Assembly (NCBI RefSeq): GCF_002872335.1
Contig: NZ_NJAG01000007.1
Span: forward strand, 248,001-312,000
Reading direction: 5' to 3'
Length of the DNA: 64,000 nucleotides
Source of the DNA: Siphonobacter sp. BAB-5405
GTDB lineage: Bacteria; Bacteroidota; Bacteroidia; Cytophagales; Spirosomataceae
Positions 1 to 64,000 of this stretch are shown piece after piece. The notes under the pieces are model-generated. The model did no database searches and was not told the DNA's origin. It saw nothing but the letters and a program-made list of their open reading frames with translations. The position numbers and the translations under genes are program-made. Positions within the stretch are counted from its first letter, which is position 1. The number at the start of each line of letters is the position of its first letter.

Positions 1-25
1 AGGCTTTTTCTTGTACTCGTATGAG

Positions 26-1195
26 TTAAGCCAATACTTCGGTTTTTGCTACACTTTTCTGACGGAAATACATCATCACGGCCATCAGGAAGCCCGTAAA
101 GGCCAGCATCGCTCCTACCCACTGCGGCGAAGTATAACCCAGACCCGCAGCAATGGGAAGGCCACCCAGATACGCACCCAAAGCATTACCAATATTAAAG
201 CCCGCCTGACTAACCGACGAAGCCAGCATTTCGGAACCGTTGGCGGCCCGAATCATTAGAATCTGGATGGGTGCTCCAAGCGTAAACGAAATGGCTCCCG
301 TTACGAAGGTCATGACCAGTAATGGTATTTTGAAGGGAGCTACGAAGGATACCACGATCAAACAAACCACCATTAAGGATAAGAATAAAGCCGTAGCTTT
401 GATCGGTGAAATGGAATCGGCAGCCATCCCGGAGATGAGATTTCCTACGGCCATTCCAACGCCCGCCAGTACTAAAATCCAGGTAATCTGATCGCTTCTG
501 AAACCGCCCACTTCCGTCAATAACGGAGCGATATAGCTAAACCAGGCAAACAGTCCGCCCGTACCAATTGCCGTAATACCGAGAATTAGCCAGGGTTCAA
601 CCCGGGTAAACAGTTTCAGATCTTTCAGGATACTAGACTCACTGACGGGTGGCATAGCCGGCAGTAACTGTTGAATACTCAGGACCGTAATCAGTCCAAC
701 GACCGCGATAATCAGGAAGGTAATCCGCCAGCTCATGGTATGGCCAATGTACGTACCCAGCGGCACGCCAATGATATTGGCAATGGTCAGTCCGGCAAAC
801 ATCATGGAAATCGCTTGAGCTTGTTTTCCCGGCGTAGCCAGTCGACTCGCCACTACGGCACCTACGCCAAAAAAGGCTCCGTGCGGTAGACCCGAAAGTA
901 AACGGGTCAGCATCATGATTTCGTAATTTGGGGCAAAGGCTGACAAGGCATTACAGAAGGTAAACATAGCCATCAAGCCCAACAGGATCTTTTTGGGCGG
1001 GTAATTGCCCGCGATGCCTACCAGCAAGGGAGCTCCCAGTACGACACCCAGGGCATACGCCGAAATCAGGTGCCCGGCTACGGGAATGGAAATGTTAAGC
1101 GTACGGGAAATATCCGGTAAAATTCCCATCATGACGAACTCGGTCATTCCGATCCCAAAGCCGCCTACGGTGAGTGAAAACAAACTTTTTTTCAT
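26..1195 (-). CDS. MFS transporter, AraJ/sugar-efflux type
   Basis: 389 aa inner-membrane protein with about twelve hydrophobic segments and Gly/Ala-rich helices typical of the major facilitator superfamily DHA1/AraJ branch; the opening MTEFVMMGILPDI stretch (about residues 17-29) is characteristic of that group. By family it is expected to export a small molecule by proton antiport; the substrate cannot be read from sequence. ATG start with Lys-Lys at positions 2-3. It lies 47 bp downstream of a DoxX-family gene on the same strand, so the two are probably co-transcribed. The gene is complete, ending 25 bp from the window edge. Confidence 0.85.
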   Translation of the reverse strand: MKKSLFSLTVGGFGIGMTEFVMMGILPDISRTLNISIPVAGHLISAYALGVVLGAPLLVGIAGNYPPKKILLGLMAMFTFCNALSAFAPNYEIMMLTRLLSGLPHGAFFGVGAVVASRLATPGKQAQAISMMFAGLTIANIIGVPLGTYIGHTMSWRITFLIIAVVGLITVLSIQQLLPAMPPVSESSILKDLKLFTRVEPWLILGITAIGTGGLFAWFSYIAPLLTEVGGFRSDQITWILVLAGVGMAVGNLISGMAADSISPIKATALFLSLMVVCLIVVSFVAPFKIPLLVMTFVTGAISFTLGAPIQILMIRAANGSEMLASSVSQAGFNIGNALGAYLGGLPIAAGLGYTSPQWVGAMLAFTGFLMAVMMYFRQKSVAKTEVLA

Positions 1196-1242
1196 AAAAT
1201 TTTCAAAAGGGAATACGAACCAACGTATACAATGGGGAACTA

Positions 1243-1638
1243 TTAGCGTAGTCGTTTGTCGACCGCATAAGCATTATGCGTATCCACAAAAACCAGCAAA
1301 GTACAGCAATACGCCGCGTGAATGAGCTGGCTGGGAATGGCCCCCCAGTCTTCAATCATCGACGAACCGAAAATCAATAAAATCATCACTACCGCACCTG
1401 CCACTAAAGCCTGACGCGTCATCCAGCCGATCAACAGCAACACTCCTACCAGCAACTCAGCCACTGGCAACGCGTAACTAAAGGGCAGCACCAGTACTTC
1501 GGGTAACATGGAATCTTTAAATTTCCCCAGCATCCAGGCACTGAAACCGTTTAATTTAGGTATTCGTACCAATCCATGGCCCAGCATACTCATGGCCAGG
1601 GCCAGACGAGCCAGTATAAAAGCAAGGGTCTGATTCAT
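1243..1638 (-). CDS. DoxX family membrane protein
   Basis: 131 aa with four hydrophobic segments and the DoxX-family pattern: an N-terminal helix with LGHGLVRIPKLNGF, a second helix with LPVAELLVGVLLLIGW (residue numbers roughly 55-75), then two more helices. DoxX-like proteins are small integral membrane proteins of poorly defined, often redox-related roles. First gene of a likely two-gene operon with the MFS transporter; the 220-bp upstream spacer is shared with the divergent acetyltransferase gene and holds a dyad element near 1762. Confidence 0.75.
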   Translation of the reverse strand: MNQTLAFILARLALAMSMLGHGLVRIPKLNGFSAWMLGKFKDSMLPEVLVLPFSYALPVAELLVGVLLLIGWMTRQALVAGAVVMILLIFGSSMIEDWGAIPSQLIHAAYCCTLLVFVDTHNAYAVDKRLR

Positions 1639-1761
1639 AGATAGAAACAGTCAGTAGGATAGATTGATCATTACGATACAAAGTTCAGTAAATGATTCCA
1701 GTTAAATTAAAAAAGTACAAAAAACGTTTCCAATTCTATAAATATTCTAATTAATTGGTTC

Positions 1762-1784
1762 GTCAATGCAATTGACTTCAATTG
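1762..1784. promoter_or_regulatory. Dyad element, candidate operator between divergent genes
   Basis: A 6-bp perfect inverted repeat with a 3-bp spacer (GTCAAT gca ATTGAC, 1762-1776) overlaps a second pair of CAATTG words (1769-1784). It sits in the AT-rich spacer between the DoxX/MFS operon (minus) and the acetyltransferase (plus), where a repressor or activator site is expected. No regulator gene is adjacent; this is inference from symmetry and place only. Confidence 0.3.
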
Positions 1785-1860
1785 GAATTAAAATAAGGCA
1801 GGTGTACGAACACATTCATTCTTGTTTTCAGGCACGTTCGGTTCATTAATTTTTTCTGTC

Positions 1861-2391
1861 ATGTCATTTTCTCGCGTACAGGATAGCCATCATCCTCAGT
1901 TTTTACAAATCTGGAAGTTGCTGGAAACGGCCTTCCATCCGGGCGAACGTCGCTCGCTGGCGTCCCTGAAACAAGTCGTACTAGAAGAGCAAATGCACTT
2001 GCTCGTTTGGGGAGAATCGGTACAGGCAGTAGCCGTATTGTGGAAATTCGGGGAATTTGATTTTCTGGAATACGTGGCAGTGGATCCCAGCCTGCGGGGC
2101 CAGGGCTTGGGTACCACGCTAATGCAGGCCTTACTGGCGTCCCTGGAGAAGCCTTTCCTGCTGGAAGTACAACCGGGTACGGACGCCCCGAATCAGGCCC
2201 GAATTCGATTTTACCAGCGACTGGGCCTGCACCTCAATCGTCACACGTATTTTCAGCCTCCGTACCAGCGAGGCGGGGAAACGTTCCCCTTACAAATCAT
2301 GTCAGCCCCACACTTACTCGATGAAGCTGATTTTCTGGCGTATACCTTGCTCATTAAAAATGAAGTCTACGAGCAATGGTATGAAGCTTAG
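1861..2391 (+). CDS. GNAT family N-acetyltransferase
   Basis: 176 aa when started at the ATG at 1861; an upstream in-frame TTG at 1822 would add 13 unlikely residues. The acetyl-CoA binding motif A of GNAT enzymes is visible as VDPSLRGQGLGTTLM (about residues 74-88), following a beta strand DFLEYVAV. The substrate is unknown. Monocistronic: it is divergent from the DoxX gene and followed by a hairpin shared with the next, convergent gene. Confidence 0.8.
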   Translation: MSFSRVQDSHHPQFLQIWKLLETAFHPGERRSLASLKQVVLEEQMHLLVWGESVQAVAVLWKFGEFDFLEYVAVDPSLRGQGLGTTLMQALLASLEKPFLLEVQPGTDAPNQARIRFYQRLGLHLNRHTYFQPPYQRGGETFPLQIMSAPHLLDEADFLAYTLLIKNEVYEQWYEA

Positions 2392-2403
2392 TAGGCCGAA
2401 AAC

Positions 2404-2428
2404 AAAAATTGCCAGCAAAGGCTGGCAA
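2404..2428 (-). terminator. Intrinsic terminator between convergent genes
   Basis: Perfect 8-bp stem (TTGCCAGC / GCTGGCAA, 2409-2428) with a 4-nt loop. On the minus strand it is followed by a T-rich run, so it best terminates the gene ending at 2456; it may also serve the plus-strand acetyltransferase. Confidence 0.7.
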
Positions 2429-2455
2429 CTCTTTGGAAGCACGAATTTCTGCCTC

Positions 2456-2890
2456 CTATCTCTTTCCTAACAAGCGGTAAGTCAGGCCCGCAGCGAGTCC
2501 GCCAGCCAGGTACCAGCCGATGGTCATCAGTTGCGTGGCCGTTGTGCGGTTACTGGGTTTTTCACCCAATCCCAGCGGACCTGGTAAAAAGACGGCTCCT
2601 AACCCAGCGGCTAAGCCTAAAATGGCTCCGTTTCGAACGCCATTTTTGGGCGAGTCCAGACTGACAAGGCCGTAATAGGTAGCATTGGAAGCAATATCAC
2701 CCGCCAGGGATGCTTTATGAAGCGTTTCCTCGGAAGGCGAAATACCCGAAGGCAAAAGTTTAGACAAAGCCCGTTTGCCCAGTATATCAATACGCGGAGC
2801 ATTGGGAACGGTTTTACGAGCGGTTTCGTGCAGGAGTGTGAGCGTACAGGCTCCCACAAACCCGCTGGTAGTTGCTGCTAAAGAATCCAT
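2456..2890 (-). CDS. Hypothetical small membrane protein
   Basis: 144 aa from the ATG at 2890; the longer in-frame version starts with TTG and is less likely. Gly/Ala-rich hydrophobic stretches occur near residues 5-18 and about 88-110 (GAILGLAAGLGAVFLPGPLG), and a C-terminal one ends in an RLLGKR tail, suggesting two or three membrane segments. No family was recognised. It is expressed alone, convergent with the acetyltransferase and divergent from the DUF1080 gene. Confidence 0.55.
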   Translation of the reverse strand: MDSLAATTSGFVGACTLTLLHETARKTVPNAPRIDILGKRALSKLLPSGISPSEETLHKASLAGDIASNATYYGLVSLDSPKNGVRNGAILGLAAGLGAVFLPGPLGLGEKPSNRTTATQLMTIGWYLAGGLAAGLTYRLLGKR

Positions 2891-3059
2891 AGGTTGTTTC
2901 GTCGTTTTGTGCCAGTATTGTAAATAATGTATGCCAGTATTCACTAGCGATTCAGCCAACCGGCATTGGTTTTACGTATGTAAGGCATCCGTTTGTTTCA
3001 ACAAACGATTAGCTTTACAGTTCTGAGTTCATAAACCTCTATTTTTCTTTCATAATCGT

Positions 3060-3686
3060 ATGAAAAAACAACTGCTAGGCCTGGCGATACTCGCTGGCCT
3101 GAGTACGGCCTTTACGCCTCCCAAACCCAAATGGATTTCATTGTTTGATGGAAAAACCCTTAATGGCTGGAAAGTCGGTAAAAACGCTGAAACTTTTCAC
3201 GTCGAAGACGGTACCATCAAAGTAGCCGGACCAGTGGCTCACCTGTTCTACGAAGGGCCTGAACAACCCTTCAAAAATTTTGAATTCAAGGCCAAAGTAA
3301 AAACGATGCCGGGCTCTAATTCCGGTATCTACTTTCATACGGAATATCAGGAATCAGGCTGGCCAGCTAAAGGCTACGAAGTGCAGGTCAACAATTCACA
3401 CACCGACTGGAAACGCACGGGTAGTTTGTACAACGTACAGGATGTGAAGGAAGTGTACGTCAAAGATGGGGAGTGGTACACGGAACAAATTACTGTAGAG
3501 GGTAAACACGTGACCATCAAGATTAACGATAAAACGGTCGTTGATTATACCGAACCCGATAATGCCGATCGACCCGCCGACATGAAAGGCCGGGTGATTA
3601 GTTCCGGGACGTTTGCCTTACAGGGCCATGATCCGAAAAGTGTAGTATATTTTAAAGATATTCAGGTACGCCGCTTACCCGACTGA
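3060..3686 (+). CDS. DUF1080 (3-keto-disaccharide hydrolase-like) secreted protein
   Basis: 208 aa. Residues 1-18 form a signal peptide (two Lys then a hydrophobic run). The rest is one DUF1080 domain, a concanavalin-like beta sandwich: WISLFDGKTLNGWK near residue 25, the central SGIYFHTEY strand, YEVQVNN, and ALQGHDP near the end, all hallmarks of the family. Family members bind or cleave glycans, and some act on 3-keto sugars made by periplasmic oxidoreductases; no such oxidoreductase is next to it. Periplasmic. Followed by a strong hairpin terminator. Confidence 0.85.
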   Translation: MKKQLLGLAILAGLSTAFTPPKPKWISLFDGKTLNGWKVGKNAETFHVEDGTIKVAGPVAHLFYEGPEQPFKNFEFKAKVKTMPGSNSGIYFHTEYQESGWPAKGYEVQVNNSHTDWKRTGSLYNVQDVKEVYVKDGEWYTEQITVEGKHVTIKINDKTVVDYTEPDNADRPADMKGRVISSGTFALQGHDPKSVVYFKDIQVRRLPD

Positions 3687-3705
3687 TCGGAGCTTAAGAC
3701 CAGCT

Positions 3706-3756
3706 AATGAGATACATAAATTTTTAAAAGTCAGAAATTTATGTATCTCATTTTTA
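3706..3756 (+). terminator. Long AT-rich hairpin terminator
   Basis: An 18-bp perfect stem (3706-3723 with 3735-3752) around an 11-nt loop, ending in a T run. It lies 20 bp after the DUF1080 stop codon. The stem is unusually long and AT-rich compared with the GC-rich 9-13-bp terminators elsewhere in the window. Confidence 0.8.
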
Positions 3757-3901
3757 TACTTTGACGTTATAGGCTTATCAACCGTTATGCTATAGGAATT
3801 ATGCCTTACCTAGTAGCTATTTTACCTTCCATAGCCTTATCTTTCGAGTAAATTACGTCTTACTCCCTTACCCAATACGCTATACGTTTTGTAAATTTTC
3901 T

Positions 3902-5542
3902 ATGCGATTTACCTTATTTACCTTGTTGCTTGTAGGGTTAATGTACCCAGCCCATGCCCAGACGTATGAATTTACCCGCAATGACACCCTTCGGGGTACA
4001 ATCACACCCGAACGTTCCTGGTGGGATCTGAATTTCTATCGGTTAAACGTTCGATTCAGCCCTTCTGACAGTTCCATCAAAGGCAGTAACCAGGTTTTTT
4101 ACCGGGTACTCAAACCCGCTCAGGTACTGCAAATTGATCTTCAGCGGGCAATGACCATTACCCGCGTTGAACAGGATGGAAAGCCCCTAACCTACCGTCA
4201 GGACGGGGATGCTTACTTTATCAAACTTACCAAACCACAGGTTGTCAATCGTACGGAATCCCTTACGGTTTATTACGAGGGCAAGCCGCATGTAGCCCGG
4301 AATGCTCCCTGGGATGGCGGTTTTGTTTTTTCCAGAGACAAAGCCGGCCAACCTTACATTGCAACGGCCTGTCAGGGACTGGGAGCCAGCTCGTGGTGGC
4401 CCAACAAAGACCACCCCTACGACGAACCGGACAGCATGATGATCAGCATTACGGTTCCCAAGCCCCTGATGGACGTTTCCAACGGACAGCTCAGAAGGGT
4501 GATCGACAATTCTGATCAAACCAGAACCTTTGAGTGGGCCGTCGTTAACCCCATCAACAACTACGGCGTAAACCTGAATGTGGCCAATTACAGTCACTGG
4601 TCTGAGACCTATCAGGGCTTGAAAGGCCCGCTGGCTTTGAATTTTTACGTGTTGCCGGAACATCTGGAGGTCGCTAAAAAGCAATTTCAGCAGGTTCCAC
4701 AAATGCTGAAAGCCTTTGAATACTGGTTTGGCCCCTATCCTTTTTACGAAGATGGGTACAAACTCGTGGAAGTGCCGTACCTGGGTATGGAACACCAGAG
4801 TTCGGTTACGTACGGAAATGGCTTTAAAAACGGCTATTTGGGTCGCGATTTGTCGGGTACAGGCTGGGGTTCCAAGTGGGATTTTATCATTGTCCACGAG
4901 TCGGGACATGAGTGGTTTGCGAATAGCATCACCAATTACGACGTAGCCGATATGTGGATTCATGAAAGTTTTACCAACTATTCTGAATCACTGTTTATTG
5001 AATACTATCACGGCAAAGAGGCTGCCGCCGCCTACATTATTGGTTGCCGGAAACTCATCCGGAATGATCGGCCGGTCGTAGGTACGTATAACGTAAACCA
5101 TTCCGGTTCGGGAGACATGTACTACAAAGGTGGAAGCCTGTTACATACCATTCGTCAGATCGTCAACAACGATGAACGCTGGCATCAGATGTTGCTGGGC
5201 CTGAATAAAACGTTTTACCATAAAACCGTAACGGGTGCTCAGGTAGAAGCGTTCGTGGGTCAATCATTAGGTTTGAATTTAACCAAAGTGTTTGACCAGT
5301 ACCTCCGCGACATCCGTATCCCGACGCTGGTATACCGTATCAGAGATCATCAGCTGGAATACCGCTGGGAAGATTGCGTAGCTGGTTTTGATATGCCCGT
5401 CAAGGTAAAAATCGGCGAATCAGAAACGCTAACGCTACTGAAACCAACCCCAAACTGGCAGAAGCTAAAAGTAAAAGACGCGACTTCTATTGCAGTCGAT
5501 CCCAACTTCTACGTAAAAAGTAAAATGCTTTCAGCGAAGTAA
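3902..5542 (+). CDS. Secreted M1 family metallopeptidase
   Basis: 546 aa. Signal peptide 1-19 (cleavage likely after AHA). The M1 aminopeptidase core is complete: the substrate-anchoring motif appears as GMEH (295-298), the zinc motif HESGH at 332-336, and the third zinc ligand Glu355 exactly 18 residues later, within WIHESFTNYSE. Length is short for M1 enzymes because the C-terminal helical (ERAP1-like) domain is absent; residues after about 470 form only a beta-rich end. Probably a periplasmic or surface aminopeptidase trimming peptides. Monocistronic, with a terminator on each side. Confidence 0.9.
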   Translation: MRFTLFTLLLVGLMYPAHAQTYEFTRNDTLRGTITPERSWWDLNFYRLNVRFSPSDSSIKGSNQVFYRVLKPAQVLQIDLQRAMTITRVEQDGKPLTYRQDGDAYFIKLTKPQVVNRTESLTVYYEGKPHVARNAPWDGGFVFSRDKAGQPYIATACQGLGASSWWPNKDHPYDEPDSMMISITVPKPLMDVSNGQLRRVIDNSDQTRTFEWAVVNPINNYGVNLNVANYSHWSETYQGLKGPLALNFYVLPEHLEVAKKQFQQVPQMLKAFEYWFGPYPFYEDGYKLVEVPYLGMEHQSSVTYGNGFKNGYLGRDLSGTGWGSKWDFIIVHESGHEWFANSITNYDVADMWIHESFTNYSESLFIEYYHGKEAAAAYIIGCRKLIRNDRPVVGTYNVNHSGSGDMYYKGGSLLHTIRQIVNNDERWHQMLLGLNKTFYHKTVTGAQVEAFVGQSLGLNLTKVFDQYLRDIRIPTLVYRIRDHQLEYRWEDCVAGFDMPVKVKIGESETLTLLKPTPNWQKLKVKDATSIAVDPNFYVKSKMLSAK

Positions 5543-5596
5543 TACGTAGGACTGGATCAATCAGCGGTGTAGCTTTCGGAAGTGTTGGCTATCGAT

Positions 5597-5635
5597 AAAA
5601 AAGACCCGAACGGCTCATCCGTTCGGGTCTTTTTT
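5597..5635. terminator. Bidirectional intrinsic terminator
   Basis: A 17-bp perfect stem (5597-5613 with 5619-5635) around a 5-nt loop, with A run before and T run after. It closes the M1 peptidase transcript and, on the other strand, the SPFH/ribbon-helix-helix pair that ends at 5705. Confidence 0.9.
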
Positions 5636-5704
5636 ATTGGTAGTCAAGCAAACGTGAGCCATTAGAGGTTGCCGTATAAGATGATTTAATGTCTGGAAAT
5701 CGGC

Positions 5705-5890
5705 TCAGTCGCTCTGTCCCCCTTTCTCTCTGGGAAGGCGATTTTTTGCTTTTAAAGCTTCGTGTAGTAAATATTCAATTTGTCCGTTCAGACTGCGAAA
5801 TTCATCGTCGGCCCAGCGTTGTAAGGCCTCCAGTTCATTCGGAGCCATCCGCAGTACAAATGCTTTCTTCGCTTCTTTTTCTTTTGCCAT
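5705..5890 (-). CDS. Arc-type ribbon-helix-helix DNA-binding protein
   Basis: 61 aa from the ATG at 5890 (MAKEKEAKK...). The pattern is that of Arc/MetJ ribbon-helix-helix proteins: a short basic beta strand KAFVLRM (residues 9-15), helix A PNELEALQRWADDEF, then the turn and helix B LNGQIEYLLHEALKA. Such proteins dimerise through the strand and read operators as tandem half-sites. It lies 52 bp downstream of the SPFH gene on the same strand, so it probably autoregulates that pair. Confidence 0.75.
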   Translation of the reverse strand: MAKEKEAKKAFVLRMAPNELEALQRWADDEFRSLNGQIEYLLHEALKAKNRLPREKGGQSD

Positions 5891-5942
5891 GTTATCATTC
5901 TGGGAAAACCTACCCTCTTCCTTGCCTCCCGTGCTTCTCGCA

Positions 5943-6791
5943 TTAATGATACAAGGTACCCGCATTGATCACCGGATTTGCCGACTTGTCCGAGCACAAC
6001 ACCACCAGCAAATTACTGACCATGGCGGCTTTTTTCTCTTCATCAAGCATGACAATCTGATCCTCGGTCAGGCGTTTCAGGGCCAAATCTACCATTCCTA
6101 CGGCACCTTCCACAATTTTCGTACGGGCAGCGACCATCGCCGTTGCCTGTTGCCGCTGTAACATGGCGTGGGCAATCTCTTCGGCATAAGCCAGGTGCGT
6201 AATGCGGGCTTCCAGTACGCGTACGCCCGCCCGGGCCAGCCGTTCGCGGAGTTCAGCTTCCAGCTTTTCGTTGATCAAATCGCCACCCGAGCGAAGCGTA
6301 ATTTCCTGCTGATCGTCGTCGAAATGATCATAGGCGTAACTGCCCGCCAGATGCCGCAGGGCGGTATCGCTCTGTAGCTTGACGTAGTGCTCGAAATTGT
6401 CTACTTCAAATTTAGCCTGCACCGCGTTTGCCACCTGCCAAACGACTACGGCTCCAATGACAATGGGATTACCCAGATGATCGTTTACTTTAATTTTATC
6501 ACCTTCCAGACTCCGGGCTCGCAGGGAAATTTTGATTTTGGTGTACAGCGGATTCGACCATTTAAAGCCTGATTCCTTGACTGTACCTACGTAATTACCG
6601 AACAAAACCAGCAATTTCGCCTCATTAGGGTTTACGATGAAGAACCCCGGCGACAAAAGAACCGCCAGAATCAAAGCCCCAATCCCCATGACCTCATTCG
6701 TTTGCATAAATACCAGAAATACCCCCACGAGGAGCAGTACTACCAGAGCCATGATTGCCCCGGACAACGGTCGTATAACTTTTTCTTCCAT
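5943..6791 (-). CDS. SPFH/band 7 domain membrane protein
   Basis: 282 aa. Two membrane segments at the N-terminus (about 12-30 and 36-52), then a band 7/SPFH domain from about residue 55 (NPNEAKLLVLFGNYVGTVKE) through LLEA-type heptads and the helix rich in Ala, Glu and Gln (HAMLQRQQATAMVAARTKI, about 208-227). SPFH proteins form membrane-anchored oligomers (stomatin, flotillin, HflKC). Here the partner is a ribbon-helix-helix regulator rather than an NfeD or protease gene, so the role is unclear; membrane organisation or stress is the usual inference. Confidence 0.85.
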   Translation of the reverse strand: MEEKVIRPLSGAIMALVVLLLVGVFLVFMQTNEVMGIGALILAVLLSPGFFIVNPNEAKLLVLFGNYVGTVKESGFKWSNPLYTKIKISLRARSLEGDKIKVNDHLGNPIVIGAVVVWQVANAVQAKFEVDNFEHYVKLQSDTALRHLAGSYAYDHFDDDQQEITLRSGGDLINEKLEAELRERLARAGVRVLEARITHLAYAEEIAHAMLQRQQATAMVAARTKIVEGAVGMVDLALKRLTEDQIVMLDEEKKAAMVSNLLVVLCSDKSANPVINAGTLYH

Positions 6792-6826
6792 AGTATATTG
6801 ATATTAAAATGATATTACAATACTAT
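6791..6826 (-). promoter_or_regulatory. Candidate operator upstream of the SPFH gene
   Basis: Just upstream of the SPFH start are two direct copies of TGATATTA (6799-6806 and 6810-6817), framed by an imperfect inverted repeat, TAGTAT (6791-6796) and ATACTA (near 6819-6825). Closely spaced repeated half-sites are what Arc/MetJ proteins bind, and such a protein is encoded in the same operon. The remaining spacer up to 7330 shows only the promoter listed for the next gene. Confidence 0.35.
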
Positions 6827-7184
6827 CACTTTTTGAGCAAAACTGAAAGTCACGATGCTCCGAAAGTATTAGAGGTAAATGCGGGGGAAGAATCGTTGGA
6901 AAGTACCCATGAACGGTAGAAAGATGCTTGCGTGATCTCTGGAATAGTCAATCCAGTGAGGACGTTTGGTAAATGGCGTAAATGCGTGCTTTTATCTTTC
7001 GGCTCGTATGGTTTTTTACGTACGACTGGAAAGTATTGTCCCCGTAAAGCGTTTTTAATTCACTAAGACTTCTGGTACATTACTTGTGTAGTCAAAAGCG
7101 TCCGGTTGATTCAGGGATACCGGTTAGTGGTATTTTTCTGCTTTTAAAGCGGAATTATTTTACCAGTTCAGAGGTGAAATAACC

Positions 7185-7214
7185 TTGGAACTTGTATCCT
7201 TCTTTTTACATTTG
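7185..7214 (+). promoter_or_regulatory. Bacteroidota-type promoter for the DUF4290 gene
   Basis: A TACATTTG box (7207-7214) fits the Bacteroidota -7 consensus TAnnTTTG, with TTGG 18 nt upstream as a -33 element. It implies a leader of roughly 100 nt before 7331. Confidence 0.45.
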
Positions 7215-7330
7215 CAAAACTTCACGAGTACATTGGGTTGACTCTTCGCTCGGTTACGCCAGACGCTTGGTCAGGGCTTTGCCACATTCTACAACCCATC
7301 TACCTCGTCCACTGAAAACAACACATTCGA

Positions 7331-8080
7331 TTGAAAGAATACGGAAGTAATATCCAAAAACTGGTGGACTATCTCGTAACGATTCAGGAACGCGAGAAAC
7401 GCACCAAACAAGCTTACGTTCTTATTGAGCTGATGCGGCAAATTCACCCTAATATGAAAGAGGGGCAGGATTATACCAATAAGCTCTGGGACGACTTGTA
7501 CATCATGTCGGGTTTCCGCCTCGATGTAGACAGTCCGTTCCCTCCGCCGTCGCCCGAGGCCATTGGAAAGAAACCGAACAGTGTTCCTTATAATACGCAT
7601 AATTTACAATTCCGTCATTACGGCCGTAACCTGGAAGTGATGGTCGAAAAGGCCATTTCGCTGACGAATGAGTACGAGCGTTGGGCTTTCGCCAGTTACA
7701 TCGCCAAAATGATGAAGAGTTTCTATACGGCCTGGAACAAGGACAATGCCGACGATTCGACGGTATGGGAACACCTGCGTATCATCTCTAAAGGCGGCCT
7801 GAACGCCGAAATTGAGCGTATCAAAAAAGAAGGCTACTTAGACATTGCTCCCCGCGACCGGTACTCAAGTAATACGGGCGGCGGTAACAGCGGTGGCGGT
7901 CATCACCACTCCTACTCGCATACGCCGCACAACCGTCCGCATCGCAACGAGCGAAGCGAACGGCCAGATCGAAATGAGCGGAATGAACGCTCTTCGTCGT
8001 TCCAACGCCGCAACGGACCGCCGAGCAACAATCGCAATAACAACAACAGTCACTTCAATCGTAATAACCGCAAAAAATAG
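7331..8080 (+). CDS. DUF4290 family protein, N-terminus uncertain
   Basis: 249 aa as read from a TTG at 7331. The DUF4290 domain covers residues 1-170, beginning KEYGSNIQKLVDYL, followed by a low-complexity tail rich in Gly, His, Arg and Asn (about 180-249) likely to be disordered and possibly RNA-binding. The family is conserved in Bacteroidota, of unknown function. No ATG is available. Family members usually carry about ten more residues starting with a YN motif; the frame directly upstream encodes FYNPSTSSTENNTFD and would fuse to LKEYG with one extra T near 7330, so a 1-bp deletion is suspected. Upstream of murA by 82 bp. Confidence 0.75.
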   Translation: MKEYGSNIQKLVDYLVTIQEREKRTKQAYVLIELMRQIHPNMKEGQDYTNKLWDDLYIMSGFRLDVDSPFPPPSPEAIGKKPNSVPYNTHNLQFRHYGRNLEVMVEKAISLTNEYERWAFASYIAKMMKSFYTAWNKDNADDSTVWEHLRIISKGGLNAEIERIKKEGYLDIAPRDRYSSNTGGGNSGGGHHHSYSHTPHNRPHRNERSERPDRNERNERSSSFQRRNGPPSNNRNNNNSHFNRNNRKK

Positions 8081-8162
8081 TTTATAGGATACCGTTCCTC
8101 AGCGAGGGCTGTACGTAGCCTTTTGCCTGAGACTGTTCACCCCATAAACGGTTCATCAGCTA

Positions 8163-9470
8163 ATGGCTTCATTTAAAGTAACAGGAGGAAAAAAACTGCA
8201 GGGCGAGATCATCCCGCAGGGTGCAAAAAACGAAGCACTTCAGATTATCTGTGCGGTACTTCTCACGAAAGAAACCGTCACGATTCACAATATCCCCGCC
8301 ATTCGTGATGTCATCGCCCTAATTGACCTCCTGGGTGATATGGGTGTGAAGCTTACGCATTTGAGCGAAACGTCCGTACGCTTTCAGGCCGATGACGTCA
8401 ATCTGTCGTACCTCGAAACGGAATCGTATAAAACCAAAGCAGCCTCGCTGCGGGGTTCCGTGATGATGCTCGGACCGCTGCTGGCTCGTTTCAAAAAAGG
8501 AAGAATCCCCCGGCCCGGTGGTGATAAGATCGGCCGCCGTCGCCTGGATACGCACTTCCTGGGTTTCGAACGCCTGGGTGCAAAATTTGACTTTGATCCC
8601 GAAGACGGCGGTTTCTATAAAGTGGATGCCTCCAACCTCAAGGGTACGTACATGCTGCTGGACGAAGCGTCTGTTACGGGTACGGCCAACGTTCTGATGG
8701 CTGCCGTACTGGCAGAAGGCACCACCACCATTTATAATGCCGCCTGTGAGCCCTATTTACAGCAGTTATGCAAAATGCTGGTACGCATGGGTGCGAACAT
8801 CTCCGGCATTGGTTCTAACCTGTTAACCATCGAAGGCGTATCCGAACTGAATGGTACGGAACACACGATGTTACCAGACATGATTGAAATTGGTTCCTTT
8901 ATTGGGATGGCTGCCATGACGCAGTCGGAGCTGACCATCAAGAACTGCTCCGTACCTGATCTGGGAGTTATTCCGGCCGTATTTCAGAAGCTGGGCATTA
9001 AACTGGAAATTCGTGGTGACGATATTTTCGTACCCGCTCAGGATCATTACGAGATTGAAACCTTCATCGATGGTTCCATGCTAACGGTAGCCGATGCTCC
9101 CTGGCCCGGCTTCACGCCCGACTTGCTGAGTATTGTGCTCGTAACGGCCATCCAGGCGAAAGGAACGGTACTCATTCACCAGAAAATGTTCGAAAGCCGC
9201 CTGTTCTTCGTGGACAAACTCATTGAAATGGGGGCTCAAATCATCCTCTGCGATCCCCACCGGGCTACAGTCGTGGGCATGAACCGGCATATTCAGTTAC
9301 GCGGCATCCGCATGACTTCACCGGACATCCGGGCGGGCGTATCGTTGCTCATTGCTGCCATGTCAGCCAATGGCGTTTCCATTATTGATAACATTGAGCA
9401 GATTGATCGTGGCTATCAGCACATTGATACGCGACTGAATGCCATCGGTGCAGAAATTATACGTCTGTAA
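8163..9470 (+). CDS. murA: UDP-N-acetylglucosamine 1-carboxyvinyltransferase
   Basis: 435 aa, the usual MurA length. MurA transfers enolpyruvate from PEP to UDP-GlcNAc, the first committed step of peptidoglycan synthesis, in the cytoplasm. The inverse alpha-beta barrel starts with the PEP-binding Lys-Asn pair (Lys22-Asn23 in GAKNEA) and RGS at 97-99. The active-site loop reads RPGGDKIGRR: residue 121 is Asp where Escherichia coli has Cys115, the residue alkylated by fosfomycin. Asp at this place is known in naturally fosfomycin-insensitive MurA (for example Mycobacterium tuberculosis). It follows the DUF4290 gene, probably in the same transcript, and ends at a clear terminator. Confidence 0.95.
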   Translation: MASFKVTGGKKLQGEIIPQGAKNEALQIICAVLLTKETVTIHNIPAIRDVIALIDLLGDMGVKLTHLSETSVRFQADDVNLSYLETESYKTKAASLRGSVMMLGPLLARFKKGRIPRPGGDKIGRRRLDTHFLGFERLGAKFDFDPEDGGFYKVDASNLKGTYMLLDEASVTGTANVLMAAVLAEGTTTIYNAACEPYLQQLCKMLVRMGANISGIGSNLLTIEGVSELNGTEHTMLPDMIEIGSFIGMAAMTQSELTIKNCSVPDLGVIPAVFQKLGIKLEIRGDDIFVPAQDHYEIETFIDGSMLTVADAPWPGFTPDLLSIVLVTAIQAKGTVLIHQKMFESRLFFVDKLIEMGAQIILCDPHRATVVGMNRHIQLRGIRMTSPDIRAGVSLLIAAMSANGVSIIDNIEQIDRGYQHIDTRLNAIGAEIIRL

Positions 9471-9485
9471 TCAACGAATGGTAAT

Positions 9486-9522
9486 AAAAGCCGGTGCCTA
9501 AGGGTTACCGGCTTTTTGTTTT
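9486..9522 (+). terminator. Intrinsic terminator after murA
   Basis: A 10-bp perfect stem (9486-9495 with 9507-9516) with an 11-nt loop followed by a T-rich tract, starting 15 bp after the murA stop codon. Confidence 0.85.
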
Positions 9523-9582
9523 TAAAGGATGCTTAACTTAACGGATTCAAGTACAGTCAACTATTTTCACCTCTCTCCTGCT

Positions 9583-10569
9583 ATGCTGTATCGTTCACTT
9601 TTGCTTGCACTAGGTATTATTGGACTTCATCAAGGTACTCACGCCCAGACTTACGCTGAAAAACTCGGATTTCCCAAAGACCGAAAAGTCATCATTTTAC
9701 ACGTGGATGACGCCGGAATGAGTTACGACTCGAACGAAGGTACTCGTAAGGCCCTTACCACAGGTGTAGCCAATTCCACGAGTGTAATGATGCCTTGTAG
9801 CTGGGTACCGCATTTCATGAATCTGGCCCGTCAAAACCCTACCTGGGACGTAGGCGTACACCTGACGCTCACTTCTGAATGGGCGGGCTACCGCTGGCAA
9901 CCACTAGTGGGTAAAGAAAAGGCTCCGGGTCTGTACGACACGCAGGGCTGTTTTTATCCAAGTGTGGAAGAAGTAGATCGCCACGCGATGGCCGACGAAG
10001 TAGAAGCCGAAATACGAGCCCAGATTGCTCAGTTCCGGGCTTTTGGTCTGGAGCCTTCGCACATCGACTCACACATGGGTACGCTGTTTCAGCCCAAGTT
10101 TGTAGAACGGTACATTAAAGTGGGAATCGAGGAAAAAATTCCGGTCATGTTTCCTGGGGGCCACAACACGCTCATCGGTGCCAGTCGGAACCTGGACGCC
10201 AACCTGACCAAAGCCATTGGACAAAAACTGTGGGCGGCTAAATTACCCGTCCTTGACGATTTGTTCAGCGATACGTATGGCTGGAATTTACCCGCTGGTC
10301 AGCAGCCCTCCGATCAGAATCTGAGAGCTTTCAAAACGCAGAAATACGTAGAGCTGCTGAAGTCCTGCCGACCCGGCCTCACCATGATTATCATGCACTG
10401 CACCGATCCCACGGTTGTATTCAATCGGATCTCGGATTCGGGGCCTACGCGGAAAGGTGACTTACTAGCCATGCTGAACCCGGACCTCCGCCGCTACATT
10501 GAGGACAACCAGATTATATTGACAACCTGGCGGGAGACTAAAGAACGTCGTTTAAGGATCAAGGAATAA
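9583..10569 (+). CDS. Secreted ChbG/YdjC-family carbohydrate deacetylase
   Basis: 328 aa from the ATG at 9583, chosen because it puts a signal peptide (LLLALGIIGL, cleavage near THA-Q at about residue 21) at the N-terminus; an ATG at 9529 would add 18 residues and overlap the murA terminator. YdjC-fold metal site: HVDDAG at 40-45 and SHIDSH further on, with VGVHLTL between. Family members deacetylate chito-oligosaccharides or related glycans; export to the periplasm is less common than the cytoplasmic E. coli ChbG. Monocistronic and convergent with the NIPSNAP gene. Confidence 0.85.
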   Translation: MLYRSLLLALGIIGLHQGTHAQTYAEKLGFPKDRKVIILHVDDAGMSYDSNEGTRKALTTGVANSTSVMMPCSWVPHFMNLARQNPTWDVGVHLTLTSEWAGYRWQPLVGKEKAPGLYDTQGCFYPSVEEVDRHAMADEVEAEIRAQIAQFRAFGLEPSHIDSHMGTLFQPKFVERYIKVGIEEKIPVMFPGGHNTLIGASRNLDANLTKAIGQKLWAAKLPVLDDLFSDTYGWNLPAGQQPSDQNLRAFKTQKYVELLKSCRPGLTMIIMHCTDPTVVFNRISDSGPTRKGDLLAMLNPDLRRYIEDNQIILTTWRETKERRLRIKE

Positions 10570-10607
10570 AAAAGAGCGGCTTCGCCAAATGGAAGCCGCT
10601 CTTTTTT
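10568..10607. terminator. Bidirectional intrinsic terminator
   Basis: A 16-bp perfect stem (10568-10583 with 10592-10607), A run on one side and T run on the other, lying between the convergent YdjC (ends 10569) and NIPSNAP (ends 10624) genes. Confidence 0.9.
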
Positions 10608-10623
10608 CAGCGATCCAAGCTGT

Positions 10624-11376
10624 TTATTTCAAAGGTGAAAAGTCCGTTGGAACGAGGTATACTGAGGTTACGGATTCGGTTAGTGAGCCGTTGGCTAGCT
10701 TCTCCGAAGCCGTCCGTACCGATACCCACTCCGGGTCCTCCCGAAAGGCTTTGAAAGCCGCTTCTCCGGCCTCTTTACTCTTTTGGGTAAGCAGGTACAT
10801 CAGGATGTTGTCGGTATTGTCTTCGGTCCAGTACACCAGGTTCGTCATCCCGTGCTTTTCAAATAGTTTAGTGGTATGATTCCGAAAGCGAGCCAGCAAC
10901 AGGGGCAAATTATAGGGCGTCGTTTTGTAGGTTCGTAATTGAAACACCCGATTGCCCTTTTGATCAATCTGAAGCTGGGGAGAGAAATCAGTCGTATGGA
11001 AAAACTTACTGATCACTTTTGAAACAATACGGCCATTTTTTTCGGACTCGGAAGAGACTTTCTTCCATTCCGGATCACTGCCAAACGCTTTCCAGCTCGA
11101 ATCCCGAGCTGCCCGGTTTGGGTACGACAGGAAGTAAATCAAACAGCTATCCGGCTTGTGCTGGGGTACGAAATAACCCACGTTCGTCATGCCATGTTTT
11201 TCGAAAATCCGCATGGTGTGATTACGGAAACGGGCCATCAGGTCGGGCTGTTTACCTTCGGGTGAGTAATAGACCCGCATTTCGTACAGACGGGTATCCA
11301 CAGGAGCTGGCGTATTGGGTTGAATAAAAGCGGCAAATAAACCTACGCAACAAAGCAGAATTACAGCAGAACGCAT
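10624..11376 (-). CDS. Secreted NIPSNAP family protein with two domains
   Basis: 250 aa with a signal peptide (1-18). Two tandem NIPSNAP (dimeric alpha-beta barrel) repeats: the first from about 29 (RLYEMRVYY) and the second from about 145 (RVFQLRTYKT). Each contains an FRNHT..FEKHGMTN motif (about residues 50-66 and 163-179), so the repeat arose by internal duplication. The biochemical role of bacterial secreted NIPSNAP proteins is unknown. A 7-bp hairpin (11403-11420) lies in its 5' leader. Confidence 0.85.
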   Translation of the reverse strand: MRSAVILLCCVGLFAAFIQPNTPAPVDTRLYEMRVYYSPEGKQPDLMARFRNHTMRIFEKHGMTNVGYFVPQHKPDSCLIYFLSYPNRAARDSSWKAFGSDPEWKKVSSESEKNGRIVSKVISKFFHTTDFSPQLQIDQKGNRVFQLRTYKTTPYNLPLLLARFRNHTTKLFEKHGMTNLVYWTEDNTDNILMYLLTQKSKEAGEAAFKAFREDPEWVSVRTASEKLANGSLTESVTSVYLVPTDFSPLK

Positions 11377-11454
11377 GACGTTAGAGGTTAAATAAGAAAG
11401 AAAGCAGACAAAGGTCTGCTGAAATCCGTAATTAGATGCGTACGATCATAAAAA

Positions 11455-11486
11455 AAGAGAGCAGAATTTTAACGTTCTGCTCTCTT
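11455..11486 (-). terminator. Intrinsic terminator after prc
   Basis: A 12-bp perfect stem (11455-11466 with 11475-11486); on the minus strand it is followed by a run of T. It ends the Prc protease transcript (stop at 11509). Confidence 0.85.
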
Positions 11487-11508
11487 AACTATACGATCTA
11501 TACGAAGT

Positions 11509-13659
11509 TTACTTCAACGAAATCCAGTCAGCCAGAATACGCGTGGTTTCTTTCAACTCGGCATCTTCTTTAAATTTGCTGATGAAATTTTCTTTCATCT
11601 TCTGACGGGTATCTGCCGAGGCTACATCCTGACCAGGCATTCCTCCACCCGAAGCTCCCAACTGAGCAATCTTGTCGTTGAGCAATACTACTTCGTAAGG
11701 GTTTTGCTTGTCCGTTCCTAGCTTCGCCAGTTCCTCTTTCCGTTTCTTAGCTTCTTCCAGTTCCTTCCGCCGAGTGGCTTCATTAAGGGAAATCATTGAT
11801 TTATCCTTGTTTTTCAGAAAATCTCCAACCTCTGCCGAAAGGCGTAACAAGTCAGGATCAGCTTTGAAACGTTCGTTATACCGACCCCGGAGTTTATCCA
11901 GTACATTCGGCGTCAGGCTCGTGTATTCCGTGAATACGCTCGGCTTAATCTGATCCCAGGGCAAAGCCGTAGGTTGTGAGCTTTCGCCAAACTCTTCGGC
12001 ACTGAAACGAGAAGGCAGCTCAATATCAGGCGTTACCCCTTTATGTTGCGTACTGCTACCCGTAATCCGGTAGAATTTAGCCCGGGTCATTTTCAGTAAA
12101 CCTACCTTATCCGTTTCCTTTGGCAGGAACTGATTCAGATCCAGCAGCTGCTGTACGGTACCTTTTCCGTAGGTCGTACCACCAATGATGATACCGCGTT
12201 TGTAATCCTGAATAGCTCCGGCAAAAATCTCGGAAGCCGAAGCACTGAAACGGTTTACCAATACAGCCAATGGTCCGGCGTATACCTGTTGCGGATCCGG
12301 ATCATCGTCCGCGTCAATCCGGCCCATGGCATCTTTTACCTGTACGACTGGACCGTCTTTAATAAATAGACCCGTCAGCTTGATAGCTTCATCCAGTGAA
12401 CCACCGCCGTTGTAGCGTAAGTCCAGTACCACACCGTCTACTTTGGCCTGCTTAAACTGTTCCAGGAAACGCTGTACGTCGCGACTGGTTGAGTTATAGT
12501 CCTTGTCGCCCTTCCGCATTTCTTCGAAGTTCTGATAAAAGCCCGGCAGCGTAATGATTCCGATGCGGTACTCTTTCTTCTCGAACGTCATCGGTACTAC
12601 CTCGGCTTTTGCCACGCCTTCTTCCAGCTTTACCTTATCCCGCACGATTTTAATCTCGCGAGGCATACTACCCGGCAACGCATCCGACTTCAGAATATTC
12701 AGTCGAACCGTCGTTCCTTTCGGACCACGAATCAGTTTCACTACATCGTCCAGACTCCAGCCCACTACGTCGACCATCTGACCCGAAGCTCCCTGCCCTA
12801 CACCCACGATACGATCATTTTCGTGGATCAGACCACTCTTCATGGCGGGTCCGCCCGGTACCAGTTCCCGTACTTTCGTATAATCATTCTCGGGCGTTAG
12901 CGTAGCACCAATGCCTTCGAAAGACTGAGCCATTTCATCCTTAAAACGCGAAGCATCCGGCGGAGCCATGTAGCTCGTGTGCGGGTCAATCACTTCGGCG
13001 AATGAATTCATAAACGTCTGGAAAACGTAGTCGCCTTTTACCTTGCTGGTCTGTTTGTCCAGATTGGTATAGCGTTCTTTTAACAGACGATAAATAGCCG
13101 TATCCTTCTTACCCTGAAGCTTGTAATCCAGAGCCTGGCTTTTCACGATTTTCTGCCAAAGTTCATCCAATTCGGCAGGTGTTTTGGCCCAGGATACTTT
13201 ATCGCGATTGGTTTCGTACGATTCGTCCTTGGTAAAATCGAAAGGTTTATCCGTCAGTTTAGTTACGAACTGCATCCGTTCGTGAAAACGCTTCAGGAAC
13301 AGATTGAAGAGATCATACGCGGGCGTTAGATTACCGCTTTGCAGGTAATCATCCATCTGGTAGCGATACTTTTCAAACGAGGCTACGTCCGAAGCCAGCA
13401 GATAGGCTTTACCATTATCAACTTCTTTCAGGTAGTTATCCCAAACTTTGGTCGAAAGCGAATCATCCAGCGGTACCCGACGATAGTGGTAGGACGAAAG
13501 AATGGTAGTCACAATCTTTTCGACCTCTTTCTGAGAAGCAGTGGGAGCTAAAACAACGGGCTGATCGGTACTAAGCTTCTGAGCTACTGAAGGACGTTCA
13601 GGCTGAAACCCCAGTAACACCAGCGGCACAAAGGCGAGCAAATAGCTTTTCATAGACAT
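11509..13659 (-). CDS. prc: Carboxy-terminal processing (tail-specific) protease
   Basis: 716 aa S41A peptidase of the long Prc type. N-terminal signal sequence (about 4-27), a helical N-domain, PDZ domain about 245-330 (GGPAMKSGL at 269-277), then the protease core with VVLDLRYNGGG (410-420). By alignment with E. coli Prc the catalytic Ser-Lys dyad is Ser474 (in FSASASEIFAGA) and Lys499 (in YGKGTV). The C-terminal DUF3340-like region is charged. It works in the periplasm, degrading misfolded or tagged proteins and trimming cell-wall hydrolases. A start two codons later (ATG at 13653) is equally possible. Confidence 0.95.
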   Translation of the reverse strand: MSMKSYLLAFVPLVLLGFQPERPSVAQKLSTDQPVVLAPTASQKEVEKIVTTILSSYHYRRVPLDDSLSTKVWDNYLKEVDNGKAYLLASDVASFEKYRYQMDDYLQSGNLTPAYDLFNLFLKRFHERMQFVTKLTDKPFDFTKDESYETNRDKVSWAKTPAELDELWQKIVKSQALDYKLQGKKDTAIYRLLKERYTNLDKQTSKVKGDYVFQTFMNSFAEVIDPHTSYMAPPDASRFKDEMAQSFEGIGATLTPENDYTKVRELVPGGPAMKSGLIHENDRIVGVGQGASGQMVDVVGWSLDDVVKLIRGPKGTTVRLNILKSDALPGSMPREIKIVRDKVKLEEGVAKAEVVPMTFEKKEYRIGIITLPGFYQNFEEMRKGDKDYNSTSRDVQRFLEQFKQAKVDGVVLDLRYNGGGSLDEAIKLTGLFIKDGPVVQVKDAMGRIDADDDPDPQQVYAGPLAVLVNRFSASASEIFAGAIQDYKRGIIIGGTTYGKGTVQQLLDLNQFLPKETDKVGLLKMTRAKFYRITGSSTQHKGVTPDIELPSRFSAEEFGESSQPTALPWDQIKPSVFTEYTSLTPNVLDKLRGRYNERFKADPDLLRLSAEVGDFLKNKDKSMISLNEATRRKELEEAKKRKEELAKLGTDKQNPYEVVLLNDKIAQLGASGGGMPGQDVASADTRQKMKENFISKFKEDAELKETTRILADWISLK

Positions 13660-13812
13660 GTTATCTTGAGGCGTTAATCGTCGGAGATGCGGGACATTCG
13701 TGGACTTTTCAAGTACGTATTCCTGAAAAAAAAATAATGCCTACATCGTCACTCTAGCCTTGGCTCCTCTTTTTTCGTCAGAATAGAAAGTCGGCGTTGG
13801 GCCCAACGATTT

Positions 13813-14574
13813 TTACTTTTCAATTTCTAATAATTCAACATCAAAAATTAAAGCTGAATACGGCTGAATCTGACCGGCATTCCGTTCTCCGTACGCAAGT
13901 TGATACGGAACAAACAGGCGGAATTTTGAACCAACCGGCATTAGTTGCAACCCTTCCTGCCATCCCTGAATGACGCCATTAAGCGGGAAGCTGATGGGCT
14001 CACCCCGATCAACGGAGCTATCGAATACGGTTCCGTCAATGAGAGTTCCGTGGTAATGGGTTTTTACTTTATCCGTCAGAGCCGGTTTGGGTCCCGTACC
14101 TAGTTTTAATATTTTGTATTCCAGTCCACTAGCTGTAGTAACAACACTATCTTTCGTTTTGTTCTCTGCCAGGAATTTTTCACCAGCCAAGCGATTTGGT
14201 TCGTATTTCTTAGCGTTTTCAGCCTGCGTTTGTGCCTGTGCCTCGGCTTGCTTGGACTGCATCTGCTGACTGAAATTTGATAAGGTAGCCTGGTATTGAT
14301 CCTGGGTAAGGGTAAATTTCTCGTCTTTGGAATCCCGGATAGCTTTCGCTACCAGATCCAGATTAAGACCTTTCAGCATCGGGTTTTTCAAACTGCGGGC
14401 CATGTCCATACCGATGGCATAACTCACCGAATCCATCGGCGTCTTCAAGCCTACGGCGGCAGCCGCCGCGGGGACGGGCTTTTTCACGGCAGGTTTAGGG
14501 GCGGGCTTCTTAGCTTGGGCAAAGGCCGTCATGGAACATGACACCAGCAGAATTGCAATACTACTTTTTTTCAT
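13813..14574 (-). CDS. FKBP-type peptidyl-prolyl cis-trans isomerase, FkpA/Mip-like
   Basis: 253 aa. Signal peptide (1-19), an Ala/Lys/Pro-rich linker (20-42), an N-terminal dimerisation helix region starting MDSVSYAIGMDMARSL, a Gln-rich helix (about 105-125), and a C-terminal FKBP domain from about residue 145 (TTASGLEYKIL, GTVFDSS, GVIQGWQEGLQLMPVGSK, YGERNAG). A periplasmic folding catalyst like FkpA and Mip. It lies 153 bp upstream of the prc gene on the same strand; both serve envelope protein quality control. Confidence 0.9.
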   Translation of the reverse strand: MKKSSIAILLVSCSMTAFAQAKKPAPKPAVKKPVPAAAAAVGLKTPMDSVSYAIGMDMARSLKNPMLKGLNLDLVAKAIRDSKDEKFTLTQDQYQATLSNFSQQMQSKQAEAQAQTQAENAKKYEPNRLAGEKFLAENKTKDSVVTTASGLEYKILKLGTGPKPALTDKVKTHYHGTLIDGTVFDSSVDRGEPISFPLNGVIQGWQEGLQLMPVGSKFRLFVPYQLAYGERNAGQIQPYSALIFDVELLEIEK

Positions 14575-14758
14575 GAAAGAATACTTTCGGGGAAAACATC
14601 CGAATTCCTGAAAAGGATGAGGATTTGAAATGATTAGAATGAACGAAGATATAAATTACTTTCTATTATTTCCTTAAACGCAAATCAACGGCAAAAATTA
14701 TGAGATGAACGGACAAAAAATACGTTTACGCCCCTTTCAGGCCCTTTGATAGCTTCCA

Positions 14759-14796
14759 TAAAAAAAGCCGTACTGGTATGACCAGCACGGCTTTTC
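14759..14796 (-). terminator. Intrinsic terminator after the SGNH esterase gene
   Basis: An 11-bp stem with one mismatch (14766-14776 with 14780-14790) around a 3-nt loop; on the minus strand a T run follows. It ends the transcript whose stop codon is at 14813. Confidence 0.8.
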
Positions 14797-14812
14797 AGAC
14801 TCATTGATAGCT

Positions 14813-16261
14813 CTAGTTTATCAAGTGTACCAGTTCACCCTGGTTTTTGATGGTTTTTGCATAAAACAGGCCACTGACCGAAACCCGATGATCCTTCTGA
14901 ATGGTAACTTCAGAACTGTACGCGGGTATACAGTTACAATTCCAGGTTGAGGGATCTGACCAGGCACCGCTTTTAAGGGAAGTCACATTTACCGGATCAG
15001 GCGTTGCTGAAACCGGAGCTTTAGCCATGACTGGAGTCGATTTGGTCAGGAACGAAATATTTTTCTGCGGTTCCGTAATGGCACTTACCCAGCCTTCAGC
15101 GGCTCTTTTCTGACCATTCTGATTGAAGTGCAGGTTATCCATACGTCCATCACTTTCGATGGTATTCAGATCGGGGCCCGCGTATACGTCACTGACCGTG
15201 GCCACCAGGTTAAGCTGAGCCCGCGTAATGTGTTCCGACGAGTTATCAGCATCTCCCGGATTGTACCTCCCGTAACATTTGCCCCCTATCCAGCAATCCT
15301 GAGCAACCAGCCAGGCTAGGCGACCTTGGCCTACTTCCTCCCGGGTTTTTGCAATGAGTTTAATGTAATCATCTTCAAACGATTTACCCACACTACCTCG
15401 GTCATTCACCCCATGCCCGGATAAAATAGCCCGGATACCAGATTGCGGAACGTACTTTTTCAGGGTGTTCCGGATATTAATGTACGGATGCCGAAGATTG
15501 TAATTGATAAAACCGTGTTGGAAGGGAATGTTGTAAGCTGCTTTATAGGTCAGTTCAATATTAGTTCCCCCGATAGCTGCGTTGTAAAAAAGTACGGGTA
15601 CTTGCAGGCGTTGAACCAGCATTTCGCCCAGTCGTCCCCAGAACCAGCGGGGAGCTCCGGGAGCCATTCCACACTGCTCGCAAAGCTGCGAAGGAGCCAG
15701 AGGCGGTAACAGGTCTGCACTGGCCGTCTGATACCAGTATGCATTCCAGTTGGGAGACGTTTCCCGAAAATCAATCGTGTTTACCTGATCACGAAATACC
15801 TGGTTTGACTCTTCGTACGGAATGGAAGGGCTATAACCATCCCCTCCCTGTGCATTGGAGTGACCTACCACAAGAAAGACTTCTCCAATCCCTACTTTTT
15901 CGACTTTAGCGATGGAACCTACTTGTGTTTGTCCCTGTACCCCACGAATTTCAAGATCATAGCGACCGCCAGATCCCTTCAGGGCTCCACTAAATACGCC
16001 ATTTTGCGGGTTGTTTTGAATCGTCTGCCAATTGGTAGCTGTACCTCCTTCGCCTGAACGAGGCACCAGGCGAGCCTGCACCGCACTAACGGCCTGGCTG
16101 ATTTTACCTGTTATATACAGGTCGGCCTGATTGGCGTTATCGCGTTGGATGACGGTACGTGTGACCGGAAAAGAAACACTAATCTGAGCATGTGCAAATG
16201 AAGTGATTCCCATTGTGGCAGTCAACAGAAATCCTTTGAGGAACGGGCAAAAGTTCTTCAT
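14813..16261 (-). CDS. Secreted SGNH-type esterase (sialate O-acetylesterase-like)
   Basis: 482 aa from the ATG at 16261 (MKNFCPF..., signal peptide ending near AHA-Q at 26). SGNH blocks are present: GHSNAQG with nucleophile Ser135, NAAIGGTN, GHGVND (282-287) and the closing DNLH with Asp375 and His378. The order and spacing fit the DUF303/SASA carbohydrate esterases that remove acetyl groups from glycans. After a Thr/Pro linker, the C-terminus carries SGAWSDPSTW followed by a Cys pair, a short beta-rich module common at the end of exported Cytophagales proteins. Periplasmic or surface. Confidence 0.8.
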   Translation of the reverse strand: MKNFCPFLKGFLLTATMGITSFAHAQISVSFPVTRTVIQRDNANQADLYITGKISQAVSAVQARLVPRSGEGGTATNWQTIQNNPQNGVFSGALKGSGGRYDLEIRGVQGQTQVGSIAKVEKVGIGEVFLVVGHSNAQGGDGYSPSIPYEESNQVFRDQVNTIDFRETSPNWNAYWYQTASADLLPPLAPSQLCEQCGMAPGAPRWFWGRLGEMLVQRLQVPVLFYNAAIGGTNIELTYKAAYNIPFQHGFINYNLRHPYINIRNTLKKYVPQSGIRAILSGHGVNDRGSVGKSFEDDYIKLIAKTREEVGQGRLAWLVAQDCWIGGKCYGRYNPGDADNSSEHITRAQLNLVATVSDVYAGPDLNTIESDGRMDNLHFNQNGQKRAAEGWVSAITEPQKNISFLTKSTPVMAKAPVSATPDPVNVTSLKSGAWSDPSTWNCNCIPAYSSEVTIQKDHRVSVSGLFYAKTIKNQGELVHLIN

Positions 16262-16435
16262 TGATAATATGATAAGGTAAAATTTTGGCGGCAACCGTAC
16301 CTTTTATGCTCTCAATAATCGCATTAAAAAGGGTAATTCACTAGTATATAGCTTTAAATGCAAGATGGAGTTAATACACAAGGATACGAGGAATTTTACT
16401 ATAAAACCTAATCTCTGCTAAATTATTTAAAAAAA

Positions 16436-16474
16436 TAAGCCGTACTCATGCAATAAATGCTGTAGTACGGCTTA
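16436..16474 (-). terminator. Intrinsic terminator after the nuclease gene
   Basis: An 11-bp perfect stem (16436-16446 with 16464-16474), with inner pairing, followed on the minus strand by a T-rich run. It lies about 100 bp past the stop codon at 16578; the rest of 16295-16577 shows nothing else. Confidence 0.7.
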
Positions 16475-16577
16475 CGTAAACTATAAATCTGATGCTCAAT
16501 CGACTAACCGTCTCCTGGTCAACCAACCCTTCAGCAAGTGAACTGCTGTAATCCAGCTAAACGGTGAGTAATTACCC

Positions 16578-19500
16578 TTACTGCTTAATGATCATTCTAC
16601 GGACCGTAGAATGACCTTTCGTTTGAATTTCAAGCAGGTACGTTCCTGCGGGTAAATCCCCGAGTTCTACCTCATTTACACTGCTCTTTTTCAGTAACTG
16701 GCCCGTCAGTGTACGTAACTGAATGCTCTGTACCTGTTTGCCATCGATCTTCAAGGAGCCCGACGTTGGGTTTGGGCCTACCTTGATCACCCCAAATAGT
16801 TCAACGGCAATGGAACGGGAGAAGCTATATTTTCCGTCGTTATCCATTTGCTTTAACCGGTAGTAGTTCAGGCCTTCGGCAGGGGTAACGTCCGTGAATA
16901 CGTAAGCCGTCTGCTGCGTAGCGTTGATTTGACCTTTTACGGTACCAATCGTTTCGAAGTCCTGAGCATTTGCACTGCGTTGAATTTCAAAATAGGCATT
17001 GTTCTTCTCGCTGGCTGTTGACCAGATCAGTTCCACCTGAGACAGTTCCGTAGTCTTGCCTTTGAAATCCAGCCAGGTTACGGGCGTAGGCGTTTCTTCT
17101 ACGATTGAAAGCTGGGTAAACGTGGGGTAGTGATCAGAGGTATTGTTCCGATAGCCACTAATGCTGGGGCGTAAGGAATAGACACCAGCAACTGCTACTG
17201 AAGTAGCCATGGCACGACCGCTGCTTACGGGCAACAGAATCTCGTTCGACACAAATACGTGATCGATGAAATCAGGATAGCTTGCCGTACTTGAACAACC
17301 TGAATTGCTGAAAATCTGGGTCACGCTGTTCCAGTTCGCATTCGGACGCGTATCGCTGATATTGGTTGTATTGGGATTGGCGTAAAGAAAAGCCTTCACA
17401 CTACTGATCTGGCCGGTACCGGTGATGGACTGATCGACGTCGTCATTGAAGTCACCCGCCATCACGATTCGCTCGTTGGTAAACTGACTCTGCAGCGTAT
17501 CATACAGTACTTTATAGTCGTAAACCCGACGATTGTACGAAGGTACATCCGAACCCGATTTAGCGTGCAGGCCAATGAAATGCATCCGCGTAGCTTCCGT
17601 AGCTCCGTTCAGTTTTACATCAGCCGTTAACAGGAAAGGCAGACGGCCAGAGGCCCAGAACTGTGAATTATTGCCCGTCGGATAGCCCGTCACGGGAGCC
17701 TGCGTCAGCATCGGGCGGGAAGAAATCTTCGTAATCTGATCGGTACGATAAATGATACATACCCGTTGCCCTGCCGGATCGGGATTGGCAACCTCCGAAT
17801 ACGAATAACGCGACGAACACTCACCCGCGTACTGACGGGAAGGATACGTCTGGTTCAGTCCCTGAATAATGGAACCAAAAGACGTTGCGGGGTCGGCAGG
17901 GTTACTGGCGTTATAGCTACAGACTTCCTGTAACATAAAGACGTCCGAACCAATACCGTTCAATACCGTCTTTACATTAGCCAGTTGTAAGGCTTCGTTG
18001 GTAGGCCCGTAACCGGTATTACCCAACCACTCTACGTTCCAGTTGGTAACTTCCAGCTTTGCTTCATCCGTGGGTGCCGAAGCTGTACCACAACTGCCGC
18101 CCTGCAAAGGTGTTGAACCGGGCACGTCATCTGTAGAACGGGGCAGAATCTGACAGCCATTATTAAAAATGGTAACCACTCCAGTGGGTTTAAAAGCAGT
18201 CGTAGGGCGAGTTGCACCGGACAGATTGGTGGAAGACAATACCCGCATGATCAGGCCGTTGCTCAGCGTATAGTTCGTATTGGCTCCAGCGAAGGTCGCC
18301 CCCGCCGGGCTCGTAATGGTTACGTCTTCGTTGATCATTACCAGTTCTCCCTGATGGTTGCACAGGTCACTGCTGGCAATGACGAGTGGCGTTACGGGAC
18401 TATTGCCCGCCGTAGTCTTCTGAAAACAGGTCAGCGTTGCTAATTCTTTTTCAGTGTTGTACAAGGTCAGCGTACCCGTCACTTGCACCTCGTCGCCGAT
18501 CTGAAGTTCTTCCGGCTGAATACCCGCCTGATCGTAAATCAGAATACCGCCCGTTGCATCCTGGATGTAGATGTTCGTTCCGGAATAGATTCCCGTAACT
18601 CGTCCTGTTACCGTAAAAGCATTTCCAACAATACCGCTACGAACGGATGAAATCGTGGCAGAAGGTGCCGAGCAGGGTTCATTGCCTGTTGGGGCAGGAC
18701 TTACCGAGCCGCTTACGGTCACAGAAGTAGATTGTCCCGATCCGGCAATTGCGATAGTACTCGTCCCAGTAGCAGGATATTGACCCGCAGCCAAACCGCT
18801 TTTCAGGCGAACATAGACGGGTGTAGCCGTCAGGATCGAATCGGTATAGGTAAGAGCTACCTGATTAGCAAACGTTGCATTATCCAGCGATACTTCAAAG
18901 TTGGTCGGAGCCGTCACCGAAATTTCGCCAGGAATACCCGTCAGATTTGCTCCACTTACGGTAAAGTTTTGCGAAGGGCTGGTTGTGGTGTTTTCAACGT
19001 AAGTAAAGCCAGTCAACGTCGTTTTTGAAGTGGAGACTAAAGGCGTGTTCGAATCCTGCGTCACGAACGTTATGGATACATCATCGATAGACATCCCGTG
19101 ATCCGTTCCCGAATGGTCAGGATCATACCAGCGAAGCAGAATTTCCTTTCCGGGCAATACGGTTAAATTGGCCACCGATTTAGCGAGAACTTTCCGATTG
19201 GCCTCAGCATTTCCATCTAAAAGTCCAGCTGCAACCTGAGCAGAAGTCACAACAGGTGAAGTGAAATCCAGGTCCTGGACTGGGATAAATCCGCCGGGCA
19301 ACTCTACATTGGGTGATAGAGCAGTACTATCGCCGGTGTGATACGAGAAAGCAACCGTATTAGGAGTAGGCGAAGCAACCCGCCATTGCTCACCTGCGTA
19401 CGAGAGGGTAAAGCCCGTGATGGTTTTTCCCGTATTGTTGACAAAACGGATCCCATAAGCGAAGCTACCAACTGCCGCATTACTGGAGCCAAGAGAACCT

Positions 19501-19799
19501 AAGGCCCGGTCAGTGGTAGTGTTCCCAAAGCTATACAGTCCTCCAGCATTACTGGATCCAGTACCTGCCACAATCGTTGTTCCGGTTCCGGTACGAACGC
19601 CGTAGATCCCTGTCTTGCCATACGAAGAACCGCTGCCATTCGCATTATTTAACCAGGGGGCTGTTCCACTAGTCGGCAGAAAATTGAAATTTTCCGTGTA
19701 CGTGAGCGAACTTGTAATGGAAATCTGCCCGAATGCAGGTCCTATCCAAAGGACACAGAGCAAACTTATGCAGCATAGAGTTTGTAGAAAGTGCTTCAT
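16578..19799 (-). CDS. Large secreted endonuclease/exonuclease/phosphatase protein with type IX sorting tail
   Basis: 1073 aa. Signal peptide (1-25, ending AFG-Q); a beta-rich Ser/Gly/Asn region to about 250; a choice-of-anchor or cadherin-like repeat (about 265-370); an OB-fold nucleic-acid-binding-like module (about 380-470, VTGRVTGIYSGTNIYIQDATG); then an EEP catalytic domain about 575-900 with NWNVEWLG, MLQEV, GLHAKSG, MAGDFNDDVD and a final TSDHYP, all the usual metal and catalytic positions. The last 70 residues (VGPNPTSGSL ... GTYLLEIQTKG) are a type A sorting domain for the type IX secretion system. Probably a surface or released DNase or phosphatase used to obtain nucleic acids or phosphate. 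Confidence 0.88.
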   Translation of the reverse strand: MKHFLQTLCCISLLCVLWIGPAFGQISITSSLTYTENFNFLPTSGTAPWLNNANGSGSSYGKTGIYGVRTGTGTTIVAGTGSSNAGGLYSFGNTTTDRALGSLGSSNAAVGSFAYGIRFVNNTGKTITGFTLSYAGEQWRVASPTPNTVAFSYHTGDSTALSPNVELPGGFIPVQDLDFTSPVVTSAQVAAGLLDGNAEANRKVLAKSVANLTVLPGKEILLRWYDPDHSGTDHGMSIDDVSITFVTQDSNTPLVSTSKTTLTGFTYVENTTTSPSQNFTVSGANLTGIPGEISVTAPTNFEVSLDNATFANQVALTYTDSILTATPVYVRLKSGLAAGQYPATGTSTIAIAGSGQSTSVTVSGSVSPAPTGNEPCSAPSATISSVRSGIVGNAFTVTGRVTGIYSGTNIYIQDATGGILIYDQAGIQPEELQIGDEVQVTGTLTLYNTEKELATLTCFQKTTAGNSPVTPLVIASSDLCNHQGELVMINEDVTITSPAGATFAGANTNYTLSNGLIMRVLSSTNLSGATRPTTAFKPTGVVTIFNNGCQILPRSTDDVPGSTPLQGGSCGTASAPTDEAKLEVTNWNVEWLGNTGYGPTNEALQLANVKTVLNGIGSDVFMLQEVCSYNASNPADPATSFGSIIQGLNQTYPSRQYAGECSSRYSYSEVANPDPAGQRVCIIYRTDQITKISSRPMLTQAPVTGYPTGNNSQFWASGRLPFLLTADVKLNGATEATRMHFIGLHAKSGSDVPSYNRRVYDYKVLYDTLQSQFTNERIVMAGDFNDDVDQSITGTGQISSVKAFLYANPNTTNISDTRPNANWNSVTQIFSNSGCSSTASYPDFIDHVFVSNEILLPVSSGRAMATSVAVAGVYSLRPSISGYRNNTSDHYPTFTQLSIVEETPTPVTWLDFKGKTTELSQVELIWSTASEKNNAYFEIQRSANAQDFETIGTVKGQINATQQTAYVFTDVTPAEGLNYYRLKQMDNDGKYSFSRSIAVELFGVIKVGPNPTSGSLKIDGKQVQSIQLRTLTGQLLKKSSVNEVELGDLPAGTYLLEIQTKGHSTVRRMIIKQ

Positions 19800-20146
19800 A
19801 CAAATGTTTGAGATGAAAAAACAAAAAAGACTTACAAAACTAGGAAAGAAGAAAAGGCGGTTTTTATGAAGATAGGTTAAGAATTCTTTAATTAATTCAC
19901 GGTATTGGATTTATTCAAATTGTTCTCCAATTGATCCCATCAGACTCTTGTGGTACAAAAAGACAGGTAAGACAGCCTTTCTGAAAATAGTATAAAAACT
20001 AACAGGAAAAAGTTGCAAATACCTACGGAAAATCAAATTTCGTCGCTAATTTTGCGGGAAAATTTTCAGAGTACGTTCGCTTTCCAGCTCTGAATTTTTC
20101 GCATTAGTATTACTCTGAATTCAATATAACTTTCCAAGACTGCTGT
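19800..20146. promoter_or_regulatory. Divergent promoter region between the nuclease gene and atpA
   Basis: 347 bp without a gene. It must hold promoters for both directions. A TAATTTTG box at 20047-20054 matches the Bacteroidota -7 consensus and faces atpA, with about 90 nt of leader; no good -33 element was found. The nuclease-proximal part is purine-rich with A runs. No other structure was seen. Confidence 0.4.
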
Positions 20147-21736
20147 ATGGCATCAGTTAGACCCGACGAGGTATCGGCAATACTACGGGAGCAACTTTCC
20201 GGAGCAAAGTCAGCCGCCGAGCTCGAAGAAGTGGGTACGGTTCTCCAGATCGGTGACGGTGTGGCCCGTATTTACGGACTATCCAACGTTCAAGCCGGTG
20301 AGCTGCTCGCCTTTGAAAATGGCGTAAAAGCCCTGGCCCTAAACCTCGAAGAAGATAATGTCGGGGCCGTATTACTAGGTGAATTTTCCGATATCAAGGA
20401 AGGTGACACCGTAAAACGGACGCGTCAAATTGCCTCCATCCGCGTAGGTGAAGGCATGCTTGGCCGGGTAGTCAATACCCTGGGCGAGCCTATCGATGGC
20501 AACGGCCCGATTAGTGGAACCCTGTACGATATGCCCATCGAGCGTAAAGCTCCGGGGGTAATCTATCGTCAGCCCGTAACCGAGCCTCTGCAATCCGGTA
20601 TCAAGGCTATCGACGCCATGATCCCTGTTGGCCGTGGTCAGCGGGAATTGATCATCGGTGACCGTCAAACGGGTAAAACCACCGTTGCGATCGATACCAT
20701 TATTAACCAGAAAGAATTTTACGACGCTGGTCAGCCTGTGTATTGTATCTACGTAGCCTGCGGTCAGAAAGCTTCTACGATTAAGCAAGTAGAACAAGCC
20801 CTGCGTAAAGCTGGAGCGATGGACTACACTGTAATCGTGGCAGCCGCTGCTTCTGACTCTGCTCCGATGCAATTCTACGCTCCGTTTACGGGAGCAGCGA
20901 TCGGCGAATATTTCCGGGATACGGGCCGCCCCGCCCTGGTAGTTTACGATGACTTGTCCAAACAAGCCGTAGCGTACCGTACGGTGTCTCTGCTGCTCCG
21001 TCGTCCGCCCGGACGCGAAGCCTATCCTGGTGACGTATTCTACCTGCACAGCCGCTTATTGGAGCGTGCTGCCAAGGTTATCGCCAATGATGAGATTGCA
21101 GCGAACATGAACGACCTTCCCGAAAGCCTCAAGCCGATCGTGAAAGGTGGGGGTTCATTAACGGCTCTTCCCATCATCGAAACCCAGGCTGGTGACGTTT
21201 CGGCGTATATCCCAACGAACGTAATTTCGATTACGGACGGTCAGATCTTCCTCGAATCCAACTTGTTCAACGCTGGTATCCGTCCTGCCATCAACGTAGG
21301 TATCTCGGTAAGCCGCGTAGGTGGTAACGCCCAGATCAAGTCGATGAAGAAAGTAGCCGGTACGCTGAAACTCGATCAGGCTCAGTTCCGTGAGCTGGAA
21401 GCTTTTGCGAAGTTCGGTTCAGACCTGGACGCCGCTACGAAACTGACCATCGAACGGGGTCGTCGTAACCTGGAAATTCTGATTCAGAAACAAGGAGCTC
21501 CCCAACGCGTAGAAGAGCAAGTGGCCATGATCCACGTTTCTACCAAGGGCTTGATCGATACGGTTCCGGTAAATCAGGTTCGCCAGTTCGAAGCTGACTT
21601 TATCAACTTACTCCGTGCTCAACACGCGGACGTATTAAAACAATTGAAAGCAGGGAAGTACGACGATACGATTACCTCTACGCTTGAGAAAGTAGCGAAA
21701 GAAGTAGCCATCAAGTACAACCTGGCTGTCGCCTGA
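20147..21736 (+). CDS. atpA: ATP synthase F1 subunit alpha
   Basis: 529 aa, normal length. The alpha subunit forms the hexameric F1 head with beta and carries non-catalytic nucleotide sites. The N-terminal beta barrel (about 25-95) is followed by the P-loop GDRQTGKT at 171-178, the VVYDDLSK segment of Walker B type, the [21 protein letters not shown] signature region, and SVSRVGG with the arginine that reaches the catalytic site. A terminator-like hairpin follows, then atpG. The other F-type genes (atpBEFH, atpD) are not in this window, so the ATP synthase genes are split. Confidence 0.98.
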
Positions 21737-21750
21737 TCTGATGTTCGGTA

Positions 21751-21783
21751 GCCCGCTGCTGCCTTAGGCAGCGGGCCTTTTTC
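21751..21783 (+). terminator. Hairpin between atpA and atpG
   Basis: A 9-bp perfect GC-rich stem (21751-21759 with 21768-21776) followed by five T. It looks like an intrinsic terminator but lies inside what should be an operon, so it may only reduce read-through and set the alpha to gamma ratio (3:1 in the enzyme). Confidence 0.7.
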
Positions 21784-21815
21784 GCTCATGATCGAACATC
21801 TCATCATCCAACACC

Positions 21816-22697
21816 ATGGCTAACTTAAAAGAAGTTCGTAACCGGATTGCCTCCGTGAACTCTACCCAGCAAATTACCAAGGCCATGAAAATGGTGGCCG
21901 CGGCTAAATTGCGGAGAGCACAGGATAACATCCTTCAAATGCGGCCTTACGCTCAGAAACTGGGCGAAATGCTTCGGACCGTATCGGCGGGAGCAGAAGC
22001 GGCCCAGGAAAATCCTTTCAAACAGGAACGCCCCATCGAGAAAGTTCTCATGGTGGTGATTACCTCCGATCGCGGTCTTTGCGGTGCATTCAATGCCAAC
22101 GTAAGCAAAGCGGCAACGGCGGTAATCAATGAGAAATACGCCGCCCAGAAACGGGCGGGCAACGTTCATATTCTTTCCATCGGCAAAAAAGGCGGCGAAT
22201 TTTTTACCCGTCGTGGCTATAAAGTCAACGCTCTGTATGAAGATACCTTTACTCGCCTGAGCTTCGGTGTCGTTCGTCAGGCTGCCGACGAAATCATGAA
22301 CGCTTTTCTAAATAATCAATACGACATCGTAGAGATTGTTTACAACGAATTCAAAAACGTAGCTACGCAGATTGTTCGCGTGGAGCAGTTTCTGCCTATC
22401 GTTGAAAATATGACGCAGGAATCGGCTACTCCCGGCGACTACATTTTTGAGCCTTCGGAAGAAGAAATCATTAAGGAGCTGATTCCTAAATCGTTGAAAA
22501 TTCAGTTGTACCGGGCTGTTCTGGAATCCAACGCATCCGAACACGGAGCCCGTATGACGGCCATGGATAAAGCAACGGACAACGCGGGTGAACTGTTGAA
22601 AAACCTGCGGATTGAATACAACCGCTCACGTCAGGCTGCGATTACAACGGAAATTCTTGAAATTGTAGCAGGTGCGGAAGCCCTTGCTGGCAATTAA
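21816..22697 (+). CDS. atpG: ATP synthase F1 subunit gamma
   Basis: 293 aa. Gamma is the rotating central stalk. The N-terminal helix signature LKEVRNRIASVNSTQQITKAMKMVAAAKLRRAQ spans residues 4-36 and the C-terminal helix EHGARMTAMDKATDNAGELL ends in the conserved TEILEIVAGAEAL, forming the coiled coil that turns inside the alpha-beta ring. Rossmann-like middle domain with VVITSDRGLCGAFN (about 79-92). It lies 79 bp behind atpA. Confidence 0.98.
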   Translation: MANLKEVRNRIASVNSTQQITKAMKMVAAAKLRRAQDNILQMRPYAQKLGEMLRTVSAGAEAAQENPFKQERPIEKVLMVVITSDRGLCGAFNANVSKAATAVINEKYAAQKRAGNVHILSIGKKGGEFFTRRGYKVNALYEDTFTRLSFGVVRQAADEIMNAFLNNQYDIVEIVYNEFKNVATQIVRVEQFLPIVENMTQESATPGDYIFEPSEEEIIKELIPKSLKIQLYRAVLESNASEHGARMTAMDKATDNAGELLKNLRIEYNRSRQAAITTEILEIVAGAEALAGN

Positions 22698-22720
22698 TAC
22701 CCATTGATTTTCCCCTTTGC

Positions 22721-22752
22721 ACCCTCATTCTTTCGGGAATGAGGGTTTTTTA
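22721..22752 (+). terminator. Intrinsic terminator after atpG
   Basis: A 10-bp perfect stem (22721-22730 with 22737-22746) around a 6-nt loop, followed by six T. Confidence 0.9.
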
Positions 22753-22910
22753 TTAGGGTATTCATCTAACTTGTCCATCCATCAACATTTCGTATTGATA
22801 CATTCCAAAGTTATTCCAAACGAAATTTTGTTCGTTAAATACTTTACCCCATATTGAAGCATTATTTTTTATTTTTAGCAAATATTATTCCCATTTAAGC
22901 TGTATAAAGT

Positions 22911-23873
22911 ATGCTGAGTCGCGTTGCAAATTCAATCTACTGGATGAATCGGTATGTGGAACGAGCCGAAAATTATTCGCGGTTTGTGGATGTGAACTTT
23001 AACTTAATGCTGGATTTACCGCCGGATGTAGAAGAACAATGGGAACCCCTGATTATTGCGACTGCCGATAACAAACTCTTTTACGAGCACTTTCAGGAAC
23101 CAAGTCGGGAGAATATTATCTTCTTCATGACTTTTGACTCCCGTAACCCCAACTCTATCCTCAGTACCTTACAGTATGCCCGCGAAAACGCCCGTACCAT
23201 TCGGGAAACCATCTCGCGGGAAATGTGGGAACAGCTTAATGCCCTGTACTGGAAAGTCAAGGAAGCAGCCTCGCAGTCGAAGCACTGGGAAATGCGGCAT
23301 TTCCAGGATTTTTACGAAGAAATCAAACTCGGGTGTCAGACTTTTTACGGTATCATAGAATCGACCATTAGCCGGAATGAAGGCTGGCACTTCGCCCGGC
23401 TGGGCCGGATGCTGGAGCGGGCCGACAAGACCACGCGTTTTCTGGATGTAAAGTATTTCACCCTCCTACCCGACGTCGGTGCCGTTGGTTCGCCCCTGGA
23501 TTTATTGCTGTGGTCATCGGTTCTGAAGTCCGTATCGGCCTACAACATGTATCGCCAGCGGTTCCGGAATATGTCCCCGGCTCATATTGTGGAGTTCCTG
23601 ATTCTCGAAAAGAACTTTCCCCGTTCGGTTATGCATTCCCTGAAGCGGGCGGAACTTTCCCTGTACGAAATTTCTGGCGGTTTCATCGGCAATAGCTATA
23701 CAAACAAGGCCGAACGCGTCCTGAGCAAACTGCGAAGCGAAATTGAGTTCATGACGATTGAAGACATCTTCAGTACGGGTCTGCACGAATTTCTGGACAA
23801 TTTCCAGTCCAAAAACAACGCCGCAGGAGCAGCCATTTTTGAGACCTATTTCGACTTGAAACCCGTCATTTAG
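22911..23873 (+). CDS. Alpha-E domain protein (DUF403)
   Basis: 320 aa, entirely helical and rich in Glu, with the family opening MLSRVANSIYWMNRYVERAENYSRFVDV and the HFARLGRMLERADKTTRFLDVKY core (about 160-182). Alpha-E proteins are found next to circularly permuted ATP-grasp ligases, transglutaminase-like proteases and Anbu peptidases and are proposed to take part in synthesis or turnover of a small peptide tag. Here two of those partners follow on the same strand, but the ATP-grasp gene that usually precedes it is replaced by atpG. Confidence 0.88.
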   Translation: MLSRVANSIYWMNRYVERAENYSRFVDVNFNLMLDLPPDVEEQWEPLIIATADNKLFYEHFQEPSRENIIFFMTFDSRNPNSILSTLQYARENARTIRETISREMWEQLNALYWKVKEAASQSKHWEMRHFQDFYEEIKLGCQTFYGIIESTISRNEGWHFARLGRMLERADKTTRFLDVKYFTLLPDVGAVGSPLDLLLWSSVLKSVSAYNMYRQRFRNMSPAHIVEFLILEKNFPRSVMHSLKRAELSLYEISGGFIGNSYTNKAERVLSKLRSEIEFMTIEDIFSTGLHEFLDNFQSKNNAAGAAIFETYFDLKPVI

Positions 23874-23971
23874 AGAGCATTACTCATCCCCTTGCGGACC
23901 ACATGAACGCCCTTTTTCAAATAATTAGGAAAGGATCATAGCTCTAAGCCCTTAGCATATAGCTATTTTTT

Positions 23972-23979
23972 TACATTTG
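23972..23979 (+). promoter_or_regulatory. -7 promoter box ahead of the Anbu gene
   Basis: TACATTTG matches the Bacteroidota -7 consensus and would start transcription about 40 nt before the Anbu start codon, so the peptidase gene can be expressed apart from the alpha-E gene. No clear -33 element. Confidence 0.4.
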
Positions 23980-24026
23980 CAGGGGAAGCTATTCGATTCA
24001 TTCTCCCCAATCCAATTCTATTACAC

Positions 24027-24773
24027 ATGACGTATTGCCTTGGCATCAAAACAAAGACCGGCTTAATCGCTCTGGCAGATACCCGCCTTACCTCGGGTTC
24101 GGAAGTGACTACGAACAAGAAAATTTCCATTCACCAGGTAGAGCACCATTCCCTGTTTATCATGACCTCCGGGTTACGATCGGTCCGGGACAAAGCCATA
24201 ACCTATTTCCGGGAAGTGATCGCCGAACGGGATGCCAATTTCAATAAGCTTTATAAGGCTGTGAATGCCTTTGGTGAACAGGTTCGACGGGTAGCTCTGG
24301 AAGATAAAAGTGCTCTGGCAGAAGCTGGACTTTCCTTTAACCTGTATGCCATTGTGGGCGGTCAGTTACAGGATGACGATGAGCATAAACTCTACATGCT
24401 GTACCCCGAAGGTAACTGGATTGAAGTAGGCCCAAATACGCCTTTTTTTATTATTGGCAATACGGGTTACGGTACGCCCATTCTGCGACGTAGCTTACGG
24501 TATGAAACTCCGCTGAAGGATGCCCTGAAAATTGGTTTCCTTTCCTTTGATTCAACGCGGGTGAGTGCCAATGACGTCGATTTCCCCATTGACATTGCCG
24601 TGTATGAACGCGATAGTTTTCATATCACGGAACATCGCTTTGAAAAAGAAGACGTCGAACAGATTGCTCACCAGTGGGGAGCCCTGCTGGTGTCGTCGGT
24701 ACAACGACTTCCCAGTGACTGGATGAAGCCCGTTTTTGAAAATCACGAACAGCAAATCTTAACTGATCAATAA
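24027..24773 (+). CDS. Anbu, proteasome-type peptidase
   Basis: 248 aa. The N-terminus MTYCLGIKTKTGLIALADTR is the Anbu (ancestral beta subunit) form of the Ntn-hydrolase fold; removal of Met1 would expose Thr2 as the catalytic nucleophile. Asp18 and Lys33 (in NKKISIHQV) are at the usual places for the Ntn proteasomal triad. Anbu assembles into an open helical or ring-like oligomer in the cytoplasm. Partner genes: alpha-E protein upstream, transglutaminase downstream. Its substrate is unknown; the cluster suggests it acts on a ligase-made peptide modification. Confidence 0.88.
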   Translation: MTYCLGIKTKTGLIALADTRLTSGSEVTTNKKISIHQVEHHSLFIMTSGLRSVRDKAITYFREVIAERDANFNKLYKAVNAFGEQVRRVALEDKSALAEAGLSFNLYAIVGGQLQDDDEHKLYMLYPEGNWIEVGPNTPFFIIGNTGYGTPILRRSLRYETPLKDALKIGFLSFDSTRVSANDVDFPIDIAVYERDSFHITEHRFEKEDVEQIAHQWGALLVSSVQRLPSDWMKPVFENHEQQILTDQ

Positions 24774-24810
24774 GCAAAAAAGCCCGCTACCGGTAGCGGC
24801 TTTTTTTGCT
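24774..24810 (+). terminator. Intrinsic terminator after the Anbu gene
   Basis: GC-rich stem CGCTAC/GTAGCG with flanking A and T runs that extend pairing (one bulged base) and seven T at the end. Confidence 0.85.
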
Positions 24811-25015
24811 TATTGACGCCCGTGGTAAAGCATCGAAACCGTTTATGTTTTACCTTTTACTCGCCTCCGATACGGTATAAGTTTTGGAAATTTTGCCCTT
24901 TTTCCATACATTGCATAAACAAGGTGGGCCAATTCGCCCGTTTTTGTTCGTCGCTCTCCCCCGCGTAAGATTGGTTTTTTCTTCATTGGCTCTGCCTTAA
25001 AACCATTTAAAATCA

Positions 25016-25867
25016 ATGCAATATCGCGTCCGTCATCAGCTTACGTACAACTATTCGAATGCTGTTACTTTGAGTCCGCATCGGCTGTATCTTCAGGCTC
25101 GTTCCAGTTCCTACCAGCAGATTAAAAGCATTAAAATACAGGTGAGTCCCGAGCCGGACAAAATGATTGGCATTACCGACAGCGAAGGAAATACCCAACA
25201 TCTCTTGTTTTTCAGTACGCCTACCACGCAATTGCAGATTCTGGCTGAAAGTGAAATTGAGTCTACGCTGTCCAATCCTTTTGATTTCATTCTTTATCCG
25301 TTTGAACATCAAAAATTGCCCATCAAGTATAGTGACGAAGAACGTCGACTCCTGACACTGTATCTGGAAAAGGAAGGCATTACGCCGGCCGTTGAACAGT
25401 TTACGAGACTCATCGCTACGGAATCCCGCTGGGATACGCTGCAGTTTCTCATTCGTTTGAATGAGTGCATTCACGAAGAATTTTCGTACGAGATTCGCGA
25501 AGAAGGATTTCCGCAAACGCCGGATTACACCTTGCAAAACCGACGGGGTTCCTGCCGGGACTACGCTACGTTGTACGTAACCTGTTGCCAGTGCCTGGGC
25601 TTGGCGGCTCGCTTTGTAAGTGGCTATTATTTTGGTAATGCGGATGAAACGCAGTACCTGCACGCCTGGGCGGAAGTGTATTTGCCCGGAGCGGGTTGGC
25701 GAGGCTTTGATCCGACGCAGAATTGTCTGGCCGCTGATTCTCATTTGGTACTGGCCGTTTCGGCCTTCCCGGAAATGATAAGTCCGGTACACGGAACGTA
25801 TACCGGACCTGCCGAATCTGCTCTGGAGACTTCAGTCGAAGTCGTACCTTCAGCAATTTTATACTAA
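25016..25867 (+). CDS. Transglutaminase-like cysteine peptidase with bacterial N-terminal domain
   Basis: 283 aa. An N-terminal beta domain (1-100: YRVRHQLTYNYSNAVTLSPHRLYL) is typical of the bacterial transglutaminase-like family. The catalytic triad is clear: Cys180 in RRGSCRDYA, His216 in YLHAWAEVY and Asp232 in GFDPTQN. No signal peptide, so cytoplasmic. In other bacteria these proteins accompany alpha-E, ATP-grasp and Anbu proteins, as two of them do here, and are thought to hydrolyse an amide made by the ligase. Convergent with the NifU gene, with only 4 bp between stop codons. Confidence 0.9.
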   Translation: MQYRVRHQLTYNYSNAVTLSPHRLYLQARSSSYQQIKSIKIQVSPEPDKMIGITDSEGNTQHLLFFSTPTTQLQILAESEIESTLSNPFDFILYPFEHQKLPIKYSDEERRLLTLYLEKEGITPAVEQFTRLIATESRWDTLQFLIRLNECIHEEFSYEIREEGFPQTPDYTLQNRRGSCRDYATLYVTCCQCLGLAARFVSGYYFGNADETQYLHAWAEVYLPGAGWRGFDPTQNCLAADSHLVLAVSAFPEMISPVHGTYTGPAESALETSVEVVPSAILY

Positions 25868-25871
25868 GCGA

Positions 25872-26123
25872 CTATAAGTTAATCGCTACAATACTACTTA
25901 CTTCAGGAACCTGCCGACGGATGGCGTCTTCGATGCCTCCGCGGAAGGTCATGGCTGACATCGTGCAGGAACCGCAGGCTCCCATCAACTCCAGCTTCAC
26001 TACCTTATCGTCCGTAATTTCGATGATACGAACATTGCCTCCATCCGCTTCGAGGTAGGGACGAATGCTATTCAAAGCCTGTTCGACTTTTTCCATCAAG
26101 GGATGTTCGAGATTCGTTTCCAT
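25872..26123 (-). CDS. NifU C-terminal domain iron-sulfur carrier
   Basis: 83 aa, a stand-alone NifU-like domain. The Fe-S ligands are Cys50 and Cys53 in GACGSCTMS, after the signature RPYLEADGGNV (21-31). Such proteins carry 4Fe-4S clusters to apo-enzymes in the cytoplasm. It lies 93 bp downstream of the mrp gene on the same strand; Mrp proteins are also Fe-S carriers, so the pair forms a maturation unit. ThiC and ThiH, encoded 6-10 kb away, are likely clients. Confidence 0.9.
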   Translation of the reverse strand: METNLEHPLMEKVEQALNSIRPYLEADGGNVRIIEITDDKVVKLELMGACGSCTMSAMTFRGGIEDAIRRQVPEVSSIVAINL

Positions 26124-26216
26124 GCGTGTGTGATCATGCTTTTAATCTGCCTGCGTTAAAATACCGCCAGGAACAGTGTGTTCGAATAATTGTATAAATA
26201 CTCCTGCTCTTTGCTC

Positions 26217-27326
26217 TTAGACGGTCATTTCAACCGGTTTCGTTTTTTCAAGCGTTGCATTCCGAATGGCTACCTGCTGAGCCAGTGCTTCGGCGGTTTT
26301 CTGGAAGGCCAGAGCCGTTAGCGAATCGGTATACGTAGCGGCGGGGCGACCTTCATCTCCGGCTTCGCGAATGCCCTGTACTAACGGAATTTCTCCCAGA
26401 AAAGGCAATTCGTAGTGTTCAGCCAGCCATTTGCCACCCCCTTTACCAAACAGATAGTATCGATTTTCGGGTAGCTCGGCGGGTGTAAAATAGGCCATAT
26501 TCTCGACGATTCCCAATACCGGCACATTAATTTGCGGTTGCATAAACATTTGCAATCCTTTTTTGGCATCCGCCAGGGCTACTTTTTGCGGTGTGGTTAC
26601 GATTACTGCCCCCGTGACCGGAGCCGATTGTACCAGCGTTAGGTGCACGTCGCCCGTTCCAGGAGGTAAGTCAATCAGCAAGTAATCCAATTCGCCCCAG
26701 TTTACGTCGCCCATCAACTGTTTAAGTGCCTGACTCGCCATCGGGCCCCGCCATACCATCGGACTGTCCGCCGGTACTAAAAAGCCCATGGAAATCATCT
26801 TAATCCCGTACTGCAAAATGGGATTAATCATATTCTTTCCGTCTATTACGGTTACAGTCGGTTGGAGATCTTCCGCTCCGAACATGACCGGAATGGAAGG
26901 TCCGTAGATGTCCGCATCCAGGATTCCGACCTGAGCACCTGCATTTTTCAGGGCAATGGCCAGATTCGCCGTAACCGTTGATTTACCAACACCGCCTTTG
27001 CCCGAAGCAATGGCAATGACGTTTTTAACCGATGCTAAAATGGTTTTGTTACCGAAAGCCGTAGTCGTTACGTCCGCTGTCATGTTCACCACGATGCGTA
27101 GTTCCGGATCCACCAGGGTATGAATGGCATCCTCACAACGTTGACGAATGAGCTCTTTCAGGGGACAGGCTGGCGTCGTTAATACAACCGTAAACCGGAC
27201 CTCACCAACGCCCAGTTCTACGTCTTTAATCATGTTCAACGTAACCAGGTCTTTCTTCAAGTCCGGTTCTTCTACGGTACTCAAAGCCCGTATAATATCT
27301 TCTTTCTTAATTCGTAATTCGCCCAT
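26217..27326 (-). CDS. mrp: Mrp/NBP35 family ATP-binding iron-sulfur carrier
   Basis: 369 aa from the ATG at 27326; a TTG four codons upstream is less likely. N-terminal DUF59/MIP18 domain (about 1-90, ending near TTPACPL for its Cys), then a P-loop NTPase with the deviant Walker A GKGGVGKST at 109-117 and DLPPGTGD for Walker B. The CxxC often found after ENM in Mrp proteins is absent here (ENMAYFTPAELP), as in many Bacteroidota relatives, so cluster binding may use other residues. Also called ApbC, a name linked to thiamine synthesis through ThiC maturation in Salmonella. Confidence 0.92.
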   Translation of the reverse strand: MGELRIKKEDIIRALSTVEEPDLKKDLVTLNMIKDVELGVGEVRFTVVLTTPACPLKELIRQRCEDAIHTLVDPELRIVVNMTADVTTTAFGNKTILASVKNVIAIASGKGGVGKSTVTANLAIALKNAGAQVGILDADIYGPSIPVMFGAEDLQPTVTVIDGKNMINPILQYGIKMISMGFLVPADSPMVWRGPMASQALKQLMGDVNWGELDYLLIDLPPGTGDVHLTLVQSAPVTGAVIVTTPQKVALADAKKGLQMFMQPQINVPVLGIVENMAYFTPAELPENRYYLFGKGGGKWLAEHYELPFLGEIPLVQGIREAGDEGRPAATYTDSLTALAFQKTAEALAQQVAIRNATLEKTKPVEMTV

Positions 27327-27451
27327 AGTGATAATCAAACGGGAGTGAACGGGCTAATTCCGCGTTACCGACCGTTCCTTGCTAACCACAAAGGTAACTA
27401 GTAAGTTTCTTATCGACCCAGCTTATCGCAATCTCTTTGTAATCGATTGGT

Positions 27452-28444
27452 TCAGTGGCCCAGAGCCTGCGTAATGCGTTGTATTCGCTCGCTTACTTCC
27501 GCCCGTTCCGGACTTACATTTACGGGCATCCGTTCAAGATCGGTCAGCAGTTTAGTAAGAAACTGAAGATGAACCACTGAATTTTCCTGAAAAGGCCGAT
27601 GATTCAGGGCTTTGGTAATCTTCTCCCAGTCTTTTGTAAACTGTTGAAGCGAGGCATCAAAATACGTCTGCTGAAATTTTTCGAAGATATACGCTTCGGC
27701 CATTTCACTGGGATGAACTAGATCACTCGCGTAAAATCGGTAGTCCCGTAAATCATCCAGCAGGAGTTCATACGCCGGAAAATACATGACATCGGCATAA
27801 TCGCTTACCAAGTAATGACAGGCCGCCCGGAGAATGGACTTACTCACTGAATTATCCATCATCCCATCCTTGGCATGACGTACCGGACTGACGGTTAGAA
27901 GTACACGTAAACCAGGATTTACCGCCTTTAATAAGGCATACACGGTGCCAAACTCTTTGCAAATGGTCTTGACACTCAATAAATCGCGATCAAAGATGCG
28001 GCCGGGTTGCTTATGGCAGTTCGCCACGTACGCAGGCGGTTCCAGCAATCGATACGCCCAGGCTGACCCCAGGGTTAGTACCAGTAAATCGGCCCGACGG
28101 AGTTCTTCGGCTAATTGATCCAGCTCCCGTTGCATCCGTACTCGCAATTCCTGCTGACTCGCAGCGGCTACGCAGGAATGCGTATCGTAATGCAGCCAGC
28201 GGCCGTCTCGTTCCAGAAATAAACGATCATCCACGGGCTCCTTGGCCAGAGCATACTGCAAAATTCGGTACAGAGCCAGCGGACTGAATAAGGTACCAAA
28301 AGGTTGGTACATCCCTTCGATTTTATGAGCCTGTAACCGCTTTCCGAGTACTTCAGCAAAGCAGGAACCCATCGAAACGACCCGGGATTGTAAACCTAGT
28401 TTCCAGGAAGAAGGAGGAATGGAAAATTCGGTGCGAAAGTGCAT
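27452..28444 (-). CDS. GSCFA domain protein
   Basis: 330 aa. The namesake motif GSCFAE lies at about residues 26-31, followed by LTLGSAWAY and SVKTICKEF and a late DLVHPSEMAEAYIFEKF, giving the Ser, Asp and His of an SGNH/GDSL-like hydrolase fold. The family is common in Bacteroidota and of unknown substrate. No signal peptide, so cytoplasmic. It follows yggS on the same strand after a 13-bp hairpin. Confidence 0.85.
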   Translation of the reverse strand: MHFRTEFSIPPSSWKLGLQSRVVSMGSCFAEVLGKRLQAHKIEGMYQPFGTLFSPLALYRILQYALAKEPVDDRLFLERDGRWLHYDTHSCVAAASQQELRVRMQRELDQLAEELRRADLLVLTLGSAWAYRLLEPPAYVANCHKQPGRIFDRDLLSVKTICKEFGTVYALLKAVNPGLRVLLTVSPVRHAKDGMMDNSVSKSILRAACHYLVSDYADVMYFPAYELLLDDLRDYRFYASDLVHPSEMAEAYIFEKFQQTYFDASLQQFTKDWEKITKALNHRPFQENSVVHLQFLTKLLTDLERMPVNVSPERAEVSERIQRITQALGH

Positions 28445-28460
28445 GCCGTTTTACATTTTC

Positions 28461-28495
28461 AGGGATTCGGCGTCCGGTTTAAACGCCGAATCCCT
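28461..28495. repeat. Intercistronic hairpin without T run
   Basis: A 13-bp perfect stem (28461-28473 with 28483-28495) with a 9-nt loop between the yggS stop and the GSCFA start. Neither strand shows a T run after it, so it may be an RNA-processing or partial attenuation site rather than a standard terminator. Confidence 0.6.
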
Positions 28496-28500
28496 GGATC

Positions 28501-29178
28501 TTAGGCGTATTCACGAGCTCCAAAAATAGCACTGCCTACGCGAACAAGGGTACTACCTTCCTGCAAAGCCGTCTCGTAATCGCTGCTCATGCCCATCGAC
28601 AACTCTTTGAGTTCACAACGCTCGGACACGGGCACGGTAGCTTTCATGCGTTCGAAAAATTGCTTCAATCCCCGAAATTCCAGTCGAACCTGAATTAGAT
28701 CATCGGTATTAGAAGCCATACCCATTAAACCCACGATGCGGATGTTTTTTAATCCGGCCAGGGCTTCGGAGTGGAGGGCTGCTTCGGCTTCCTGCTGGCT
28801 GAAACCAAATTTGGTCTCTTCCTGAGCAATGTGAATTTGGAGCAGACAATCAATCACCCGCTTCGCCTTGGCTGCCTGCTTATTGATTTCAAGCAGTAGT
28901 TTAAAACTGTCTACGGAATGAATCAACGATACAAACGGAGCAATGGGTTTTACCTTGTTGGTTTGCAAATGACCAATCATGTGCCACTCAACGTCTTTCG
29001 GCAACACTTCCCACTTCGCTACCATGTCCTGTACTTTATTTTCGCCGAAGGTTTTGCATCCGGCATCGTACGCTTCCTGAAGTACTTCTACGGGGTGAGT
29101 CTTGGTAACGGCAATCAAACGGGCCGGGTAGCCAGCCATGTTTTTGGTAATTTTATTCAGATTTTCAACGATGTTCAT
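28501..29178 (-). CDS. YggS/PROSC family pyridoxal phosphate homeostasis protein
   Basis: 225 aa, the family length. PLP is held by Lys26 in AVTKTHP, followed by GENKVQD (45-51), WHMIGHLQTNK (65-75), a MGM motif and the C-terminal SMGMSSDYETA and VRVGSAIFG phosphate-binding segment. YggS binds PLP without catalysis and keeps vitamin B6 and amino-acid pools in balance in the cytoplasm. First gene of a likely two-gene unit with the GSCFA gene. Confidence 0.93.
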   Translation of the reverse strand: MNIVENLNKITKNMAGYPARLIAVTKTHPVEVLQEAYDAGCKTFGENKVQDMVAKWEVLPKDVEWHMIGHLQTNKVKPIAPFVSLIHSVDSFKLLLEINKQAAKAKRVIDCLLQIHIAQEETKFGFSQQEAEAALHSEALAGLKNIRIVGLMGMASNTDDLIQVRLEFRGLKQFFERMKATVPVSERCELKELSMGMSSDYETALQEGSTLVRVGSAIFGAREYA

Positions 29179-29265
29179 TCGTAAAACGTTTATACAAAAG
29201 TAGTGCTTATCTAGGCTATGTACTACTTTTACGAGTGATTGTCCGCCTAATTCTCCGGTAAGTGG

Positions 29266-29295
29266 TTGACTTCTCCACGCTTAGGCGTAGTTTTG
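29266..29295 (+). promoter_or_regulatory. Bacteroidota-type promoter
   Basis: TTG (29266-29268) and TAGTTTTG (29288-29295) are separated by 19 nt, fitting the -33/-7 consensus. It serves the coiled-coil membrane protein starting at 29327. Confidence 0.5.
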
Positions 29296-29326
29296 TCTGC
29301 CCGTACCTCCATCATTATTACTCTAT

Positions 29327-30301
29327 ATGGAACCATACGATTACACCCGATCAACACCGAAAAAAGATTCTGACAAGAAAAGTTACTTCATTGCAGCTCT
29401 CGTCGTGATGGCCGGACTGGTCGCAGTATTAGGCTTTTTGTACTTTAAAGAACGTAATGAACGTGAAACATTATCTTCTCGCTCAGTAGTTCAGAAACGA
29501 GAGATTTTAAAGGCGAATACTAAACTCGATTCCATTGCAACCCAGCTCGACGCCAAAATTGCCGAAATACGTATGCTTGGCGGCAATATCGACGAATTGA
29601 TGCAGTTAAAAACGCAGTTGGAAATTGACAAGCAGCGACTGGTAAACGCAACGGCCGATGAAATCAAAAAGTTTGAAGCCAAACTGGAACAGTATAAAGA
29701 TTTACTGAAGCAAAAGGACCGGGATATTGTTCGTTTGAAAGAAGAAAACGGCTCGTTAACGACTCAGAATCAGGAGCTAGCTACCAGTAATGAGGGACTA
29801 AAAACGGAGCTAAATTCGGCCAGACAGGCGTACGACGATTCCGTTAATGCTCTTAAAGTCAACAACAAAGAATTAAACGATCGGATCAGCGTAGCGGCGG
29901 CTCTGAAAGCTCAGAATGTCATGGTATACGCCATTAATTCGAAAGGTAAAGAGCGGGAAAAAATCAAAGCCGACAAAATTGATCAAATTCGAATTGCTTT
30001 CGGGCTGGGCGATAATACCCTTACTGAACGTAATGGCAAGGAAATTTTCGTTCGCGTCCTTGATCCTACCGGAGCGGTTATATCCGATATGGCCACCGGT
30101 TCGGGAACGTTTATGTACCAGAGTAAGGAAATGATCTATACTGTTAAAAAGGATATTACTTACCAGGGAAATAACCAACAGGTAGACGTGATCTATAAAC
30201 GTAACATTCCCTTTAAGAAAGGGAAGCATACAATTGAGCTGTACGCCGAGGGTGTGAAAATTGGCGATGGAATCTTCGAGGTCCGTTCTGGTTTATTTTA
30301 G
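29327..30301 (+). CDS. Membrane-anchored coiled-coil protein
   Basis: 324 aa. A short cytoplasmic Lys-rich N-terminus, one transmembrane helix (about 20-41, FIAALVVMAGLVAVLGFLYF), then a long coiled coil with Leu, Ile, Glu and Lys heptads (about 45-190), and a C-terminal beta-rich domain (about 195-324) beginning NVMVYAINSKGKEREKIKADKI. The C-terminal part contains an F-shaped beta fold with GTFMYQSKE and IPFKKGKHTIELYAEG. A widespread but unnamed Bacteroidota type; the architecture suggests an envelope scaffold. Independent transcript ended by a strong terminator. Confidence 0.7.
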   Translation: MEPYDYTRSTPKKDSDKKSYFIAALVVMAGLVAVLGFLYFKERNERETLSSRSVVQKREILKANTKLDSIATQLDAKIAEIRMLGGNIDELMQLKTQLEIDKQRLVNATADEIKKFEAKLEQYKDLLKQKDRDIVRLKEENGSLTTQNQELATSNEGLKTELNSARQAYDDSVNALKVNNKELNDRISVAAALKAQNVMVYAINSKGKEREKIKADKIDQIRIAFGLGDNTLTERNGKEIFVRVLDPTGAVISDMATGSGTFMYQSKEMIYTVKKDITYQGNNQQVDVIYKRNIPFKKGKHTIELYAEGVKIGDGIFEVRSGLF

Positions 30302-30326
30302 ATAATCCGCGTTTTACTGCTCAAAG

Positions 30327-30360
30327 GCGTCCTGACCGTAGAGGTCAGGACGCTTTTTTT
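30327..30360 (+). terminator. Intrinsic terminator
   Basis: An 11-bp perfect stem (30327-30337 with 30343-30353), 5-nt loop, followed by seven T. It isolates the coiled-coil gene from the ribosomal protein operon. Confidence 0.92.
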
Positions 30361-30392
30361 GTATTCACTACTGCTTTTTTCCAGGGAATGTT

Positions 30393-30422
30393 TTTGCAGA
30401 TCATAGAATTTACGTACTTTTG
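30393..30422 (+). promoter_or_regulatory. Promoter of the rpsF-rpsR-rplI operon
   Basis: TTTG (30393-30396) and TACTTTTG (30415-30422), 18 nt apart, match the Bacteroidota -33 and -7 elements closely; the predicted start lies about 45 nt before rpsF. Confidence 0.6.
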
Positions 30423-30473
30423 CGGCTCATTTTTCGAGTATTATCCTTTTTATCACATTTTCCGTACTAACAC

Positions 30474-30836
30474 ATGTCACAAAAACAGTACGAGACAGTA
30501 TTCATCCTCACTCCCGTTTTGTCTGACGTCCAGACGAAGGATGCTGTCGACAAATTCAAAAAAATTCTGACCGATAACGGTTCTGAACTGATCCACGAAG
30601 AATCTTGGGGTCTGAAAAAACTGGCCTACCCGATTCAGGGAAAAGGAACGGGCTTCTATCACCTGGTAGAATTCACAGCGAACCCGGACGTAATCGCTAC
30701 GCTTGAAACGGAATACCGTCGTGATGAGCGGGTAATGCGTTTTCTGACGATTGCTCTGGACAAGCATGCCATTGCGTACAACGAACGCAAGCGTAAAGGT
30801 CTGGTGGGCAAGAAACAAGAAGCTCCCGCTGAATAA
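30474..30836 (+). CDS. rpsF: 30S ribosomal protein S6
   Basis: 120 aa. S6 binds 16S rRNA as a dimer with S18 in the platform of the small subunit. The ferredoxin-like fold is visible from [12 protein letters not shown] through [23 protein letters not shown] and a final [12 protein letters not shown]. First gene of rpsF-rpsR-rplI, the conserved bacterial order. No single-strand binding protein gene is inserted, unlike in Firmicutes. Confidence 0.97.
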
Positions 30837-30842
30837 CTAAAC

Positions 30843-30907
30843 GTTAGTAGTTATTCGTTGCTGGTTGTTTGATTGAACAACTAACAACTGATAACCAACA
30901 ACCAAAC
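30843..30907 (+). repeat. Inverted low-complexity word pair between rpsF and rpsR
   Basis: Seven bases after the rpsF stop is a GT-rich string (30843-30870); just before rpsR is a CAAC-rich string (30876-30907) resembling its reverse complement. The core is a perfect GTTGTT/AACAAC stem (30864-30869 with 30876-30881) with a 6-nt loop. Similar pairs occur in other spacers of this window. Confidence 0.6.
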
Positions 30908-30919
30908 TATTCCACGACT

Positions 30920-31171
30920 ATGTCATTGCAGAACGAACCTCTGGATAAAAACCAGAACCGCAAAAAATATGACCGCTTCAAGAAAGCCGGCATTAAATAC
31001 ATCGATTACAAAGATCCTAACTTCCTTCTCAAGTTATTGAACGAGCAAGGTAAGATCCTTCCCCGCCGTCTGACGGGTACTTCGCTCAAAAATCAACGCA
31101 AAGTGGCTCAGGCTGTGAAACGTGCTCGTCACATTGCCTTGTTACCTTACGTTGGCGATTCACTGAAGTAG
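30920..31171 (+). CDS. rpsR: 30S ribosomal protein S18
   Basis: 83 aa from the ATG at 30920; the longer open frame from 30869 only reads through the spacer repeat. S18 pairs with S6. The family core [29 protein letters not shown] is followed by [22 protein letters not shown], which contacts 16S rRNA. No Cys-type zinc motif, as usual for this lineage. Confidence 0.96.
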
Positions 31172-31258
31172 GTTTCCGTTTTTGGTTGTCGTTTCTGATT
31201 TTAACGAACAACTTAAAACTGTAAACAGAAAACTTATTTAAACTCATTTACGAAAGAA

Positions 31259-31702
31259 ATGGAAGTTATTCTCAAAACCGATATCGCGGGATTGGGTTAT
31301 AAAAACGATCTGGTAACGGTTAAACCTGGCTACGGACGTAACTACCTGATTCCCCAAGGCTTCGCGGTAATGGCCAGCGAAACCAACAAAAAAGTACTGG
31401 CTGAAAACATCAAGCAAGCCGCTCACAAAGCTGAAAAGCTGAAGAAAGATGCTGAAGATTTAGCCGCAGCAATCGGCGATCTGACGCTGGAAATCCCTGC
31501 TAAAGTAGGTGAGAGCGGACGTATCTTCGGTCGTGTAACGAACACGCAAATCTCTGACACGCTGAAAACGAAAGGATTTGACGTAGATCGTAAGAAAATC
31601 ACGCTGGATTCTGAAGTAAAATCACTCGGCGAATACACTGCTACGCTTGACCTCCACAAAGAAGTGAAGCACAAAGTGAAATTCGTAATCGTAGGCGAAT
31701 AA
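31259..31702 (+). CDS. rplI: 50S ribosomal protein L9
   Basis: 147 aa. L9 bridges the base of the L1 stalk with a long helix between two globular domains. The N-terminal domain has the family signature AGLGYKNDLVTVKPGYGRNYLIPQGFA (about 10-36), the central helix is KKDAEDLAAAIG, and the C-terminal domain starts GRIFGRVTNTQIS. The stop is followed at once by a terminator. Confidence 0.97.
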   Translation: MEVILKTDIAGLGYKNDLVTVKPGYGRNYLIPQGFAVMASETNKKVLAENIKQAAHKAEKLKKDAEDLAAAIGDLTLEIPAKVGESGRIFGRVTNTQISDTLKTKGFDVDRKKITLDSEVKSLGEYTATLDLHKEVKHKVKFVIVGE

Positions 31703-31717
31703 GCTTCAATCCCTCTT

Positions 31718-31762
31718 AAAAAGCCCTGATCAGGATAATCTGGTCAGGGCTTTTTGTTTTTT
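31718..31762 (+). terminator. Intrinsic terminator after rplI
   Basis: Stem AGCCCTGA/TCAGGGCT (part of 31718-31733 with 31741-31755), A run before and T run after. Confidence 0.88.
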
Positions 31763-31810
31763 ACCCGTTTGCCTCTGGCACCCTCCTACTTCGCTACATT
31801 CGCTGTTGCA

Positions 31811-32025
31811 GATTTGTAATGCACAGGATTACAAATCCTTTCCAGACCGCTTTCGGATTGCCAATCCGAAAGAGCCACTTCAATACAGACTTGCCAACCC
31901 CAAAGGGGTTCAATGTCATTAGCTCCGTATTTCATACGTGAATCAGCCAGCCCGGTAGGCTTAGCCTACCAATTTTTGCGTCCGTAGCAAATGCTACGGA
32001 CAACGCGTCCCGATAACTTTATCGG
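31811..32025. repeat. Hairpin-array element, copy A
   Basis: Seven consecutive short hairpins fill this spacer: 31811-31837 (10 bp), 31850-31872 (about 10 bp), 31896-31910 (6 bp), 31926-31938 (5 bp), 31954-31970 (8 bp), 31980-32001 (9 bp) and 32010-32025 (7 bp). The part 31895-32004 aligns without gaps over 110 bp with 62976-63085 at about 79% identity. It is not coding. It lies between the rplI terminator and the thiamine riboswitch and is not part of either. Confidence 0.75.
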
Positions 32026-32117
32026 ATTTACTTCACCGGAAACCGCAGCGGCGGCCGCTGAAAACGGCAAACCGAAAACTTAAAACTGATTTTCCTAGGT
32101 AAACGCCCAAGTCTTTT

Positions 32118-32125
32118 TACCTTTG
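32118..32125 (+). promoter_or_regulatory. -7 promoter box of the thiamine operon
   Basis: TACCTTTG matches the Bacteroidota -7 consensus; transcription would begin about 10 nt before the TPP riboswitch. Confidence 0.45.
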
Positions 32126-32142
32126 CCTTGCTGAAAAGCCAA

Positions 32143-32221
32143 ACTTTAGGGGTGCCCGTTGTTTCGGGCTGAGACATACCCTTTGAACCTGACCAGGTTA
32201 GGACCTGCGTAGGGAAAAGTG
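32143..32221 (+). promoter_or_regulatory. TPP (THI box) riboswitch
   Basis: The conserved aptamer words occur in order: GGGGTGCC, CTGAGA, ACCCTTTGAACCTGA, and CCTGCGTAGGGAA, with ACTTT/AAAGT closing the P1 stem. It binds thiamine pyrophosphate in the mRNA and turns off the downstream thiS-thiF operon. Downstream hairpins (about 32234-32246 and 32252-32273, GTACG/CGTAC) without a T run suggest control of translation or an unclassified expression platform rather than a standard terminator. Confidence 0.95.
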
Positions 32222-32334
32222 AGGAATCTATTTCTTTCCGGGAAAGCATCCGTACGCACGGCTGTTTTCGTACTTCTCCACTCGTTTCGTCTCTCCCCTA
32301 CTGGCTTGTGCTTTCATGCGACATGAAACGTCCC

Positions 32335-35162
<2,828 letters not shown>

Positions 35163-35166
<4 letters not shown>

Positions 35167-35795
35167 CTATTAGTTCGTTTCACTACATCGTTACCCAACC
35201 CGAGCAGGCCGCAGTGGCCTGCTCGGCGGGGGCCGATTGGATTCAGCTTCGCCTGAAAAACAAACCGTACGAAGACTGGAAAGCCATTGCTCAGGAAACG
35301 CAGGCCGTTTGCCAGGCTTCGGGAGCCCGACTAATCATCAATGACAATCCGCATCTGGCCGGAGAAATCGGGGCTGACGGCGTACACCTGGGCAAAGAAG
35401 ATATGCCCCTTGCTGAGGCTCGTAAGTTAGTAGGTTCGGAGGTGATTATCGGCGGAACGGCCAATACGCTCGAGGATATTGTTCGGCACTCCCAAAGTGG
35501 AGCGGATTACATCGGTCTGGGCCCCTATCGCTTTACCACCACGAAGGAAAAACTCAGCCCTATTCTGGGACTCGCTGGTTACAAAGGCATCATGGAAGCT
35601 TTGCAACAGCAAGGAATTTCCATTCCGATTATTGCCATTGGGGGAATTACACAAACCGATGTCCCACTCCTGCGGCAGGTGGGGGTTCACGGCATTGCCG
35701 TTTCCTCAGCCGTTTCTGCCGCGGCTGATCCCGCCGAACAAACCCGTTTGTTTTTAACTCTTTTGCATGCATCCGTCACTGACCATCGCCGATAA
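35163..35795 (+). CDS. thiE: Thiamine-phosphate synthase ThiE
   Basis: 210 aa. A TIM-barrel enzyme joining HMP-PP and thiazole phosphate to thiamine phosphate. Visible: WIQLRLKNK (pyrophosphate contact), [39 protein letters not shown], and AIGGIT near 160. Starts within the thiD stop codon and overlaps thiG by 29 bp, implying translational coupling. A second, divergent TenI-like copy is encoded convergently at 38764-39330. Confidence 0.95.
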
Positions 35796-36543
35796 AACCT
35801 TCACGTCCCGCCTCTTCACGGGTACGGGCAAGTTTGGGTCTTCTTCACTCATGCGGGAAGCCCTGCACGCTTCGGGTACGGAGCTAATTACGGTAGCTCT
35901 CAAGCGAGTGGACGCTGCCCATACGCAGGGGGATGATTTGCTTTCCCACCTGCCGACGGCCCATCTGTTACCGAATACCTCGGGCGTACGAACGGCCCGC
36001 GAAGCCGTCTTTGCCGCCCAGATGGCCCGCGAAGCTCTCGAAACGCACTGGCTGAAACTTGAAATTCACCCCGATCCGCGATACCTGCTTCCCGATCCTA
36101 TTGAAACACTCAAGGCGGCGGAAGAACTCGTAAAGCTGGGCTTTGTCGTCCTGCCTTATATCCACGCCGATCCCGTTTTGTGTAAGCGTCTGGAAGAAGT
36201 AGGCGTAGCCGCCGTTATGCCTTTGGGGGCTCCCATTGGAACGAACAAAGGCCTGCGAACGCTGGATTTCCTGGAAATCATCATCGAACAAAGTACCGTT
36301 CCCGTAGTCGTGGACGCCGGTTTAGGGGCACCTTCCCACGCCGCTGCCGCCATGGAACTCGGAGCCGACGCCGTACTGGTAAATACGGCCATTGCCGTTT
36401 CATCCGATCCAGTACGCATGGCTCAGGCGTTTAAACGAGCCGTCGAAGCCGGACGCATGGCTTACGAAGCCCGACTGGCCCAGCCCATTACCTGGGCTCA
36501 GGCCAGCAGTCCGCTAACGGCTTTTCTGGACGAGCTTTCGTAA
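35767..36543 (+). CDS. thiG: Thiazole synthase ThiG
   Basis: 258 aa. Forms the thiazole phosphate from DXP, ThiS thiocarboxylate and dehydroglycine supplied by ThiH. Family landmarks: [12 protein letters not shown] at the N-terminus, [20 protein letters not shown], the active-site Lys in WLKLEIHPD (Schiff base with DXP), [14 protein letters not shown], and [29 protein letters not shown]. The start codon lies inside thiE. Confidence 0.96.
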
Positions 36544-36613
36544 GAATTCTCATTCGTAGCATTCACTACGGTTGTTGCCCTGTTGTAGGTCCGACCGTAA
36601 ATCAGATTCTGGT

Positions 36614-37729
36614 ATGTTTAAAGATTGGTTTGACCGCTATGCGTGGGATACGGTCGTTCGTGACATTCAGGAGACCACGCCCCAGCGGGTCGAGCAGGCC
36701 CTGGCAACGTCCAAACGCAGTCTGGATGATTTCAAGGCGTTGATTTCTCCCGCGGCTCTACCGTATCTGGAACCGATGGCCCAGCAAAGCCGCCAGCTCA
36801 CGCAGCGGCGTTTTGGCAAGACGATCCAGATGTACGCCCCGCTGTATTTGTCCAACGAATGCCAGAACATCTGCACGTATTGTGCCTTTAGTCTGGATAA
36901 TAAAATCCGCCGCAAAACACTGACGGATGAGGAAATATTGATCGAAGCTCAGGCCATTAAACAGCTCGGGTACGACCACGTGTTGCTGGTCACGGGCGAA
37001 GCCAATCAGACCGTGGGCGTTGCGTATATCCAGCACGCCATTCGGCTGATTCGTCCCTTGTTCGCTCATATTTCGATGGAAGTGCAGCCTTTGGATCTTC
37101 CGGAGTACAAAACACTGATTGCCGAAGGTCTGCATACCGTACTGGTTTATCAGGAAACGTACCACGAGGAAACGTACAAAACGCACCATCCCAAGGGTAA
37201 GAAATCAAACTTCCGCTACCGACTCGATACGCCCGACCGACTGGGCAAAGCCGGTATACATAAAATGGGATTAGGAGCCTTGCTGGGCCTCGAAGACTGG
37301 CGGGCGGATAGCTTTTTCACGGCTCTGCACCTGCAGTATCTCCAGAAAACCTACTGGCAAAGCAAATACAGCATTTCGTTTCCCCGTCTACGCCCCATTC
37401 AGCTTACGGATGAGGTACACCGCTTCAAGTCGTGCATGAGCGACCGTGAGCTGGTACAGCTGATCTGTGCATATCGGCTGTTCAATGAAGATGTGGAGCT
37501 TTCGCTTTCTACGCGGGAAACGCCCCGCTTTCGCGATCACCTCATTCAACTCGGCATTACGAGTATGAGTGCCGGATCAAAAACCAATCCGGGTGGCTAC
37601 GCCGTCGAGCCGGAATCGCTGGAGCAGTTCGAGATTTCGGACGAACGTACGCCCGCTCAAATTTCATCGGTAATCCGTAATCAGGGATACGTACCGGTCT
37701 GGAAAGACTGGGACCCTTCTTTTGTATGA
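36614..37729 (+). CDS. thiH: 2-iminoacetate synthase ThiH
   Basis: 371 aa from the ATG at 36614. A radical SAM enzyme that cleaves tyrosine to dehydroglycine for ThiG, so this organism uses the anaerobe-type Tyr route rather than ThiO glycine oxidase. Cluster Cys at 83, 87 and 90 (CQNICTYC). Later motifs ETYHEETYKTHHPKGKK and MSAGSKTNPGGYAV match ThiH. The C-terminal lid ends ...DWDPSFV; its stop overlaps the next gene by ATGA. Confidence 0.96.
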   Translation: MFKDWFDRYAWDTVVRDIQETTPQRVEQALATSKRSLDDFKALISPAALPYLEPMAQQSRQLTQRRFGKTIQMYAPLYLSNECQNICTYCAFSLDNKIRRKTLTDEEILIEAQAIKQLGYDHVLLVTGEANQTVGVAYIQHAIRLIRPLFAHISMEVQPLDLPEYKTLIAEGLHTVLVYQETYHEETYKTHHPKGKKSNFRYRLDTPDRLGKAGIHKMGLGALLGLEDWRADSFFTALHLQYLQKTYWQSKYSISFPRLRPIQLTDEVHRFKSCMSDRELVQLICAYRLFNEDVELSLSTRETPRFRDHLIQLGITSMSAGSKTNPGGYAVEPESLEQFEISDERTPAQISSVIRNQGYVPVWKDWDPSFV

Positions 37730-38793
37730 ACGAAGACGAACTCAAACGATACAGCCGCCACATTCGCCTCCCGGAGGTGGGTCTGGCCGGACAGGAACGC
37801 CTGAAAAATGCCCGTGTGGCCGTCGTCGGGGCGGGTGGACTGGGTTGCCCGGTACTGCAATACCTTACGGCAGCGGGCGTAGGGACGCTGGGCATCATCG
37901 ACGGGGATACGGTCGAACTGAGTAATCTTCAGCGACAGATTCTGTTCTCAACCGCTCACATGGGTCGTAATAAGGCCGAAGTGGCGGCGGAAGTTTTGTA
38001 TCAGCAAAATCCACATCTCGAATACGCCGTTCATGTCTGTTTCCTGACGCCTGAAAACGCCGAAACAATTCTGGCCTCTTATGATTTCGTCGTGGATGGT
38101 TCCGATAATTTCGCTACGCGGTATCTGGTCAATGATGCCTGCGTATTACTGGACAAACCGCTGATTTTTGGCTCGATTTACAAATTTGAGGGGCAGGTCA
38201 GCGTCTTCAATTACCGGGGTGGTCCCACCTACCGCTGCCTGTACCCAGAGCCTAGTGAACTGGAAGCCTGTAGCATCGTAGGCGTCCTGGGCGTTTTACC
38301 GGGCTTGACGGGTTGCCTGATGGCCACTGAAGTGATCAAACTGATTACGCAGATTGGTGAGCCTTTAAGCGGAACACTTCTGACGTTCAACGTACTGAAC
38401 TTTTCCTTTTTCAGTTTTTCCTTTGCGTTGAATCCGGAAAACCAGCGGATCACCGCGTTGTCCGCCCCCGTGGAAATCATACCGGAGCTTTCCGTTGAGG
38501 AATGGCTCGCACGAATGAACGCAGATGAATCGTTGTTTCTGCTTGACGTTCGGGAGCCTCAGGAGTATGAACTGGATCACCTCGGTGGTCATCTTATTCC
38601 GCTTTCGGAATTGTCTGACAGCTACGAAAGTCTACCTCAAGATCATACCATCCTCGTTCACTGTCAGTCGGGCGTTCGCAGCAGAAAAGCGGTTCAGTTT
38701 TTGCAGGAGAAAGGATTTACGCGGGCATACTCCTTACGCGGTGGCATTCAGGCCGTTCGGGACTCAGCGAACCTGACTTTTCAATTCCCGTAA
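37726..38793 (+). CDS. thiF: ThiF/MoeB-type adenylyltransferase fused to rhodanese
   Basis: 355 aa. An E1-like domain (1-245) with GAGGLG at 35-40 for ATP, DxDxV-type IIDGDTVELSNLQRQ, and GSDNFATRY; it adenylates the ThiS C-terminus. A rhodanese domain follows (about 255-350) with active Cys313 in VHCQSGVRS, able to deliver sulfur. Odd: the zinc Cys tetrad of MoeB/ThiF is mostly lost; GPTYRC at 166-171 keeps one Cys and there is no CxxC after residue 220. Last gene of the operon; its end overlaps by 30 bp the convergent TenI-like gene. Confidence 0.92.
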   Translation: MNEDELKRYSRHIRLPEVGLAGQERLKNARVAVVGAGGLGCPVLQYLTAAGVGTLGIIDGDTVELSNLQRQILFSTAHMGRNKAEVAAEVLYQQNPHLEYAVHVCFLTPENAETILASYDFVVDGSDNFATRYLVNDACVLLDKPLIFGSIYKFEGQVSVFNYRGGPTYRCLYPEPSELEACSIVGVLGVLPGLTGCLMATEVIKLITQIGEPLSGTLLTFNVLNFSFFSFSFALNPENQRITALSAPVEIIPELSVEEWLARMNADESLFLLDVREPQEYELDHLGGHLIPLSELSDSYESLPQDHTILVHCQSGVRSRKAVQFLQEKGFTRAYSLRGGIQAVRDSANLTFQFP

Positions 38794-39330
38794 AGTGGCT
38801 ACCGGATCCGGGTTTTTCCAAAGTGCTCCCATAACCGCAGCCCCGTCGAAACCGGCCTGCTGTAGTCGTGCGATGGTTCCGGCGTGTACGCCTCCCAAAG
38901 CGATCAGTTGGGGCAGCGGTTCCGTAGCTGCCGAGCGAATCGCCGCGATTTGCTGTTGCAGCTGCTCCAACGGCAGTGAAGGACCGTAACCGGGCTTACT
39001 GATGCTGGGAAACACGGGACTAAAAAACACCAGCGTTGCCCGTCCCGCCCACTTCGGCCACTGAGCTAGATCGTGAATACTGGTCGAAAAAGGGGCACAC
39101 GACTTCAACGCCGCCTGTTCCCGTTCTTTCACGTGCCAGCGATGGGCTCCCGGAATCGGGGTAGCCGAAGCCACTAAAATGCGTTCAGCGGATGAATGCG
39201 GTGGCGGGTCCGCCATGAGGTTGGTTTTTCGCCAGTACAGGTAATCCAGACCCGTTTCGAGCAATGTTTCGACGAGTGAAGACGGCAGAGGTGTATCTTC
39301 AGTGATACCCACCAATAGAAATGATTTCAT
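38764..39330 (-). CDS. TenI-like/second ThiE-like protein
   Basis: 188 aa, shorter than ThiE. TIM-barrel features of the ThiE/TenI family remain: FFSPVFPSISKPGYGP where ThiE has the GPYR/F loop, LIALGGVHAGTIARLQQAGFDGAAVMGALW at the C-terminus. The Mg/pyrophosphate motif INDxxxLA of a true ThiE is not clear, so TenI-type thiazole aromatisation is more likely than a second synthase. It reads toward thiF and overlaps it by 30 bp; the start overlaps the upstream hotdog gene by ATGA. Confidence 0.8.
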   Translation of the reverse strand: MKSFLLVGITEDTPLPSSLVETLLETGLDYLYWRKTNLMADPPPHSSAERILVASATPIPGAHRWHVKEREQAALKSCAPFSTSIHDLAQWPKWAGRATLVFFSPVFPSISKPGYGPSLPLEQLQQQIAAIRSAATEPLPQLIALGGVHAGTIARLQQAGFDGAAVMGALWKNPDPVATLRELKSQVR

Positions 39331-39848
39331 AGTTGTAGGCGTAAAATCAGCGTGCCGTCGGTTTTTTTTACCTGTATACGCCCGAGTTCCTGCCTATCCA
39401 CTACAAACGGCTCATTCACCCGTAAAGCCGATTTAAACTGTACGGAAAAAAGTCGTAAGGGCTCGTGGAGAGACTGTTTTTCCAGCTCCGACAGTACCAG
39501 CAAGCCGGGGACTAAAGCCGCCGGACCGCGATGAATCGGGTTGTCGTCTCCCGTATGTTGCAGGTAGGCATCGATTTGAGCTTTGGTACAAAAGTTATCT
39601 CCTGCCTCCTGTAGTACCGAAACGGAAATTGGTTCAGTGGGTGGTTTTACCAGGAGCACAGTCAATTGATCCGCTCCCAGTGGGTGGCGTAGTACCACCA
39701 TTCGGGCATTTCGCCAGTGTAGGCCCTGTTCCGTTTGCGAAGAAGCGGTTACCTCCAGCCGAGCGATTACGTACCCCCATAAGTCGGGCGACCGAAATGA
39801 TTTCAGCACGTCTGCAATGGCCAGTGCCCGCGTAGAAGATTTATTCAT
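39327..39848 (-). CDS. MaoC-like hotdog protein beside tenI
   Basis: 173 aa. Residues about 103-125 read GDDNPIHRGPAALVPGLLVLSEL, close to the hydratase motif of MaoC-like hotdog enzymes (GDxNPxH with the catalytic Asp and His), and SVQFKSALRVNEPF resembles the final strands of that fold. MaoC proteins hydrate enoyl-thioesters; this one is short and has no fatty-acid neighbours. It overlaps the TenI-like gene by 4 bp, so the two are translated together and face the thiamine operon. Function in that context is unknown. Confidence 0.6.
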   Translation of the reverse strand: MNKSSTRALAIADVLKSFRSPDLWGYVIARLEVTASSQTEQGLHWRNARMVVLRHPLGADQLTVLLVKPPTEPISVSVLQEAGDNFCTKAQIDAYLQHTGDDNPIHRGPAALVPGLLVLSELEKQSLHEPLRLFSVQFKSALRVNEPFVVDRQELGRIQVKKTDGTLILRLQL

Positions 39849-39858
39849 AACCTAACGA

Positions 39859-39884
39859 AAAAGCCCGGCGTATACCGGGCTTTT
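39859..39884 (-). terminator. Intrinsic terminator after rfbC
   Basis: Stem AAAAGCCCGG/CCGGGCTTTT (39860-39869 with 39875-39884), ending the rfbC transcript on the minus strand (stop at 39901); the hotdog/TenI pair begins just after it. Confidence 0.8.
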
Positions 39885-39900
39885 CTGTCAATCAAACGTA

Positions 39901-40470
39901 TTAGTTAACGGCCAGCTGAGACTGAAAGTCTTTCCAGGCAGGCAGAATCTGATCTTTTTCGGATACGATGGGAGCTTCGATCCCGTACTTTTCAAATTCC
40001 CAGTCGATACCCAACTCCGGGTCATTCCATAACAGACCTGACTCGGCGGGTTTATTATAAAGATGAGTACATTTGTACATAAACGTCGCTTCTTCAAGGG
40101 CAATGAATCCGTGAGCAAACCCTGGTGGTACCCACAGCATGTTCCCACGTTCTGCCGTCAGCAGAAATTTTTCGTGCTGGCCAAACGTCGAAGAATCGGG
40201 GCGGATATCCACCACCACATCGAGGACTTTTCCCTGTGTACATCGCACCAGTTTCCCTTGAGCATGGGGTGCGTGCTGACAGTGCAAACCACGTAACACG
40301 CCTTTTTTAGACCAGGAGTGGTTATCCTGAACAAACTGGCTAGCTGTTGGCAGGCCCGCCTGCGTGAAAACAGGCTCATTATACGACTCCCAAAAAAAGC
40401 CGCGTTCATCTTCAAAAATCCGGGGGAAAAGTTCAACTAATCCGGTTAGGTGACCAGGACGAAATTCCAT
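39901..40470 (-). CDS. rfbC: dTDP-4-dehydrorhamnose 3,5-epimerase
   Basis: 189 aa from the ATG at 40470; 14 extra residues from an upstream TTG are unlikely. RmlC cupin fold: FEDERGFFWESY, VQDNHSWSKKGVLRGLHCQ with the catalytic His, VRCTQGKVLDVVVDIRPDSSTFG, WVPPGFAHGF, and YKCTHLYNKPAE with the Tyr that protonates the sugar. It makes dTDP-L-rhamnose precursors for surface polysaccharide in the cytoplasm. The other rml genes are not nearby. A TATTTTTG box on the minus strand (40523-40530) is a possible promoter. Confidence 0.93.
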   Translation of the reverse strand: MEFRPGHLTGLVELFPRIFEDERGFFWESYNEPVFTQAGLPTASQFVQDNHSWSKKGVLRGLHCQHAPHAQGKLVRCTQGKVLDVVVDIRPDSSTFGQHEKFLLTAERGNMLWVPPGFAHGFIALEEATFMYKCTHLYNKPAESGLLWNDPELGIDWEFEKYGIEAPIVSEKDQILPAWKDFQSQLAVN

Positions 40471-40650
40471 GCAATGAGCGAAAGGGTTGCGAGTTTGAAA
40501 ATAGCAAGACAATTTTGCCAGACAAAAATAGAAAAATCCTTAACCCAGCTGTGTTTTTCTTAACGAAAGTTTACGCAGCGGTTTGCTGAATGTATTGTCG
40601 GATTCCTGATGCTCAGCAAGGATCGCCATATCACCCTTTTTCATTTTCCC

Positions 40651-41496
40651 GTGACTCGTTCTGAACTTTTCGCTCAAATCAAAGCCAAGTCCTCCTACCT
40701 CTGCGTGGGTCTGGATACGGACATCCAGAAAATACCCGCTCACCTTCGTGCGGAACCCGATCCGATTTTTGCTTTTAACCGGGCTATCATCGAAGCTACG
40801 CAGGCGTACGCCGTCGCTTACAAGCCCAATCTGGCTTTTTACGAAGCTCTGGGTCCGAAAGGCTGGGAAAGTCTGCAAAAAACGTTGGAAATTATCCCGA
40901 AGGAATGCTTCACCATTGCGGATGCCAAGCGGGGCGATATTGGGAATACGTCCGGGCTGTACGCCCGGGCTTTTTTTGACAAATCGGCTTCCGGACTGGA
41001 TTTTGATTCGGTAACCGTTGCTCCGTACATGGGCGAAGATTCCGTGAAACCTTTTCTGGACTTTCCGGGCAAATGGGTGATTCTACTTGCCCTGACTTCC
41101 AACGCCGGAAGTGCTGATTTCCAACGCCTCGAAGTCGTTAAAAATGTGGAAGCCCCGCATGCCCGAGCTTTATTTGAGCAGGTCTTGATGACCTCCCAAA
41201 ACTGGGGCAGCCATGATCAGCTCATGTACGTAGTCGGAGCTACCCGTGCCGACCAACTCCAGCGGATTCGCGAGCTGGTTCCCGAGCATTTTCTGCTCGT
41301 TCCCGGTGTAGGAGCCCAGGGCGGTAGCCTGGAGGACGTGTCACGCTATGGCATGAATCGCCAGTGCGGCCTGCTGGTCAATTCTTCCCGAGCCATCATT
41401 TACGCCTCTTCGGGTGCTGATTTTGCCGAACGGGCCGCGGATGAAGCTCGTAAGGTACAACAGGAAATGGCTGGGTATTTAGAGGAATTTTTATAG
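40651..41496 (+). CDS. pyrF: Orotidine 5'-phosphate decarboxylase, type 2
   Basis: 281 aa from the GTG at 40651 (coding [23 protein letters not shown]), which matches the usual N-terminus of this subfamily; an ATG at 40609 would add 14 residues. A TIM-barrel enzyme for the last step of UMP synthesis. The signature [15 protein letters not shown] with its catalytic Lys-Asp pair and the [10 protein letters not shown] phosphate loop mark the long type 2 (PyrF of Bacteroidota and actinobacteria). Convergent with the next gene, 9 bp apart. Confidence 0.92.
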
Positions 41497-41505
41497 GCGA
41501 ATTTC

Positions 41506-42543
41506 TTAAATAATCTGGCGGATTACATTCTTGATATTCAACTCCACAATATCAACCATGCTGTTACACTTCAGATACAGTTTGTTTTGGTAGTAATCCG
41601 CCAGTCCTTTTTTCAAGGCTACAATATTTTCGGGCGTAGACAGCGGATTTCGGTTTGCTACGTCCCGTAAATGAGCCAGTCGGTGCCTTTCGCTGCGAAT
41701 GCGGTGTACGAGCATGGACCGTTCCTCCTGTTGGTACTGCCAGACGGTCTTATCCGTCAGGTGCTCCATCGCCAGTTTCACGTACGGCAGGTTTTCCTTG
41801 AAAAACTGGGGCATGTATACCCGGCGATTCCCTTCATAGAATTGCTGATCGAAATCAATACAGCGAATCCGAAACTGAAAGTCATCATAATCAGGTGTAA
41901 TCTGCCAGACGAAATTGTACGAACGCATGTCGCCCAGTAACATGATCAGGCAACGTTCGTTAAACTTCACAAACTCTTTGGCAATCCGGATCCGATTGTA
42001 TTCGGTATTCTGCATGTATTTATGGTGAAAAATGTCACCCGGAATGCCCGCAATGTGTTCTTCAACCAGGGTCGTATGATCGACAAGGTAATTGACGTGG
42101 TTAGGCGAAAGCGTGTGTTCCAGTTCCAGCCCATAGATCCGGGAAGCGTCGGCCTTTTTGACGTAGAAGTAATCGTATACGTCGTTTAAGCGATTCACAA
42201 TTCGAATCCGGAAGGGATGCGTGTTTCCAAAGGTACAGTAGTCAATCCGGTCAATGTATTTATGCTCGACGATATGAATATTTCCCGAAGTATTCAGCAT
42301 GGCGTACATTTTCTTCAGGCCATTGTGAATCCGGTCGATGTCGTAGGGCGGATAGACAGGAGATTCCCAGAGGGTATCTTTTCCGTGTTTATCAATCACT
42401 GGAATCGTTTCCCGAAAATTCATCAGGTCGTTATAGCCAATGGGAAGCCGGACCTCCCGCTGATAGACATGCAGGTATTTATGCAGTTCCGCACTAATTG
42501 GGAAAATAGGCTTCTTCTTATGAATAATGACGTCCTGACTCAT
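41506..42543 (-). CDS. Hypothetical protein with a kinase-fold pattern
   Basis: 345 aa from the ATG at 42543 (a TTG start 13 codons upstream is also open). No named family was recognised, but the order of motifs resembles a protein-kinase-like fold: YFYVKKADAS (Lys129/130, strand beta-3), LELEHTL, hinge-like TLVEEHIAGIPGD (159-170), LLGDMRSYNF (Asp205 and Asn210, catalytic-loop spacing) and CIDFDQQF (Asp230-Phe-Asp232, like the DFG/DFD metal site). Small-molecule or lipopolysaccharide kinases are the closest idea. It neighbours a sugar-nucleotide gene (rfbC) across pyrF. The 341-bp spacer upstream holds a hairpin near 42656. Confidence 0.5.
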   Translation of the reverse strand: MSQDVIIHKKKPIFPISAELHKYLHVYQREVRLPIGYNDLMNFRETIPVIDKHGKDTLWESPVYPPYDIDRIHNGLKKMYAMLNTSGNIHIVEHKYIDRIDYCTFGNTHPFRIRIVNRLNDVYDYFYVKKADASRIYGLELEHTLSPNHVNYLVDHTTLVEEHIAGIPGDIFHHKYMQNTEYNRIRIAKEFVKFNERCLIMLLGDMRSYNFVWQITPDYDDFQFRIRCIDFDQQFYEGNRRVYMPQFFKENLPYVKLAMEHLTDKTVWQYQQEERSMLVHRIRSERHRLAHLRDVANRNPLSTPENIVALKKGLADYYQNKLYLKCNSMVDIVELNIKNVIRQII

Positions 42544-42655
42544 ATCCTTTTTAAACAAAGATACTGTTTCTTCCAGCTTCAAACTAACTAACCGTAGCTA
42601 GGAATCATCCCTTTTCTATCGGTAATCAACAAATTCAACCTCTGACTTCCAAAAT

Positions 42656-42679
42656 AAAAATTGACAAAAATCAATTTTT
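42656..42679. repeat. AT-rich hairpin between divergent genes
   Basis: A 9-bp perfect stem (42656-42664 with 42671-42679) and 6-nt loop in the AT-rich 42544-42884 spacer between the kinase-like gene (minus) and DUF4394 gene (plus). Being between divergent genes it is more likely an operator or leader structure than a terminator. The rest of this spacer, rich in ATTAAA and TTAAAA words, shows nothing defined. Confidence 0.4.
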
Positions 42680-42884
42680 ATTAACTTAATACAAACGTCT
42701 GATATTCAGTTATTTATTAAATAATTCAACCTTTATAATACGCTTTGATTATACAAAAATTAAAACTACGTTAAAACCATATTAAAATTATGTAGTTAGG
42801 TTAGCAATAGTTTAACAAATGTTAGTGCCCTGAACCCACACCGCCATTCCTCTATCGCTAACGCTTTCAAACTTCCTGCTAAAC

Positions 42885-44414
42885 ATGGTACATGCGTACA
42901 AAGGCATCCGCAAGGTCGGAGCCATCCTTACTCTGGCTTCCCTCGTCGCCCTGCAATCCTGTACAGATCACCGCACCCCACCAGACCCACTGCCTAATCA
43001 GAAGTTTTTTGGTCTTACTGCCGGCAATCAGTTGCTGGAACTCAACGTTCAGTCGCCCAACGCTCCTACGCGAACCCTGAGGATCGGCGTTCCGCAAAAT
43101 GAACGAGTATTAGCCATCGATTTTCGTCCGGCCACGGGTCAATTGTACGCGGTAACCGACGCCAGCAAGCTCTATACCATCAACCTGACGGAAGGAGCTG
43201 CCGCCGGTACCGCTACACAGGTAGGTTCTCAGCCTTTTTCGCCCGCCCTCGATGGTACCGAAGTAGCCTTTGACTTTAACCCTACCGTCGATCGCATTCG
43301 TCTGGTTACGAACAAAGGTCAAAACCTGCGACTGCATCCCGAGACGGGAGCTACCGCAGCAGTAGACGGAATGATTAACGGCATTAGCGGAGCGACCATT
43401 ACGGCGGCCGCCTATACCAATAGCAAATCAGGAGCCACGAGTACGGTTCTGTACGATATTGATCCCGCTACCAATCAGTTATATAAACAAGATCCGCCCA
43501 ACAATGGGACGCTCGTTCCGGTAGGTCCCCTGGGACTGGACGTAGAAGCCGTGGGTGGCTTTGACATCGCTCCGGATAATTCCTTTACGCTGGCTTCCGT
43601 GAAAGTGGAAGGCAAATGGGAAATTACGCAGGTGGACGTAGGAAATGGCAGCCTGAAAAAACTGGGCGACCTGAGCCAGGAATTATTAGGTATTGCCCTT
43701 CCTCCACAGGCGGTAGCGTACGCAGTAGATGCTGCAAGTAATGAATTACTGATTTTCAACCCGATGGATGCCTCCTCCGTAGTGGCCAAACCGATCACGA
43801 ATATTCAGCCCGGCGAGAAAATTCTGGGCATTGACTTCCGTCCGGCTACGGGTCAGTTATATGCCCTGGGTAGTACCAGTCGGGTTTATATTCTCAACAC
43901 TTCATCGGGAGCCGCTGCATTAGCGGCCGGTACGGGTGAGCTAAGTGTGAAGCTAGAGGGTACGGATTTCGGCTTTGATTTTAATCCGGTAGCAGATCGC
44001 ATCCGCATCATCAGCAATACGGGTCAGAACCTGCGGGTAAATCCAGCAGATCTGGTCGCTACCGTTGATGGAAAACTCAACCCCGGTACACCTACGGTGA
44101 CCGCTTCGGCGTATACCAACAACTACGCCGGTACCACGGCTACGACGCTTTTCAACATTGATACCAATACCGATCAACTCACCCGGCAGGTACCCCCGAA
44201 CGATGGTACGCAAGTAGCCGTAGGGGCCACGGGCGTAGACGCAACGGGTGCCAACGGTTTCGACATTGGCGGTACGACGGGCAATGCCTGGGCTCTGCTT
44301 CGTTCCGGTGGTAGCACGTCTCTGTATAAGGTAAACCTGACTTCGGGTCAGCTAACGCCAGCGATTCCCTTTAACCGCAGCGTAAGCGGCTTTGCGTTAG
44401 GACTTGGTTTTTAA
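42885..44414 (+). CDS. Lipoprotein with two DUF4394 domains
   Basis: 509 aa. A lipobox LVALQSC (Cys near residue 26) predicts a lipid-anchored envelope protein. Two DUF4394 repeats, about 38-280 and 285-509, each opening with a VLAIDFRPATGQLYA-type strand (residues about 70-84 and 314-328) and holding FDFNPxxDRIRxxxNxGQNLR. DUF4394 is a beta-propeller-like domain of unknown role common in Bacteroidota and planctomycetes. Near-identical motif words in both halves point to an internal duplication. Single gene with a terminator behind. Confidence 0.88.
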   Translation: MVHAYKGIRKVGAILTLASLVALQSCTDHRTPPDPLPNQKFFGLTAGNQLLELNVQSPNAPTRTLRIGVPQNERVLAIDFRPATGQLYAVTDASKLYTINLTEGAAAGTATQVGSQPFSPALDGTEVAFDFNPTVDRIRLVTNKGQNLRLHPETGATAAVDGMINGISGATITAAAYTNSKSGATSTVLYDIDPATNQLYKQDPPNNGTLVPVGPLGLDVEAVGGFDIAPDNSFTLASVKVEGKWEITQVDVGNGSLKKLGDLSQELLGIALPPQAVAYAVDAASNELLIFNPMDASSVVAKPITNIQPGEKILGIDFRPATGQLYALGSTSRVYILNTSSGAAALAAGTGELSVKLEGTDFGFDFNPVADRIRIISNTGQNLRVNPADLVATVDGKLNPGTPTVTASAYTNNYAGTTATTLFNIDTNTDQLTRQVPPNDGTQVAVGATGVDATGANGFDIGGTTGNAWALLRSGGSTSLYKVNLTSGQLTPAIPFNRSVSGFALGLGF

Positions 44415-44432
44415 GTTTTACGTCAAGAAAGT

Positions 44433-44467
44433 AAAAAGGTACGGATGCTTATCCGTACCTTTTTTTG
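44433..44467. terminator. Bidirectional intrinsic terminator
   Basis: A 14-bp stem (44433-44446 with 44451-44464) with A run before and T run after, between convergent genes ending at 44414 and 44468. Confidence 0.9.
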
Positions 44468-44980
44468 TTAAGACAAATACATAATAACGGCCTGGTTTTG
44501 TTCGGCAGCTTTCGCGTAAAATTCTTTTAAATGTTGAAAAGCATTCAATACATAGTCGGCTTCAATTTCCTCCCAATAGCCCGGATAAATATCTAAGGCA
44601 TTCATTTCTTCCGCATTGAAACGACTTCTTAAGACATCATCCGTCAGCAGGTTTAGAATTCCCAGTGATTCCTTTACATCCGCCGCGGTTAAAAACCGGG
44701 GTGAAACCATGGCATACTCTAAAGGCACATCTAGGCTATGTTTCCCACAGATATGAACGGTTAGCGGGTTCGAGAATGCTTCGCTTAAGGGTTTACCCGT
44801 TAATAAGTAAATAATTCCTTCCCAAGCCTTATCAACATCCGTTCGGGATTCTTCGGGCAAGTGTTCGTTAGGCTCATCCAGATCACTTTTCAGCAAGTTT
44901 TCTTCGCCCAATTTTTCATTAATCTGATACTGCCTCAATCGATGCTCACTGACGCGGAGAAACCAAAGTCCTAAACTCAT
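44468..44980 (-). CDS. DUF1877 (YfbM-like) protein
   Basis: 170 aa. The family motif VDKAWEGIIYLLTG (about 49-62) and the later DIYPGYW with the segment ADYVLNAFQHLKEFYAKAAEQNQAVIMYLS match YfbM of E. coli (DUF1877). Cytoplasmic, alpha-beta, of unknown function. Such proteins are often carried near toxins or contact-dependent systems, but none is here. The adjacent gene upstream on this strand is a signal peptidase fragment. Confidence 0.8.
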   Translation of the reverse strand: MSLGLWFLRVSEHRLRQYQINEKLGEENLLKSDLDEPNEHLPEESRTDVDKAWEGIIYLLTGKPLSEAFSNPLTVHICGKHSLDVPLEYAMVSPRFLTAADVKESLGILNLLTDDVLRSRFNAEEMNALDIYPGYWEEIEADYVLNAFQHLKEFYAKAAEQNQAVIMYLS

Positions 44981-45018
44981 ACAAGTGTTTTATAAAATGA
45001 TAATTAATTGGTGCGTAT

Positions 45019-45243
45019 TTATAACGGAAGTCCCATCATCCGGGGACGTTCGCTTATCAAAATATACAGTGCTTTTCCTTTTACGTAAGCGTTAGAAAAA
45101 GGCCCAGTCATCCGACTATCCATGTAAACCATCCGATCATCGGATACCAGAAAAAGAGCACCTTTGGGTACAACCTGAGTAGCCTGATTAAAGGACGAAT
45201 CCAAGGAAGCCAACACAGCCAGCCAGGGTTTTCGGGAAGCCAT
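45019..45243 (-). CDS. Orphan C-terminal S26 signal-peptidase-like domain
   Basis: 74 aa from the ATG at 45243. Residues about 24-66 (VPKGALFLVSDDRMVYMDSR, then GPFSNAYVKGKALYI) match the box C-E region of type I signal peptidases, where GDN-R and DSR sit near the active site. The catalytic Ser and Lys, which lie N-terminal to this in the family, are absent, and the DNA upstream does not encode them. It may be a decayed remnant or a small stand-alone protein. 38 bp ahead of the DUF1877 gene, perhaps one transcript. Confidence 0.5.
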   Translation of the reverse strand: MASRKPWLAVLASLDSSFNQATQVVPKGALFLVSDDRMVYMDSRMTGPFSNAYVKGKALYILISERPRMMGLPL

Positions 45244-45477
45244 TACGTCAGAAATCAAGGGATACAGGATAGGTTATTCACTCGCACAAAAATAGTGGCT
45301 TCCTTTCCACGAAAGCCCGATTACGGAAGTCAATTTTTAGCAATACGGGATAACGTATAGGCCTTGTTTCTCATCAAATGAACGTTACCTCTGCCTTTTG
45401 TTTTCCATAAATGGTTTGGGAAATACCGCTTTCCTTAGCAATTTCGTTGGTTGTTTTACTGAGCTATCAACTAAACT

Positions 45478-47613
45478 ATGAAACTTAAACAGTTGCCGCT
45501 AATGTTAACACTAACGGCTGGACCCCTGCTTGTGCAGGCTCAGGGTCCGAATGTTATTGTTAAGTCCGTACCTATGGAAGAGAACCCTCTGTTACAGGCA
45601 TTTAATACGCCTTTTGAAACGCCTCCCTACGATAAAATCAAAGTAGAACATTTCCTCCCCGCCCTGAAAGAAGGGATGGCTCAGGGTCGGAAAGAAATCG
45701 ATATTATTGTTCACAACGCCTCCAAACCCACCTTCCAGAATACGATTGTGGCTCTGGAAAATGCGGGCCAGCAACTCAGTCGGGTCACCCCCGTTCTGTT
45801 TCACCTGAACAGTGCCGAAACTTCGCCTGAATTACAGAAAGTAGTTCGTGAAACTTCTCCTCTACTGACCGAGTATGGCAATGATATCTCCCTGAACGAG
45901 AAGCTGTTTGCCCGCGTAAAGGCCGTTTGGGATGAACGCGACAAGCTGAAACTCAACAAAGAAGATCAGATGTTGCTGGAAAAAACCTACAAAGGTTTTG
46001 CCCGCAACGGAGCCAATCTGTCGGAAGCCGACAAGAACAAACTCCGGGCCATCAACAAGGATTTGTCGCAACTGTCGATTGAATTCAACGAACACAATCT
46101 GGCCGAAACGAATGAGTACAGCCTGGTAGTAACCGACGAAAAACAACTGTCGGGACTTCCTGATTTCGTTAAGGAAGCCGCGAAAGCCACGGCCAGGAAA
46201 ATGAATAAGGAAGGCTGGGTATTCACGCTCCAGGCTCCGAGTTACGGTCCCTTCATGCAGTACGCCGATAATCGGGAACTGCGGAAGGAGCTTTGGCTGG
46301 CGTACAATAAACGCGGCTTCAAGGGTGATAAAAACGATAATCAGGAAATCATCCAGAAAATCGTGAAGCTGCGGTACGAAAAAGCCAAATTGCTGGGGTA
46401 TAAAACCTGGGCGGACTACGTACTCGAAGAACGCATGGCGGAGAATCCGACGAAGGTACTCGAATTCGAGAAAAACCTATTGAGCTACGCCAAACCCGCC
46501 GCCGAGCGTGAAATCAAGGAACTGACGGACTTTGCCAAATCACAGGGCTATACCGAACCCGTGATGCAACGCTGGGATGCGGGTTACTACGCCGAAAAGC
46601 TCAAGAAGGAGAAATACGCCATCAACGACGAGTTACTGAAACCTTATTTCAAACTCGAAAACGTACTGGATGGTCTCTTTAAGCTGACCAACAAACTGTA
46701 CGGTCTGACGTTTAAGGAACGCAAGGATATTCCGACCTGGAATGAAGAGGTAAAGACCTACGAAATTCTGGACGATAAGGGTAAACTGCTGGCGATCTGG
46801 TACGGTGATTACTTCCCCCGCCCCGGCAAACGGGCCGGTGCCTGGAACTCCGGTACGCGTTCCCAGCATTTCGAGAACGGTAAAGACATTCGTCCGCACG
46901 TACTGAACGTTTGTAACTTTACGCGTCCAACCGAAACGATGCCTTCATTGCTGACCTTCCGGGAAGTAGAAACCCTCTTCCACGAGTTCGGTCACGCCCT
47001 GCACGCCATGAGTTCACACGTAAAGTACGACGCCTTGAGCGGTACGAGCGTATCCTGGGATTTCGTGGAGTTGCCCAGTCAGTTCATGGAAAACTTCTGT
47101 CTGGAACCCGAAGTACTCAAGCTGTTTGCCAAGCATTATCAAACGGGCGAAGTGATTCCGCAGGAGTACATCGAAAAACTGAAAGCTTCGTCTAACTTCA
47201 TGGCGGGCGTAGGTACGGCTCGTCAGATTAACCTGGGTCTGACGGATATGGCCTGGCACGGACAGGCTCCCACGGGTGAAAGCGTAGCTCAGGTGGAAGC
47301 CAAAGTAGCGGCCCAAACGGAAGTGTATCCGATTGTGGAAGGTACGGCGATGAGCCCGGCTTTTGCTCACATTTTCGCGGGTGGTTACTCGGCGGGTTAT
47401 TACTCGTACATGTGGAGTGAAGTACTTGACGCCGATGCGTTTGATTTGTTCAAGCAAAAAGGCATCTTCAATAAGCAGGTAGCCAATTCATTCCGTGACA
47501 ACATTCTGTCGAAAGGTGGTACGGAAAAACCCATGGAACTATACAAAAAATTCCGGGGCCGCGAACCGCAACCGGATGCGATGTTACGTCGCTCAGGTTT
47601 GATTGTTCAGTAA
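45478..47613 (+). CDS. Secreted M3 family metallopeptidase (Dcp-like)
   Basis: 711 aa. A signal peptide (1-22, ending VQA-Q), then the M3 helical bowl. The zinc motif HEFGH is at 502-506 within LFHEFGHALHAMSS, with the third ligand in the following ExxxxxxE helix (LPSQFMENFCLEPEVL). Lacks the metal-binding variants of oligopeptidase A but matches peptidyl-dipeptidase Dcp in length. It likely degrades small peptides in the periplasm. Monocistronic; ends at a hairpin. Confidence 0.92.
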   Translation: MKLKQLPLMLTLTAGPLLVQAQGPNVIVKSVPMEENPLLQAFNTPFETPPYDKIKVEHFLPALKEGMAQGRKEIDIIVHNASKPTFQNTIVALENAGQQLSRVTPVLFHLNSAETSPELQKVVRETSPLLTEYGNDISLNEKLFARVKAVWDERDKLKLNKEDQMLLEKTYKGFARNGANLSEADKNKLRAINKDLSQLSIEFNEHNLAETNEYSLVVTDEKQLSGLPDFVKEAAKATARKMNKEGWVFTLQAPSYGPFMQYADNRELRKELWLAYNKRGFKGDKNDNQEIIQKIVKLRYEKAKLLGYKTWADYVLEERMAENPTKVLEFEKNLLSYAKPAAEREIKELTDFAKSQGYTEPVMQRWDAGYYAEKLKKEKYAINDELLKPYFKLENVLDGLFKLTNKLYGLTFKERKDIPTWNEEVKTYEILDDKGKLLAIWYGDYFPRPGKRAGAWNSGTRSQHFENGKDIRPHVLNVCNFTRPTETMPSLLTFREVETLFHEFGHALHAMSSHVKYDALSGTSVSWDFVELPSQFMENFCLEPEVLKLFAKHYQTGEVIPQEYIEKLKASSNFMAGVGTARQINLGLTDMAWHGQAPTGESVAQVEAKVAAQTEVYPIVEGTAMSPAFAHIFAGGYSAGYYSYMWSEVLDADAFDLFKQKGIFNKQVANSFRDNILSKGGTEKPMELYKKFRGREPQPDAMLRRSGLIVQ

Positions 47614-47630
47614 GCTTAATTACTTTATTT

Positions 47631-47670
47631 AAAAGCCGGTTTTCTGTAAAAAGAAAATCGGCTTTTTTTA
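47631..47670 (+). terminator. Intrinsic terminator after the M3 peptidase
   Basis: A 15-bp stem (47631-47645 with 47652-47666; one G-T pair) and seven T. Confidence 0.82.
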
Positions 47671-47804
47671 TACTTGTTCTTACACAATTCTCTACTTCAT
47701 GGATGTTTTAATTTTTTAATGTATTGTGAATTTTAAAATAAACTTGCGAACGTTTCAAAGCAAATTGCATATTGCAACTTTAATCACTATAAACCCCTCC
47801 TAAC

Positions 47805-48338
47805 ATGTCCTTTTTACGTTCTGCTGTTGCGATTTTATGTATTTCAACGTTTGCATTTGTTAGTTGTTCAAAAGATGAAGACGATGCTTCAAATCCTATT
47901 AAAAGGTCTGATTTAGTTAACAAAACTTGGGTAGGCAATGGCGTTGATGTCAAAGTAGATAACAAAACGCATTCATTGGAAGGTGATTCTGAAATTTCTA
48001 CAATTACTATGCTGTTTAAAGATAACGGCGAATATGCCGGTATGGAAGATGGCGAAGAATTATCTGGTAAATGGAGTCTTACAGACAATGTTTTAAAACT
48101 TAGTATCGATGGCCACGAAGAAAGCGTTAACATAACCAGCCTTGATGGAAAAAGTTTAAAACTAATGGTAGGTGAAAAATTGGATATTTCCAAAAATCCA
48201 GTAGAATATATGAATCTTGAGAATGAAGATTTTGTCGCTTACTTGTTGGGCTTTACAGTATTAGCAGAAAAAAAGGTTGACATCACTAAAGTTACCAACA
48301 AACAGATGGACGTTATTCTAGTGATGAAAGCTAAGTAA
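47805..48338 (+). CDS. AT-rich hypothetical lipoprotein, lipocalin-like
   Basis: 177 aa. Signal peptide with lipobox FVSC (Cys about residue 21) and an Asp-rich linker, then one beta-rich domain starting DLVNKTWVGNGVDV, containing MLFKDNGEYAG and GKWSLTDNVLKLSI, the pattern of lipocalin-like DUFs in Bacteroidota envelope proteins. The G+C content is visibly lower (roughly 36-38% over the stretch checked, versus near 50% for the flanking genes) and codons favour A/T third bases, suggesting recent acquisition. Function unknown. It has its own terminator. Confidence 0.75.
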   Translation: MSFLRSAVAILCISTFAFVSCSKDEDDASNPIKRSDLVNKTWVGNGVDVKVDNKTHSLEGDSEISTITMLFKDNGEYAGMEDGEELSGKWSLTDNVLKLSIDGHEESVNITSLDGKSLKLMVGEKLDISKNPVEYMNLENEDFVAYLLGFTVLAEKKVDITKVTNKQMDVILVMKAK

Positions 48339-48359
48339 TTTAAGCTTTCACTATTTCTC

Positions 48360-48394
48360 AAACGGCTCGCCTACCCGCGAGCCGTTTCTTTTTA
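48360..48394 (+). terminator. Intrinsic terminator
   Basis: An 11-bp perfect stem (48360-48370 with 48377-48387), 6-nt loop, T run, after the AT-rich lipoprotein gene. Confidence 0.85.
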
Positions 48395-48441
48395 TACCCT
48401 CCGATCATTTTGTTCTCACCTACTTTTCATAGGTTTGGTAC

Positions 48442-49068
48442 ATGGAGGAACTGCAATCGCTCATACAATCCGTATCGGATGCGTCGTACGCTGAAAAGCT
48501 GGGAGCTTTTCTGGACAAACACTACGGAGATACCCAAACCCGTACCTATCACAACTGGGAACACATCCATCAGATGATGGCCTTATTCCGGACCCATCAG
48601 CCTCAGCTGCACGATCCCGAGGCGGTATTGCTCACGATCTATTTCCACGATGTGATCTATCAGCCGCTGTATACTAACAACGAACTGCAAAGTGCCGAAC
48701 GGGCTCAGGAATGGCTGTCCAAAACGGACCTCCCCACGGAATCCATCCGCAAAGTATACGAGTACATTCTTTCCACGAAAACGCACGCCAACCACACTGA
48801 AGATCAGGATCTGGACTATCTGCTGGATTTTGATTTGTCCATTCTGGGTAGTGAGCCCGATCGTTATCGCCTGTATGCACAACAGATTCGACAAGAGTTT
48901 CACGAAGTTCCGGAGCTGATGTACCGCGAAGGTCGGAAACGCATTCTGGGCGTCTTTCTGGCCATGCCTTCCATTTTTAAAACGGAAGCTTTTCAGCATC
49001 AGTACGAACAACAGGCCCGCACCAATATTGAAGAAGAAATCAAGCATTTGAGCGAGGCGGCAATCTGA
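48442..49068 (+). CDS. HD superfamily metal-dependent phosphohydrolase
   Basis: 208 aa, helical. HD-domain signature residues: YHNWEHIHQMM (His of the first helix), IYFHDVIYQP with the HD doublet (about 74-78) and DFDLSILG (about 131-138). It belongs to the group of predicted HD hydrolases of COG4339 type, whose substrate (probably a nucleotide) is not known. Cytoplasmic. A weak hairpin (49068-49086) separates it from the reductase gene 50 bp downstream. Confidence 0.82.
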   Translation: MEELQSLIQSVSDASYAEKLGAFLDKHYGDTQTRTYHNWEHIHQMMALFRTHQPQLHDPEAVLLTIYFHDVIYQPLYTNNELQSAERAQEWLSKTDLPTESIRKVYEYILSTKTHANHTEDQDLDYLLDFDLSILGSEPDRYRLYAQQIRQEFHEVPELMYREGRKRILGVFLAMPSIFKTEAFQHQYEQQARTNIEEEIKHLSEAAI

Positions 49069-49124
49069 ACCTTTCGCGGAAGGGTTTGTTGCTTTTACAG
49101 AAACCTTTCTTCTGATTTTTGAAC

Positions 49125-50138
49125 ATGGCAGATCATCAACTATACGACGTAGTCATCATTGGCGGCGGTCCGATTGGACTGGCCTGCGGACTGGAAGCTC
49201 AGAAAAAGGGGCTTCGATACGTGATTCTGGAAAAAGGCTGTCTGGTCAATTCCATTTATAATTACCCTGCCAACATGACGTTTTTCTCCACCAGCGACCG
49301 GCTGGAAGTGGGTGGCGTTCCTTTTGTATCCAACAACGCCAAACCGACACGATCGGAGGCTTTGGAGTATTACCGCCGCGTGGCGATGTCATATCAATTG
49401 AATATCCGGCTTTTTGAAAAAGTAGAAGCCATTGAAGACCATACACAAAGCATCGACGCGATTGAACATCGTCAGTATCTGGTGCGAACCAGCAAGGCCG
49501 CTTACCTCACGGCTAACGTGGTGATTGCCATTGGCTTTTACGATACGCCCAACCTCATGTACATTCCGGGCGAAGATTTACCGAAAGTAACGCACTACTA
49601 CCAGGAACCGCACTTCTACGCGGGCATGAACGTACTGGTCGTTGGAGCCAATAATTCGTCCGTGGATGCGGCTTTGGAAACGTATCGCAAAGGAGCGAAT
49701 GTGACGATGGTGATTCGGGCGGGTGAAATTGGTCGTCGGGTGAAATACTGGGTGAAACCGGACATTGAAAACCGAATTGCTGAGGGGTCCGTTAAAGCCT
49801 ATTTCCACTCCAATCTGACGGAGATTCGGGAAACGGAAGTGGACATTCAGACGCCCGATGGTCTGGTCACCATTCCTAATGATTTTGTGGTAGCGGCAAC
49901 GGGTTACCAGCCTAATTTCGATTTTCTGACGGGCTCCGGCATCGTACTTTCCGACGACGAAAAGCGGTATCCTTCCTACGATCCTGAGAACCAGGAAAGC
50001 AATAAACCCGGCGTTTATCTGGCGGGCGTTGTGTGCGGCGGCATGGATACACACGTCTGGTTCATCGAAAACTCCCGTATCCACGCGGAGAAGATTATCG
50101 AGAAAATCAGTGCGGAGCGGCTGGCTGTAAGTGCATGA
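49125..50138 (+). CDS. ypdA: YpdA-type FAD-dependent thiol reductase
   Basis: 337 aa from the ATG at 49125. Pyridine-nucleotide-disulfide reductase fold: FAD-binding GGGPIG at 13-18, a VVGANNSSVDAALE NADPH motif at about 170-183, and the final GVYLAGVVCGGMDTHVWFIENSR segment. The redox Cys pair of thioredoxin reductase is absent, as in YpdA, the NADPH reductase for bacillithiol disulfide. Whether this organism makes bacillithiol cannot be seen here. Confidence 0.85.
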   Translation: MADHQLYDVVIIGGGPIGLACGLEAQKKGLRYVILEKGCLVNSIYNYPANMTFFSTSDRLEVGGVPFVSNNAKPTRSEALEYYRRVAMSYQLNIRLFEKVEAIEDHTQSIDAIEHRQYLVRTSKAAYLTANVVIAIGFYDTPNLMYIPGEDLPKVTHYYQEPHFYAGMNVLVVGANNSSVDAALETYRKGANVTMVIRAGEIGRRVKYWVKPDIENRIAEGSVKAYFHSNLTEIRETEVDIQTPDGLVTIPNDFVVAATGYQPNFDFLTGSGIVLSDDEKRYPSYDPENQESNKPGVYLAGVVCGGMDTHVWFIENSRIHAEKIIEKISAERLAVSA

Positions 50139-50145
50139 AATAAGG

Positions 50146-50250
50146 AGTGAATGACAGAATGAGCGAATGGAGAGGAGACGTCATTGATTCCGCAGATAAT
50201 GGACTCTTTTATGGCTCGGATCCGTATTTCAACACTCATTCTATCATTGC
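50146..50250 (+). repeat. Inverted AATGA word pair after ypdA
   Basis: Left string 50149-50165 (words of the GAATGA type) and right string 50232-50250 match as inverted copies at 14 of 17 positions, framing a 66-bp segment. It starts 8 bp after the ypdA stop. Confidence 0.55.
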
Positions 50251-50257
50251 TTCTCCT

Positions 50258-50306
50258 AGCCCCGGATTGAAATCCGAGGCTGGTATATGGGTCAGTCCTA
50301 CGGACT
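50258..50306. repeat. Two hairpins like those of the array element
   Basis: AGCCCCGGATT pairs with AATCCGAGGCT (50258-50268 with 50271-50281, one mismatch), then AGTCC-TAC-GGACT (50294-50306) runs into T. The style resembles the hairpin-array elements at 31811 and 62976 but the sequence is not the same. Fills the ypdA-deoC spacer. Confidence 0.45.
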
Positions 50307-50419
50307 TTTTTCGTAGAGGTTTGGTAACCTTCCTTAGATTTGAAGATGGGGGTTAGGACTGAGGAGCTCGCCTCAACAACGACCAACGATCACTATTAAC
50401 CATCAACTACCAACGATCC

Positions 50420-51115
50420 ATGTCCGTCCTTTCCAAGCTGATTGATCATGCCCTGCTGCACCCTACCCTGACGGATGCCGAACTGGAAGCCGGTTGTCGG
50501 CTGGCGGTTCAATACGACGTGGCCACGGTTTGCATTAAGCCTTATGCCGTTTCCAGTGCAGCCCAATGGTTAGCGGGTAGCCGTGTAGGCGTCTGTACGG
50601 TAATTGGTTTTCCGCACGGCAGTAATGCCATGGCGATAAAAGTAGCCGAAACCATCCAGGCTTGTCGGGACGGTGCTACGGAAATTGATATGGTGGTGAA
50701 TATCGGAAAAGTACTGAGTGAAGACTGGACCTACGTTCGGCAGGAAATTCAGGCCGTTCAGGAGGCCTGTCAGCAACAGGAAGCCCTTTTAAAGGTCATT
50801 TTTGAAAATGATTTTCTTCCAGCCGATGCCTATAAAATCAAACTCTGCGAAATCTGTACGGAAATCGGCGTAGCCTTTGTTAAAACTTCTACCGGTTTCG
50901 GATACGTCAAACAACCCGATGGTTCGTTCCAGTCACAGGGAGCCACGCTGGCAGACTTACAACTTATGCTTGATCACATCGGCCCGAACGTCGCCGTTAA
51001 AGCTTCGGGGGGTATCCGCACGCTGGAGCAGGTACGCCATTTACAGGCCATGGGCGTGCAACGCATCGGCACCAGCTCGACGAGTTCAATTTTGAATGAA
51101 GGAATGATGGAATGA
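50420..51115 (+). CDS. deoC: Deoxyribose-phosphate aldolase
   Basis: 231 aa. A class I aldolase TIM barrel that splits deoxyribose 5-phosphate. The Schiff-base Lys155 lies in FVKTSTGFG and the proton-relay Lys194 in VAVKASGGIR; IDHALLHPTLT opens the domain and GTSSTSSIL closes it. The last residues (NEGMME) are encoded by a GAATGA-type repeat that runs through the stop codon. The leader before the ATG is CAAC-rich and nearly G-free. Confidence 0.95.
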   Translation: MSVLSKLIDHALLHPTLTDAELEAGCRLAVQYDVATVCIKPYAVSSAAQWLAGSRVGVCTVIGFPHGSNAMAIKVAETIQACRDGATEIDMVVNIGKVLSEDWTYVRQEIQAVQEACQQQEALLKVIFENDFLPADAYKIKLCEICTEIGVAFVKTSTGFGYVKQPDGSFQSQGATLADLQLMLDHIGPNVAVKASGGIRTLEQVRHLQAMGVQRIGTSSTSSILNEGMME

Positions 51116-51163
51116 ATGAGTAAGTGTAAATCTCGACTACTCTTTTTATTGCTCACTCAGTCC
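51101..51163 (+). repeat. GAATGA tract at the deoC end with inverted partner
   Basis: Repeated GAATGA words (51094-51120) overlap the deoC stop codon; an inverted, diverged copy (51148-51163, CACTCAGTCC type) follows, and the next gene is preceded by a CAAC-rich leader (51164-51196). Confidence 0.45.
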
Positions 51164-51196
51164 ATCAACTTACAACGATAAACCAACAACTAACGA

Positions 51197-52117
51197 ATGC
51201 TCGACCTCGGCTTTGTATCGGCTATTTTGCCGGATTATAACCTCGAAAACGTCTTAAAATTTGCCTCCCAGCACGAGTTCAAATGTGTGGAAATCATGTG
51301 CTGGCCAAAGGAAAATTCCGAAGCCCGCCGATACGCGGGCGTCACCCACATTGATGTAGACGATCTGAACGACCAAACCATCGCTACGATCCGCAACCGT
51401 ACCAAGGAATACGGCGTTTCGATCTCCGGTCTGGGCTACTACCCCAACCCACTCGATCCTGATCCGGAAAAAGCGGAGTTCTACCGGGAACATATCAAGA
51501 AAATCATTCGGGCGGCAGCTCAGTTGCGTATTCCCGTAGTAAACACGTTCATTGGGCGAAACCCGAAGCTGACGATCACGGAAAACCTGAAGCTCTTTGC
51601 CGAACACTGGCCCGCGATTGTGAAAGTGGCCGAAGAACACAACGTCAAGATTGGTATCGAAAACTGTCCGATGTGGTATACCGACGACGAGTGGCCCGGC
51701 GGCAAAAACCTGGCGACGACACCAGCCATCTGGGATCGGATGTTTGAGATTATTCCATCCCCTATTCTGGGACTGAACTACGATCCAAGCCATTTGATCT
51801 GGCAGATGATGGACGAGATTCGTCCCATTTACGATTACAAAGACCGCCTGCACCACATTCACCTCAAGGATGTGAAAGTATATCGTGAAAAACTCAATCG
51901 GGTGGGTATTATGGCCAATCCTTCCGAGTACCATTCGCCGAAATTACCCGGCCTGGGCGACGTAAACTGGCGGGGCTTTTTCGCGGCTCTCACCGACGTT
52001 CGGTACCGTGGTCCGGTGGTGATTGAGGTGGAAGATAAAGCCTACGAAGGCAGTTTGAAAGATGTACAAACGGCTATTCTGACTTCCCGAAATTACGTAC
52101 GGCAGTTTCTGGGTTAG
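51197..52117 (+). CDS. Sugar phosphate isomerase/epimerase family protein
   Basis: 306 aa TIM barrel of the AP-endonuclease 2/xylose-isomerase-like group. Metal-site words are in place: EIMCWPKE, SGLGYYPNPLD, NTFIGRN, GIENCPM (Glu), LNYDPSHLIW (Asp, His), HHIHLKDVK and VVIEVEDKAY (Glu). It probably isomerises or dehydrates a sugar or inositol derivative. Follows deoC on the same strand after 81 bp, so a shared carbohydrate role is possible. Confidence 0.85.
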   Translation: MLDLGFVSAILPDYNLENVLKFASQHEFKCVEIMCWPKENSEARRYAGVTHIDVDDLNDQTIATIRNRTKEYGVSISGLGYYPNPLDPDPEKAEFYREHIKKIIRAAAQLRIPVVNTFIGRNPKLTITENLKLFAEHWPAIVKVAEEHNVKIGIENCPMWYTDDEWPGGKNLATTPAIWDRMFEIIPSPILGLNYDPSHLIWQMMDEIRPIYDYKDRLHHIHLKDVKVYREKLNRVGIMANPSEYHSPKLPGLGDVNWRGFFAALTDVRYRGPVVIEVEDKAYEGSLKDVQTAILTSRNYVRQFLG

Positions 52118-52122
52118 TGAAT

Positions 52123-52237
52123 GGCCACAAAGGCACGAAGTTTCACTACGAATGATTCTATTTTACTACGTTTTAGCAAGCTGTCTTTTACCTTAATTTC
52201 TTAGTGAACCTTCGTGCCTTACGTGCCTTCGTGGCTA
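52123..52237. repeat. Inverted pair of the CACGAAGG-type intergenic repeat
   Basis: The left string 52123-52148 (GGCCACAAAGGCACGAAG and on) is the near reverse complement of 52201-52237 (CTTCGTGCC ... CTTCGTGGC), the right arm having an 8-bp insertion. It starts after one stop codon and overlaps the convergent stop at 52235. This degenerate word family is widespread in bacterial spacers. Confidence 0.65.
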
Positions 52238-53305
52238 AACGCCCGATTGCAACGCCAGATATTCCGCCACCAACGCCAGCGAATGTGCCGGACATTCCCA
52301 GTTGATATGGCTCAGTTTCCAGGAGGCCAGCCAGCGGGTTTGAGGATAATAATTCAGTAGCGGGGCAATGGAAAAATAATGGTTCCGGCTTTTCTGAATC
52401 AGCGTTTTCAGGGACCAATCGGCGGGAATAAGTGCCGGTACCGTTTCGCCCAGTCGCAGCAATGTCGTCGCCAGCATGATCTGGTCCATGAACGTACGGC
52501 ATTGATACGCTTTCATATCCTGAATCAGGCGTTCCCGGCAATCTGGCAGTACGGGCACCTCTGCCAGCAGTCGGCCTACGTGATACATAATCAGCGGCGT
52601 AGTGGCATAGTATGCCGACAGTTCCAGCGGATTTTTCAGGTACTCCCCCGAGCGGATGCTGTAGTCAATAAACACCAGTACATCCTCATCAAACGCATCG
52701 AGTGGTAAGTGTTGGCGAAAGACCCAGAGCAGTACGTTCGAAAGCGTGCTGGTATCGAAGTCAATCGGCATGTTTTCGCCAAACCAGGTCGAGTAGATTT
52801 TTTTCTTCCGAAAGGCCTGCGGTCCCGTTTCGGCCCAACCCTTGACCGTATTCGCGTGAGCCCGTAACTTGGCCTTCAGCCATTGGTTTTCTTCCGGCGT
52901 TCGGGGCGTAATCAGGTAAATCATGACCGTATCATCTACATCGTCGGGCAACTTAAAGTGCCGCGTCCGGTGCATAAGTCTACCGTTTGGGAAGTGGCGG
53001 GACGGTTGGGTTTGGTAGAAATTATACGTCGCCAGCCCATCTTTGTTTTGGTAGAGCGGGTACGTAGCAGCGGCTTGGGTCGTTATGGTATCGACGCATT
53101 GCTGACTTTCGGGTGAAAGCCGGGTACGGATTTCCTGAAGTGTAAAAACCGTAATGGCCGTAAAGAAGATATTGGAATCTTCACGGCGGTATCCGAGTTC
53201 TGTTTTGAGTCGCTGACTCGGAAAAAGTCCGGCGGGGTAATACGCGTCGCCTTGGGATTGAAGCGACAAAAGGTGTTTTAGTATAGCATCAAGCAAAGCC
53301 CTCAT
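52235..53305 (-). CDS. Hypothetical alpha-helical protein, possibly an alpha/alpha toroid
   Basis: 356 aa from the ATG at 53305. Mostly helical with a central KLPDDVDDTVMIYLI stretch (about 118-132) and repeated Trp/Tyr/Leu-rich helices such as NVLLWVFRQHLPLDAFDEDVLVFIDY, reminiscent of alpha/alpha-barrel proteins of the terpene-cyclase type, although no catalytic DxDD or QW repeats were found. No signal peptide. Function unknown. Convergent with the sugar isomerase gene, with a repeat overlapping its stop. Confidence 0.55.
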   Translation of the reverse strand: MRALLDAILKHLLSLQSQGDAYYPAGLFPSQRLKTELGYRREDSNIFFTAITVFTLQEIRTRLSPESQQCVDTITTQAAATYPLYQNKDGLATYNFYQTQPSRHFPNGRLMHRTRHFKLPDDVDDTVMIYLITPRTPEENQWLKAKLRAHANTVKGWAETGPQAFRKKKIYSTWFGENMPIDFDTSTLSNVLLWVFRQHLPLDAFDEDVLVFIDYSIRSGEYLKNPLELSAYYATTPLIMYHVGRLLAEVPVLPDCRERLIQDMKAYQCRTFMDQIMLATTLLRLGETVPALIPADWSLKTLIQKSRNHYFSIAPLLNYYPQTRWLASWKLSHINWECPAHSLALVAEYLALQSGV

Positions 53306-53507
53306 ACGGTACAAAGAAACGGGTTACCGCTCACATGTACCCGGCTCTGCTGAAATTCATCCCAAAATCTCCGGATGAGTGATCCGGGAATTTACCGCTG
53401 ATCCCATCCGGTTTCGTTCCATCCGGGGCTCGTACCATTTTTGTAGAATATTCCGGAACATCTTAACCTGCTACGCTAGCGTTAAACTCGTACTTAACAT
53501 TATATCT

Positions 53508-54134
53508 ATGACACCCACCAAAAAAGGAACCTTTGTTCGTAAAGCGAAAGACATCACAATTGGCGGTACTCTAACGCTCGCTCTGCTCACCGGAGCGATC
53601 ACTTTACAAAGCTGCGGAAATAATTCAGAGGAACGGCAGTACGAAACCCGCGAGGAAACCACTTTCGGTAAGGGCGTACGTACCTACATCACCGAAACCA
53701 GTCCGGGCGAATTTAAAATTACAGATGAAGTATCCGTAGCTGCCGATAGTGCTCAGGCCATTGTTCGGTACTACGACGGCCACCGCGATACGCTGACGGC
53801 TCAGGCTGCCAAGGCACTCATTGACAAGGAAGTCATTAACAATCAGCAGTATCACGCCGGACATAGCGGCTTGGGTAGTGCTCTGCTTTGGGGGGGTATG
53901 GGCTATTTCCTGGCCAATTCGCTCAACAACCGACGGTATCAGCAATTCCAGACGCAGTACGGCGATCAGCAACGTTCCCGGTTTTACACGAATCCGGCGG
54001 TCTTCAGCCGTTCAAACAACGTGCGTCAGGAAGTACAAAGCTCCCGCCGGACCCAAACGGTACGCACATCCCGTCCATCGGGTGGCCGTAGCGGATTCTT
54101 TGGCGGTAGCCGCAGCCGTAGTTATGGTGGCTAA
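53508..54134 (+). CDS. YgiB/DUF1190-like lipoprotein
   Basis: 208 aa from the ATG at 53508. A membrane or signal segment with a lipobox (ITLQSC, Cys about 36) after a basic N-terminus, a middle alpha-beta part, GSALLWGGMGYFLANSLNN (about 123-141), and a Ser/Arg/Gly-rich tail ending SGFFGGSRSRSYGG, typical of the DUF1190 family (YgiB, YjfM in enterobacteria). Those proteins are encoded with a glutathionylspermidine-synthase-like partner, exactly as here 47 bp downstream. Function unproven; envelope location. Confidence 0.7.
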   Translation: MTPTKKGTFVRKAKDITIGGTLTLALLTGAITLQSCGNNSEERQYETREETTFGKGVRTYITETSPGEFKITDEVSVAADSAQAIVRYYDGHRDTLTAQAAKALIDKEVINNQQYHAGHSGLGSALLWGGMGYFLANSLNNRRYQQFQTQYGDQQRSRFYTNPAVFSRSNNVRQEVQSSRRTQTVRTSRPSGGRSGFFGGSRSRSYGG

Positions 54135-54181
54135 GCGTACGTATCTATTGAATACTTGTTGAAGAATATCCCCTCAATCGA

Positions 54182-55351
54182 ATGAAAATTAAAACCTTAC
54201 CTACGGCTCCAGAAGCCCCGCTTCGTCAAATTGGCTGGGACTGGATGCTGGGTTCCGATACACTGCCTTACCTGACTCATGAGTTGGTAAGTATTAACCA
54301 GACCGAGGCTCAGGCGTATTATGACGCGGCCAATGATTTGTACGAACTATTCGTAGAAGCCGGACAAGCCGTGATTGATCAGGAACGTTTTGCGGAACTG
54401 GGCATTCCCAAAAACCTGATTGAACTGATCAAACTCTCCTGGAACGACGACCGCCATTTACACCTGTACGGTCGCTTCGATCTGGCGGGAGGCATTGACA
54501 GTAAGCCCATTAAACTGATTGAATTCAATGCCGATACGGCTACCTGCATCCCCGAGACGGGCATTGTGCAGTGGGCCCACCTGAAGGCCAACGGCCTCGA
54601 CGAAGCCGCTCAGTTTAATACCTTGTACGAATCGCTGGTGGAGAACTTTGAAATTCTACGGAATCTCAACTCTGACCTGACACCTACCCTACTGGTGTCG
54701 GCCATGCGGGATACACCCGAAGACGACGCCAACGTACAGGTGATTGGCGAAGCGGCCAAAGAGGCCGGTTTTGATGTAGAGTATGCCTACGTGGATGAAG
54801 TGGAATTTTCGCCAAGTGAAGGCCTCTTTCGCCAAAATCCGCAAAATGGCACATTTGAACGCTTTGATTTCTGGTTCAAGCTCGTTCCCTGGGAGTACAT
54901 TGCCTGGGAAGAACCGGATCTGGCGGATATTCTGACGCAGGTGGTTAAAAACCGGAAAACGGTAATTATCAACCCCGCATATACTCTGCTATTCCAGTCC
55001 AAGGCTATTTTGAAAGTTCTCTGGGAATTGAACCCCAATCATCCGCTTCTGCTGCAAACGCAGGCCCAACCCTTAGCGGGCAAGGCTTCGGTTCGGAAAG
55101 TACTCTTTGGTCGGGAGGGGGCCAATGTGGAAATCCTTGATCCGCAGGGAAAAGCTACCGACCAGGCCGAGGGTGAATACGGAGAGCAGGATTCCGTCTA
55201 TCAGGAATACGTAGAATTTCCGGTGGATTCACAGGGTAATCGCTATCAGGCGGGGGTTTTCTTCGCGGGAGAAGGTTGTGGGTTGGGTTTTCGTCGGGGC
55301 GGGAAAATTCTGGATAACTCCGCTCAGTTCTCGGGCCATCTGGTGGAGTAA
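54182..55351 (+). CDS. Glutathionylspermidine synthase-like ATP-grasp ligase (YgiC type)
   Basis: 389 aa, the length of the YgiC/YjfC group: only the C-terminal synthetase half of E. coli Gsp, with no amidase domain. ATP-grasp features include HLHLYGRFDLAGG, KLIEFNADTATCIPETGI, FKLVPWEYIAWEEP, INPAYTLLFQSKAIL, and an end segment YQEYVEFP .. GCGLGFRRGG. It should form an amide bond with an unknown amine or peptide. Paired with the DUF1190-like lipoprotein. Confidence 0.88.
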   Translation: MKIKTLPTAPEAPLRQIGWDWMLGSDTLPYLTHELVSINQTEAQAYYDAANDLYELFVEAGQAVIDQERFAELGIPKNLIELIKLSWNDDRHLHLYGRFDLAGGIDSKPIKLIEFNADTATCIPETGIVQWAHLKANGLDEAAQFNTLYESLVENFEILRNLNSDLTPTLLVSAMRDTPEDDANVQVIGEAAKEAGFDVEYAYVDEVEFSPSEGLFRQNPQNGTFERFDFWFKLVPWEYIAWEEPDLADILTQVVKNRKTVIINPAYTLLFQSKAILKVLWELNPNHPLLLQTQAQPLAGKASVRKVLFGREGANVEILDPQGKATDQAEGEYGEQDSVYQEYVEFPVDSQGNRYQAGVFFAGEGCGLGFRRGGKILDNSAQFSGHLVE

Positions 55352-55368
55352 TTCGTTTTCTGTTGTCC

Positions 55369-55610
55369 GTTTGCTGTTTTCAGTTTTTGCCACAAGGCAT
55401 TACGTTTCACAAAGACATTCCTGCCACACGCTTGCACCAATTTAAAACCGTCATGGAATGATTGCTGCAGCAATGGTTCAGCGTCTCCGACGCGAAATAT
55501 CACAAAATCACTTTTTTTAAGACCACAATACGAAACCCCAGCATTATTCGGAATAAGCTTCCTAAATAACGCCGGGGTTTCCTTACGCCATCCCACTGAA
55601 AACAGTAAAC
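55369..55610. repeat. Inverted word pair and small hairpins between convergent genes
   Basis: Left 55369-55384 and right 55595-55610 are inverted copies at 15 of 16 positions. Inside are a 14-bp perfect palindrome (55461-55474), a GCGTC-TCC-GACGC hairpin (55481-55493) and a stem AAACCCC/GGGGTTT (55533-55539 with 55574-55580). No gene is supported here. Confidence 0.6.
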
Positions 55611-55614
55611 TAAA

Positions 55615-55962
55615 CTACTCGTGGTGACTCATTTTGCTGTCTTTTTTGCAGCAGGCGGGCAGTTTTTCGTAACCTTTCGCGTCGGCGGGTACGGTGTCGG
55701 CGTCGTAACCCGTTTTCGTGATCGTTTCCTTAATCTGCTCTTCGTTCGTTTTCTTGGGGTCGTACGTTACCGTTACGACTTTATCTTTTAAATCCAAATT
55801 GGATTCTTTAACTCCTTTCGAAAAGGCCAGATTCTTTTCAATCCGGGCTTTACACATGCCACAAATAGCTGAAGTTTTGATTTTTACGGTTTTGGGTTCG
55901 TCCTTCGCCCAAACCAGTCCGCTCAGCAAGAGGCAGCAGGTGAATACGAGTGATTTTAACAT
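55615..55962 (-). CDS. Heavy-metal-associated (HMA) domain protein, exported
   Basis: 115 aa from the ATG at 55962. Signal peptide (1-18, ending VWA-K), then a single HMA domain with the metal-binding CxxC in SAICGMCKARIEKN (about 31-44) and the TYDPKKTNEEQIKETI helix. A further Cys pair in the tail (PACCKK). A periplasmic copper or other soft-metal chaperone. Last gene of the metal cluster read from 61345 down to here. Confidence 0.85.
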   Translation of the reverse strand: MLKSLVFTCCLLLSGLVWAKDEPKTVKIKTSAICGMCKARIEKNLAFSKGVKESNLDLKDKVVTVTYDPKKTNEEQIKETITKTGYDADTVPADAKGYEKLPACCKKDSKMSHHE

Positions 55963-56088
55963 AAGCGTTGTGTTGATTAAGTGATAAACAAAGAGGGTTT
56001 TCAAATCATTCCGTCATTTTTCCTTTTGTTATTTCATTCGTAAAAATGACGGCATCCCGACTGGTTTGAAGCCAGTCGGGATACACTA

Positions 56089-56424
56089 TTAAGCGGCAAC
56101 CATGCCTTCGCATACTTCCGCACAGTGGCGGCAGGCTTCGGCACAGCGTGCACAGACTTCGTCGCCGTGCTGGGCGTGCTTTTCGCATTCGGCTGCACAG
56201 GCTTTACATACTTCTGCACAGAGTTTACACAGATTCATGGCAAACTGAGAATCCCGGGCACACAACCGGGCACAGGTCGTACAAATTTCGGCACAGTCCC
56301 GGCATAACTGAATACACTGGGTACGGTCCATGTGATGATCCATCTTCGTTACACAATTCGTAACGCAGGCTTCGCAGGTTTTCACGCAGGCCAGACAGGC
56401 CTCGATACAAGCTTCCCTATTCAT
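56089..56424 (-). CDS. Four-helix-bundle copper-storage (Csp-like) protein
   Basis: 111 aa from the ATG at 56424, with 22 Cys placed as CxxxC, CxxC and CxxCxxxC repeats (CIEACLACVKTCEAC at 6-20) along helices, the pattern of Csp proteins that bind many Cu(I) ions inside a four-helix bundle. It has no signal peptide, so it would be cytosolic. Another Met/His-rich loop TKMDHHMDRTQC is around 29-40. It lies 126 bp ahead of the HMA gene on the same strand. Confidence 0.88.
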   Translation of the reverse strand: MNREACIEACLACVKTCEACVTNCVTKMDHHMDRTQCIQLCRDCAEICTTCARLCARDSQFAMNLCKLCAEVCKACAAECEKHAQHGDEVCARCAEACRHCAEVCEGMVAA

Positions 56425-56488
56425 AAGCAATCAAGGTTTGGTTGGTATACGGTTTGAAATGTAAGCGTTGAAGGAGGTTTGATCCTTT

Positions 56489-57823
56489 TTACATCTTCAG
56501 GCGGGTTGGCGTGAGTCGCACATACACTTGACCCGATACGGGCGTACTTCCGTATAAGTTGTTCAACGCCTGATCTTTCAAGAAAACCGTACCCTGCACC
56601 CCAGCGACCAGCCACAACTTACCAACCTGAGCCACCTGATGATTGTACCCCAGACTCAGGGCATGAATATTATACAGGGCATTGCCGGGTATCACTAACT
56701 CTTCAGCCGATTTCTGTACCCATTCGTACCGACCGTACAAGGCCCAGGTGGCGTGCTGCCAGTTGGATTCCAGTAATACTGAATGTTCCTGATGATGGTC
56801 GCCCGCGTCGTTGTAACCCCAGGAAGCCGTGGTACCCAGCCAGCTCGTTTTGCCCAGGGTTTTCAGGTGCTGTACGGACGCAGTCGTTCGATTCACATTT
56901 TCGCTGGGATGAAGTGATTCCGGGGAATGAATGTAAGCTCTCGAAGCCTGTAGAGACCAGTCCATGGAAGGATTCCAGGAAACCCGGTAGCTGTACGAAT
57001 CAAAGCGGGGACGATCGAAATTGTACCGATTTTCGCCGGGTTCGCGGCCCGTAAAGCTCGATCCTTCCAGTTTCACCTGCCCTACCCGTACGCCCAGCGT
57101 TGCTACTCCGTACGTAATGTGCGTCGCATCTTGCCAGTGGTGACTCAGGGTAGCGTCCGGATTATTCCAGGCCGAAAAACGGTGCATGAAGGCGACGGGC
57201 CCTAATGCCGGTTCGCCCGGATAACCGACGTAGGCCGACACATCTACCTTCTTACTCAATCGTTGCGTATAGCCGATGGTCAGTCCGGAAATCAGATCGT
57301 GCGGGTGTTGCCGATCAATCAAGGGTCGATTATTCCAGCTTTCCCCCGTCTGAAATAAGAGTGGATACCCATTCCCGCCTTCCGTCAAGGGATCGAGCGA
57401 AACCATCAGCGTAGCCGCAAAAAGTCCGTTTTTACCCACCTGCCGCTGAGCCATCCCCATCACCCAGTTCGGTGCCGAGATTCGGTTATCCTGCCCTCTC
57501 TTTCCGGAATTCGTGAAATTCTGGGCGGTATACCGCAGGAAAACACTTCCGTGAACCATGTACATCCACTTCGACCGATGGGCCATCCAGGCGTACAAAG
57601 GTGTCGCATCGGGTTGCCAGCCCGTACCCGAACCATTCCGGTTCATGGGCAGGCTCAGCGAGTACAAATGCGTCATGGTATGCTCGTGCATACGTCCATG
57701 AGCCGTGGAATCATGGTGAACCATCGGCTTTTGCGTACTGTCGGCGTGCATGTGGTGCTGCTCATGTTGAGCCCAGACCGAGCTTGATACGGTCAGCAAT
57801 CCAATAATGAGGTAACTTTTCAT
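56489..57823 (-). CDS. Outer-membrane-type protein of the metal cluster
   Basis: 444 aa with signal peptide (1-18) and a His/Met/Asp-rich N-terminal part (HEQHHMHADSTQKPMVHHD, about 20-38) likely to bind copper. The rest alternates polar and aromatic residues in the manner of beta-barrel strands and ends in a beta-signal-like LTPTRLKM. It is related to unnamed barrel proteins found next to Cu resistance genes in Bacteroidota. Role: probable metal sequestration or efflux path. No CusC-like TolC repeat was seen. Confidence 0.72.
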   Translation of the reverse strand: MKSYLIIGLLTVSSSVWAQHEQHHMHADSTQKPMVHHDSTAHGRMHEHTMTHLYSLSLPMNRNGSGTGWQPDATPLYAWMAHRSKWMYMVHGSVFLRYTAQNFTNSGKRGQDNRISAPNWVMGMAQRQVGKNGLFAATLMVSLDPLTEGGNGYPLLFQTGESWNNRPLIDRQHPHDLISGLTIGYTQRLSKKVDVSAYVGYPGEPALGPVAFMHRFSAWNNPDATLSHHWQDATHITYGVATLGVRVGQVKLEGSSFTGREPGENRYNFDRPRFDSYSYRVSWNPSMDWSLQASRAYIHSPESLHPSENVNRTTASVQHLKTLGKTSWLGTTASWGYNDAGDHHQEHSVLLESNWQHATWALYGRYEWVQKSAEELVIPGNALYNIHALSLGYNHQVAQVGKLWLVAGVQGTVFLKDQALNNLYGSTPVSGQVYVRLTPTRLKM

Positions 57824-57927
57824 GGCTTTGTAGGGAAAAACTGGGTTCGTTTTCCGGATTCAACAAAAGTACTTACGCACCGTATCACCCTTTTTACAGG
57901 ATTCTGGATGGCTTTTGTACCATTTGG

Positions 57928-58473
57928 TCAGATCTGATCGAGTGATTGTCGGCTTACGTCCTCGCTACTACGAAACTGACTGGGCGTTACTCCCGTCACT
58001 TTTTTGAACTGATTCGATAAATGAGCGACGCTGCTGTATCCCAGTTCATCGGCAATTTCACTAAGGTTGCGTTCCCGATAGCTGAGTAATTCCTTCGCCT
58101 TCTCGATTTTCAGTCGAATCACGTACTGCTCGATGGTTTGCTGTTCACTTTCCGAAAACAGCTTACTCAACGCACTGTACTCGCGGTTAAGCTGCTCAGC
58201 CAGATAGTCCGACAGGTTCTGCCGGGCGGGCTGGTTGATATACGCCAACACCAGCCGTTTGATCTGGGTGACGAGCTGCTTGCGTTTGTCTTCCAGGAGT
58301 TCAAAGCCCAGTTGTTCCAGTCGCTGTTGCAGGCGGGACCAGTCCGGCACGTCACCGTTCACTTCCACTTCACCCAGCTCCACCCCTTCGGGCGTCATGC
58401 CCAGGTCTTCAAAGGTTTGCCGAACCACCATCCTGCAGCGATCACAAACCATGTTTTTGATATATAATTTCAT
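57928..58473 (-). CDS. HMA-like domain fused to AraC-type regulator
   Basis: 181 aa from the ATG at 58473. Residues 1-65 look like an HMA ferredoxin-like fold with MVCDRCRMVV (Cys10 and Cys13), and about 85-175 form a pair of helix-turn-helix motifs of the AraC type (KAKELLSYRERNLSEIADELGYSSVAHLSNQFKKVTGVTPSQFR). This one-protein metal sensor and activator is well placed to regulate its neighbours. It lies downstream of the TonB receptor on the same strand and 105 bp upstream of the barrel gene. Confidence 0.82.
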   Translation of the reverse strand: MKLYIKNMVCDRCRMVVRQTFEDLGMTPEGVELGEVEVNGDVPDWSRLQQRLEQLGFELLEDKRKQLVTQIKRLVLAYINQPARQNLSDYLAEQLNREYSALSKLFSESEQQTIEQYVIRLKIEKAKELLSYRERNLSEIADELGYSSVAHLSNQFKKVTGVTPSQFRSSEDVSRQSLDQI

Positions 58474-58484
58474 TGTTTCAGTTG

Positions 58485-58605
58485 TCGGTTTGCGGTTGAC
58501 GGTTTTCAATTAAAATGGCTGTCAAAACCATACCCTTTCAAAACGGCAGCTCTCAAAACTTTATGTGAATCGTAGTTCATTGAAAACTGAAAACCGTCAA
58601 TTGAA
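58485..58605. repeat. Inverted word pair between receptor and regulator genes
   Basis: TTGACGGTTTTCA (58496-58508) has a perfect inverted copy TGAAAACCGTCAA (58587-58599). Reading the minus strand, the GT-rich copy comes after the receptor stop and the AC-rich copy just before the regulator start, with more GTTTGCGGTTG/CAACTG words on each side. Confidence 0.65.
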
Positions 58606-58612
58606 AACTACT

Positions 58613-60436
58613 TTACTCCCCAATCTTATACCGAAACCCCACGTAGATCATTCTTCCAATGACGGGACCCCAGACCATGGAGGCGTCGAAGTTTTTTCCG
58701 AACGGATCGTTTGCTCCGATAATTGGATTTTTCTGAGTGAAATTAGCCAGGTTTTCACCCCCTACATACAAGGCCCAGGTTCGGAAATTCTTGGTTACCT
58801 GAGCATTAAAATTGGAGAAAGCCGGAGCGTATACGGAGGTCAGTGTACCGTCGTGACTATGATCGGTATTTGGAATCCGTCGCCGACCGTTCCACTGCCA
58901 GGTAAAGTCTACTTTCCATTTTTCGTATTTGTCACTCGCCCAACCCACGTTGAACAACACCCGATCCCGGTTGACGAACATCTTGGGTAAGAGTACCGTT
59001 TCGCCGCCGGGCGTTTGTACGCTTTGCTGAACGTCGAACCAGCGATACGCCAGTTTGACTTCCGTACGCGGTAGCGGCTCGATGTTCCATTCTACCTGAA
59101 AACTATTGGCGAAACTTGCTCCCCGCAGGTTGTACACCGAAATCCGGTCCGCCGTTTCCATATCAATAATGAGCTGGTTCTGGAAGTCCGTTCGATAAAA
59201 ATCCAGCGTGAAGTTTCCCTTGCGGCCAAACCATGACAAGTCTTTCGTCAAGCCCGCTCCGTAGTTCCAGCTTTCTTCCGGGTTCAGCCGCCGATCCAGT
59301 ACCGACCACGTGCGGGAGTTGACGAGCATCCCGTAGTTTTCGGCTACGGCATTCGCTACCCGCCAGCCTTTTCCGGCACTCAGTCGTAGATCAAATTCAG
59401 CGGGCAGGTGGTACAATAGGTGTACTCGCGGCGTAAACCGGGTTCCGTACAGATTGTGAAAGTCCACCCGGCCACCCGCTACCAGCGTTAGTTTCTCGGG
59501 AATGGTGTAGGTATACTCGCCGTATAGGCCCGGTACGAGTTCTTTCCGCGTAAACGTTGAATCCTGGAAACGCTCGTTGTAATCATCCAGCATGAAACTG
59601 GCTCCGGCCTTGTATGTATGCCGCGTATCGCCGATGATATTCTGATAAATCAGGTTTCCGTACAAAGTCTGCTGGATACCCGAATAATTTCGCAATCCAA
59701 ACCGGGCCGACGCATCGTGGTAGACGCCATTCAGAATTAACGCCACCCCTTTGTAAGGTTTGGAAGGAAACAATTGGGCAGTCTTGCTGAACACTTCCAC
59801 GCGACGGGTCCGGTTGCCGAACTCGTACACGCCGGGACGATCTTTTCCGGCTTGTGTCTGTCCACCCGTCCGATCTTCGTACAAAGCCTTCACGCCAAAT
59901 TGCGTCATCCAGCGGTCGGACTGATACTTCCAGCGATTGATCACATTGGCCTGCGAGTACAGCGGCACATCCAGAAAGCCGTCGCCGTTTTTGTCAATGC
60001 GGTTTTGCAGCGTACTGCCATGACTCAGTAAACCCACCGACCATTTTTCGTTGAGTTTGCGAGCCAGATTCAGATTCAGTTCACCCCGACCAAAGCTGTT
60101 GACGTAGCCGTTCAGAAAAAGCTGGTCCGGCCCGTCGGGTTTGGCCAGCTCGATATTAATGGCTCCGGTCATGGCTTCATAACCATTCACGACGCTACCC
60201 ACGCCCTTGGATACATCGATGGAGCTGATCCAGGTGCCCGGCGTATAATTCAAACCGAACGTCGTATTCAGGCCCCGGATGTTGGGAATATTTTCGGTAT
60301 TGATCTGGACGTAATTTCCGGCCAGTCCGAGCAGTTGAATCTGCTTGGCTCCGGTTACGGCATCCCCGTAGTTGACTGATACGGAAGCATTGGTTTCAAA
60401 GCTTTCCGAGAGGTTACAGCAGGCGGCTTTTGCCAA
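58613..60436 (-). CDS. TonB-dependent receptor, C-terminal part of a frameshifted gene
   Basis: 607 aa read from a start inside the frameshift zone; the true protein continues from the N-terminal fragment at 60414-60824. The opening KAACCNLSESFETNASV and NYGDAVTGAKQIQLLGLAG are the plug of receptors linked with metal uptake in Bacteroidota, with a conserved Cys-Cys pair at the plug start. A 22-strand barrel follows and ends in the aromatic MIYVGFRYKI. A single extra base near 60440 (A triplet on this strand) breaks the frame. Confidence 0.88.
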   Translation of the reverse strand: MAKAACCNLSESFETNASVSVNYGDAVTGAKQIQLLGLAGNYVQINTENIPNIRGLNTTFGLNYTPGTWISSIDVSKGVGSVVNGYEAMTGAINIELAKPDGPDQLFLNGYVNSFGRGELNLNLARKLNEKWSVGLLSHGSTLQNRIDKNGDGFLDVPLYSQANVINRWKYQSDRWMTQFGVKALYEDRTGGQTQAGKDRPGVYEFGNRTRRVEVFSKTAQLFPSKPYKGVALILNGVYHDASARFGLRNYSGIQQTLYGNLIYQNIIGDTRHTYKAGASFMLDDYNERFQDSTFTRKELVPGLYGEYTYTIPEKLTLVAGGRVDFHNLYGTRFTPRVHLLYHLPAEFDLRLSAGKGWRVANAVAENYGMLVNSRTWSVLDRRLNPEESWNYGAGLTKDLSWFGRKGNFTLDFYRTDFQNQLIIDMETADRISVYNLRGASFANSFQVEWNIEPLPRTEVKLAYRWFDVQQSVQTPGGETVLLPKMFVNRDRVLFNVGWASDKYEKWKVDFTWQWNGRRRIPNTDHSHDGTLTSVYAPAFSNFNAQVTKNFRTWALYVGGENLANFTQKNPIIGANDPFGKNFDASMVWGPVIGRMIYVGFRYKIGE

Positions 60437-60824
60437 AGCTTTGCTTGGTGATAATTTCCGTTTGAATGGGATTGAGGCGGTCGATACTGGTAGCCGAACT
60501 CGTGACGGTTACTTCCTGTAACTGGTTCGTCGATTTCAGATAAATTGTTATCGAAGTCAGCGAATCAATCGTTAAAGTATCGCTTTGGTAACCCACCAGC
60601 GAGACTACCAGTCGGCGTTGATCGGCAGTTTTTGGAATGGAAAAGGCTCCCTCCGGATCGGTTTGCGTATGAATGGACGTACCGAGCCAGTAGACGTTCG
60701 CTCCGGCCAGCGGCTCGTTTTTACTGTCGGCCTCGGCTACTTTTCCCGTTAACGTTTGAGCAAAAGCAGCCGAAACACTCCACAGGAGCACTACTCCAGT
60801 GAATCGTATTCGCTGAAAAAACAT
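60414..60824 (-). pseudogene. N-terminal fragment of the same TonB-dependent receptor (frameshift)
   Basis: 136 aa from the ATG at 60824: signal peptide (to about AFA-Q), a CarboxypepD_reg-like beta domain (GKVAEADSKNEPLAGANVYWLGTS) and the TonB-box-side stretch ending IQTEIITKQ, then out of frame SFGKSRLL and stop. Removing one A near 60440 on the minus strand would give ITKQALAKAACCNL, joining smoothly to the plug. Either a real null allele or an assembly error; it is the only clearly broken gene in the cluster. Confidence 0.85.
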
Positions 60825-60901
60825 AACAATGATGGCTTTGTTGAACAAGAAGGATTCGTCTTCGAAGCCAGGCTCCGAAGGTTACGATCAACCAGCCGTA
60901 C

Positions 60902-61345
60902 TCAAATCAGGAAAGATTGGACAAAGGAAAGCAGGGTACGCCCCGCCAGCGGGACCGCCGCCCGGGCCGAAGCCGTGCCGTAGAGCAGTGACTGAATGGC
61001 TTCAGTCAGTAACTGAAAGAACGTAAACGCAAAATGAGCCGTAAACTCTACGACCATTTTCACGAATTTGGCCGCCAGCTTGGTTAGCGACGAAGTATAC
61101 GGAACGTGTTCGTACCGTACTTCTTCTTCACAGCATTTCTGCTTTTTGAAGGTCTGGTGTGTCGGCGTTGAACTGCCTTGCTTCGTACAGGCAGGGCAGC
61201 TCTTTTTTTCCATCGACACCAGCGATACTTTCTTCTTGTTCCGGATATGGCACGTGTGCTCCACCAGGCCGAAACCAGTAGAACTGATCAGGACGATCAG
61301 CACCATAAAGACGTTAAACAAGCGGAAAAGTAACGACGGTTTCAT
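60902..61345 (-). CDS. HYC_CC_PP family protein
   Basis: 147 aa. A hydrophobic N-terminal segment (about 8-28), VEHTCHI (near 29-35), a CPAC pair, KCCEEE (about 70-75) and a second hydrophobic region (about 95-115) fit this small Bacteroidota family named for its conserved HYC, CC and PP motifs. Many Cys and two membrane segments suggest metal or redox handling at the membrane. First gene of the metal cluster; the receptor follows 77 bp on. Confidence 0.75.
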   Translation of the reverse strand: MKPSLLFRLFNVFMVLIVLISSTGFGLVEHTCHIRNKKKVSLVSMEKKSCPACTKQGSSTPTHQTFKKQKCCEEEVRYEHVPYTSSLTKLAAKFVKMVVEFTAHFAFTFFQLLTEAIQSLLYGTASARAAVPLAGRTLLSFVQSFLI

Positions 61346-61545
61346 GCCGTAGATGATTTAGGTACAAAGGTAGATTGTATTTCCGTATCTCGCTGATTTT
61401 TCAATCGTTTTGTAAACAATCTCCAGAATTATGTAAATCCTCGCTAAGCTTTTCTCTCTAGCTCTTTCATTCTTTGGATAATCCTGTACTAATCTAAAAA
61501 TACGAATAATTAAGGGACAAAGGCTAGTTTATAAGTCAGGAGGTC

Positions 61546-61553
61546 TATTTTTG
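61546..61553 (+). promoter_or_regulatory. -7 promoter box of the sugar permease gene
   Basis: TATTTTTG matches the Bacteroidota -7 consensus 30 bp upstream of the ATG at 61583. No convincing -33 element was found. Confidence 0.4.
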
Positions 61554-61582
61554 TCAGTCAAAGCATTCTAAAACCGCTCTTC

Positions 61583-62833
61583 ATGGCTCATTCTACACTA
61601 GCCGCATCGGAACAAAAAGCAAAGTTTACCGAGAAGAAATACCTCGTCACACTCGTTTTTGTTACTTCTTTATTTATGCTCTGGGGCTTTGCAATCTCCA
61701 TGGGCGATGTGCTCAATAAACACTTTCAGAACGTTCTGCACGTATCCAAGGCTGACTCCGGACTGGTCCAGTTTTCCATTTTTGGAGCGTATGCCATTAT
61801 GAGTGTACCCGCCGGTTTGTTCATGAAAAAATTCGGCTATAAAAACGGCGTACTGCTGGGTCTGATTCTGTACTCGTGCGGGGCCTTTTTGTTCATTCCG
61901 GCGGCGAGTTCGGAATCATTCGGGTTTTTCCGGATTGCCCTGTTCATTTTGGCCTGCGGACTGGCGACGCTTGAAACCGTAGCCCACCCCTTCGTGGCGG
62001 GTCTGGGCGACGAACGTACGAGTGACCAGCGAATCAACTTCGCCCAGTCTTTCAACGGTCTCGGTACCATCATTGGACCCCTCGTTGGTACGTATCTTCT
62101 GTTACGGGAAGGCAGTGAAAGCCACGATCTTGAATCGGTGAAATCTCTGTATTTGATTATTGGTTTTGTGATTGCCGGGATTGCCGTGCTGTTTTCGTTT
62201 GTGAAAGTTCCGGTATTTCAGGATGCTCACGCCGTATCGCCCGAGGCGTACGCAGCCCATCCCGAAGCCTTTAAAAGTGAGAAAAAGCTTTTTCAACACC
62301 GTCATTTTGTGTGGGCGGCCATTGCTCAGTTTTTCAACGCCGCGGCTCAGGGCGGTACCTGGGCGTACTTTATCAATTACGGTCACGAGAAAATGGGCTT
62401 CTCTGATGAAACGGCTGGTTACTACTTCGCCTTTAGTATGGTGATGATGACCGTAGGTCGTTTTGTAGGAACCTTCCTGATGAAATACATTGCTCCGAAT
62501 AAACTGCTGGCTGCCTTTGCACTAGGTAATATTCTGATGTGTCTGATCGTGGCTCAAAGCTTTGGCTGGCCGTCGTTTATCGCTCTGCTGATGCTGAACT
62601 TCTTCTTTAGTATCATGTTCCCCACGATCTTCAGTCTTGGATTGAAGGATCTGGGTCGCCATACGCAACAGGGGTCTTCATTCATTTCGATGGGTGTGGT
62701 TGGTGGAGCTTTCTTTCCCTACATCATGGGAACGATTGCTAACACGGACGTAGCTTCGGCGTATTATCTGCCCATCATCTGTTACGCGGTAATCTTTATT
62801 TTTGGTGCGAAATTCGCCAAACCAACGGCTTAA
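61583..62833 (+). CDS. fucP: Sugar MFS transporter, FucP type
   Basis: 416 aa with twelve hydrophobic segments. The FHS family pattern is clear: LFMLWGFAISMGDVLNKHFQ (helix 1 with Asp), the helix 2-3 loop GLFMKKFGYKNGVLLG, helix 4 with CGLATLETVAHPFVAGLG and FAQSFNGLGTIIGPLVG (helix 5). FucP relatives import L-fucose or similar sugars with protons; many Bacteroidota have several copies of unknown sugar. Monocistronic; ends at a perfect palindromic terminator. Confidence 0.88.
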   Translation: MAHSTLAASEQKAKFTEKKYLVTLVFVTSLFMLWGFAISMGDVLNKHFQNVLHVSKADSGLVQFSIFGAYAIMSVPAGLFMKKFGYKNGVLLGLILYSCGAFLFIPAASSESFGFFRIALFILACGLATLETVAHPFVAGLGDERTSDQRINFAQSFNGLGTIIGPLVGTYLLLREGSESHDLESVKSLYLIIGFVIAGIAVLFSFVKVPVFQDAHAVSPEAYAAHPEAFKSEKKLFQHRHFVWAAIAQFFNAAAQGGTWAYFINYGHEKMGFSDETAGYYFAFSMVMMTVGRFVGTFLMKYIAPNKLLAAFALGNILMCLIVAQSFGWPSFIALLMLNFFFSIMFPTIFSLGLKDLGRHTQQGSSFISMGVVGGAFFPYIMGTIANTDVASAYYLPIICYAVIFIFGAKFAKPTA

Positions 62834-62852
62834 TTTTGCTGTAAATCACTGC

Positions 62853-62890
62853 GAAAAAGGCCCTCCGGTTTAAACCGGAGGGCCTTTTTC
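62853..62890. terminator. 38-bp perfect palindromic terminator
   Basis: Left half 62853-62871 is the exact reverse complement of 62872-62890, with A run at the start and T run at the end; the GC-rich centre has no unpaired bases in the duplex, though four central bases (TTTAAA region) form the loop in RNA. It works equally in both directions. Confidence 0.9.
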
Positions 62891-62975
62891 ATTTCGTACA
62901 AGGGAGTTGGAAACTGCCCTAGGGTGGGTACAGGTTTGGAAACCTGCACCAGTATACCTAATGTATGCAAGCCCG

Positions 62976-63085
62976 CAACCCCGGAGGGGTTCAATCTGAA
63001 TAGCCCCGTATGCAATGCGGGGAACGACCAGCCCGGTAGGCTCAGCCTATCAACGTTTACATCCGTAGCGAATGCTACGGGCAAC
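62976..63085. repeat. Hairpin-array element, copy B
   Basis: 110 bp aligned without gaps to 31895-32004 (about 79% identical, 23 differences). Successive stems AACCCC/GGGGTT, CCCCGTAT/ATGCGGGG, GGTAGGCT/AGCCTATC and CCGTAGC/GCTACGG are kept; several differences from copy A give G-U pairs rather than breaks. Upstream (62920-62965) are further loose pairs such as CAGGTTT/AAACCTG. It fills the 62834-63215 spacer after the palindromic terminator and is not coding. Confidence 0.75.
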
Positions 63086-63215
63086 CCATCGCTGTTTTCC
63101 TAACTACTCCTCCCCAAACAGTCCCATCCCTTTCAACCTTTTTATTAACGGATCTTCCCAGATATTTCCAACATTGACCTTCTATTTTCGCTCCGTCAAT
63201 CCTTACAGAAAAGCT

Positions 63216-63893
63216 ATGAAAATGTTGGTGGTGGAAGATGAACAGGGCCTGGCCGAAAGTATTTCGGCTTATTTATCGCGGGAAGGATACCGCTGTGAAA
63301 TGGCCGCTACCTACGCCGAAGCCGATGAAAAAATGTATTTGTATGAATACGACTGCGTCATCGTAGACCTGACGCTACCCGGCGGTGATGGCCTGCAACT
63401 CATCGAAACGCTCAAAAAGCGAACGGCCTCGACGGGGATCATCATCATTTCGGCCCGTAATGCTCTGGAAGATCGAATTAAAGGGCTGGAAGTAGGCTCA
63501 GATGACTATTTGACCAAACCCTTTCACCTTTCCGAACTCAATGCCCGCGTAAAATCCCTGATCCGGCGGCGAAATTTTGGCGGCCACAACGAAATTCAGT
63601 ACCGTGAAATTCTGGTACAGGTTCAGGCTCGTAAAGTGTTTGTGAATCAGCAGGAAACGGTGCTTTCCCGCAAAGAATACGATCTGTTACTCTACTTTCT
63701 GGCGAATATTGACGTAGCTCTCACCAAAGCTTCCATTGCCGAGCACCTCTGGGGCGACCACATCGACTCCGCCGATTCGTTGGATATGGTGTATTCGCAC
63801 ATTAAAAACCTGCGTCGCAAGCTCGTCGAAAAAGGAAGTGGCGATTATATTCGATCCATCTACGGCATTGGCTACAAATTTGGAACGGCATGA
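63216..63893 (+). CDS. OmpR/PhoB-family response regulator
   Basis: 225 aa from the ATG at 63216; a longer frame begins in the repeat and is rejected. Receiver domain 1-115 with Asp7-Glu8 acid pair, phospho-acceptor Asp51 in IVDLTLPGGDG, Ser79 and Lys101 (LTKPFH). The C-terminal winged helix (about 130-225) ends YIRSIYGIGYKF. Its stop overlaps the histidine kinase start by ATGA, so they form a two-component pair. Confidence 0.93.
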   Translation: MKMLVVEDEQGLAESISAYLSREGYRCEMAATYAEADEKMYLYEYDCVIVDLTLPGGDGLQLIETLKKRTASTGIIIISARNALEDRIKGLEVGSDDYLTKPFHLSELNARVKSLIRRRNFGGHNEIQYREILVQVQARKVFVNQQETVLSRKEYDLLLYFLANIDVALTKASIAEHLWGDHIDSADSLDMVYSHIKNLRRKLVEKGSGDYIRSIYGIGYKFGTA

Positions 63894-64000
63894 GATTGCT
63901 CGAAAAAACCAACCGGATCTATCTGCTCTTTTCGGTGATCCTGTATCTGGCTACGGCTCTGGCGTTCTACGGAATTATCAAGTGGCTCATTTACGATGAA
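63890..64000 (+). CDS. Sensor histidine kinase, N-terminal fragment at window edge
   Basis: 37 residues before the window ends: a basic start (MRLLEKTNR) and one transmembrane helix (about 10-30, IYLLFSVILYLATALAFYGII). By position and ATGA overlap with an OmpR-type regulator it is the N-terminus of the cognate kinase. The rest lies outside the window. Confidence 0.75.
   Translation, partial: MRLLEKTNRIYLLFSVILYLATALAFYGIIKWLIYDE

Follow-up and report, generated by a model that had tools for sequence, protein, structure and literature searches.

We conclude, with a probability of roughly 85%, that the hairpin-rich spacer at 31811-32025 of the window (the whole stretch of 64,000 nucleotides from Siphonobacter sp. 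BAB-5405 that we analyzed) is a heterotypic array of REP-like doublets from three Y1 transposase lineages. The array of this copy, copy A, combines three different families of repeats, the hairpin doublets Z, X and Y of about 46–62 bp each. Since each doublet resembles the repeats beside a different single-stranded DNA (ssDNA) transposase gene, we read the spacer as REP-type debris and not as a new RNA. An earlier note on this DNA had offered a mobile palindrome of the REP type as one of several options. This option is now supported, and so is the predicted link to TnpA/RAYT genes, because the modules match Y1 transposase loci of the genus. Judged by sequence matching within the genus, X appears to go with an IS200-like transposase of subclass 1.2, and Y and Z each with its own REP transposase of the subclass-2.6 type.

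The locus and its two copies

A palindrome scan and folding confirmed that the seven hairpins claimed for the spacer are real (Table 1). The region 31800-32040 folds with a z score of -5.56 against dinucleotide shuffles, and 0 of 200 shuffles folded as well. An eighth palindrome lies 3′ of these hairpins; GC-rich palindromes like it also follow the arrays of five other loci (L002, L010, L013, L026 and L029; 27 scanned). The tail that holds the last two palindromes is conserved in most rows of alignment A1, described below. Upstream, the array is bordered by an open reading frame (ORF) ending at 31702, which we take to encode ribosomal protein L9, and by the terminator of this ORF (31717-31756). 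Downstream, an ordinary TPP riboswitch (32138-32232; Rfam 15, 75.8 bits) precedes the next ORF. The suggestion that the stems are not a terminator series holds in so far as a T run does not follow each of them, but two of the seven hairpins (5 and 7) do carry terminator-like tails. A scan for terminator patterns returned 3 sites, including the real terminator, versus 0.6 expected in shuffles.

The second copy reported 31 kb away also proved correct: positions 31895-32004 and 62976-63085 are identical at 87 of 110 positions (~79%) with no gap. This copy B folds more weakly than copy A (62900-63095: z -2.07, 3 of 200 shuffles as good). Hairpins resembling the extra hairpin upstream of copy B adjoin some other arrays, as judged by eye.

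Table 1. Hairpins and modules of copies A and B, in window coordinates
Feature	Position	Strand	Parts or source
Copy A, hairpin 1	arms 31811-31820/31828-31837		
Copy A, hairpin 2	arms 31850-31860/31862-31872		
Copy A, hairpin 3	arms 31896-31901/31905-31910		
Copy A, hairpin 4 (imperfect)	about 31923-31941		
Copy A, hairpin 5	arms 31954-31961/31963-31970		
Copy A, hairpin 6	arms 31980-31989/31992-32001		
Copy A, hairpin 7	arms 32010-32016/32019-32025		
Eighth palindrome, 3′ of the seven hairpins	32046-32060		
Copy A, module X	31896-31941	+	H1 31896-31910; guide-like ATTAG 31918-31922; degenerate H2 about 31923-31941
Copy A, module Y	31954-32001	+	hairpins 31954-31970 and 31980-32001
Tail 3′ of module Y	32002-32065	+	seventh hairpin (32010-32025) and eighth palindrome (32046-32060)
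Copy B, module X	62977-63022	+	H1 62977-62991; ATAG 63000-63003; H2 63004-63022
Copy B, module Y	63035-63080	+	hairpins 63035-63051 and 63063-63080
Extra hairpin upstream of copy B, GGTACAGGTTT/AAACCTGCACC	62927-62950	+	palindrome scan

Modules and transposase genes

The proteins P0001, P0002 and P0003 all score above the cut-off of the Pfam model Y1_Tnp. P0001 and P0003 also exceed that of the NCBIfam IS200 model and carry the subclass-1.2 signature Y---Q--HH (YVKNQEEHH and YIQNQEKHH, respectively). P0001 has a relative of known structure in the transposase 2xm3 (E 1.1e-4), presumably ISDra2 TnpA. P0002, encoded at locus L033, exceeds the cut-off of REP_Tyr_transpos and contains NHVH and YLHQNP, the latter one residue off the YIH[QN]NP motif that characterizes subclass 2.6 together with NH[LIV]H; the frames at L167, L168 and L170 (YLHLNP, YLHDNP and YLHTNP) are two residues off.

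Each module of copy A was aligned locally to 11 Y1 loci and compared with shuffles (L166, identical to L163, was left out). Module Z scored 60 to L168 (genome G003) and 65 to L169 (G002), both subclass-2.6-like transposase loci, versus 27 or less to the nine others (shuffle maxima 26–29; at L163 the score of 27 exceeds the shuffle maximum, 26, by one). Module Y reached 52 to L033, the subclass-2.6-like locus of its own genome, versus at most 21 to the ten others (shuffle maxima 24–31). For module X the best locus was L032, of subclass 1.2 and also from its own genome, with a score of 34 versus at most 23 elsewhere and a shuffle maximum of 29 at L032; this is a modest excess, from a decayed copy.

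Copies of Y lie upstream of L033, and none was found in the 450 nt examined downstream. A Y1 transposase gene does stand beside inverted cognate copies, as in a REPtron. The foot of X, 5′ of its second palindrome, reads A[AT]TAG or A[AT]TAA. A GTAG-type tetranucleotide is absent from this place in X, and no such foot was established for Y and Z. Since X lacks GTAG, we call the array REP-like and do not file it as canonical REP.

Two observations concern other loci of these families. A second subclass-1.2-like gene of the genome (P0003; L031, G000:C187:5780-9124) has different upstream hairpins, GAGCCGTAGGCTC and GTAGGGTTTCAACCCTAC, and no clear hairpins downstream (both by eye). L163 and L166 (G002:C2) lie 21 kb apart on opposite strands and are identical over all 3342 bp compared, which may reflect either a recent duplication in inverted orientation or an effect of the assembly. 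We considered this pair as a duplicated element that could define ends, but the identity runs to the edges of both stretches and gives none.

Copy number in the genus

The earlier note would have been undone by units that recur only twice. With copy B as DNA query, the source genome (G000, 6.49 Mb) yielded at least 54 matches (40 of 109 candidates scored), of which 32 cover both modules, 16 cover X alone and 6 cover Y alone. We collected 30 array loci and left L018, L025 and L027 out of the spacer count. Among the remaining 27, 26 lie outside ORFs of at least 100 codons, so that the units are high-copy extragenic palindromes, as REPs are. With genes called by a simple longest-ORF rule, 12 of the 27 spacers are convergent, 10 tandem and 3 divergent, and 2 are at edges, versus 8 convergent, 25 tandem and 21 divergent among spacers of 150 bp or more within a stretch of 174 kb. 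Convergent spacers are therefore over-represented (12/25 versus 8/54, Fisher p 0.004).

The copy number of the modules follows the cognate transposase gene across the six genomes of the genus, G000 and five others (G001–G005). From G000 to G005, module Z has 7, 9, 42, 44, 0 and 18 matches and module Y 42, 26, 0, 0, 8 and 0 (the eight in G004 are weak, and, with up to 40 candidates scored per genome, high counts are to be taken as at least these values), while a Y1_Tnp search gave 3, 0, 3, 5, 1 and 0 genes. G001 had no Y1_Tnp match despite its many repeat copies, and G005 had none despite 18 matches to Z. The frame of the Z-type transposase at L169 (G002:C28) stops early, and the 42 Z matches of G002 may therefore be without a working partner in that genome.

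A covariance model, R1, was built from alignment A1 (26 copies from G000; L025 left out). This model matches at least 86, 74, 82, 49, 40 and 3 places in the six genomes (83 candidates scored in each). It found 0 matches in 19 genomes from other genera of the same family, and one weak match, in one genome, among 14 other genomes of the order.

Many loci also contain a homogeneous tandem 7-mer array (AAAACTG, AAACTGG, AAAACGG, AAAACAG and others, 3–15 units) near the Y2 hairpin. A script detected such arrays at 13 of the 27 array loci and missed those of L020 and L023; copies A and B have none. The array starts 35–39 nt after the Y2 hairpin at L002–L004, L007, L008, L010, L012–L015, L020, L023, L024 and L026, and 72 nt after it at L029. 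The perfect 5–9-mer arrays of three or more units in 174 kb of G000 number six, and all are 7-mers. Between G000 and G001 the unit number differs, and at one site the unit itself.

History of the array

The syntenic stretches of G001 and G000 are 88–96% identical by block, and copy A is present at the same place in both. A segment of 137 bp (31918-32054) is identical in the two genomes within a block of 93.8% identity, which could reflect a recent exchange, selection or a locally slow rate of change. Of copy B, G001 retains nothing but remnants. Among 20 further loci with Y matches in this genome, 12 can be aligned to array loci of G000 across long flanks; the other eight have no partner in the part of G000 compared. 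The remnants and the aligned loci indicate that most copies are old. At its locus, the array of copy A is now inherited vertically. Comparing copy B and four array loci between G000 and G001 revealed no clean empty site or fresh insertion, only remnants or repeat-spaced length changes. Two of these four loci differ in length by roughly one X-to-X period, and the breakpoints fall no more than a few bases from A[AT]TAG, although their exact place depends on the alignment. This gain or loss of units can equally be insertion or recombination between repeats.

Arrays have been retained at orthologous places in G001, a genome in which the search found no Y1_Tnp gene, and they are in excess in convergent spacers. 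This might mean that the array, whatever its origin, is kept for a host function such as protein binding, supercoiling, transcription end or mRNA protection. The abstract of PMC3733652 mentions hypotheses of such roles for REPs. We consider such domestication unlikely, given that copy B has decayed in G001 and that array lengths differ between G000 and G001, as expected without strong constraint.

X units and subclass-1.2 genes across Bacteroidota

The reading of the spacer as REP-like doublets calls X the repeat of a subclass-1.2 gene, and relatives of P0001 occur in 152 of 395 Bacteroidota genomes. We analyzed the flanks of the 30 best-scoring relatives, which are not a random draw, and dropped L195 for internal stops (n = 29). 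In the 350 nt beside these genes, hairpins with an arm of 6 or more and a loop of 3–5 reach 8.25 and 7.49 per kb on the two sides, versus 0.54 within the genes, 1.94 and 1.03 further out, and 0.5–1.1 in shuffled sequence. The flanks are thus about 14–15 times denser than the genes and 4–8 times denser than the regions further out. At least one side carries such a hairpin in 28 of the 29 genes and both sides in 21, which leaves 8 without one (arm 6 or more, 350 nt) on one or both sides. The motif [AT]TAG stands 7–10 nt after the hairpin foot in 27 cases upstream (direct) and in 18 cases downstream (inverted), versus 7 and 7 in the opposite orientations, so that the combined motif is mostly oppositely oriented at the two gene ends. 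Under a strict doublet rule, 23 of 33 gene loci contain units, some of which are chance AT-rich hairpins. The full doublet is typical of close relatives of P0001; the distant subclass-1.2 genes L196–L201 have other hairpins, mostly without H2 (by eye).

The IS200 cut-off passed by P0001 and P0003, and the several genomes with multiple P0001 matches (up to 9), would also fit another account, in which subclass 1.2 consists of normal insertion sequences (IS) and the X units are MITE-like ends or decayed relics of IS200/IS605-type elements and not REPs. In IS200/IS605 elements the ends lie on the same strand, unlike in REPtrons, and the opposite orientation of the hairpin-TAG motif at the two gene ends follows the REPtron pattern. 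Moreover, matches within one genome differ widely (in G302, 35–58% identity to the query, some with stops), and PMC6006769, in its part on subclass 1.2, gives 1.7 copies and 36% within-genome identity. We therefore doubt that the X units are such relics.

The exact H2 pattern marks at least 85 stretches in named genomes. Among the matches listed, it occurs in records of Saprospiraceae, Belliella, Algoriphagus, Membranihabitans, Bacteroidales, Balneolia, Chlorobiota and Kiritimatiellae, mostly metagenome-assembled genomes (MAGs). Single matches fall outside these groups; two of the loci, L070 and L072, lack H1 and look like chance. In a test for H1 that involved no row selection, a perfect hairpin ends 6–13 nt upstream at 59 of 89 exact H2 sites with full context, versus a mean of 2.4 and at most 6 in 50 shuffled sets, and the arms of H1 at these sites comprise 17 different sequences. 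Two side observations belong here. The record L081, titled as a Bifidobacterium breve MAG, contains tandem X units and is probably a misbinned Bacteroidota contig. At L065, L079, L096 and L148 (Belliella, Algoriphagus and other Cyclobacteriaceae) a TTGTCCGCCGTGGCGG-like palindrome sits between A[AT]TA and H2 (by eye), which looks as if one repeat had inserted at the A[AT]TA motif of another.

A second covariance model, R2, was built from alignment A2, which holds 59 X units from the genus, the gene flanks and the named records. The 628 hairpin pairs found by rule were reduced to 225, 113, 87 (at most two per locus) and finally 59, with eight chance-like AT-rich hairpins and 20 redundant pairs left out. 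This model recovers module X of copy B (G000:C221:310976-311022, E 1.1e-14) and, at E 1e-4 and with up to 15 matches scored per genome, matches 44 of the 395 Bacteroidota genomes. A relative of P0001 is present in 38 of these 44 versus 114 of the 351 others; six R2-positive genomes are without one. Genomes with a close relative of P0001 (E up to 1.4e-40) contain R2 units in 22 of 24 cases versus 22 of 371 for all others (Fisher test; the genomes are not independent and the filters strict). Ten of these 22 genomes contributed rows to R2; the other 12 gave none by handle, although a named record could stem from one of them, and in several of the 12 (G137, G092, G076) the matches are weak and number just one or two. 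In G092 the close P0001 match is interrupted by internal stops, and in G153 it is partial.

Covariation

The earlier note saw stem-keeping changes of the type G-C to G-U. Among the copies within the genome this trend does not exceed the C>T/A>G bias that unpaired columns show (p 0.75): paired columns show 21 G.T versus 10 A.C departures, and all changes summed give 81 to 55 in unpaired and 32 to 25 in paired columns, the same bias. Because unpaired columns share it, the wobble test says nothing about the folded strand. Two-sided change affects 1 of 23 pairs in these copies: 11 of the 26 have T-A in place of C-G in the Y2 stem. Covariation within the genome is thus thin, and it is far richer between genera, both in the H1 test without row selection and in A2. 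In A2, double changes occur in 13 of 14 pairs (0 of 500 shuffles), a figure biased by the selection of rows with hairpins. We did not use the T.G pair in H2 (23 of 59 rows), since the search pattern itself required it.

The option of a structured RNA has remained without positive evidence: Rfam 15 yielded nothing for the array, with the TPP riboswitch as the only match over the gathering threshold in the window. Relaxing the search to E up to 1 added just three matches below threshold, each of them at the terminator (31690-31765). The strong folding of copy A, its position between terminator and TPP riboswitch and its 137 identical base pairs in G001 would suit a transcribed array whose hairpins act as RNA, for example as a leader of the operon behind the riboswitch, but with the same modules in dozens of other spacers (12 of 25 convergent), a wobble excess within mutation bias and modules that track transposase genes, we regard this as very improbable.

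Proposed mechanism and significance

For the array of REP-like doublets, we infer the course of recognition, cleavage and movement by analogy with homologous TnpA and TnpA-REP. The transposase would recognize a folded single strand by a hairpin and the A[AT]TAG 5′ of the second palindrome of X, a motif that lies where IS200/IS605 elements have their guide and REPs their GTAG. It would then cut the single strand with its tyrosine and join the unit elsewhere during replication. Units landing in spacers, and later next to older units, would give rise to mosaics.

We lean toward a broader view, in which the IS200-like transposases of subclass 1.2 drive a very large superfamily of repeats in Bacteroidota, and different Y1 systems come to lie nested within one another's repeats. 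The grammar of this superfamily would be fixed: a freely varying hairpin, about 9 nt, A[AT]TAG and a second hairpin, with stems that change together between lineages. Through such nesting, one spacer would record several independent repeat–transposase partnerships.

These results point to an overlooked transposase–repeat partnership in Bacteroidota. An orphan subclass of ssDNA transposases and the hairpin repeats of many Bacteroidota genomes would gain a home, and a single purified protein of 148 residues with an oligonucleotide of 46 nt would suffice to test the partnership. Scans for structured RNA in Bacteroidota can keep finding these doublets, and good covariation may then reflect DNA mobility and not RNA function.

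Comparison with known systems

A literature search, largely confined to papers outside subscription, found no published work on palindromic repeats of Siphonobacter, nor on subclass-1.2 repeats or these doublets; a text search of PMC2817692 returned no mention of these phyla. The IS982-type MITE and the 23-nt minisatellite MITE of Bacteroidota, as far as described in parts of PMC9769881 and PMC4596501, are other elements. With IS200/IS605 and their MITEs, the system shares a HUH/Y1 enzyme and hairpins with a tetranucleotide 5′ of the palindrome, but the flanking motif is in opposite orientation here, and no mobile unit that includes the gene was found. P0001 and P0003 share the signature of subclass 1.2 and its occurrence in Bacteroidetes; the subclass is also present in Cyanobacteria. 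PMC6006769, in the relevant part, lists this subclass as "no" for REP and as generally without terminal IS200 hairpins, whereas most of the genes analyzed here have hairpins close by. Subclass 2.6 (RAYT group 5), also of Bacteroidetes, is flanked by "atypical secondary structures" with copies elsewhere according to the same portion of that paper. P0002 (L033), L167, L168 and L170 resemble it in NH[VL]H, YLHxNP and hairpin pairs near the gene, but doublet modules and mixed arrays do not figure in that portion. New here are the partnership of subclass 1.2 with a repeat and the occurrence of several systems within a single array.

By its anatomy, the array would work like a REP system. With REPs, REPtrons (TnpA-REP, RAYT) and BIMEs it shares short spacer palindromes in high copy, a Y1 gene amid inverted copies, and mosaics of units; TnpA-REP itself, according to PMC8266576, cuts strand-specifically and uses a guide tetranucleotide 5′ of the palindrome. 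The array differs from these systems in its doublets in place of single REPs, in the A[AT]TAG that precedes the palindrome of X in place of GTAG, and in mixing the units of three transposase lineages.
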